Translations under genes and position numbers: made by a program
In this document: positions 1 to 32,760 of the stretch, in pieces
How positions within the stretch are numbered: the first letter of the stretch is position 1
How the letters are laid out: the number at the start of each line of letters is the position of its first letter
Source of the DNA: Candidatus Vecturithrix granuli
GTDB lineage: Bacteria; Moduliflexota; Moduliflexia; Moduliflexales; Moduliflexaceae
Reading direction: 5' to 3'
Assembly: GCA_000739535.1 (NCBI GenBank)
Contig: DF820473.1
Coordinates: 1-32,760 of the forward strand
Length of the DNA stretch: 32,760 nucleotides
The notes under the pieces: generated by a model
What the model saw: the letters and a program-made list of their open reading frames with translations, nothing else
The model's database searches: none
What the model was told of the DNA's origin: nothing

Positions 1-2
1 TT

Positions 3-51
3 GTCCCAGGGCTGACACCCTGGGCTACCAGATTCCGCCCCGTTGGGGCTT
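3..51. repeat. Double-hairpin extragenic repeat
   Basis: Two compact hairpins lie side by side. CCCAGGG at 5-11 pairs with CCCTGGG at 18-24 around a six-base loop, and GCCCC at 37-41 pairs with GGGGC at 45-49 around GTT. This looks like a REP-type dispersed element. Bases 52-317 hold no further gene; a short GACGAAGTCGAAACGA motif at 100-115 belongs to another repeat family seen at 1750 and 32728. Confidence 0.55.
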
Positions 52-317
52 AAAAGCTTATCCCGAACTCACGTTAAACTAAAGTATGCACTCCTAAAAG
101 ACGAAGTCGAAACGAACGAGGCAGTTTCTCTTCGGCATATAGGAAACACGAAAAATAAGTTGACAAGAACATCATTTTGAAACTAAGAAGAGGTCCATCA
201 ATTCTTAAACAGAAAACCTGGATTTCCTTGATAAACTGGGGTTTTAGCATTTCCCAAATGTTTGTTCAAGACTTAAACGACACATTTAAGCCAGGGGAGA
301 TGCCAGCAGGAGAGTAT

Positions 318-839
318 ATGAGTGGGAATTTAACAACGAGATTATTTCAGGCGCTTCAACAACAATATGCTTTACCTCTGCACGGAATTCATGGAATCTC
401 GCATTGGGCCAGGGTATATGAAAATGGTTGCCGGATTGCGGAAAAGACCCGTGTGAATCTGAAAATCGTTCAACTCTTTGCCCTGTTTCATGATAGTAAA
501 CGCCAGAATGAAGGTGCAGATCCTGAGCATGGGATACGCGGCGCGAAGTATGCAGCCACCTTTCATCAGGCTGCCTTGTTAGATCTCTCGGATCAAGAAT
601 TTGATTTGCTCTATCGCGCCTGCGCCGATCATACGGATGGCCTGATCGAGGCTGATATTACAGTGCAGGCCTGTTGGGATGCTGACCGGCTGGATCTATA
701 TCGAGTGGGCATTCTGCCTGATCCGGCTTTACTGTGTACCAATGCTGCTAAGTCGCCTGAACTGCGCGAATGGGCGAATACACGCGCGGCTTTACGAATG
801 CTGCCAGACTCCATGAGAACCTTATGGAGCATAGCATGA
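318..839 (+). CDS. HD-domain phosphohydrolase-like protein (173 aa)
   Basis: A small soluble protein with the metal-binding pattern of the HD superfamily: histidines 25 and 29, the HD doublet at 58-59 (LFALFHDSKR), H105 (CADHTDG) and aspartates 121/123 (CWDADRLD). Proteins of this fold hydrolyse phosphoester bonds in nucleotides or related substrates; the substrate cannot be told here. The frame stays open upstream to a TTG at 177, but ATG 318 has AGGAG five bases before it (308-312), so I chose it. The next gene begins 13 bp downstream on the same strand, so the two are probably cotranscribed. No signal peptide or membrane segment is seen. The superfamily call is firm; specific function is unknown. 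Confidence 0.8.
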   Translation: MSGNLTTRLFQALQQQYALPLHGIHGISHWARVYENGCRIAEKTRVNLKIVQLFALFHDSKRQNEGADPEHGIRGAKYAATFHQAALLDLSDQEFDLLYRACADHTDGLIEADITVQACWDADRLDLYRVGILPDPALLCTNAAKSPELREWANTRAALRMLPDSMRTLWSIA

Positions 840-852
840 AAAGGAGGTTTGT

Positions 853-1332
853 ATGTCAAAAGTGCAAGTGAATATGCATGCCCCGGATTTTACTCTGAAA
901 GATGTGCATGATACGCCAGTAACGCTTTCTGGGTTTCAGGGCCGGAAAAACGTGGTAATGGTGTTTAATCGAGGATTTTTCTGACCGTTCTGCCGCCGGC
1001 ATCTGGCGCAGTTGCGCCAGGAGTATCAGCAATTTGTCCGACGAGATACCGAGGTGATCGTGGTTGGTCCGGAAAAACTCCCAGAATTTGCGACCTATTG
1101 GCAAAAAGAGTCGTTCCCCTTTATCGGTCTGCCGGATCCGGAACAGCGCGTGCTCAAACTCTACGGCCAGGAAGTAAAATTACTGAAATTAGGGCGTATG
1201 CCCGCTCAGGTCGTTATTGATCAACAAGGAATCATCCGTTTTGCCCACTATGGCGATTCAATGAAGGATATTCCGCCAAATCAAGAGCTTCTGGCGTTAC
1301 TTGATGGATTCAATCAGAACGCAAAATCATAG
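853..1332 (+). CDS. Peroxiredoxin-like selenoprotein with UxxC motif (159 aa, TGA read as Sec)
   Basis: ATG 853 follows a perfect AGGAGG (842-847). The frame runs through an in-frame TGA at 982-984 (codon 44) and ends at TAG 1330-1332. Across the TGA the protein reads NRGFF-U-PFCRRHLAQL. This is the active-site segment of the AhpC/TSA-like peroxiredoxin family, where the usual residues are C-P-F-C, so the TGA sits exactly on the first redox cysteine. C47 is the partner. The rest also fits the thioredoxin fold (VIVVGPEKL, FIGLPDPEQRVLKLYG, a GRMPAQVVID strand with cis-Pro, then the C-terminal helix). It probably reduces peroxides or disulfides. A SECIS-like hairpin lies at 1003-1020. It follows an HD hydrolase by 13 bp, and its 3' end overlaps the convergent PilZ gene by 6 bp. 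The alternative is a nonsense-mutated pseudogene or a sequencing error. Confidence 0.85.
1003..1020 (+). promoter_or_regulatory. Bacterial SECIS-like hairpin
   Basis: CTGGCGC (1003-1009) pairs perfectly with GCGCCAG (1014-1020) around an AGTT loop. The loop starts 25 nt after the TGA at 982-984, inside the 16-37 nt range usual for bacterial SECIS elements, and has a G in its second position, as SelB recognition generally needs. Weak pairs below the stem (T-G, C-G, G-T, with one mismatch) could lengthen it. The hairpin lies in coding sequence, as expected in bacteria. Confidence 0.75.
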
Positions 1333-1680
1333 CCGCGACATCCACTTGATAAAATCTTCATCGCCGGATTCTTTGAACTCAAATAATTCAATGCCCATGG
1401 CGTGTCGCCCGGCGCACTCTTGAACCCAGCGTACCACGCCATGAATTTGGATAATTTTTATTTCCTGAGTTTCCGTCTCAAGGGGAATTTCGATCACCAC
1501 GACGCTGCCTTTCGAAAGGGGTTTTTCAGTGACAATCCGTAACCCTCCAATGCTATAATCTTTGACCACGCCGCGCCGGTATTCCGGATGTTCAATATTT
1601 CCTGATTCTTCGTAAAATCGGATAAAGGCTTGCGTTGCTGTGCGTCCGTATTTTCTCCGTTCTTCCATAATGTTTCCCAT
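1327..1680 (-). CDS. PilZ-domain protein, probable c-di-GMP receptor (117 aa)
   Basis: A single-domain PilZ protein. The N-terminal arginine cluster (MEERRKYGR) supplies the RxxxR c-di-GMP motif, and DYSIGG supplies the D/N-x-S-x-x-G motif on the first beta strand. The remainder is beta-rich and ends in a short helix, at the usual length of a stand-alone PilZ domain. Such proteins bind cyclic di-GMP and pass the signal on to motility, polysaccharide or secretion partners; no partner is adjacent. Its last 6 bp overlap the end of the convergent selenoprotein gene. Start is either ATG 1680 or ATG 1668 (MEERR); neither has a strong ribosome-binding site. Confidence 0.85.
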   Translation of the reverse strand: MGNIMEERRKYGRTATQAFIRFYEESGNIEHPEYRRGVVKDYSIGGLRIVTEKPLSKGSVVVIEIPLETETQEIKIIQIHGVVRWVQECAGRHAMGIELFEFKESGDEDFIKWMSRL

Positions 1681-1714
1681 TCACGAAAGAGGTTGAACAC
1701 TGGAGGGGACTTTA

Positions 1715-1829
1715 GGTAGTGGTTAAATGATAAGTGACATCCGCTCGTTGAGCGAAGTCGAAACGAGCCTGGATGTGTTCCCTTCGACTCCGCTCAGGGA
1801 ACGCTATCACTTACCATTTAACCACTACC
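1715..1829. repeat. MITE-like 115-bp foldback element
   Basis: Arms at 1715-1738 and 1806-1829 are inverted copies matching at 22 of 24 positions. A second stem lies inside: GCTCGTT at 1743-1749 with AACGAGC at 1762-1768, around the core GAGCGAAGTCG. The core recurs near 100 and, inverted, at 32728-32739. It has no coding capacity and lies between the divergent PilZ and oleB-like genes. Confidence 0.7.
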
Positions 1830-1845
1830 GGATTTTACTTTTCCC

Positions 1846-1875
1846 TTGACATAAACCAGAGTTTTTCAATAGATT
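1846..1875 (+). promoter_or_regulatory. Sigma-70-type promoter for the oleBCD genes
   Basis: TTGACA at 1846-1851 and TAGATT at 1870-1875, 18 bp apart, upstream of the hydrolase gene. Transcription would start near 1882, placing a hairpin (CTTGAC 1885-1890 with GTCAAG 1903-1908) at the very 5' end of the mRNA, where it could protect or regulate the transcript. Confidence 0.45.
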
Positions 1876-1982
1876 ACGAACATACTTGACACCAGGAACG
1901 GCGTCAAGAGAAAAAAAGTTTTTCCTCAGTTTTGCCAATGTTCAACGATTTTCACGAAATTGTGTGTGAGAACCCATATATC

Positions 1983-2867
1983 ATGAAATCTTGCTCATTA
2001 CAACACCTGTATCCTTTTGACTCTCATTGGTGTGATCTGGATGATATAAAGTATCATTATCTCGATGAAGGCCTGGCCGATGCTCCGGCTCTTGTGATGG
2101 TGCATGGCAACCCGACCTGGTCTTTTTATTATCGCACGCTCATCCCGGAACTCAGCAAAGCGTACCGGGTGATTGTTCCTGATCATGTCGGCTGCGGATT
2201 GTCTGATAAACCGCAACCGTATGCGTACACCCTGGAGCAGCATATCGAAAATCTGGAACGTTTGCTGCTTTCTCTGAATTTACAACAAAAGATCACCCTG
2301 GTAGTCCATGATTGGGGCGGAGCAATTGGCATGGGCTATGCGACGCGCCATCCTGAAACTATCCGAAATTTTGTGGTTTTTAATAGCGCCGCCTTTTTTG
2401 TGCCCAGGCTTCCTTTACGCATTCGAATGTGTCGGATTCCCTGGCTCGGTGAGTTTTTAGTGCGCGGATTAAATGGCTTTGTGAGAGCTGCTTTCCTGTT
2501 TGCGACTTCACAGCCACAGCGATTGTCGCCTGAAGTCAAAACCGGCTATCTTGCGCCGTATAACTCCTGGCGCAATCGAATTGCGATCCACCGTTTTGTT
2601 CGGGATATTCCGATGGAACCTGCACATCCGACTCGCGCCACGCTCCATCAAATTGATACAGACTTATCCCTTTTCCGAAATCATTCGATGCTCATTCTCT
2701 GGGGTGCTAAGGATTTTTGTTTTACGGTCAAACATTTTCTGCCGGAATGGCATAAGCGTTTCCCGGATGCACAGATACACGTACTTGAACAGGCTGGGCA
2801 TTATGTGGTCGAAGATGCGCATGAACGCATTTTGCCATTGATGACAGAATTTTTAAAAAAATATTGA
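1983..2867 (+). CDS. oleB: OleB-like alpha/beta hydrolase (beta-lactone decarboxylase; 294 aa)
   Basis: An alpha/beta hydrolase of the haloalkane dehalogenase subfamily. HGNPTW (41-46) forms the oxyanion region, D110 in VHDWGG is the nucleophile, and H273 in QAGHYVVED is the catalytic histidine. Haloalkane dehalogenases share these motifs, but the next two genes are oleC- and oleD-like, which points to OleB. OleB decarboxylates the cis-beta-lactone made by OleC to yield a long-chain cis-alkene. The length is normal. The frame is open upstream to TTG 1932 and ATG 1938, but neither has a ribosome-binding site; ATG 1983, with GAGAA upstream, gives a family-length protein, so the start is uncertain. 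oleA is not adjacent. A foldback element of about 200 bp separates this gene from oleC. Confidence 0.75.
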   Translation: MKSCSLQHLYPFDSHWCDLDDIKYHYLDEGLADAPALVMVHGNPTWSFYYRTLIPELSKAYRVIVPDHVGCGLSDKPQPYAYTLEQHIENLERLLLSLNLQQKITLVVHDWGGAIGMGYATRHPETIRNFVVFNSAAFFVPRLPLRIRMCRIPWLGEFLVRGLNGFVRAAFLFATSQPQRLSPEVKTGYLAPYNSWRNRIAIHRFVRDIPMEPAHPTRATLHQIDTDLSLFRNHSMLILWGAKDFCFTVKHFLPEWHKRFPDAQIHVLEQAGHYVVEDAHERILPLMTEFLKKY

Positions 2868-2891
2868 AATGAAAAATTTGGTTGCTGTAAG

Positions 2892-3089
2892 TCATTCTGT
2901 GCTGGAGTGCAAACGTTCTACTTTTGCGCGTGTCCGTGTGTCAGCACACTCGCTTGCGAACGCAACATGTTCGTTGCGGTCAATCATGCTGTGCTCGCTC
3001 GCTAGACGAATGTTCTGCGTTCGCCTGTCAGCTTTCCGGCACCTACTCACGCGCGAAAGGAGAACGTTCGCACTCCGGGCACAGAATTA
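2892..3089. repeat. Large imperfect foldback between oleB and oleC
   Basis: A stretch starting at about 2892 (TTCTGTGCTGGAGTGC) is repeated in inverted form ending at about 3089 (GCACTCCGGGCACAGAA). The arms stay paired for about 45 bp, including CAAACGTTCT with AGAACGTTCG and GCGCGTG with CACGCGC. A smaller stem, CGCAAC with GTTGCG, lies inside. Short ORFs here are overlapping and GC-biased, and none is credible. Bases 2868-3190 contain only this element and the oleC leader. Confidence 0.65.
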
Positions 3090-3190
3090 TTTACAGGAAG
3101 AAAATTTGGGAACATTACCATAGTGCTTATGCTCTGAAAAAACCGGGTTTTTAGTAGTTTAATACAGGATGATTTGCGGGAGGGAAAATT

Positions 3191-4843
3191 TTGGAACAAT
3201 ATAATATTGCCCAGGCTCTGAATGAGATGGCGATGCGCGCGCCTTTTCGTCCGGCGATTATTTTTCCGGCAGGACGTGACGCCCGGGCGCGCGCAAAATA
3301 TACCCAATTGACTTTTCAACAATTAAATACTCTGTGTGATGCTTATGCCCATGGTTTAGCGGGTTATGACATTCAAAAGGGGGAACGAGTCTTGATGATG
3401 GTTCGCCCCGGCGTTGAATTGATCGCCGCGACGTTCGCCTTATTAAAGATTGGCGCTGTTCCGGTGTTAATTGACCCCGGCATGGGACGTAAAGCGTTCC
3501 TCCAATGCGTTGCTGACGCTCAACCAACGGCGATGATTGGCATTCCTCTGGCGCATATCCTTCACACTCTGTTTCCCAAAGCGTTTCACACAATCAAGCG
3601 GACGATCACGGTAGGAAAGCGTCTATTTTGGGGCGGAGCGACGCTGGCAGAGCTTGAGTCGCAGACCCGCGCGCCCTTTCCGGCGGCGGCAACTACCCTT
3701 GAGGATGAGGCCGCAGTTGCTTTTACTTCTGGCGGAACGGGCATTCCTAAAGGCGTGGTGTATTCCCATGGGATTTTCCGTAAACAGATTGAAATTATGC
3801 GTACAGAAATGGGCGTTGCGGAAGGGGATATACATCTGGCGGTCATGTACATTTTCGCGCTGTTTAATCCGGCTTTAGGCGTCACTACAGTGATTCCCGA
3901 TATGGACCCGCGTAAAACCGCTCAAGTGAATCCGGCCTATCTGGTGGAATCCATTGAAACTCATGGGATCACGATGAGCCTTGGCTCGCCGCTGATCTGG
4001 AAAATTCTGAGCGACTATTGTCTGACGCACGACATTTGCCTGCCTTCATTGAAACTGATGTTTATGTTCGGAGATGTAGTGATGCCGGAAGTAGTTGAAA
4101 ATTGTACAAAAATTTTGCCTTATGGAAAAATCTACACCCCTTATGGCGCTACTGAAGCCCTGCCGTTGACTCTGATGAGCGGCGCAGACATTCTGACTGA
4201 AACCGCGCAAAAAACACGCCAGGGGGCAGGAGTGTGCGTGGGAACGCCGGTTGGCGGCCTGCGCGTTCGGATTATTCCGATCAGGGAGACGCCCATCCGG
4301 CAATGGGATGACTCATTAGCCTTACCCGTTGGGCAGATCGGCGAAATTGTGGTCAAAGGCGACGTTGTCACACGCCTCTATCTCAATCGCCCGCAGCAAA
4401 CCGATGAAGCCAAAATTCCTGATCAGGATGGACCATGGCATCGCATGGGCGACCTGGGATATCTGGATGAACAGGAACGCTTATGGGTCTGCGGACGTAA
4501 AGCGCATCGCGTCGAAACCGCTCGCGGTTTGCTGCTGCCGGTGCAGTGCGAAGCGATTTTCAACCAACATCCTGCGGCAGCACGTTCGGCCCTGGTCGGC
4601 GTGGGGCAATTCGGGCAGCAGCGAGCGGTAATCATTATCGAAATAAAACCCGGAAACGCTGTCAAATCCAACAAAGCTCGTCAACGACTCATTGCCGAAC
4701 TCCTTGAACTCGGACGCCGGCACGAGCATACGCGCCACATTCAAGACGTGTTGTTTCATCCCTCATTTCCGGTGGATGTGCGGCATAACACCAAAATTGA
4801 TCGGTTGAAACTCGCTGCCTGGGCAGCGAAACAATTGAGGTAA
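3191..4843 (+). CDS. oleC: OleC-like AMP-dependent beta-lactone synthetase (550 aa)
   Basis: A member of the ANL adenylate-forming superfamily. The phosphate loop is FTSGGTGIPKG (178-188) with VVYSHG after it, and the adenine motif YTPYGATEALPLT starts at residue 315. The PYGATEALP form is typical of OleC and distinguishes it from ordinary acyl-CoA ligases. OleC adenylates a 2-alkyl-3-hydroxyacid and closes it to a cis-beta-lactone. GDLGYLDEQERLWVCGRKAHRVE is the hinge and start of the C-terminal subdomain. The start is TTG 3191, chosen because GGGAGGG (3178-3184) stands 6 bp upstream; the next ATG is 12 codons in. oleD follows after 11 bp, so oleC and oleD are certainly one unit. Confidence 0.85.
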   Translation: MEQYNIAQALNEMAMRAPFRPAIIFPAGRDARARAKYTQLTFQQLNTLCDAYAHGLAGYDIQKGERVLMMVRPGVELIAATFALLKIGAVPVLIDPGMGRKAFLQCVADAQPTAMIGIPLAHILHTLFPKAFHTIKRTITVGKRLFWGGATLAELESQTRAPFPAAATTLEDEAAVAFTSGGTGIPKGVVYSHGIFRKQIEIMRTEMGVAEGDIHLAVMYIFALFNPALGVTTVIPDMDPRKTAQVNPAYLVESIETHGITMSLGSPLIWKILSDYCLTHDICLPSLKLMFMFGDVVMPEVVENCTKILPYGKIYTPYGATEALPLTLMSGADILTETAQKTRQGAGVCVGTPVGGLRVRIIPIRETPIRQWDDSLALPVGQIGEIVVKGDVVTRLYLNRPQQTDEAKIPDQDGPWHRMGDLGYLDEQERLWVCGRKAHRVETARGLLLPVQCEAIFNQHPAAARSALVGVGQFGQQRAVIIIEIKPGNAVKSNKARQRLIAELLELGRRHEHTRHIQDVLFHPSFPVDVRHNTKIDRLKLAAWAAKQLR

Positions 4844-4854
4844 GAGGTGGATTT

Positions 4855-5838
4855 ATGAAAGCATTGGTGACAGGTGGTGGTGGATTTTTAGGGCGATATA
4901 TTGTCGAGCAACTGTTGGAACGTGGCGATATGGTCACAGTTTTCGCACGGGGGGAGTATCCTGAGTTGGAGAAGATTGGTGTAACGCTGGTGCGAGGCGA
5001 TCTGCAAGATGACGGGGCTGTCACTCAGGTCTGCGCTGGTATGGATGTGGTCTTTCATACCGCTGCAAAACCGGGTATCTGGGGCGCGTGGGATTCCTTT
5101 TACGCGCCGAATGTGACCGGCACACAACACATTATCACGGCTTGTCGGGTACAGCGTGTGCCCAGGCTTGTGTTTACCAGTTCCCCCAGTGTGATTTTCA
5201 ATAACGCGCCGCAAGAAGGATGCGACGAATCAGTGCCCTATCCGGCAACCTATGAAAATTTTTATTCTCACACAAAAGCTCTGGCAGAACAGATGGTTGT
5301 TCAGGCTAATAGCGAGGAACTCTTGACGGTCACCCTGCGGCCACACCTGATCTGGGGCCCGCGCGACGCGCACCTGCTGCCGCGCCTGATCGACCGCGCG
5401 CGTTCCGGCAAATTAGTACAGGTCGGCGACGGTACAAACAACGTTGATATTACCTACGTTGAAGACGCGGCCAGAGCGCACCTTCTCGCGGCAGATGCTT
5501 TACAACCCGGTTCGCCGGTCGCTGGTTCAATCTATTTCATCAGCCAGGATGCGCCAGTGAATCTCTGGGATTGGATTTATAACCTTTTAAATCGGTTGGC
5601 GATCCCTCGCATCAAACACCGGATCTCTTTGCGTGTGGCCCGCGCAATTGGCGTAGCGATGGAATGGGCATATCGTACTTTTCATCTATCCGGAGAACCG
5701 AAAATGACCCGTTTTCTGGCAAGTGAACTAGCCATGAGCCATTATTACGATATCTCCCGCGCCAAACGAGATTTCGACTATCAGCCCCAATTTAGCATGG
5801 AAGCCGCCTTAGAAAAAACCCTGGCATATTTGAGGTGA
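4855..5838 (+). CDS. oleD: OleD-like NAD(P)-dependent reductase (327 aa)
   Basis: An extended short-chain dehydrogenase/reductase of the epimerase type. The Rossmann glycine motif TGGGGFLG is at residues 6-13, S109/S110 and Y137-x3-K141 (YSHTK) form the active site, and AAKPGIWG (70-77) resembles the A-x-G-x-W-G segment of OleD and 3-beta-hydroxysteroid dehydrogenase-like enzymes. OleD reduces the 2-alkyl-3-ketoacid made by OleA to the hydroxyacid used by OleC. The gene starts 11 bp after oleC with GAGGTGG before the ATG. Length is usual. Function relies on the oleC neighbour; alone, the family would be an unspecific NAD-dependent epimerase/dehydratase. Confidence 0.82.
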   Translation: MKALVTGGGGFLGRYIVEQLLERGDMVTVFARGEYPELEKIGVTLVRGDLQDDGAVTQVCAGMDVVFHTAAKPGIWGAWDSFYAPNVTGTQHIITACRVQRVPRLVFTSSPSVIFNNAPQEGCDESVPYPATYENFYSHTKALAEQMVVQANSEELLTVTLRPHLIWGPRDAHLLPRLIDRARSGKLVQVGDGTNNVDITYVEDAARAHLLAADALQPGSPVAGSIYFISQDAPVNLWDWIYNLLNRLAIPRIKHRISLRVARAIGVAMEWAYRTFHLSGEPKMTRFLASELAMSHYYDISRAKRDFDYQPQFSMEAALEKTLAYLR

Positions 5839-5848
5839 TTGAGAATTG

Positions 5849-5998
5849 CCCACGGAACACACAAAATACACAAAATAAGGACAAGAGAGAGGTTTCTCAA
5901 TTCATTTTTCTCTCAGTATAAAAATGCTGCTTGTGGTTTTCCGCAATTTTCACAAAAGAGCCAAAATTTTCGTGTATTTCGTGTGTTTCGTGGACTGG
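5849..5998. repeat. 150-bp foldback with ACACAAAATACAC arms
   Basis: Bases 5849-5876 (CACGGAACACACAAAATACAC and on) are repeated in inverted form at about 5970-5998 (CGTGTATTTCGTGTGTTTCGTGG). The arms are about 28 bp with a few mismatches and enclose an AT-rich loop. The downstream methyltransferase frame happens to stay open across it, but this is an extragenic repeat and not an N-terminal protein extension. Confidence 0.6.
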
Positions 5999-6006
5999 AA
6001 AATCTT

Positions 6007-6678
6007 ATGAACGCTTACTATACCGAAAAGCTTGCGGCTGAGCGCCTGATGCGCTGCTATGAGATTGCTCCGCCGCGCATCCGCCAATATTTGGAGGCGG
6101 AAATTGAATTTTGCCTATCGAAAATCACGCCTGCGGATACGGTGTTGGAACTGGGCTGTGGCTATGGCCGGATGCTGCAACGACTCATTGACAAGGCCCA
6201 AACTGTCATCGGCATTGATACCTCGCTGTCCAGTCTTCAGCTTGCCAGAAAACTTCTGAGAAACGCCTCCGCGCTGCACCTGTTCTGCATGAACGCCATC
6301 GCACTCGGGGTGGCGGATCAGACGTGTGACGTGGTCTTGTGTATTCAGAACGGCGTTTCGGCCTTTCATGTGGAGCAACGGGTATTATTGCAAGAGGCTG
6401 TGCGCGTCGTTCGTCCCGGCGGCAAAGTGCTCTTTTCCAGCTATTCTGAAAAATTCTGGACGTATCGCCTGGAATGGTTTCGTCTCCAGGCTGCGCATGG
6501 ATTGATTGGTGAAATTGACGAGGAAGCGACTGGCAACGGCGTAATTGTCGGCAAAGACGGATTTCATGCTACCACCGTTTCGCCTGAAGACTTTCGCACT
6601 CTTGCCGCCGATGCAGGGTTTCCTGCCACTATTGTAGAAGTTGACCACTCCAGCGTGCTTTGTGAAATTCAGGTGTGA
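6007..6678 (+). CDS. Class I SAM-dependent methyltransferase (223 aa)
   Basis: A Rossmann-fold methyltransferase. Motif I is VLELGCGYGR at about residues 44-53, followed by the acidic strand end VIGIDTSLSSL, motif IV DVVLCIQNGVS and the post-motif EAVRVVRPGGKVLFSSYS. It resembles the ubiE/type-11 class; the methyl acceptor cannot be predicted. The frame is open to 5839, but the upstream part lies inside a foldback repeat and gives an implausible lysine/phenylalanine-rich leader, so I place the start at ATG 6007; the ribosome-binding site is weak. It lies 168 bp after oleD on the same strand and may share its transcript, but methylation is not part of the known Ole pathway. Confidence 0.8.
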   Translation: MNAYYTEKLAAERLMRCYEIAPPRIRQYLEAEIEFCLSKITPADTVLELGCGYGRMLQRLIDKAQTVIGIDTSLSSLQLARKLLRNASALHLFCMNAIALGVADQTCDVVLCIQNGVSAFHVEQRVLLQEAVRVVRPGGKVLFSSYSEKFWTYRLEWFRLQAAHGLIGEIDEEATGNGVIVGKDGFHATTVSPEDFRTLAADAGFPATIVEVDHSSVLCEIQV

Positions 6679-6714
6679 AAAAAACTCAATTGCTGAGGGC
6701 AATAGTTCTGTTTT

Positions 6715-8025
6715 CTATGCGATAAGTTGCCCGGTTAGCCGAAAAGGGTGTGCCTCCGTAATTTTCACCGGAACAAGCCTTCCCAGGAGCGATTCATCGC
6801 CCTTAAAGGTCACGACATGATTTGTGCGCGTTCTGCCCGTGAGCGTCTCTGGAAAACGACGATTGATCATTTCTGGCAGCACTTCATAAGTTTTGCCAAC
6901 GAGTTCTGAATTTTTCTCAAGGTTGATCTGTTTCTGTAGATCGAGCACTTGTTGCAAACGCGTATTTTTCACTTCATCAGGAATCTGGCCAGGAAAATCG
7001 CCAGCCTTGGCGTTCGGACGAATCGAATAGTTGAACGCAAAAATGCTGTCATAGCGGACTTCTTCCAGAATTGAAAGGGTTTGTTGAAAGTCTTGTTCGC
7101 GTTCTCCGGGAAATCCAACAATAATGTCTGTGGTAATCGCAATCCCGGGCATAGCTGCTCGGAGGCGGTGAACCCGATCGAGATACCATTCTCGAGAATA
7201 TTTGCGATTCATTAAATGCAGAACATGGTTTGATCCGGCCTGAATCGGAAGATGGAAATGTTCACACACTTTGGGTAGTTCCGCCATAGTCGTAATTAGT
7301 TCATCCGTCAAATCCTTGGGGTGCGCGGTAATAAAGCGAATCCTTTCAAGACCTTCGATAGCGTTCAAGGCTTGCAACAGTCGTGGAAACGATGATGCTC
7401 CGTATGACGAATCGCGGTAAGACGAAACGTTCTGGCCTAATAGCGTGATTTCCAGGACACCATCTTCTACTAAATGACGCGCTTCAGCTACAATTTCTGC
7501 GGACGGACGACTTTTTTCTCGCCCGCGGGTATAGGGCACGACGCAATAAGAACAAAAGTTGTTACATCCTCTGATAATGGTAATAAATGCCTTAAACCGG
7601 CATTCCCGGAAGATATTTCGACTTTCATCTTCCCACTCAATTTCAGAGAGTTCCAGGGCGCGCGGGAGGTAATCCAGCGATTCCAACAGCATCGGGAGTT
7701 TCGGAATGGCGTTCGTTCCCATGACCAGATCAACATAGGGCGCGCGTTTGAAAATCTGCTCCTTTTCTTGCTGCGCAACGCAGCCGCACACGCCGAGAAT
7801 CAGGTCTGGGCGCTGTTGCTTCAATGGGCGTAGTTTTCCTAATTGACTATAGAGTTTGTGCTCGGCTTTTTCCCGAATACTACAGGTGTTCAGGAGAATC
7901 AGATCGGCCTCCTCAAGCGTCTCTGTCAATTTGTATCCAACCGTGTGCAAGACCCCGACCATTTGTTCGGTATCGTGTTCGTTCATCTGGCAGCCATAGG
8001 TAATAATATGAACCTTTTTCATCAT
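6715..8025 (-). CDS. miaB: tRNA-2-methylthio-N6-dimethylallyladenosine synthase MiaB (436 aa)
   Basis: A radical-SAM methylthiotransferase that adds the 2-methylthio group to i6A37 of tRNAs reading UNN codons. The N-terminal UPF0004 domain has its three cluster cysteines C12 (YGCQMNEHD), C48 (NTCSIREKAE) and C82 (GCVAQ). The radical-SAM motif RGCNNFCSYC uses C154, C158 and C161, followed by VVPYTRGREKSRP. A TRAM domain ends the protein (GRTRTNHVV to the C-terminus). YGCQMNEHDTE and the absence of a C-terminal extension favour MiaB over MtaB or RimO. GAGGTGAAG precedes ATG 8025; an alternative ATG is one codon in. It stands alone on the minus strand, divergent from the TPR gene. Confidence 0.95.
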   Translation of the reverse strand: MMKKVHIITYGCQMNEHDTEQMVGVLHTVGYKLTETLEEADLILLNTCSIREKAEHKLYSQLGKLRPLKQQRPDLILGVCGCVAQQEKEQIFKRAPYVDLVMGTNAIPKLPMLLESLDYLPRALELSEIEWEDESRNIFRECRFKAFITIIRGCNNFCSYCVVPYTRGREKSRPSAEIVAEARHLVEDGVLEITLLGQNVSSYRDSSYGASSFPRLLQALNAIEGLERIRFITAHPKDLTDELITTMAELPKVCEHFHLPIQAGSNHVLHLMNRKYSREWYLDRVHRLRAAMPGIAITTDIIVGFPGEREQDFQQTLSILEEVRYDSIFAFNYSIRPNAKAGDFPGQIPDEVKNTRLQQVLDLQKQINLEKNSELVGKTYEVLPEMINRRFPETLTGRTRTNHVVTFKGDESLLGRLVPVKITEAHPFRLTGQLIA

Positions 8026-8123
8026 ACACTCTTCACCTCGGTGATAAAATCATGCTGTGGCAACGGTAGAAATAGGTACTTCAGCACGTCAAGATTTTTT
8101 TGCTGATACAGAGAATAAAAGTA

Positions 8124-8153
8124 TTGACAAGATTATTAGTTTCCGAGTATCCT
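8124..8153 (+). promoter_or_regulatory. Sigma-70-type promoter for the TPR gene
   Basis: TTGACA at 8124-8129 and TATCCT at 8148-8153 with an 18-bp spacer lie in the divergent region between miaB and the TPR gene, about 145 bp before the chosen start. The leader between them has no recognised structure. Confidence 0.45.
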
Positions 8154-8298
8154 TTAAAAAAAGGAATGTTCAGGATGATTGGAGCGTCTGGAAGGAAAAT
8201 AAGGAAGAGAGCTCTTGTCGTAAAAGTTCCGATTGAAAACAATCAAGAAGAGAACGCTGGATTGCCAGAAAGGTCGTCATATTCAGCGTAAAAAATCC

Positions 8299-9594
8299 AT
8301 GATTTATCTGATTATTCTACTTATCGTTGCGATGATTGCCCAAGCAATAATTATTCGAAAAGGCTTAAAGGCTGCAAAGAAAGAGATCAGACCTGGGCGA
8401 CAAGGAAAATCTGCGAAATTGCCAGGCATCTCTCCGTCCAATATACAAAATCAACATGCGGAATCACAGTTTGGGACACCTGTTGAAACCGAGTCTTATG
8501 AGTTTCCCGGTCAAAAGGACAAACAACCTCGTCTTGTGGAATTTCCTGGAAAAACGCAAAGTCCGGTGGAATTCGCTGAAATTCAAAAAGAAATCAGGGA
8601 AAAAGAACGACCGAAAGAGCGGGCGCCTCAGGAGCAATCGATGTTGGATATTATTCAGGAAATTCGGCGTGGAACCGTGCGGAATGAATTTCGCACTGAG
8701 GGGGAATCGGTTTCACAAAAACATGAGCAGAATCAGGAAATAGAAGACCAGGAGCAGTCGCCAGGAGGATTGCTTTCTGACAAAGGCGAAGTTATTGAAA
8801 AATTTGCGGAAAATGACATTCTTGATGTGAGTGCAGAGGAACTTCCCGCTGATTTTGAAGAAACTCAGGGAGAGATTGAGGAGGCTGAAGAGGCATCTTC
8901 GTCATCTGAAGAACTGGTGAAGGCAGGGGTTCTATTGGTGCGGCAGGAAAAATTGGATGAGGGTATCTCGCTGTTAGAACAGGCAGCTGAATTGGCCCCG
9001 GGGAAGGCTGAAGCATATTTTAATCTTGGCATCGCTTATACCCTCAAAGAATTCCCCCTGAAGGCGATTGATGCGTATCAGAAAGCGATCAAGATTGATC
9101 CGCAGTATGGAAAAGCCTTGTTTAATCTGGGTACTTTGTATTTAAAACAAGGGAATGTGCCACAAGCTGTTGAACAGTTAGAGCATGCCGTGAACTTTTT
9201 ACAAGATCCGATGAAGGCCCTATGGAACCTGTATGAAGCTTATCGCAGCAGCGAGCAGTTCCCTCGGGCGTTGGCGACCTTGCAGCGGTTGATCGAACTC
9301 GAACCTGACGACGCCACTCTGCACAATCACCTGGGGATTTGTTATGTCAAACTTGGCGATTATCCTAAAGCGATTCATTCCTGGAAACATGCGCTGACAT
9401 TAGGGGCATCGTCCCATCTCATTTATTACAATCTGGGAAAAACATACGAATTGTGCGGGGACATGCTCCATGCGATCGAGCAGTATCAACAGTTTTTGGA
9501 ATTAGCAACGCATTCCAAAAACTTGAAAAACCTCATACCAGAAGTGCAGGAACGGTTAGAGCAGTTGCGGCAACATTTGCCAGTGAATGAATGA
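8299..9594 (+). CDS. Membrane-anchored TPR protein (431 aa)
   Basis: The protein opens with one hydrophobic helix (MIYLIILLIVAMIAQAIII) followed by lysines and arginines, so the body should lie in the cytoplasm. A charged linker of about 180 residues, rich in E, Q and K and probably disordered, leads to about six tetratricopeptide repeats from residue 200 on; AEAYFNLGIAYTLKEFPLKA and KALFNLGTLYLKQGNVPQA are typical. TPRs bind partner proteins; the partner is unknown. The frame is open to a TTG at 8233, but the ATG at 8299 gives a membrane anchor at the N-terminus, so I prefer it. No strong ribosome-binding site marks either. No operon partner follows for 700 bp. Confidence 0.8.
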   Translation: MIYLIILLIVAMIAQAIIIRKGLKAAKKEIRPGRQGKSAKLPGISPSNIQNQHAESQFGTPVETESYEFPGQKDKQPRLVEFPGKTQSPVEFAEIQKEIREKERPKERAPQEQSMLDIIQEIRRGTVRNEFRTEGESVSQKHEQNQEIEDQEQSPGGLLSDKGEVIEKFAENDILDVSAEELPADFEETQGEIEEAEEASSSSEELVKAGVLLVRQEKLDEGISLLEQAAELAPGKAEAYFNLGIAYTLKEFPLKAIDAYQKAIKIDPQYGKALFNLGTLYLKQGNVPQAVEQLEHAVNFLQDPMKALWNLYEAYRSSEQFPRALATLQRLIELEPDDATLHNHLGICYVKLGDYPKAIHSWKHALTLGASSHLIYYNLGKTYELCGDMLHAIEQYQQFLELATHSKNLKNLIPEVQERLEQLRQHLPVNE

Positions 9595-10256
9595 GAACAG
9601 AATGGTGGAGATATAATCATTTTGAAGGTGTGCAGTTCACCTGGATGATATCTTGTTGAACGAAGTTTCTCAAACGTGAGATAACGGACACAAGAACAAT
9701 CTTCATAATCAAGAATTGTGCCTATGGCGGCCATGTGTTCAACAAACGAGATTGAGACAGCTATAGTTTGCAGGTGGCGACGAATGAGGCAATCTCGACA
9801 ACGTGCGGTACTGGCGTCTGCGCTCGTACCGGTCTATCGGACAGGCTGATGCTGCTCAACTCTTACGTTATAACTTGCTAACGGGAGTTACTGACTGGAA
9901 CGTGCGATAACACGCTATATCTAAAAAGACTTCAGACGGCATCGTATCGCATCTTCAGTTGAGTACCCCTGATAAGGAGGGTGTAACGTGGGTGCCATTA
10001 CAAACGTATTCAAAACAGAAAAAAGCGGGTATGCCACCATATCCTGTATCTGGAGTGCTCCTCCTCCTGGCGTTCCCTGGTATTATTGGACGTATGTCTC
10101 ATTTGATTGTAATATCGGGTGCTAAAAATAATTTCAAAAGAACTGAAACGGGACGTTTAATGATTAACCCTACAACAATATTAAGGTACGCCCGGTGATT
10201 TTTTTCTTGAATCCATTCATGTCGAGGGGTTTGAAAAATTTGGATGTTATGATATG
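9595..10256. other. Intergenic stretch without a credible gene
   Basis: About 660 bp between the TPR gene and the biotinyl-carrier gene. A 79-codon open frame at 9959-10198 lacks family resemblance and a convincing start. I see no RNA gene, transposase remnant or strong repeat. Confidence 0.5.
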
Positions 10257-10289
10257 CCTGTTCCGCTTTCTGAGAGAAAACGGAACAGG
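10257..10289. terminator. Stable hairpin after the biotinyl-carrier gene
   Basis: CCTGTTCCG (10257-10265) pairs with CGGAACAGG (10281-10289), and TTTCT with AGAAA inside, broken by one C/A mismatch around a GAG loop. It lies 33 bp past the stop codon of the minus-strand biotinyl gene. There is no adjacent U-tract, so it may stop transcription inefficiently or protect the mRNA end. Confidence 0.5.
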
Positions 10290-10321
10290 GATTTCATGAA
10301 AATAGGGTAAAACAGGACATT

Positions 10322-10561
10322 TTACTCGATAGTGGCGAGTTGATTATTGGCGACCACCACATCGCCGATTTTGACACGAACTTCCTGAAGTTTTCCTGGT
10401 TTGCGGACCTGAAGTTCGTGGATCATTTTCATGGATTCAATGATAAAAACACTTTGTCCTTCTTGAACATATTCTCCCTCTTGCGCCAGGATGTTTAGCA
10501 CTTTTCCGGGAAGAGGGCTGGATACGATTGTTCGCAGATTTTTCGGCAGCGCATGACTCAT
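10322..10561 (-). CDS. Stand-alone biotinyl/lipoyl-domain carrier protein (79 aa)
   Basis: The whole protein is one biotinyl domain: PLPGKVLNILAQEGEYVQEGQ, then IIESMKMIHEL with the attachment lysine K45 in the E-S-M-K-M biotin motif, then GDVVVANNQLATIE. It would carry carboxyl groups for a biotin-dependent carboxylase or decarboxylase, but no carboxylase subunit is in the window. The open frame extends upstream to 10696, yet the ATG at 10561 has GGGAGGGATC just before it, so the short form is right. It follows the sigma-factor gene after 213 bp that contain a large hairpin, so cotranscription is uncertain. Confidence 0.85.
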   Translation of the reverse strand: MSHALPKNLRTIVSSPLPGKVLNILAQEGEYVQEGQSVFIIESMKMIHELQVRKPGKLQEVRVKIGDVVVANNQLATIE

Positions 10562-10612
10562 GATGATCCCTCCCAATAGGCTTTTCTTACTGAATTTATC
10601 CAAACAGTCAGA

Positions 10613-10695
10613 TGAGCAGCCCATCAGAGATTTCTGAGGGGCGAGTATTTCGGAAATGTAAATTCTTCCTTTTTTTCCCGAAATACTCCTGCTCA
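10613..10695. repeat. Two-part hairpin between sigma-factor and biotinyl genes
   Basis: GAGTATTTCGG (10643-10653) pairs perfectly with CCGAAATACTC (10678-10688), and an outer TGAGCAG (10613-10619) pairs with CTGCTCA (10689-10695). On the minus strand it lies after the sigma-factor stop and before the biotinyl gene start. It may be a terminator or attenuating leader; no U-tract proves either. Confidence 0.45.
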
Positions 10696-10774
10696 CCTAT
10701 TCTTCTGAGAGGGAGACGAATCATCGTCAGAAAAGTTAAACGAGTTTGCGAGAATTTTAGGGAGGAAGCTCTGT

Positions 10775-11935
10775 CTAATTCAAATAATCAGAAAGCCGTC
10801 GGTGCTGGGCATGGTGGCGTAATCGTTTTTTAGCTTTGTCTTCAATCTGACGAATGCGTTCACGCGTCAGGCCCAGGCGCATCCCGACTTCTTCAAGCGT
10901 CATAGACGAGGTATAATCAATGCCATAGCGTAGGCGCAATACAATTTCTTCTTTGCCATCCAATAACTTCCCTAAGCGGTTTTTCGCGTTCAGGACGATT
11001 TTGCGCACATCTTGTAGCGGCAATTCCAGTTTGCGGGCAACTGCATCATACGGAAGGGGAGTTTCTTGTTCAATACCATAAATCCATTTCAACACTCGTT
11101 TTTCATCCTGATCCATCTTGGCGTTAAGGGCTTTGATCGCGTTCTGCTCCCGTTCATGCACAACCTCTTCATCAAGGTGCAAATAGGTCGCCGTCTCTTT
11201 GACAGACAGGGGTTTTTCAAAATTTAAGCCATACCGTAAACGCAACACCACCTCTTCGCGTTCGCTGATTTCACTCAGCATTTCTGACAGCAGATCTTCG
11301 ATCGATTGATTGACCAGGGTTTGATCAACCGGGGGAGTGACTTTCGATTCCATTAAATCAATGAAACTGCTCTCATCATTGTCGGAAAGAGGCGCGTCGA
11401 GGGAAAGATAATTGCGCGAGACGCGTAGGATATTATCAACGTCTTTGCGCGAGATATTTAAGTGTTGCGCCAATTCCTCCGGCGTTGGTTCTTTGCCGTT
11501 GTTACGTTGCAGCAACTCGCTATAAGATTGTCCTAATTTATATAATAACCCGGCTTGTTTGAGAGGGAGTCTGACCGCCCCGGCTTGTTCTGCCAGAGCC
11601 TGCATGATTGCCTGTCGAATCCACCAGACCGCATACGAGATAAATTTCACCCCTTTGGACGCATCAAAGCGGGTGGCTGCTTCGAGCAAGCCGATATTGC
11701 CTTCATTGATCAGATCTGGTAACGACATGCCACACCCCTGATACCCCTGAGCGACTTTGACCACAAAGCGAAGATTGCCTTCTACCAGACGTTTGGTCGC
11801 CTCTGAATCACCTTGTTGGATTCGAGTGGCGAGATCAATTTCTTCCTCACGCGTGGTCACCGGAATCTTTCCGATCGCCTTCAGGTAGGCACTCAGCGTA
11901 TCATGAGACACTGCATAGGAACGTTTATATGTCAT
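10775..11935 (-). CDS. Sigma-70 family factor with three tandem sigma-4-like units (386 aa)
   Basis: A primary-like sigma factor without a long region 1.1. Region 1.2 is at about residues 12-45. Region 2 is at 47-120 (NLRFVVKVAQGYQGCGM, DLINEGNIGLLEA, ISYAVWWIRQAIMQAL). Region 3 is at 122-200. Three units of sigma-4 type follow at about 222-272, 276-324 and 327-376. Each begins with a VLR/K...YG(I/L) stretch (VVLRLRYGL, VLKWIYGI, IVLRLRYGI) and continues with a helix-turn-helix-like stretch. Only the last has the canonical recognition helix LTRERIRQIE; the first two are diverged. Normal family members have one sigma-4. The gene lies 76 bp after hspR and is probably in the dnaJ-hspR heat-shock unit, which suggests a stress role. 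Recognition targets are unknown. Confidence 0.88.
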   Translation of the reverse strand: MTYKRSYAVSHDTLSAYLKAIGKIPVTTREEEIDLATRIQQGDSEATKRLVEGNLRFVVKVAQGYQGCGMSLPDLINEGNIGLLEAATRFDASKGVKFISYAVWWIRQAIMQALAEQAGAVRLPLKQAGLLYKLGQSYSELLQRNNGKEPTPEELAQHLNISRKDVDNILRVSRNYLSLDAPLSDNDESSFIDLMESKVTPPVDQTLVNQSIEDLLSEMLSEISEREEVVLRLRYGLNFEKPLSVKETATYLHLDEEVVHEREQNAIKALNAKMDQDEKRVLKWIYGIEQETPLPYDAVARKLELPLQDVRKIVLNAKNRLGKLLDGKEEIVLRLRYGIDYTSSMTLEEVGMRLGLTRERIRQIEDKAKKRLRHHAQHRRLSDYLN

Positions 11936-12011
11936 GTTAGTTCTACAAATCCCTCTAAGGTTGATGATAGTTACAGAAGGAACAACTTCTTTTTATTCAA
12001 AAACCATGCCA

Positions 12012-12422
12012 TTATTCCAGGTAATCGAGATCAGATTTTGCCATGGAGTCTTGCTTTGAGACTTTCACCAGGGCGTTCGAGGGATGTATGGCATCGTTCT
12101 GTTCTTTGTGTTGTTGCAGCATTTGAACATATTGCAATAATTGTTCCATGGCTTCCTGCATCTGTTCCATCTTCTCCCGCATACCGAGAATCACCTGAAC
12201 GCCAGCCAGGTTGACCCCGAGTTCCCGCGTCAATCGCAAAACCCTTCGTAATTTTTCAATATCTTCTTGTGAATAGAGACGCGTATTCCCATCAGTTCGT
12301 TTAGGCACAACTAATCCTTCACGTTCATATAAACGCAAGGTTTGTGGATGGATGTCGAGTAGTTCTGCCACCACGCTGATCATAAATAATGGCTTGCCTT
12401 TATCTTCTGACGCATTTGCCAT
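12012..12422 (-). CDS. hspR: HspR-like MerR-family heat-shock repressor (136 aa)
   Basis: The N-terminal MerR winged helix-turn-helix reads MISVVAELLDIHPQTLRLYEREGLVVPKRT, then the wing NTRLYSQEDIEKLRRV. A coiled-coil dimerisation helix follows, rich in M, E and Q. HPQTLRLYEREGL is typical of HspR, which represses chaperone operons by binding HAIR sites, usually with DnaK as corepressor. The gene lies 20 bp after dnaJ on the same strand, as in many dnaJ-hspR operons, and the sigma-factor gene follows. A HAIR-like site lies in front of dnaJ, so autoregulation is likely. dnaK and grpE are not in the window. GlnR-like MerR proteins are a less likely alternative. Confidence 0.85.
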   Translation of the reverse strand: MANASEDKGKPLFMISVVAELLDIHPQTLRLYEREGLVVPKRTDGNTRLYSQEDIEKLRRVLRLTRELGVNLAGVQVILGMREKMEQMQEAMEQLLQYVQMLQQHKEQNDAIHPSNALVKVSKQDSMAKSDLDYLE

Positions 12423-12442
12423 ACCTTCTTACTCTCCTTTCC

Positions 12443-13591
12443 CTATGCTGATACTCCGGACATTTTTGAAAAAAGGTGTTCTCTGGGATTTTCCGGGTGT
12501 AAACGGGCAATTTCTCGAAAGAGTTCAGAGGTGCGGATATCAACATTTTGCGGTGTCACGACCTTGACAGTCACAAACAGATCCCCCCGCCCTGCTCCCT
12601 TCATGTGAGGAATCCCTTTACCTCGCAAGCGAAATTTCTGGCCGCTTTGCGTTCCGGCCGGGAGGATCATGGATGCGTCGCCGGAATGAGTCGGCACCAC
12701 AAGTTTCGCGCCTAAAACAGCTTCAGTTATGGTAATCGGCACTTCACAGTACAAATTGTCGCCTCGTCGTTCAAAAAACGGATGCTGCTGCACCCGGGTA
12801 ATGATATATAAATCGCCCGGCCTTCCACCATTCTCTCCGGCATGTCCTTTGCCAGCTACACGCACCTTGGTACCATTATCCGCCCCGGCCGGAATTTTGA
12901 CAGAAATACGATCGGTCTGCTGTTGAACCCCTTTTCCATGGCACTCATGGCAAGGATGGCGATTGACTTTGCCGCTTCCCTGGCACTGCGAGCAAGTTTG
13001 GGGAATCCCTACATTCAAAAAACCCGCTGTAACTTTCACCTGGCCTGTGCCTTGACAATTCGAACATGTTTCCAATTCATACCCAGGTTCGGTTTTCTTC
13101 CCCTTACAATGAGAACACGTCACGGTATGTTGGAGCATGATTTTCGTATTCAAGCCATCCAGGACGTCTTCGAAACTCAAATCAATGGTATATTGAATAT
13201 CTTTACCATCCACCGGCTCCTGAGACTGAGGCGTTTGCTGGCGTCCGCCAAAGAAGGATCCGAACAGATTGCCCAAATCCCCCACATCAAATCCTACAGT
13301 TCTACTAAATTGACTGAAATCAAACCCGCTGAAATCCCAGACGCCTTGCCCGCGTCCCGCGTCTCTTCGAAAAGCCTGATGACCAAAGCGATCATATATA
13401 GCGCGTTTTTGCGGATCACTCAACACTTGATACGCCTCACTAATTTCTTTAAATTGCGCTTCTGCCTCTGCATTACCAGGATTGACGTCCGGATGATGTT
13501 TGCGGGCTAATTTTCTGTAAGCGGCCTTAATCTCTTTTTCAGAAGCCCCTTTTTTGAGATGAAGCACTTCGTAATAGTCACGCTTCGCCAT
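12443..13591 (-). CDS. dnaJ: Chaperone DnaJ (382 aa)
   Basis: A full type I Hsp40. The J domain has HPD at residues 33-35. The G/F-rich linker contains [21 protein letters not shown]. The zinc region has four CxxC repeats ([32 protein letters not shown]), the first lacking the usual final glycine. The two C-terminal peptide-binding domains follow. DnaJ delivers unfolded clients to DnaK and stimulates its ATPase. It heads the minus-strand unit dnaJ-hspR-sigma factor. The sigma-70 promoter and HAIR-like operator just upstream suggest repression by HspR. The length is normal, and the [10 protein letters not shown] start is typical. Confidence 0.95.
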
Positions 13592-13618
13592 CTATTCTTT
13601 CCCCTCCGCCATAAACTT

Positions 13619-13639
13619 TTTGAGCGACCGATACTCTCT
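13619..13639 (-). promoter_or_regulatory. HAIR-like operator in the dnaJ leader
   Basis: On the plus strand this reads TTTGAGC, seven bases, ACTCTCT. The HspR consensus is CTTGAGT-N7-ACTCAAG: five of seven match on the left, four of seven on the right, with exact spacing. It lies 28 bp before the dnaJ start and about 20 bp after the predicted transcription start, a suitable place for repression by the neighbouring HspR. Confidence 0.5.
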
Positions 13640-13664
13640 ATCTGTAAAAACTTTGTTTTCTTAT

Positions 13665-13693
13665 AAAATAAGATATGAGTGTAATCTTGTCAA
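13665..13693 (-). promoter_or_regulatory. Sigma-70-type promoter of dnaJ-hspR-sigma unit
   Basis: On the minus strand TTGACA (13693-13688) and TATTTT (13670-13665) are 17 bp apart. The start would be near 13658. A 12-bp AT-rich inverted repeat (13697-13708 with 13729-13740) sits just upstream of the -35 element and could bind a regulator or form an UP-like element. Confidence 0.55.
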
Positions 13694-13894
13694 TTTTTTT
13701 ATAGAAAAATAATCAAATTTCTTATTCATTTTCTATAAAATAAAATGTATTTTCACGCTGTATCTAAGGAAGAGGCACAATAAAAAATTCAGAAAAATAG
13801 CGCAAGGATAATCTGGTATTGATATAAAATTTATACTGTGAATACTCAAATTTATGCTTTTCGAAATAAAAAAGCTGGGCAGGAGTTATAATGC

Positions 13895-13937
13895 TTGTAG
13901 TTCTGCCTTCAGGCAGTCTGCTAAAGCAGGAACGACG
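13895..13937. repeat. Foldback of the GTAGTTCTGC family
   Basis: TTGTAGTTCTGCCTTCAG starting at 13895 is inverted as CTAAAGCAGGAACGACG at 13921-13937, with a few mismatches. A related foldback lies at 26595-26645. The rest of 13741-14032 shows no gene; a 60-codon frame that crosses this repeat is not credible. Confidence 0.5.
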
Positions 13938-14032
13938 GGCGTACACGCATTATGAACATTTCATTTACATGGGAAAGAGAATGCAGATATGGAGCATGAA
14001 AGGTCTCTGTCGTTTCGGAAGCATGCAAAACG

Positions 14033-14824
14033 CTAATTGAATCGGTGTTTTTGATAATCACTATTCAAGGCTCCGCGATGAAGACGTTCTTGTTGTTTCA
14101 GAAACACTAAGGGAATCTCATAAGCTGCTTCCAATTGCTCTCTCGTCAACAGGAAGGAAGCTAATCCATATTGGATGAAACCATGGGTATTGAAGAGCAG
14201 CGCGTAATCAGAATAGGTTTGCGAAATATCTAAATTGTGGACGGTATAGTACAGACTGCGGTTTTCCTGGGTAACAAACCTGGTAATAAAATCCATCGCC
14301 CGCTGTTTTTGCGGTCCCTCCATTGCAAAAATCGGTTCATCCATCATGATAATTTGGGACCCATACAACAGGCTAAAGGCTAGAATCGTTCGTTGGAGTT
14401 CACCTTTGCTGACCTCCTGAGTTTTATGATCTAACACCGATTCTAACTCAAATGCTTGAATGAGCGACTGAATCAGTTCTTCATCTTTTGGTTGGCGAAA
14501 ACCTGTGTCCAGGACAACGTGTAAGAGGGTGCGGATTGATTCATGGGTCTCAAACTCCATATTTTGAAAAATAAATGACACATATTGCTGTCGTTTTTCC
14601 TCATCTTGTAATTGCGCAGTATCGATACCCTGCACATACACCTTTCCTGAAGTTGGGAGCAACAAACCGGCGGCAAGCAGTAGAAAGGTTGATTTGCCTG
14701 TGCCATTCTGCCCGACAAGGGTCGTAATGCCACGGGCAAGCGTGAGAGAAAGATCATCAAAGATGACACTATCTGTGTCCGGATACTGAAATGTAACGTG
14801 TTCAAACACAATTTCTTTCATCAT
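14033..14824 (-). CDS. ABC transporter ATP-binding protein (263 aa)
   Basis: A single ABC nucleotide-binding domain. Walker A is GQNGTGKST (38-46), the signature is VSKGELQRT (138-146) in place of the usual LSGGQ, Walker B is IIMMDEP (158-164), and the switch histidine is H196. The signature keeps the key S and G but has K-G-E, an uncommon variant. It ends in a basic tail of about 40 residues. No permease or binding protein lies next to it: dnaJ is upstream on the same strand 440 bp away, and a divergent lipoprotein gene is on the other side. The substrate is unknown, and a role outside transport is possible. MMKEIVF starts at 14824, or one codon later. Confidence 0.85.
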   Translation of the reverse strand: MMKEIVFEHVTFQYPDTDSVIFDDLSLTLARGITTLVGQNGTGKSTFLLLAAGLLLPTSGKVYVQGIDTAQLQDEEKRQQYVSFIFQNMEFETHESIRTLLHVVLDTGFRQPKDEELIQSLIQAFELESVLDHKTQEVSKGELQRTILAFSLLYGSQIIMMDEPIFAMEGPQKQRAMDFITRFVTQENRSLYYTVHNLDISQTYSDYALLFNTHGFIQYGLASFLLTREQLEAAYEIPLVFLKQQERLHRGALNSDYQKHRFN

Positions 14825-14931
14825 AGTAAGGAATCTCTTGACATGATAAAAACAAAACGACTATACAGAAACCTTATAGCCAAGCAGAGAAAGATCTGTC
14901 AATCAGAAATATGAAATAGGAGGGAAAATAA

Positions 14932-14982
14932 GTGCAAAAGCTCTGCTTTTGCGTGTCAAAGCAGAGCTTTGACGTTCTCTGA
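14932..14982 (+). CDS. Possible 16-codon leader peptide
   Basis: GTG 14932 has AGGAGGG (14918-14924) seven bases before it, the best ribosome-binding site in the region. The frame runs 16 codons and ends at TGA 14980-14982, three bases before the ATG of the lipoprotein gene and in the same frame. The peptide would be MQKLCFCVSKQSFDVL. The lipoprotein ATG has no ribosome-binding site of its own, so reinitiation after this leader is plausible. The leader contains a strong hairpin. Confidence 0.4.
   Translation: MQKLCFCVSKQSFDVL
14935..14972 (+). promoter_or_regulatory. Alternative hairpins in the lipoprotein leader
   Basis: AAAGCTCTGCTTT (14937-14949) pairs perfectly with AAAGCAGAGCTTT (14958-14970). 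Each arm is also self-complementary (CAAAAGC with GCTTTTG; TCAAAGC with GCTTTGA), so one 13-bp hairpin or two small 7-bp hairpins can form, but not both. All lies inside the leader ORF. Confidence 0.5.
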
Positions 14983-14985
14983 ACC

Positions 14986-15537
14986 ATGAAAAGGATTCAA
15001 CGAAATTCTTGGTGGAATCTTCTCGGAATCGCATTGTTGATAGTCGGTGGAATCAGTAGTTGTAGCGATGATCCCAGTACATCGCCTGATAATTTGTATG
15101 ATCTCGAAGTCGAACTGGTCTGGGATGCGGCGATCAATATGGATATTTGGATTATTGAACCAACCGGTAAAGGCTCAGGACATGGCGATCCCGGCGATAC
15201 TGCATACAATACCGGCAATAATGTCTGCGGTTTTGGCGCGAATTGCTCCGCGGAGGCCTGTTCAGATTTGGCGTGCAATACGCTCGAACGAATTTACATT
15301 AACTCTGGTGAGGCGTTACCGGAAAGCACCGAACCATTTCATCAGTACCAAATAGGCATTTCGAATTGGAGTACTGAGACAACCAATATGATCTTATTCA
15401 TTCGCACCATAAGCGAATCGCGTACCTTTCACTGTACGGTTGACGGCCCGCGCGTCTCGTATGTTGCTGATATAACGTTCCCGGCGGGGACCATCGCCGA
15501 GATCGAATCGTTTACCGCGAACTACTGTCAGGAATAG
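14986..15537 (+). CDS. Predicted lipoprotein, unknown function (183 aa)
   Basis: A lipoprotein signal peptide is clear: basic start MKRIQRNSWW, hydrophobic LLGIALLIVGG and the lipobox ISSC with the modified cysteine at residue 26, followed by SDDPSTSPD. The mature part is beta-rich with several cysteines that could form disulfides outside the cytoplasm. LEVELVWDAAINMDIWIIEPTGKG is similar in pattern to the DUF2135/YfaP-type domain (W-D-x-x-x-D-x-W-x-x-x-P-x-G), but I hold this loosely. The ATG has no ribosome-binding site, and translation may depend on the leader ORF that ends three bases upstream. It is divergent from the ABC gene. Confidence 0.7.
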   Translation: MKRIQRNSWWNLLGIALLIVGGISSCSDDPSTSPDNLYDLEVELVWDAAINMDIWIIEPTGKGSGHGDPGDTAYNTGNNVCGFGANCSAEACSDLACNTLERIYINSGEALPESTEPFHQYQIGISNWSTETTNMILFIRTISESRTFHCTVDGPRVSYVADITFPAGTIAEIESFTANYCQE

Positions 15538-15623
15538 CCGCTATAAGGAATCATGCACTGTGAAATCTGTTTCATAGGTGCGAAAAATACTCTCACTCGA
15601 TATTTTTTATGGAGGAAAAACAG

Positions 15624-16664
15624 ATGACGGAACAGCAATGGGAAACCTTACTCGCCGTGATCAAAGGGGAAAAAGTCACACCGCTTCCTACCGGATTTAT
15701 TATTGACAGCCCCTGGCTGCCAAATTGGGCCGGATATTCCATTCTGGATTACTTCGCTAATGGAGATGTCTGGTTCAAAGCCAACATGCAGGCAATTGAC
15801 GCCTTTCCACAAACAATGTTTCTGCCCGGATTCTGGTCGGAATACGGCATGTGTACGGAACCTTCAGCTTTTGGAGCGATCTGTACCTGGGAAGAGAACG
15901 AATTTCCGTTTGCTAAACCCATTTTGCGTTCAGCCAATGACGTAGAACGCCTGGAGCTGCCAAACCCCCGAAAAGATGGAATGTTGCCTTTCATGATCAA
16001 ACGCCTGCAACAGATGCAGCCGCAGATCGAAAACGCCGGACACAAAATTCGTTTCGCCGTGGCCCGTGGCCCCTTGAATATTGCCTCGTTCCTGATGGGG
16101 GCGAGCGAATTTCTGATGGCTCTCAAAACAGATCGGGAAAAGATGGAACAATTACTCACGCTGATCTCCGATTTTCTGGTCGGCTGGCTGCAATATCAAA
16201 AGGAATGTTTTCTCTCAATTGATGGAATCTTGCTGCTCGACGATATTGTCGGTTTCATCAGCCGCCGCGATTTTCAACAATTCGGCCTGGCTTATCTGAA
16301 AAAAGTGTACGATAGCTTTGACGCCTCGGTCAAATTTTTTCATAACGATGCGCCCTGTAAAGCCTCTGCTCCCCTGTTAGCTGAGGTCGGCATTAATCTG
16401 TTGAATTTCGGCGTGCAGCATACGCTGAGTGAGATGCAAGCATGGGCAGACAACAAAATCACCTTGCTCGGCAATCTACCACCCCGCGATGTGTTGGCAA
16501 GCGGTACACCGCAGGAGGTCAAAACAAAAACAACCACCATGATTGAAGCGTTAACAGATACGCGCAGAATCATCTTTTCCTGCGGCGGCGGTATGCCCCC
16601 GGGCGCGCCAACCGAAAATATTCAGGTCTTTCTCGATACCGTCGCAGAACTCACCAGAAGTTAA
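15624..16664 (+). CDS. Uroporphyrinogen decarboxylase-family / corrinoid methyltransferase-like protein (346 aa)
   Basis: The protein belongs to the URO-D superfamily, which includes the heme enzyme HemE and the zinc-dependent methyltransferases of MtaA/MtbA type. KFFHNDAPC offers a histidine and a cysteine, and FSCGGGMPPGAPTENIQ near the C-terminus offers the last cysteine, matching the zinc-binding layout of the methyltransferases and not HemE. A corrinoid protein would be the partner but is not in the window. ATG 15609 overlaps the GGAGG (15611-15615) that serves ATG 15624, so I place the start at 15624. It stands alone between the lipoprotein and the phosphopantetheinyl transferase. The substrate is unknown. 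Confidence 0.75.
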   Translation: MTEQQWETLLAVIKGEKVTPLPTGFIIDSPWLPNWAGYSILDYFANGDVWFKANMQAIDAFPQTMFLPGFWSEYGMCTEPSAFGAICTWEENEFPFAKPILRSANDVERLELPNPRKDGMLPFMIKRLQQMQPQIENAGHKIRFAVARGPLNIASFLMGASEFLMALKTDREKMEQLLTLISDFLVGWLQYQKECFLSIDGILLLDDIVGFISRRDFQQFGLAYLKKVYDSFDASVKFFHNDAPCKASAPLLAEVGINLLNFGVQHTLSEMQAWADNKITLLGNLPPRDVLASGTPQEVKTKTTTMIEALTDTRRIIFSCGGGMPPGAPTENIQVFLDTVAELTRS

Positions 16665-16741
16665 GATTCTGCTGTTTCGGAAATGCACCCTTAGTATCTG
16701 TAAAGAAATAACCGGATCATGTCGCGCTTGAGATTGAGGCT

Positions 16742-16778
16742 TTGTCGAAGGACATCAGCGTCAGGTATTCTTCGACAA
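16742..16778. terminator. Hairpin between convergent genes
   Basis: TTGTCGAAG (16742-16750) pairs perfectly with CTTCGACAA (16770-16778). It lies between the ends of the URO-D-like gene and the convergent phosphopantetheinyl transferase gene and could serve both. There is no adjacent T-run. The GTCGAAG motif also links it to the repeat family at 1750. Confidence 0.45.
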
Positions 16779-16817
16779 TGCACAACTCTTCCAATCAAGT
16801 TGTTGTTATCATCAGAT

Positions 16818-17567
16818 TCATAGAAACTGCCAACATTTCACGTTCCAGTTGTGCCCTTCAATGACGATTGCACCAATGTAATCCGGCCCGGGTTGTAGAG
16901 CCTGCATGGTCCAATGGGCAAGCTGAGAGGGATCGTCACGTGTGGCAAGTAAGCGGGCTGGTTCTCCAGGCGCCAGGGTGACATCAAATTGATGTAGCGG
17001 CAGGCTCAAACCTTTGCCTCTGGCTTTGATATAGGCTTCTTTGCGGGTCCAGCAATTGAAGAACGCTTGTTGACGCAGATGTTCCGGCAGGGCAGATAAG
17101 GCTGTAGTTTCTGTATCAGAAAAATAACGGCGGGCAATCTGTTCGATCTGGTCGATTCGCCGGCGAGTGTATTCAATATCAATACCCACTTCACAGTTAC
17201 GAACAAAGGCATACAATGCCAATTCGCCGGAGTGTGAGAGATTAAATTGTAGCAGAGACGCATTCAGATTTCCAGAGAGGGCAGGCTTGCCATACTGATT
17301 GTATTCGAAACGGAGTTTCTCCGGTGGCATTCCTGAATAGCGTCCTAACAGCGTTCGCAGTGCGCCGCGTGCTGCAATAAAATGATTGCGATGCTGCGGA
17401 AAGCGAAAGCGATCAGCCCGGAGGCGTTCATCATCTGCCAGAATCTCAGAAAATTGCTGGAGGTTTGACGCGGGCATATCCAGCGCAACGCGCCAGATAT
17501 GCACTTCATCTTGTGTTAACACCGGATGTTCACGAGGAAACACCCATAAAGGCTCAAATGTATTCAT
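16818..17567 (-). CDS. Sfp-type 4'-phosphopantetheinyl transferase (249 aa)
   Basis: An enzyme that moves phosphopantetheine from CoA onto the serine of carrier domains. VGIDIEY (127-133) gives the magnesium-binding D130 and E132, and FFNCWTRKEAYIKARGKGL (169-187) gives the third acidic residue E177 and the lysines that bind CoA; both motifs are complete. The two-lobed length of about 250 residues is that of the Sfp/Gsp class, which modifies polyketide and peptide synthases, and not the 120-residue AcpS. It is divergent from the PfaD gene by about 380 bp and lies next to a synthase with three carrier domains, so it probably activates those and plays the PfaE part. Confidence 0.9.
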   Translation of the reverse strand: MNTFEPLWVFPREHPVLTQDEVHIWRVALDMPASNLQQFSEILADDERLRADRFRFPQHRNHFIAARGALRTLLGRYSGMPPEKLRFEYNQYGKPALSGNLNASLLQFNLSHSGELALYAFVRNCEVGIDIEYTRRRIDQIEQIARRYFSDTETTALSALPEHLRQQAFFNCWTRKEAYIKARGKGLSLPLHQFDVTLAPGEPARLLATRDDPSQLAHWTMQALQPGPDYIGAIVIEGHNWNVKCWQFL

Positions 17568-17797
17568 TATTGTCTCTTACTTGATTCGGGTACTTTACGT
17601 GTTCCAGAAATACAGGGATCACAATAAGCAGGAATCTGTATTCGATAATCTGAAATGCTCAGCAAACAGCTAAATTCAATTCTATAGATTTCTCACCACA
17701 AAATCAAATCCGCCTTGCATCAAATCCTTGTAGTTCTTTTTATAAGGATTTGTCAATAGTTAGATGTTGTTTTCTCACAAGCACGCCCCTTTTTTCC

Positions 17798-17830
17798 TTG
17801 ACAGCATGATTGGCTTTTTTATGCTATTTT
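17798..17830 (+). promoter_or_regulatory. Candidate promoter upstream of pfaD
   Basis: TTGACA at 17798-17803. The best -10 is ambiguous: an extended TGCTATTTT at 17822-17830 stands a little far from the -35. Bases 17568-17948 between the divergent transferase and pfaD genes otherwise show only AT-rich sequence. Confidence 0.35.
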
Positions 17831-17948
17831 ATTCAGGCAAATTACTGAGAACCTCTCTGTATGCCGGTTAAGGGAGAAACGAGGATATTCCGCGTATGGA
17901 TACATTGAGAAAACGTAGAGAAGAGCATTTTTGGAGAAGACAATTCCT

Positions 17949-19601
17949 ATGAGTGTACATCCTACTTCGGCTGCCATTGGATCGTGGATGAGCCAGGGAA
18001 CGCTTCCAATAAAAGACGTTTCCGCTCTCAAAGACATGATTTTTCAACTCCACCATCCGATTTATCTGCTTGAACAACATGGTCAATATGCAATGGCGTC
18101 ACATGGCCTGGTAACATTAGGAAATGGACAACCTTCAGCCGGGGCATACCCGCTGTTAGGATATGCCCCGGCCTGTTCCCTGAAAAATTTAGGCGATCCG
18201 GGCTTTTGTACGGATTATGGCGTAGAGTACCCATATCTGGCAGGCTCTATGGCGCATGGCATTACTTCGGTTGCCATTGTGGAAGAAATGGGCAAACATG
18301 GGATGCTCGGTTTTTTTGGAGCGGCCGGTATGTCGCTTGCTGCGGTTGAAGACGCCATTGATCGCATTTCAACGGCACTGGGTGAACGTCCGTATGGGTG
18401 TAATCTCATTCATAGCCTGAATGAACCGGAACTAGAAGCCGCGCTTGTCGATCTCTATCTGCGACGTGGCGTGAAGTTAGTCGAAGCTTCAGCGTTTTTA
18501 GGGTTGACTCTGCCGGTTGTTCGTTATCGGGTACATGGAATCCATCGCGATCCCTCAGGCAATATTGTCACCCCGAATCGCATTATTGCAAAGGTTTCAC
18601 GGGTTGAAGTGGCAATCCATTTTTTCTCGCCGCCTCCTGACCGCTTTTTACGCCAACTGGTCGCAAATGGCGATATCTCTTCCGAACAGGCTGAACTGGC
18701 GTCCCGGATTCCGATGGCGCAGGATCTGACTGCTGAAGCAGATTCTGGTGGACATACTGACAATCGGCCAGCCATCACATTATTCCCAACCATGGTCACT
18801 TTACGGGATCGAATGCAACAGCAGTATGCGTATGCGCAACCGTTGCGAGTCGGGGCGGCGGGAGGTATTGCGACGCCAATCTCTGCCGCCGCTGCTTTCG
18901 CCATGGGGGCCGCCTATATCTTGACCGGTTCGGTGAACCAGGCGTGCGTGGAATCCGGAACCTCTGATATTGTGCGCCAAATGTTAGCGGAAGCAGGACA
19001 GGCTGATGTGATTATGGCACCCGCAGCGGATATGTTTGAGATGGGCGTTAAAGTCCAGGTGCTGAAACGCGGCACTATGTTTGCCATGCGCGGCGCAAGA
19101 CTCTACGAATTCTACCGAAAATATGGAGACATTGACCAGATCCCCCAGGCAGATCGTGAGATATTGGAACAAAAATTTTTCAAAGATTCTCTTGAAAATG
19201 TCTGGCGGCGCACGCAGAGCTATTTTCAAGAACGAGATCCCAGCCAACTTGAGCGCGCGCAACGCGAACCCAAGCACAAAATGGCGCTGATTTTTCGATC
19301 ATATCTGGGGCTGGCATCCCATTGGGCTAATCGTGGCGAACCAGATCGTAAACTCGACTATCAAATCTGGTGCGGTCCGGCGATGGGCGCCTTTAATGAA
19401 TGGGTAAAAGGCTCATTTCTGGAATCTCCTGAACATCGTCAGGTGATTGCTGTTGCGCTGAATATTCTCTATGGCGCAGGGATCATCAATCGTCTCAATA
19501 TGCTGCGCATGCAGGGTATCCAGCTTCCGCCGGAGCTTTGGAAAATTGCACCGCTCAACAGAGACGAAATCGAACAGCGCGTGAAGCAGCTTCAACATTG
19601 A
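17949..19601 (+). CDS. pfaD: PfaD-type FMN-dependent enoyl reductase (550 aa)
   Basis: A TIM-barrel flavoprotein of the nitronate monooxygenase/PfaD family. In PUFA synthases PfaD is the trans-acting enoyl-ACP reductase. Signature stretches are VAIVEEMGKHGMLGFFGAAG, the flavin phosphate-binding GAAGGIATPISAAAAFAMGA and ILTGSVNQACVESGTSD, followed by the characteristic MAPAADMFEMGVKVQVLKRG and LYEFYRKYGDIDQIP. The length is that of full PfaD. The open frame starts at TTG 17931; I prefer ATG 17949, with GGAGAA at 17932-17937 upstream. The PfaA-like synthase begins 100 bp later on the same strand after a short tandem repeat, so the two make one unit. Confidence 0.9.
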   Translation: MSVHPTSAAIGSWMSQGTLPIKDVSALKDMIFQLHHPIYLLEQHGQYAMASHGLVTLGNGQPSAGAYPLLGYAPACSLKNLGDPGFCTDYGVEYPYLAGSMAHGITSVAIVEEMGKHGMLGFFGAAGMSLAAVEDAIDRISTALGERPYGCNLIHSLNEPELEAALVDLYLRRGVKLVEASAFLGLTLPVVRYRVHGIHRDPSGNIVTPNRIIAKVSRVEVAIHFFSPPPDRFLRQLVANGDISSEQAELASRIPMAQDLTAEADSGGHTDNRPAITLFPTMVTLRDRMQQQYAYAQPLRVGAAGGIATPISAAAAFAMGAAYILTGSVNQACVESGTSDIVRQMLAEAGQADVIMAPAADMFEMGVKVQVLKRGTMFAMRGARLYEFYRKYGDIDQIPQADREILEQKFFKDSLENVWRRTQSYFQERDPSQLERAQREPKHKMALIFRSYLGLASHWANRGEPDRKLDYQIWCGPAMGAFNEWVKGSFLESPEHRQVIAVALNILYGAGIINRLNMLRMQGIQLPPELWKIAPLNRDEIEQRVKQLQH

Positions 19602-19603
19602 GA

Positions 19604-19636
19604 ATTCTCAATTCTCAATTCTCAATTCTCAATTCT
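19604..19636. repeat. Heptanucleotide tandem repeat (ATTCTCA)
   Basis: Four perfect copies of ATTCTCA run from 19604 to 19631 and a partial copy reaches 19636, directly after the pfaD stop. The number of copies could vary by slippage and would alter the distance between pfaD and the synthase gene without changing either protein. Confidence 0.8.
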
Positions 19637-19701
19637 ATAAATATGTGTTTGTTCTCGTTCTCGTGCAGGGCAAGAGAGCGAGATAAAGACGCAGGAGAGA
19701 C

Positions 19702-22700
19702 ATGGCGAAAGAACAACAACACTCTGAACAATATATTCACTCTGTTCCGATAGCAATCATTGGCATGGGGTGCCTTTTTCCAAAAGCCCGCAATCTGCAA
19801 GAATATTGGATCAATATTCGCGAAGGGGTTGATGCGATTACCGAGATTCCGGCAACGCACTGGAATCCTGATGATTATTTTCACAGCGACCCCAAAGCCC
19901 CGGACAAAACGTATGCCCGGTGCGGCGGATTCTTGCCGACGATTGATTTTAACCCTTTAGAGTTTGGTATTGTCCCGAACGCTCTGGAAGCTACTGACAC
20001 GTCGCAATTACTCAGTCTGGTTGTAGCTCAGGAAGCGTTGCGCGACGCCGGGTATCTGGACCGCGAATTTAATCGGGCCAGAACCAGTGTGATCTTAGGC
20101 GTGACCGGAGCGCAAGAACTGGTCATTCCATTAGGAGCGCGGCTTGGTCATCCGATCTGGCGTAAAGCTTTACGAGACGCCGGACTTGATGAAGCAATTA
20201 CTCAAGATGTGGTTGAACGTATCGGACAGGGTTATGTCGAATGGCAGGAAAATTCCTTCCCTGGTTTACTAGGCAATGTAATCGCCGGACGGATTGCGAA
20301 TCGTTTTGATTTAGGCGGAACGAATTGCGCGGTTGATGCGGCCTGCGCCAGTTCATTGAGCGCGGTACACCTCGCCATGTTGGAACTTGCCAGCGATCAG
20401 GCCGATATGGTACTGACCGGTGGCGTTGATGCGTTTAATCATGTTTTTATGTACATGTGTTTCAGCAAAACTCCGGCGCTTTCTCCGAGCGGTCATGCAC
20501 GTCCTTTTGATCACCAGTGCGACGGCACTGCATTGGGCGAAGGGATTGGGATTATGGTGTTGAAACGCCTTGAAGACGCCAGACGCGATGGTGATAAAGT
20601 GTATGCCATCATCAAAGGGATTGGCTCATCGAGCGATGGAAAAGGCAATTCGATTTACGCGCCAAGCGCTGAAGGGCAGATGCGGGCGTTTCGCAAAACA
20701 TACGCACTCGCTGGGATCACGCCCGATACCATTGAGCTAATGGAAGCTCACGGCACCGGCACTAAAGCCGGAGATGCGGCTGAAATCAGAAGTATGACTG
20801 AGGTCTATAAGGCTGCTCAAAAAAATGGATCCTGGTGCGCCCTTGGTTCGGTGAAATCGCAAATCGGCCATACCAAATCTGCGGCCGGAGTGGCTGGCCT
20901 GATCAAAGCCGCGCTAGCCTTGCATCATAAAGTGCTGCCGCCGACAATCAAGGTTGAGAAACCGGCTCCGGCCCTGGAAGACGGCAAAACCCCATTTTAT
21001 GTCAATACTGTAAAACGTCCCTGGTTGCCTGTGGAAACACACCCACGTCGGGCGGCGGTCAGTTCTTTCGGATTCGGCGGCAGTAATTTCCACTGCGTAT
21101 TAGAAGAATATCTTTCCAGGAAACCGGCCATTGATTGGAGCGGAACAACACAGATTTTAACCTTTTCCGCTGATCAGCTCCCTGAACTTCAAGCAAAGTT
21201 GCAGGCGATCGAGCCACAACTCTCGTGGCCTAAATTGCGAAGTAAAGCAGCCCAATTACGACAGCAATTTGATGCAAAACAGACTCATCGGCTGGTGTTG
21301 GTAGTCGAACAGGAGAAAACCGACTTTGCGAAAATATTGAAAAACGCCCAGGTGATGCTTGACAAGAATCAGGGCAAAACCTCATGGAGCACGCCGGATG
21401 GGATTTTTTATGGTAAAGGCCCAGTTCCCGGCAAACTCGGCGTCATTTTCCCTGGGCAGGGATCGCAGTATGTCGGGATGCTTCGAGATCTGAGCTGCCA
21501 GTTCCCTCAATTTCAGGAAATATTGGAAACCGCCAACCGGGTGTTTCAACAAGGGCAAAATCCTTCGGAAATCCATCGCCTTAGCGATCTGATTTATCCG
21601 CATCCAACCTTTACGGAAGAAGAACACCAGAAAAATGCGGCCGTGCTGCAATCCACCCAGATTGCGCAGCCTGCGATTGGGGCGGTAAGCTTAGGTTTGT
21701 TGAAAATACTGCAATATTTCGGTATCCAGCCCGAAGAGGTGGCCGGCCATAGCTACGGTGAGTTAGTTGCGTTGTGCGCTGCCGGGGTATTGGATACGGA
21801 CACCTTTTTCGCCATGTCAAAGCTGCGCGGACAGTTGATGGGGCAAAAATCCGGCGATAAAGGTTCCATGCTGGCTGTGCAGGGGGATCTGAATTTTGTC
21901 AAACAAATCTTGGAAGAAGAACAGATCGATCTGGTTATTGCCAATAAAAATTCTCCTCAACAAACCGTGCTCTCCGGGGCAACAAAGGAAGTGGAACGCG
22001 CCGCGAACGTGATGAAAGAACGCGGGATTCGATGTAAACACCTGAATGTGGCCGCAGCCTTCCATAGCTCCTTTGTAGCCGATGCCAGTGGAGCGTTTTT
22101 AGAAGCCTTGAAGCAGATAGAAATCCATGCGCCTACGATGCCGGTCTATGCAGACAGCACCGCTGAGCTGTATCCTGATGATATTGATCAGATTCGAGAG
22201 TTATTGGCTGGGCAATTAGCCAATCCGGTTGACTTTATCGGCATTATTGAAAATATGTATGCCAGCGGAGTGCGCACATTTTTTGAAGTTGGGCCCTCTT
22301 CGCAGATGAACGGCTTAATCAAAGCCATTCTGGAAGGCAAAGAGGTTGAAACGTTCGCGGTGGATACTTCTGGCGGTAAACGTTCCGGAGAAAGCGATTT
22401 GGCCCGCGCTTTAAGTCAATTAGCCGCATCAGGTTACTATGTGCGGATAGCAGCCTGGGATGAACATGCGCCGATCTTTGATGAGAATGCTACAGTATCC
22501 AAAAAACAGGCAATGGTCATCCCGCTTTCCGGCGCGAATTATTTTAAACCCAAACCGTCAAAGCCCCCGGTAACGCGGAAAATCGTCACCATGCCAGACA
22601 ATGGCGCAGGAATACAAACACCGCTTGCCACGTCGTCAGTTTCATCACAACCACCAGGAGCGGCCCAAAAAACGGCATTTCCCTCTGGAGAAAAGATGTC

Positions 22701-25700
22701 TCAGAACGATAGAGCAAAACCGATCTCTCAAGTCTCAACCTCCGTCTCTTCGTCGCCTGTGTCCTCAAGTCAGGCAACGCTGCCCGTTTCATTTCAGCAG
22801 CCAGCAGCAATAATTCCGCCTGTTCCGCCGAAAAGTCCGACGATAACATCACTCGACCTGTCAGAAGCCTTGCGCATGACTCAGGAAAATTTGCGTACTT
22901 TGCAGAAATTCCAGCAACAGTCCGCCGATCTGCACCGTCAATTTTTGGAAGGGCAGGAAGCCACGCGCCAGACCTTTGATCGCCTGTTTTCGCAGCAGCA
23001 GAATTTGCTGCTCGGAACTTTTACACAAGCTGTCTCGCAGGTCGCTCCACAGACTGAGGTTCAGATCGTGCAACCGTTCCGCCTGAGCAGACAGACTCCT
23101 GAGCCTGCTACACCAGCCGTTCAGGTGGAACAAACGTCTTCTCAGCCAGTTGCGCCGGCCGCACCTCTGGAATCTCAAACTCCTCCGGCGATGTCTGAGC
23201 CGGAACTATCTGAACCGAATCTAAATGTTAAACCAGTGACAACAACTCCGGCGTCTGACACAACTCAGGTTGAAAGCGTCTTGTTGGACGTTGTTTCTGA
23301 AAAAACTGGCTATCCAATTGATATGTTGGATTTGGAGATGGGTCTGGATGCGGATCTAGGCATTGATTCGATCAAGCGCGTGGAAATCCTGTCTGCCTTG
23401 CAAGAACAACTCCCTGATGTTCCGGAAATTCGCGCTGATCAAATTGGTAAGCTCCAGACGTTGCGCCAGATTGTCGAATTGCTTGGAGTTGGACGGCCAA
23501 CCCCTCCAACTCCTGTGTCAGTTGGAATGCCCTCCGTGGATTCCGGCCAGGTTGAAAAAGTCTTGCTGGATGTGGTGGCCGAGAAAACCGGCTATCCGCA
23601 AGAGATGCTGGATCTGGATATGGGATTGGATGCAGATTTAGGGATCGATTCGATTAAACGTGTGGAAATCCTCTCGGCCTTGCAGCACCAATTGCCAGGA
23701 GTACCGGAAATCAGTTCCGATCAGTTGGGACAGATCCAGAATTTACGCCAGATCGTTGATTTTCTCAGTGTCAGCGTGGTGACGCCGCCCCACCAGAAAT
23801 CGGCTAAATCGGATAGCGTGAAATCCAAAACAGATGGGGTTGATGCGAACCAGGTCAAAACGGTTTTATTACAGGTGGTATCTGAAAAAACCGGCTATCC
23901 TGAAGAGATGTTGGATTTGGACATGGGGCTGGATGCGGATTTGGGGATCGATTCGATTAAGCGCGTGGAAATTTTATCCGCGTTGCAGCATCAATTGCCG
24001 GAAGCTCCTGAAATCGGCTCAGATCAGATCGGCGAAATTCAAAACTTGCGACAAATCGTAGAGTTCTTGACCAGAGCGTCGCATATCTCCCTGGAACAGC
24101 TTGATTTGCAACCGCACACACAGTCTGAACCGGAACCTGAGATCAAAATGTCTGCCTCTGAAGCGTCGGCGTCAGAGCTTGAACGCAACGTAATTGTTCC
24201 TATTACTCTCGTCAGTCCGGACACGCGCAAGCAGATCGCTCTGGAATCCGGTTCAACCATCTGGATTACTGAGGATGGAACGGGATTCAGCGTTCAACTT
24301 GCTTCCAGGCTGCAACAGCAGGGATTTCAGACCCAATGTCTGGCGTTATCTCAGATAGCTGAGGCGACTGTACCGGAGTCGCTGCGAGGGTTGATCCTGC
24401 TTGCTCCGCCATCAGAAACCTTCCTACCTTCGTTCCTGAATGAGGCATTTGTCGGGCTGCAACACGCCGGAGTCGTCTTGCGCCGGCAGCCTGCGGTGTT
24501 TATGACAGTTTCGCGGCTTGATGGAAGGTTTGGATTTGGCAGCTTAAATCCGGCAGTCAATCCTATTAGTGGAGGTTTGGCTGGTCTTGCAAAAACAGCA
24601 GGACGTGAATGGTCCCAGGTTCAGAGTAAAGCCCTTGATCTTTCGCCAGAAATTAAGGATATGGAAACTATTGCCGATGCCATTGTGGATGAATTATTGC
24701 GAATTGGCCCTGCTGAAGTCGGGATTACGCCTCAAGGACGCATCATTTTGCAATTGGAACCGCAGCCGTTAGTTTCAGGTGTTGCGGCTGGGAGATTATC
24801 ACACAAGGATGTGATTGTAGTCAGCGGCGGCGCCAGAGGCGTGACCGCTGCCTGTGCGCTGGCAATGGCGCAAACCTGGCAGCCAACTATGATCCTGTTC
24901 GGACGCAGTCCGGCTCCTGCGCCTGAGCCTTCCTGGTTAGCAGGGTTGACGGATGAGACGGATATCAAACAAGGCATTATTTGTCAGGCTGGACGCAAAT
25001 TAGGTCCAAAAGAGGTAGGACAGTCCTATCAGCGCATTATGGCCAATCGCGAAATCTTACGTACCCTTGCCAATCTCGAAGCTACAGGAGCAAAGGCCAT
25101 CTATCGTTCGGTTGATGTGCGTGATGCGAAGGCAGTAAAATCGATTCTCAACGAAATTCAGGAACAATGCGGCCCAATTACCGGACTGGTACATGGGGCC
25201 GGCGTGCTGGCAGATAAGAGAATTGAAGATAAAACCGTTGAACAATTCGACCGCGTATATGGTACAAAAGTCGAAGGCGCGCTCAATCTCCTTGCAGGGC
25301 TGCAATCGAATCCGCTGAAAATTTTAGTGTTTTTCTCTTCAACCACAGCTCGCTTAGGGCGAATCGGTCAGGTTGATTATGCAGTTGCCAATGAAGTGCT
25401 CAACAAAATCGCACAGCAGCAAGCACGTTTACGCCCTGATTGTCGTGTGGTTGCCGTGAATTGGGGACCCTGGGCCGGAGGTATGGTCACGCCCGCATTG
25501 GAAAAAATCTTTGCCAGCGAGGGGATTGGGCTTATTCCTCTACAGGCCGGAGCGCATTACCTGGTGCAGGAATTATCGCTTACCCCAGCCTCAGCCCCGG
25601 TTGAAATAGTGGTTCTCAATCGTGAATCCCGGAAAACAGTTCCAGAAGTTCAAATAATACCTTCGCAGTCTGCTTCAGCAACACAGATTCCGCAAGTGTC

Positions 25701-26568
25701 TTCTACGGAAGTAGTTATGCATGTTGCCTTTGAACGGACATTAACGATTACTGAGTATCCCTTTCTGGCATCTCATGTGATCAATGGCCGGGCGGTGCTG
25801 CCGATGGCGATGTCAATTGAATGGATGGCGCATGCTGCTCTGCATAATCACCCAGGCTTACTGCTGCACGGATTTAATGATCTGCGGATGTTAAAAGGAA
25901 TCGCCCTTCAGCGCAAAGAGAGTTATCCGATTCGAGTTCTGGTAGGCGAAGCGACCAAACGTGACGATGTATTTCGGATTCCGGTAGAAATGCGCGGCGT
26001 CACTTCTGCGGGACAGGATGTGCTACATGTGCGCGCAGATTTTCTGTTGAGCACTAAGCTTCAGCAAGGACAGCGCACGATTAATGGGCTTGCAACTGGA
26101 ACGTATCCACATCAAAATGGAGACTTGTATCACCAATACCTGTTTCATGGGCCGGATTTTCATGGGATTGAGCAGGTTGAGGCTTATGCCGTGAATGGTA
26201 TTGTTGCTAAGGTAAAAGCAGCCCCACATCCGTCTTCCTGGATCAAACAGCCTTTACGTACATATTGGCTGACCGATCCGCTGGTGATTGACAGTGGTTT
26301 TCAACTGCTGATCTTGTGGAGTTTTGCACAGCGCCAGGCCGGGTCATTACCTGCATACATTGGGCAGTATCGTCAGTTCAATTCGAAATTCTCCCCGGAG
26401 GGTGGGCGCATTGTGGCAAAAGTCACAACAAATGAACAACACCATGCCCGCGCAACCATTGAATTTCTCGACCTCAATGGCAACCTGCTTGCCCGCATGG
26501 AGGAGTATGAGTGTACGATTGATTCTTCATTGAATCAGGCTTTTCGAAAGAATACGCTGGAGATTTAG
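19702..26568 (+). CDS. pfaA: PfaA-like iterative synthase, KS-AT-ACP-ACP-ACP-KR-DH (2288 aa)
   Basis: A multidomain type I synthase with the domain order of PUFA synthase subunit PfaA. KS, about 12-450: C215 (DAACASS), H350 (EAHGTGT) and H390 (IGHTKS). AT, about 570-900: FPGQGSQYVGM and S684 in GHSYGE, the malonyl type. A Ser/Pro/Gln-rich linker with a helical stretch lies at about 950-1180. Three ACPs carry attachment serines 1223, 1317 and 1418, each in LGIDSIKRVEIL. KR, about 1690-1990: SGGARGVTAAC and catalytic Y1893 (YAVAN). The C-terminal hotdog DH has H2025 in HVINGRAVLP and DSGFQ further on. All catalytic residues are present. PfaA usually has four to nine ACPs, so this one is short. 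AGGAGAG precedes ATG 19702. PfaB and PfaC genes are absent nearby, so the product is open. Confidence 0.9.
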   Translation: MAKEQQHSEQYIHSVPIAIIGMGCLFPKARNLQEYWINIREGVDAITEIPATHWNPDDYFHSDPKAPDKTYARCGGFLPTIDFNPLEFGIVPNALEATDTSQLLSLVVAQEALRDAGYLDREFNRARTSVILGVTGAQELVIPLGARLGHPIWRKALRDAGLDEAITQDVVERIGQGYVEWQENSFPGLLGNVIAGRIANRFDLGGTNCAVDAACASSLSAVHLAMLELASDQADMVLTGGVDAFNHVFMYMCFSKTPALSPSGHARPFDHQCDGTALGEGIGIMVLKRLEDARRDGDKVYAIIKGIGSSSDGKGNSIYAPSAEGQMRAFRKTYALAGITPDTIELMEAHGTGTKAGDAAEIRSMTEVYKAAQKNGSWCALGSVKSQIGHTKSAAGVAGLIKAALALHHKVLPPTIKVEKPAPALEDGKTPFYVNTVKRPWLPVETHPRRAAVSSFGFGGSNFHCVLEEYLSRKPAIDWSGTTQILTFSADQLPELQAKLQAIEPQLSWPKLRSKAAQLRQQFDAKQTHRLVLVVEQEKTDFAKILKNAQVMLDKNQGKTSWSTPDGIFYGKGPVPGKLGVIFPGQGSQYVGMLRDLSCQFPQFQEILETANRVFQQGQNPSEIHRLSDLIYPHPTFTEEEHQKNAAVLQSTQIAQPAIGAVSLGLLKILQYFGIQPEEVAGHSYGELVALCAAGVLDTDTFFAMSKLRGQLMGQKSGDKGSMLAVQGDLNFVKQILEEEQIDLVIANKNSPQQTVLSGATKEVERAANVMKERGIRCKHLNVAAAFHSSFVADASGAFLEALKQIEIHAPTMPVYADSTAELYPDDIDQIRELLAGQLANPVDFIGIIENMYASGVRTFFEVGPSSQMNGLIKAILEGKEVETFAVDTSGGKRSGESDLARALSQLAASGYYVRIAAWDEHAPIFDENATVSKKQAMVIPLSGANYFKPKPSKPPVTRKIVTMPDNGAGIQTPLATSSVSSQPPGAAQKTAFPSGEKMSQNDRAKPISQVSTSVSSSPVSSSQATLPVSFQQPAAIIPPVPPKSPTITSLDLSEALRMTQENLRTLQKFQQQSADLHRQFLEGQEATRQTFDRLFSQQQNLLLGTFTQAVSQVAPQTEVQIVQPFRLSRQTPEPATPAVQVEQTSSQPVAPAAPLESQTPPAMSEPELSEPNLNVKPVTTTPASDTTQVESVLLDVVSEKTGYPIDMLDLEMGLDADLGIDSIKRVEILSALQEQLPDVPEIRADQIGKLQTLRQIVELLGVGRPTPPTPVSVGMPSVDSGQVEKVLLDVVAEKTGYPQEMLDLDMGLDADLGIDSIKRVEILSALQHQLPGVPEISSDQLGQIQNLRQIVDFLSVSVVTPPHQKSAKSDSVKSKTDGVDANQVKTVLLQVVSEKTGYPEEMLDLDMGLDADLGIDSIKRVEILSALQHQLPEAPEIGSDQIGEIQNLRQIVEFLTRASHISLEQLDLQPHTQSEPEPEIKMSASEASASELERNVIVPITLVSPDTRKQIALESGSTIWITEDGTGFSVQLASRLQQQGFQTQCLALSQIAEATVPESLRGLILLAPPSETFLPSFLNEAFVGLQHAGVVLRRQPAVFMTVSRLDGRFGFGSLNPAVNPISGGLAGLAKTAGREWSQVQSKALDLSPEIKDMETIADAIVDELLRIGPAEVGITPQGRIILQLEPQPLVSGVAAGRLSHKDVIVVSGGARGVTAACALAMAQTWQPTMILFGRSPAPAPEPSWLAGLTDETDIKQGIICQAGRKLGPKEVGQSYQRIMANREILRTLANLEATGAKAIYRSVDVRDAKAVKSILNEIQEQCGPITGLVHGAGVLADKRIEDKTVEQFDRVYGTKVEGALNLLAGLQSNPLKILVFFSSTTARLGRIGQVDYAVANEVLNKIAQQQARLRPDCRVVAVNWGPWAGGMVTPALEKIFASEGIGLIPLQAGAHYLVQELSLTPASAPVEIVVLNRESRKTVPEVQIIPSQSASATQIPQVSSTEVVMHVAFERTLTITEYPFLASHVINGRAVLPMAMSIEWMAHAALHNHPGLLLHGFNDLRMLKGIALQRKESYPIRVLVGEATKRDDVFRIPVEMRGVTSAGQDVLHVRADFLLSTKLQQGQRTINGLATGTYPHQNGDLYHQYLFHGPDFHGIEQVEAYAVNGIVAKVKAAPHPSSWIKQPLRTYWLTDPLVIDSGFQLLILWSFAQRQAGSLPAYIGQYRQFNSKFSPEGGRIVAKVTTNEQHHARATIEFLDLNGNLLARMEEYECTIDSSLNQAFRKNTLEI
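23266..24077 (+). repeat. Three tandem ACP-coding repeats
   Basis: Repeat units begin at 23266, 23548 and 23851, spaced 282 and 303 bp. The proteins share MLDLxMGLDADLGIDSIKR almost unchanged, and the DNA is also closely similar, while the linkers differ. This points to duplication with ongoing homogenisation, as in other PfaA genes. Confidence 0.85.
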
Positions 26569-26594
26569 AATTTCACGAATGAAATGCTGATACG

Positions 26595-26645
26595 TTCGTA
26601 GTTCTCGCTTCAGCAAGTTTTGCCGCCTGAATGCGGGACTACGAA
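26595..26645. repeat. Foldback between the synthase and the coiled-coil gene
   Basis: Bases 26595-26613 (TTCGTAGTTCTCGCTTCAG) are inverted at 26627-26645 with 16 of 19 positions matching and a 13-base loop. It is related to the element at 13895. It could act as a terminator-like hairpin after the synthase gene. Confidence 0.6.
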
Positions 26646-26704
26646 TCTCTGAAGATAGACTTTTGAAGTCTCGATTCAATGAACTGTCAATTTGAGAGGA
26701 ACTT

Positions 26705-27295
26705 ATGGCAAAGCACAAAGATATTCAAGACCCTGCAAAATATACAGAAAAAGACTATGATATTTTTGAGATGAAGCTGTTTTCACAGTTTACATCGGTG
26801 GAACAGTTAGAGGAAATTTGCATGACGCTGGCGCACTTGCCGACCAAGCGTGCCCAGGAATTGTTGAAAACGTTCAGCCAATCCGAACGGGCAAAAGAAG
26901 TTGGTTGGTTGGAGTGTGCGCTGGATGAGGGGCAATATCTCTATCTTTCGCCGATGAATAAGCAGGAAGAACGTGATTTTCTGGCATTGAAAATGTTACA
27001 AGAACTTGAAGATAAAATTGTTGACTTGCAAGTCAAATATGATGAGCTAGATTTAGCGGCCAGGAAGCAACAGATCGAGCAGGAAGCGATCACGGCGTTG
27101 ATCAAACGGGGCGAACTGGATCAGGGGGAAGTTGCAAAATTTTATGAGGTGAATCTGAAAGGGGAATCTGAAATGAAAGAGCTGGAAAAACAGATCGCTA
27201 GACAGGAAAAAATTTTTCAACAAATCAAAGCCTCGATCAAGACGGAGCGTTATAAAAATGTGCCGACTTCTTATATGCAGCATATCCATTTTTGA
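26705..27295 (+). CDS. Coiled-coil protein of unknown function (196 aa)
   Basis: I do not recognise this protein. It is soluble, strongly charged and mainly helical. A long coiled coil rich in E, K and Q runs from about residue 95 to 180 (LQELEDKIVDLQVKYDELD, then KELEKQIARQEKIFQQIKA). The N-terminal half contains short helices such as TSVEQLEEICMTLAHLPTKRAQELL. No catalytic motif, signal peptide or membrane segment is seen. GAGAGGAAC precedes ATG 26705. It follows the synthase by 136 bp on the same strand but behind a foldback, so membership in that operon is uncertain. A scaffold or regulatory role is possible but speculative. Confidence 0.7.
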   Translation: MAKHKDIQDPAKYTEKDYDIFEMKLFSQFTSVEQLEEICMTLAHLPTKRAQELLKTFSQSERAKEVGWLECALDEGQYLYLSPMNKQEERDFLALKMLQELEDKIVDLQVKYDELDLAARKQQIEQEAITALIKRGELDQGEVAKFYEVNLKGESEMKELEKQIARQEKIFQQIKASIKTERYKNVPTSYMQHIHF

Positions 27296-27317
27296 AATTC
27301 GGCTTTGAGATGGATCC

Positions 27318-27342
27318 CGTGATTTCCACCATTGTGGTCACG
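27318..27342 (+). terminator. Weak hairpin after the coiled-coil gene
   Basis: CGTGA (27318-27322) pairs with TCACG (27338-27342), and CCAC with GTGG inside, with a TTT bulge. It starts 22 bp past the stop codon. A second hairpin, CTCCTGC with GCAGGAG, follows at 27352-27373. Neither has a T-run. Confidence 0.35.
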
Positions 27343-27405
27343 CGTGATGATCTCCTGCACGGCGCAGCAGGAGTCAATCCCCTGATCCGGCAGATTGAAC
27401 GCCCG

Positions 27406-27505
27406 GCGTAACCGGCGCAAAAAGGCGGCGGCCACCGAACCCCAAAAAAACAGCAACCAATTTTCCCCGCCGCTTTTTTGAGTCCGGTTCACGACATCGT
27501 TAGGC
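27406..27505. repeat. attC-like foldback B
   Basis: The element begins GCGTAAC (27406-27412; six of seven to RYYYAAC) and ends GTTAGGC (27499-27505; perfect GTTRRRY). Between them AACCGG pairs with CCGGTT, and a 14-base stem pairs CAAAAAGGCGGCGG with CCGCCGCTTTTTTG (one G-T wobble) around a loop of about 35 bases. It shares CATCGTTAG with foldback A. Less regular than A, since the spacer between cores and inner stem is uneven. Confidence 0.45.
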
Positions 27506-27567
27506 TTTCTCCCCTCTCAAATAACACATTTTATCTCTCCTGAAAATAGAATTTTATGTGTCCGTGG

Positions 27568-27584
27568 TGTGTTTTCAAAACACA
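27568..27584 (-). terminator. Palindrome after the toxin gene
   Basis: TGTGTTTT, a single C, then AAAACACA form a perfect palindrome 20 bp past the toxin stop on the minus strand. It may serve as a terminator hairpin with a slightly opened loop. Confidence 0.35.
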
Positions 27585-27603
27585 TGAATAACTCCTTGAA
27601 AGG

Positions 27604-27933
27604 TTACTTCATATCATACGCTTTTTCATGAGGTCCAACAGTTAAAAAAACCACGGTGTTATCAGGAAGTCCTTCACAAAAACAATATTCACAGCCTGGA
27701 ATACGTCGACATTCCTCACAGATGACAAAAATGATTCGAAAATTTCGATTAATCCTGATACTCCGACATCCTTTCAAGTTTAATTTCCCCGTGACATCTC
27801 CAAGAAACTCTGTTTGTGAATATGGATCGGCAATGACTCGTTCAACGCACCGTTGAATACGATCTCGTAATGAGGCATATCGTTGTAAATTCCGATAAAA
27901 CAGTTTCTCATACTTTGGCAGATATGGGTTCAT
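27604..27933 (-). CDS. RelE/ParE-family toxin (109 aa)
   Basis: The protein has the RelE fold pattern: N-terminal helices with KYEKLFYRNLQRYASLRDRI, then the sheet LNLKGCRSIRINRNFRIIFVI and the C-terminal strand NTVVFLTVGPHEKAY. RelE toxins cut mRNA in the ribosome. An insertion before the last strand contains a cysteine cluster (CEEC, GCEYCFC) that could bind a metal, unusual for the family. The frame extends upstream to 28008, but ATG 27933 has GAGGTG five bases before it and gives the normal length. It overlaps the antitoxin gene by 26 bp, so the pair is translationally coupled. The antitoxin is expected to bind and silence it. Attachment-like foldbacks lie on both sides. Confidence 0.75.
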   Translation of the reverse strand: MNPYLPKYEKLFYRNLQRYASLRDRIQRCVERVIADPYSQTEFLGDVTGKLNLKGCRSIRINRNFRIIFVICEECRRIPGCEYCFCEGLPDNTVVFLTVGPHEKAYDMK

Positions 27934-28159
27934 TCCACACCTCGTCATGTGAATATAATACAATATCGTTGACGGCTCTACGCTGGGCAATATCCTCCAT
28001 ATCTTCATATAACGGCATATCTGGCGTCAAATAAAACGTCTGCGGAAATTCTTGAGATAATCGCATGACTTCTTCTCGAATGATCCGCCGAAGTAACGGT
28101 TCTAAGACTCGTTGAACGTCTTCAATGGTCATGGTATGTTGTTGAGAGGTGTTTGTCAT
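27908..28159 (-). CDS. Putative antitoxin of the RelE-type pair (83 aa)
   Basis: A small acidic protein encoded just upstream of, and overlapping, the toxin gene. The N-terminus (MTIEDVQRVLEPLLRRIIREEVMRL) is an amphipathic helical region, and the C-terminal half is extended and acidic (LYEDMEDIAQRRAVNDIVLYSHDEVW), typical of the part that wraps the toxin. I see no clear DNA-binding motif, so autoregulation is not evident. AAGGA and AGAAG stand before ATG 28159. The identification rests on gene order, size and the toxin. Confidence 0.65.
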   Translation of the reverse strand: MTNTSQQHTMTIEDVQRVLEPLLRRIIREEVMRLSQEFPQTFYLTPDMPLYEDMEDIAQRRAVNDIVLYSHDEVWNEPISAKV

Positions 28160-28219
28160 ATCTTCTTGTTCCTTCTTACTCTAATTTTTATCATCGTAGG
28201 ATTCCTCTTCCAGAGCTAA

Positions 28220-28247
28220 GATATACGTGTGTATCTATTTTTGTCAA
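28220..28247 (-). promoter_or_regulatory. Promoter of the toxin-antitoxin pair
   Basis: On the minus strand TTGACA (28247-28242) is followed after 16 bp by TATATC (28225-28220). An alternative TATCTT lies 2 bp further. The start would be about 50 bp before the antitoxin ATG. Confidence 0.5.
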
Positions 28248-28378
28248 GCATTGCCGATGTGAAAGCCACATGTTTTATCAAAAAACTAGCAGCGTAACCT
28301 CCCATCACCTACAAAAATGAACATTTTGGGGAACGAAAATACACCATTAGATTGTATTACTGTCCCTTTTTCGATGAA

Positions 28379-28493
28379 GCCTAACGCGGCGCTTCAGGCG
28401 CGAACAGAGAGCGCGGCCACATACACTTCAGGACACACCACCCAAATTTGATCCGCGCCCTCTGCGAAGTCACCTGCAAGCGCATCGTTAGAA
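28379..28493. repeat. attC-like foldback A
   Basis: It begins GCCTAAC (28379-28385; perfect RYYYAAC) and ends GTTAGAA (28487-28493; six of seven to GTTRRRY). From the base up, CTAACG pairs with CGTTAG, a 2-base unpaired spacer follows, GCGCTT pairs with AAGCGC, then CAGG with CCTG with a single bulged C, an internal loop, CAGAG with CTCTG, and GCGCGG with CCGCGC around a loop of about 36 bases. R box, unpaired spacer, L box with one bulged base and a variable terminal stem is the layout of an integron attC site. Confidence 0.55.
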
Positions 28494-28997
28494 ATATGCG
28501 GTATCAGTGTTCCACGCCGCCTGCTCTCGTATATGACCGATCTGTTGGTGAATTGTCCGGGAAAAATGTCACCACATCACCAAAAATACTCGTTCTCTCT
28601 TGCCGCGGTCAGTTCGGCACATTTGCGCTGCCCGGCGTGTCTTTCGCCGCTGACGCTTCTTCTTCCGATTTCTAACAACTTATTGTCACAACGAAGTCTG
28701 GATAATATTTTCTCATATTTCTTTACCCGGAAAGGGTTGTCAAGCAATTTCTGAGAAAATGACATGTTATCTTAACAACGTTTGTATAATTTTTTATGGA
28801 CATATTTAGAAATTAAAGCTGAGCTCTTTATTAGGCGTCAAAAGTGACGTGTTATCCCTCTCAGAGTCGGATTAGGCGTCTTTTGGCGACGTGTTTGCTT
28901 GACAACGCACGCTTTTTTTTAATTTATGTTTCGCATTGCCAAGAAAATTTCCTCAAAAAAACGTATGATCCGCCGGGAGAATAATGTTTTCGTGAAT
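28494..28997. other. Gene-poor stretch with short repeats
   Basis: No credible gene. ATTTCTAAC at 28668-28676 is the inverse of GTTAGAAAT at 28487-28495. ATTTTCTCA (28707-28715) pairs with TGAGAAAAT (28752-28760). Two direct copies of ATTAGGCGTC-N6/7-GACGTGTT occur at 28830-28853 and 28871-28895. Short ORFs here lack any family signal. Confidence 0.5.
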
Positions 28998-29032
28998 GCA
29001 GCCAGACAGGGGTTGATCCCCTGTCTGGCTGC
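28998..29032 (-). terminator. 15-bp perfect hairpin after the ABC importer operon
   Basis: GCAGCCAGACAGGGG (28998-29012) pairs perfectly with 29018-29032 around TTGAT. It lies 18 bp past the stop of the last permease gene on the minus strand. There is no U-tract, so it may stabilise the 3' end of the mRNA as much as end it. Confidence 0.6.
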
Positions 29033-29049
29033 TATGCCCTTCAATCGTC

Positions 29050-29916
29050 CTATTCCTTGCTGTAAGGAATGCCGTCTGCGGCTGGCGGGGTGGCGCGGCC
29101 GACGACGCCAGCCAACACGAACATGGTGATGATGTAGGGAATCATGTCAATAAACTGCGGCGGGATGCCAGCCGATGACACGCGCAGCGAAATCGCTTCG
29201 CCTAAGCCGAACAATAAACCGGCCCCGGCCGTGCCGAGGGGCGTCCATTTGCCGAAAATCATGGTGGCCAGCCCGATAAAGCCTTTGCCCCCGCTCATGT
29301 TTTTGACAAAATAGTGCGCATGTTCCAGTGACAGAAACGCGCCGGCCAGACCGGCCAACGCGCCGCTGACGATGACGCCGATATAGCGCATTTTATAGAC
29401 GTTGATTCCCAGGGTATCCGCTGCTTTAGGGTGCTCGCCCACTGAACGCAGACGCAAGCCAAAGGTGGTTTTGAAGATGATGAAGTGCGACACGACGGCA
29501 ATCACGACCGTAAGCGGCAGAATCGGAGGCGTATTCGTGAAGGGAATGAGGAGTTTACCTTGCACCTGAATTTGGGTCAGGTTAAAGAGCAGCCATGAGA
29601 AGAACACGGTCACGCCCGAGGCAAAAATATTAATCGCCAGGCCGCTCACGATCTGGTTCGATTTCAGTGTGACGCAAACCACGGCATGGCCAAATCCGAG
29701 CAGCATGCCAGCCAGAACGGCAGCCAACACCCCTAACCAGGGACTTCCAAGTTTATTCGCCGCCGCCACCGCAGTGAACGCGCCGGTAAGCATGATCCCT
29801 TCCAGGCCGATATTGGTCACTCCCGAACGTTCGGAATAGACGCCGCCTAAGCCGGCTAAAGTATAAGGCACGGCTAAACGGATGGCAGAGGCCAGTAATG
29901 CGAGTAATCCACTCAT
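29050..29916 (-). CDS. Nucleoside-type ABC importer permease 2 (288 aa)
   Basis: An integral membrane permease of the branched-chain/ribose permease superfamily, of the YufQ/NupQ kind that works with BMP-family binding proteins. The N-terminus is AVPYTLAGLGGVYSERSGVTNIGLEGIMLTGAF, a very conserved stretch, followed by seven or eight hydrophobic segments. LRLRSVGEHPKAADTLGINV forms the cytoplasmic loop contacting the ATPase. Its ATG overlaps the stop of the preceding permease gene (ATGA), and AGGAGGG lies upstream, so the two are coupled. It is the last gene of the unit. Purine nucleosides are the known substrates of characterised relatives; the true substrate here is an inference. Confidence 0.87.
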   Translation of the reverse strand: MSGLLALLASAIRLAVPYTLAGLGGVYSERSGVTNIGLEGIMLTGAFTAVAAANKLGSPWLGVLAAVLAGMLLGFGHAVVCVTLKSNQIVSGLAINIFASGVTVFFSWLLFNLTQIQVQGKLLIPFTNTPPILPLTVVIAVVSHFIIFKTTFGLRLRSVGEHPKAADTLGINVYKMRYIGVIVSGALAGLAGAFLSLEHAHYFVKNMSGGKGFIGLATMIFGKWTPLGTAGAGLLFGLGEAISLRVSSAGIPPQFIDMIPYIITMFVLAGVVGRATPPAADGIPYSKE

Positions 29917-31028
29917 GCTTGTTGCCCTCCTTTCTTCTTCTGCCAGAACACTATCAGGCGTTTGGTAATTTCGCCGCTCACGACGACAAAAATCAGAATA
30001 ATTGCTTTTAAGATCAGGATAATTTCACGCGGCACTTTATTGCCGGTCATGACGCTGGCAGAAAATCCGCCGAATTCCAGCACGCCGAATAAGATGGCGG
30101 CGAGCACGACGCCCACCGGTTCATTCCTGCCGATCAGGGCCACGCCGATGCCGTTGAAGCCCTGGCCGTCAAAGACTTCATACAGGAACACATGTTTATC
30201 GCCCATCACCTGGTTGACTCCGGTCAGGCCAGCCATTGCACCGCTGATGGCCATCGCCAGCACGATGTTTCGGGCCACGCTGATGCCGCCGCACTCTGCG
30301 GCGGTGGCGTTAAATCCGACCGCCTGAATTTCATAGCCGAGTCTGGTGCGCCTGAGAATGTACCAGATCACCAACACCACGAACAAGGCCAGAAAGATGG
30401 AGGTATTGAGGTGAATATATTTGGGGAATGTAATGCCGAGTGTTTCAAGAGGCTTGTGCATAAACGAAAGCCAGGCTTGTTCTGCAATCGGTTTGGTCTG
30501 AGGTTTCATGTCATCCGGCAGTTTATACTTCATGGTCAGATATTGCACCAGAAATACGCCGATCCAATTCATCATGATCGTGTTTACGACTTCGTGAACG
30601 CCCAGTTTCGCTTTTAAATAGCCTGGAACTGCGCCCCAGATAGCTCCTACGGCTGCTCCAGAAAGGATACAGAGCGGGATTAACAAGAAACTGGGCAAAC
30701 TTGTAAAGGTGAAGCCGATCCAGGTAATCGCAAACCCGCCCACGACCATTTGCCCTTCGCCGCCGATATTGAATAATCCGCACTGAAAGGCCAGGGCCAC
30801 CGCCAGGCCGGTAAAAATCAACGGCGTGGCGCGGTAGAGCACTTCGCCCCATCCGGCGATATCTCCCAGGGCCTTGGTAAAAATAATCTGATATACCCCG
30901 ATGGGATTGACCCCGATGAACAGATACATGATGATTCCGCCGGCCACTAAGGCGAGCGTAATGGCGATAATCGGCGTCAGAAAACCCAGGAGCGTACTGG
31001 TCTGTAAAAATGTGCGTTGCTTTGCCAC
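29913..31028 (-). CDS. Nucleoside-type ABC importer permease 1 (371 aa)
   Basis: The larger permease partner, of the YufP/NupP kind. ATPLIFTGLAVALAFQCGLFNIGGEGQMVVGGFA is the family's conserved stretch, and the protein has about nine or ten membrane segments. GYEIQAVGFNATAAECGGISV is the loop expected to contact the ATPase. Start is GTG 31028 with GGAGGAGGG upstream; ATG is not available nearby. It begins three bases after the ATPase gene stop and overlaps the next permease by 4 bp. Together with that permease it would form the membrane channel. Confidence 0.87.
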   Translation of the reverse strand: MAKQRTFLQTSTLLGFLTPIIAITLALVAGGIIMYLFIGVNPIGVYQIIFTKALGDIAGWGEVLYRATPLIFTGLAVALAFQCGLFNIGGEGQMVVGGFAITWIGFTFTSLPSFLLIPLCILSGAAVGAIWGAVPGYLKAKLGVHEVVNTIMMNWIGVFLVQYLTMKYKLPDDMKPQTKPIAEQAWLSFMHKPLETLGITFPKYIHLNTSIFLALFVVLVIWYILRRTRLGYEIQAVGFNATAAECGGISVARNIVLAMAISGAMAGLTGVNQVMGDKHVFLYEVFDGQGFNGIGVALIGRNEPVGVVLAAILFGVLEFGGFSASVMTGNKVPREIILILKAIILIFVVVSGEITKRLIVFWQKKKGGQQA

Positions 31029-31031
31029 GGT

Positions 31032-32555
31032 CTATTGCCCTCCTCCAGTCATCATGAGTCCAAGTCGTTCTTCTGTCGCCTCTTTAGGGCTTAGAATACC
31101 AACAATCTTGCCTTCATAAATGACCGCGATCCGATCTGAGAGCGAGAGAATCTCTTCGAGGTCTGCTGAAATTAATAGGACCGCTTTGCCTTCATCGCGC
31201 GCCTGAATCAGACGGCGGTGAATAAACTCAATTGACCCGACATCCACTCCGCGCGTGGGTTGGGCCGCAAGCAGAAGCCTGGGATTATGGTTAAATTCAC
31301 GGGCTACAACAACTTTCTGTTGATTGCCTCCGGACAAATTTCCGGCTAGATTCTCTCGATCTGGAGGACGGATATCAAATTCTTCCACAAGTTTGTCGGC
31401 GGTTTGATGAATCTGGGGAAAATTCATCACCTCAATTCCCAACACCTTTTTGACAAAGGGGATACGATGATGCAGTCCTAAAATCAGGTTCTTGGCGACG
31501 CTATAGTCTAAGATTAACCCGCGGCGATGCCGATCTTCGGGAATGTGTCCCATGCCGTGTTCTTTAATGACGCGCGGGGAAAGGTTGGTGATCTCTTGTT
31601 CGTCAAGATACACACGCCCTTTTTCAGCTTTACGAAGCCCTGCCAGCACTTCGACCAACTCAGATTGTCCGTTGCCCTCAACGCCAGCCAGACCGAGGAT
31701 TTCTCCGGCTCTGACGCTCAACGAGACATCGTGCAAGACCGGGAGGCGTTTGTTATTCACGGCATGAAGCCCCTCAGCCCGGAACACTTCTTTTCCCGGT
31801 TTGGCCTGTCCGCGTTCAACCTGCAGCAATACCTGCCGGCCGACCATCATGTTAGCAAGTTCTTCTTTGGAGGTATCTTTGGTCGCCACGTTTCCCACAT
31901 ATTTTCCGCGCCGCATCACCGTGACCATATCGGAGACCGCCATGACTTCCTGAAGTTTGTGCGTGATGATAATAATCGTTTTTCCCTGTCGTTGCAGGGA
32001 ACGGAGAATTTCAAACAGTTCATCAACTTCCTGCGGCGTTAAGACCGCTGTCGGTTCATCCAGGATCAGAATTTCCGCTTTGCGATACAGGACTTTGATA
32101 ATCTCCACGCGTTGCTCAATGCCGACGGTGAGGGTTTCGACTTTCACGGTGGGGTCAACTTTCAAGCCATATTGTTCCGACAAATCCCGCACCATTTTAT
32201 TGGCGTGAGTCACATCCACAATGCCCCGGTGTGACGGCTCCTGGCCCAGAATGACATTTTCGGCAACGGTGAGAGGCGGGATGAGCATGAAATGTTGGTG
32301 TACCATCCCGATTCCATTGGCAATGGCGTCGCCTGGCCCCTGGAAATCAACCGGCTTGTCGTAGATGGCGATGGTGCCGCTAGTTGGACGAAGCAAACCG
32401 TAGAGAATATTCATCAGCGTGGATTTGCCTGCTCCATTTTCACCGACAAGCGCATGGATTTCTCCGGGGCGCACAAGAAAGGTGACATCGTCATTTGCCA
32501 GGACCCGGGGAAATTGTTTCGTGATATTCCGCATTGCTACTGCATATTCTGCCAC
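31032..32555 (-). CDS. Nucleoside/sugar-type ABC importer ATPase with two ABC domains (507 aa)
   Basis: A fused two-domain ATPase of the YufO/NupO and RbsA type. First domain: Walker A GENGAGKST (38-46), Walker B ILILDEPTAVLTPQEVDELF, and a poor signature, LTVGIEQRVEI. Second domain: degenerate Walker A GVEGNGQSEL, signature LSGGNQQKVVVAREF and AAQPTRGVDVGS in place of the usual D-E-P, so only one site is likely to be fully active, as in relatives. Start is GTG 32555 with GAGGAGG upstream. First gene of the three in this window; the binding-protein gene, usually BMP-type, would be expected further right. It powers uptake through the two permeases. Confidence 0.9.
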   Translation of the reverse strand: MAEYAVAMRNITKQFPRVLANDDVTFLVRPGEIHALVGENGAGKSTLMNILYGLLRPTSGTIAIYDKPVDFQGPGDAIANGIGMVHQHFMLIPPLTVAENVILGQEPSHRGIVDVTHANKMVRDLSEQYGLKVDPTVKVETLTVGIEQRVEIIKVLYRKAEILILDEPTAVLTPQEVDELFEILRSLQRQGKTIIIITHKLQEVMAVSDMVTVMRRGKYVGNVATKDTSKEELANMMVGRQVLLQVERGQAKPGKEVFRAEGLHAVNNKRLPVLHDVSLSVRAGEILGLAGVEGNGQSELVEVLAGLRKAEKGRVYLDEQEITNLSPRVIKEHGMGHIPEDRHRRGLILDYSVAKNLILGLHHRIPFVKKVLGIEVMNFPQIHQTADKLVEEFDIRPPDRENLAGNLSGGNQQKVVVAREFNHNPRLLLAAQPTRGVDVGSIEFIHRRLIQARDEGKAVLLISADLEEILSLSDRIAVIYEGKIVGILSPKEATEERLGLMMTGGGQ

Positions 32556-32583
32556 ACTGTTCCTCCTCTGTCAATCTACATTC

Positions 32584-32630
32584 GTCGTAACCACTTTAGC
32601 GTTTTTTTACGCCGCTAAAGCGGTTACGAC
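32584..32630. repeat. 18-bp inverted repeat upstream of the ABC operon
   Basis: GTCGTAACCACTTTAGCG (32584-32601) is inverted at 32613-32630, with one G-T mismatch, around an 11-base loop with a T-run. It lies 28 bp before the ATPase start on the minus strand and could end the upstream transcript or regulate this one. A GAGCGAAGTCGA motif, inverted, follows at 32728-32739; the remaining 200 bp to the window end show no gene. Confidence 0.65.
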
Positions 32631-32760
32631 AAACTGATTTTCATCCGTGCGTGTGTCAGCATCGGTATCATTAACGACTCCCCTGTATCTGGCCAGGGCT
32701 GTTAAGTTCTTGTAAAACATGCCCGTCTCGACTTCGCTCGACGTGCGGTATTCCGGTCAT

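Follow-up and report, generated by a model that had tools for sequence, protein, structure and literature searches.

Prx-like selenoproteins with a UxxC redox motif have been known for about two decades. They were described as a family with a thioredoxin-like UXXC motif, as opposed to the TXXU motif of the selenocysteine (Sec)-containing peroxiredoxins (PMC1088965), were reported from Syntrophus and Geobacter (PMC1794560), and are listed as Prx-like thiol:disulfide oxidoreductases (PF00578, UxxC/UxxU), a high-confidence predicted selenoprotein family (Table 1, PMC13188914). An earlier note, made from the DNA alone, had proposed a hidden gene of this type and had stated that such proteins exist, which agrees with this literature. 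In bacteria, the SECIS element is a hairpin located just 3′ of the UGA codon with a G in its small apical loop (PMC1088965).

The stretch of DNA analysed here (the window) comprises the first 32,760 nucleotides of contig C11 from Candidatus Vecturithrix granuli UASB270 of the candidate phylum KSB3, whose genome, a population bin, has 21 contigs totalling 8,384,694 bases (PMC4312070). We conclude with high confidence that positions 853–1332 of the window are a selenoprotein gene of this organism, in which UGA would be read as Sec by means of a hairpin to yield a Prx-like enzyme. The features of the locus are as follows:

841–847 (+): ribosome-binding site AAGGAGG, 5 nt 5′ of the ATG at 853 (direct reading)
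853–1332 (+): complete gene for a Prx-like UxxC selenoprotein, ATG start, TAG stop at 1330–1332 (Pfam and orthologues)
982–984 (+): in-frame UGA, predicted Sec at residue 44, first position of U-P-F-C (TGA in 62 of 62 intact homologues)
991–993 (+): TGC encoding Cys47, the partner in the UxxC redox motif (invariant in the family alignment)
1003–1020 (+): predicted SECIS apical hairpin CTGGCGC-AGTT-GCGCCAG, G-containing loop at 1010–1013 (sequence, covariation and synonymous constraint)
1012–1332 (+): truncated ORF with a TTG start, as called by a stop-respecting gene finder; no separate gene (start within the hairpin, without a ribosome-binding site)

Translation of the window gives a single forward frame of 159 residues including Sec44, and the TGA is its sole interruption; the frame is thus intact on either side of that codon, as had been claimed. 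The read-through product begins with MSKVQ and reads NRGFFUPFCRRH around residue 44, and inspection by eye reveals no signal peptide. The ribosome-binding site lies before the ATG at 853, which indicates that translation is set up 5′ of the TGA. The earlier note also expected ordinary gene calling to report just 1012–1332, and this is the ORF given in the mechanical list, from the TTG at 1012. Such calls lose the active site and are corrected by read-through annotation. Separately, the extreme start of the contig (window positions 5–50, forward strand) matches the Acido-Lenti-1 RNA at 45.5 bits (gathering threshold 37).

The whole read-through protein matches the Pfam families AhpC-TSA (82.9 bits, cut-off 26) and Redoxin (73.2 bits), both above cut-off. 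The UGA opens a thioredoxin-like UxxC motif whose Cys is at +3 (U44-P-F-C47), and the proposal that it falls on the first Cys of an F-C-P-F-C site is borne out, U44 being the first Cys of CxxC. Profile alignment places U44 on the Thr, and Cys47 on the peroxidatic Cys, of the TxxC motif in peroxiredoxins. Since Sec falls on this Thr, i.e. on the first Cys of CxxC, we prefer to call the protein a Prx-like thiol:disulfide oxidoreductase; the original term ‘peroxiredoxin-like’ is right as regards the AhpC-TSA/Redoxin domain, but the protein is less well described as a peroxiredoxin.

Homologues were sought with conserved patterns from an alignment of four Sec-containing members, none of the patterns spanning the Sec codon. 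This search returned 67 related loci from bacteria and archaea with named genomes, although patterns drawn from Sec members may have overlooked Cys relatives at greater distance. We counted 62 of these loci, leaving out two for which residue 44 could not be placed in the alignment, two partial ones without this residue (L121 and L123) and a decayed one (L120). All 62 intact homologues have TGA at the codon for residue 44 in frames that are otherwise open, and none has a Cys codon there. This answers the alignment check put forward at the outset, by which homologues lacking both Cys and Sec at 982–984 would have spoken against the gene. As sampled, therefore, the family uses Sec here and includes no Cys form. 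The decayed copy, in a deltaproteobacterial bin, has TAA at the Sec codon together with several other stops.

The homologues are found in Desulfobacterota, Chloroflexota, Actinobacteria, KSB1, KSB3, Latescibacterota, Spirochaetes, Clostridium algidicarnis and Asgard archaea, and their motif is mostly NRGF-x-U-P-[FY]-C. Across 39 family members, R40, U44, P45, C47, Q106, K112, G114, R115, P117 and D139-I140-P141 are invariant. The best orthologues from whole genomes, each with one TGA, are 61% (G001, from the sister genus), 56% (G048) and 38% (G038) identical to the window protein, and a close orthologue with 62% identity (L081) is present in the KSB3 bin DOLJORAL78_50_49.

The hairpin at 1003–1020 corresponds to what had been noted, namely a perfect 7-bp stem with an AGTT loop that starts 18 nt past the TGA, its loop starting 25 nt past it. 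A U-G pair provides an eighth pair and the second loop base is G, so that the hairpin has the position and the small G-containing apical loop of a bacterial SECIS element. We rejected the hairpin alone as proof, since equally good ones (at least 7 perfect pairs, an acceptable distance and a G as first or second loop base) follow 14 of the 1,340 TGA triplets in the whole window when both strands are counted, or about 1%. In our assessment, the decisive evidence is comparative: the TGA shared by all 62 homologues and a synonymous freeze exactly under the hairpin.

This freeze was measured in the 55 sequences of common layout (54 bacterial loci and the window). Mean relative synonymous codon entropy is 0.10 at codons +8 to +11 past the UGA, where the loop and inner stem of the hairpin lie, vs. 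0.87 over the rest of the gene. Leu at +10 is encoded by TTG in 55 of 55 sequences, with six codons possible, and Gln at +9 by CAG in all 54 sequences having Gln there. The stem in turn varies in a compensatory manner in several lineages while the AGTT loop stays constant (TGGCGC/GCGCCA, TGACGC/GCGTCA, TGATGC/GCATCA, TGGTGC/GCACCG and TGGCAC/GTGCCG). Among 42 distinct sequences, five of the eight stem pairs show changes on both sides, and the covariation score exceeds those of all 500 shuffles and of all slid registers. RNAalifold independently recovers the inner four pairs, while the outermost pairs are weak (column 22–39 is unpaired in 34 of the 42 sequences). Synonymous sites that are frozen at +8 to +11 in a gene that is free elsewhere, together with the compensatory stem changes, argue that selection acts at the RNA level for a SECIS element under 1003–1020. 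The constant AGTT loop could serve as a search motif for this family.

A Chloroflexota subgroup (L114, L115, L116 and L127) has the AGTT-loop hairpin 16 nt past the TGA instead of 25 nt. No in-gene hairpin was found in two Asgard homologues (L124 and L125), both of which retain the TGA. The pair acts as a natural control, its lack of a hairpin being expected because archaeal SECIS elements are located in the 3′UTR (PMC1088965), and Prx-like selenoproteins have been reported from Asgard archaea (PMC11227280).

Elsewhere in the genome, the following loci bear on the decoding of the UGA:

C16:161214–162149 (−): selD, TGA-containing, with a strong downstream hairpin (locus L136; profile match)
C16:163011–163105 (−): tRNA-Sec-shaped tRNA-Cys(GCA) with U73 and a long variable arm (locus L002/L148; 58.1 bits as tRNA-Sec)
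C19:295537–295932 (+): PrxU-type peroxiredoxin with an in-frame TGA, FTFVU (locus L128; NF040737 equivalog, 427.9 bits)
C14:103615 region (−): 630-aa EF-Tu-type GTPase-domain protein (locus L015, positions 130–2019 of the locus; Pfam)

The genome contains tRNA-Sec with a UCA anticodon (69.7 bits), selA (630.6 bits) and selD (382.6 bits), and thus the selA, selC and selD set expected alongside a bacterial selenoprotein gene. The in-frame TGA of selD is at the active site (read AAGUAAKMD), and yedE and yedF equivalogs are clustered with this gene. With the window gene, three UGA genes are therefore found beside selA and tRNA-Sec. The fold given by Pfam, the conservation of the TGA, the covariation of the hairpin, the presence of selA, tRNA-Sec and selD and the two other TGA genes all support the selenoprotein reading. 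Among the papers searched, none links Modulibacteria with selenoproteins.

The machinery search suggested in the earlier note, which regarded the lack of either selB or tRNA-Sec as evidence against its proposal, had a divided outcome: selA, tRNA-Sec and selD are there, but searches of the 21 scaffolds with the family HMM, the SelB protein of the sister genome and the SelB wing_3 domain did not recover selB. Nor is selB found beside the PBP orthologue, located on C15, when synteny with the sister genome is followed; the genes that surround SelB there are not conserved around a corresponding place here. The proteins that come closest are, by their sequences, EF-Tu, IF-2, CysN-type, LepA, TypA and EF-G, together with one GTPase without SelB domains. 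The 630-aa GTPase on C14 was rejected, as it is SelB-like by score alone and Pfam assigns it the EF-Tu GTPase domain but none of those of SelB, its C-terminal part being otherwise unassigned. Stretches of N occur in the scaffolds, and full-length selB is present in the sister genome and in two other genomes of the order (G001–G003), so the likeliest explanation for the missing selB is an assembly gap.

Three other explanations of the locus have to be weighed against these data. The TGA might be a nonsense mutation or a miscall in a pseudogene, given that the assembly is a single population bin and that ordinary annotation would stop at this codon. We consider this extremely unlikely, because the same codon is TGA in every intact homologue across many phyla with both flanks open, and because the synonymous constraint is limited to the hairpin; a one-base sequencing error in the population-bin genome is likewise judged very unlikely, as the homologues have the same TGA. 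It is just as unlikely that the gene's true product is the short protein from the TTG at 1012, with the upstream frame serving as a leader. The mechanical ORF does exist, but its start, in contrast to that at 853, is not preceded by a ribosome-binding site, residues 1–43 are conserved among orthologues, and the product would be missing the UxxC site as well as some of the fold. A frame that is open across a TGA would also suit a genome in which UGA generally stands for an amino acid (e.g. Trp or Gly) instead of being recoded locally. The presence of SelA and of a tRNA-Sec with a UCA anticodon makes the chance of this negligible, as do the occurrence of TGA in only two of the eight AhpC-TSA-family matches of the genome, both times at the redox motif, and the absence of internal TGA from the matched translation-factor frames.

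A further alternative is that UGA 982 is decoded as Cys, either wholly or at selenium shortage, by the tRNA-Cys(GCA) on C16 using SECIS and SelB, which would make the product a CxxC enzyme at least part of the time. This tRNA of 97 nt combines a GCA anticodon with U73, a long variable arm and a tRNA-Sec-like fold, and an ordinary tRNA-Cys is present elsewhere in the genome. It is part of the selenium operon, flanked by a cysteine-desulfurase-family gene on one side and yedF-selD on the other (cluster order yedE, cysteine-desulfurase family, tRNA, yedF, selD(UGA)). Similar selC* tRNA-Cys are listed from Firmicutes, Thermodesulfobacteria, Nitrospirae and Proteobacteria (PMC7609411), and Vargas-Rodriguez 2018 is cited for tRNA-Cys of this type. 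As regards the 8/4 structure with an A51a bulge, the acceptor stem is long but mismatched in the Rfam alignment and the T stem has 4 bp, while the bulged A is not clearly seen. Judged by its anticodon, U73, variable arm and fold, the tRNA resembles selC*/tRNA-ReC and is a candidate for one in KSB3. Decoding of the UGA as Cys is nevertheless improbable in our estimate, as a true tRNA-Sec and selA are present. Moreover, none of the three other genomes of the order contains the extra tRNA, yet one of them, G001, has the same UGA gene; the tRNA is therefore no general explanation. We are also doubtful, if slightly less so, that the UGA of the window gene and those of the other selenoprotein genes are dual-decoded, as Sec with selenium and as Cys via tRNA-Cys(GCA) without it. 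If true, tRNA-ReC-type recoding would extend to KSB3, and UxxC and CxxC forms would arise from one gene. The missing selB and this extra tRNA-Cys are the only parts of the analysis likely to surprise a specialist.

Under the selenoprotein reading, which we prefer, expression would proceed as follows: the ribosome would initiate at the ATG at 853, and the hairpin at 1003–1020 would recruit a Sec-specific elongation factor, presumably SelB, with Sec-tRNA-Sec to the UGA at 982–984, where Sec would be inserted instead of termination taking place. The product would be a 159-aa cytoplasmic enzyme with a thioredoxin fold, belonging to the Prx-like thiol:disulfide oxidoreductases. The AlphaFold model has a thioredoxin fold (pLDDT 87.6, pTM 0.85) in which residue 44 is just before helix 45–56. 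Sec44 may thus act as the nucleophile at the N-terminus of this helix, with Cys47 resolving it as a selenenylsulfide. Such a couple is likely given the thioredoxin fold, the invariant residues and the placement of U44 on the Thr of TxxC and on the first Cys of a structurally characterized CPYC motif (see below). Most likely, the enzyme would reduce disulfides or peroxides via Sec44/Cys47 with thioredoxin as the reductant.

TlpA/ResA-type thiol:disulfide oxidoreductases are exported or membrane-linked in known cases, whereas in the window protein no leader is evident and Sec is present. In the TlpA/ResA-like structure PDB 3hdc, CPYC aligns with U44-P-F-C47 and the R-x-P proline region with P117. 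The best structural matches to the model are the peroxiredoxins Mycobacterium AhpE and Sulfolobus Bcp (PDB 4xih and 3drn; TM about 0.83–0.86); these differ in being Cys enzymes of 22–30% identity, with the peroxidatic Cys where Cys47 sits here. The PrxU/TxxU Sec-peroxiredoxins (NF040737) belong to the same superfamily, but the window protein has Sec at the Thr position and not at the peroxidatic Cys; membership was rejected (20.7 bits vs. a cut-off of 270; UxxC, not TxxU). Its best NCBIfam match is the SelL-related redox protein family NF040769 (77.9 bits, residues 9–105), in which it was not placed because this score is below the curated cut-off of 120 bits, as are those of four orthologues.

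The closest known system is the Prx-like selenoprotein family (PF00578), with which the window gene shares the AhpC-TSA/Redoxin domain, UxxC instead of TxxU, a SECIS element just 3′ of the UGA and an anaerobic host. The Geobacter reference of this family is WP_010940744.1; the window gene is placed in the family by domain, motif, SECIS and host. It is a further member of this known family and a standard bacterial selenoprotein gene; it differs in its host, the candidate phylum KSB3, which is new for the family and now joins the hosts of Prx-like UxxC selenoproteins.
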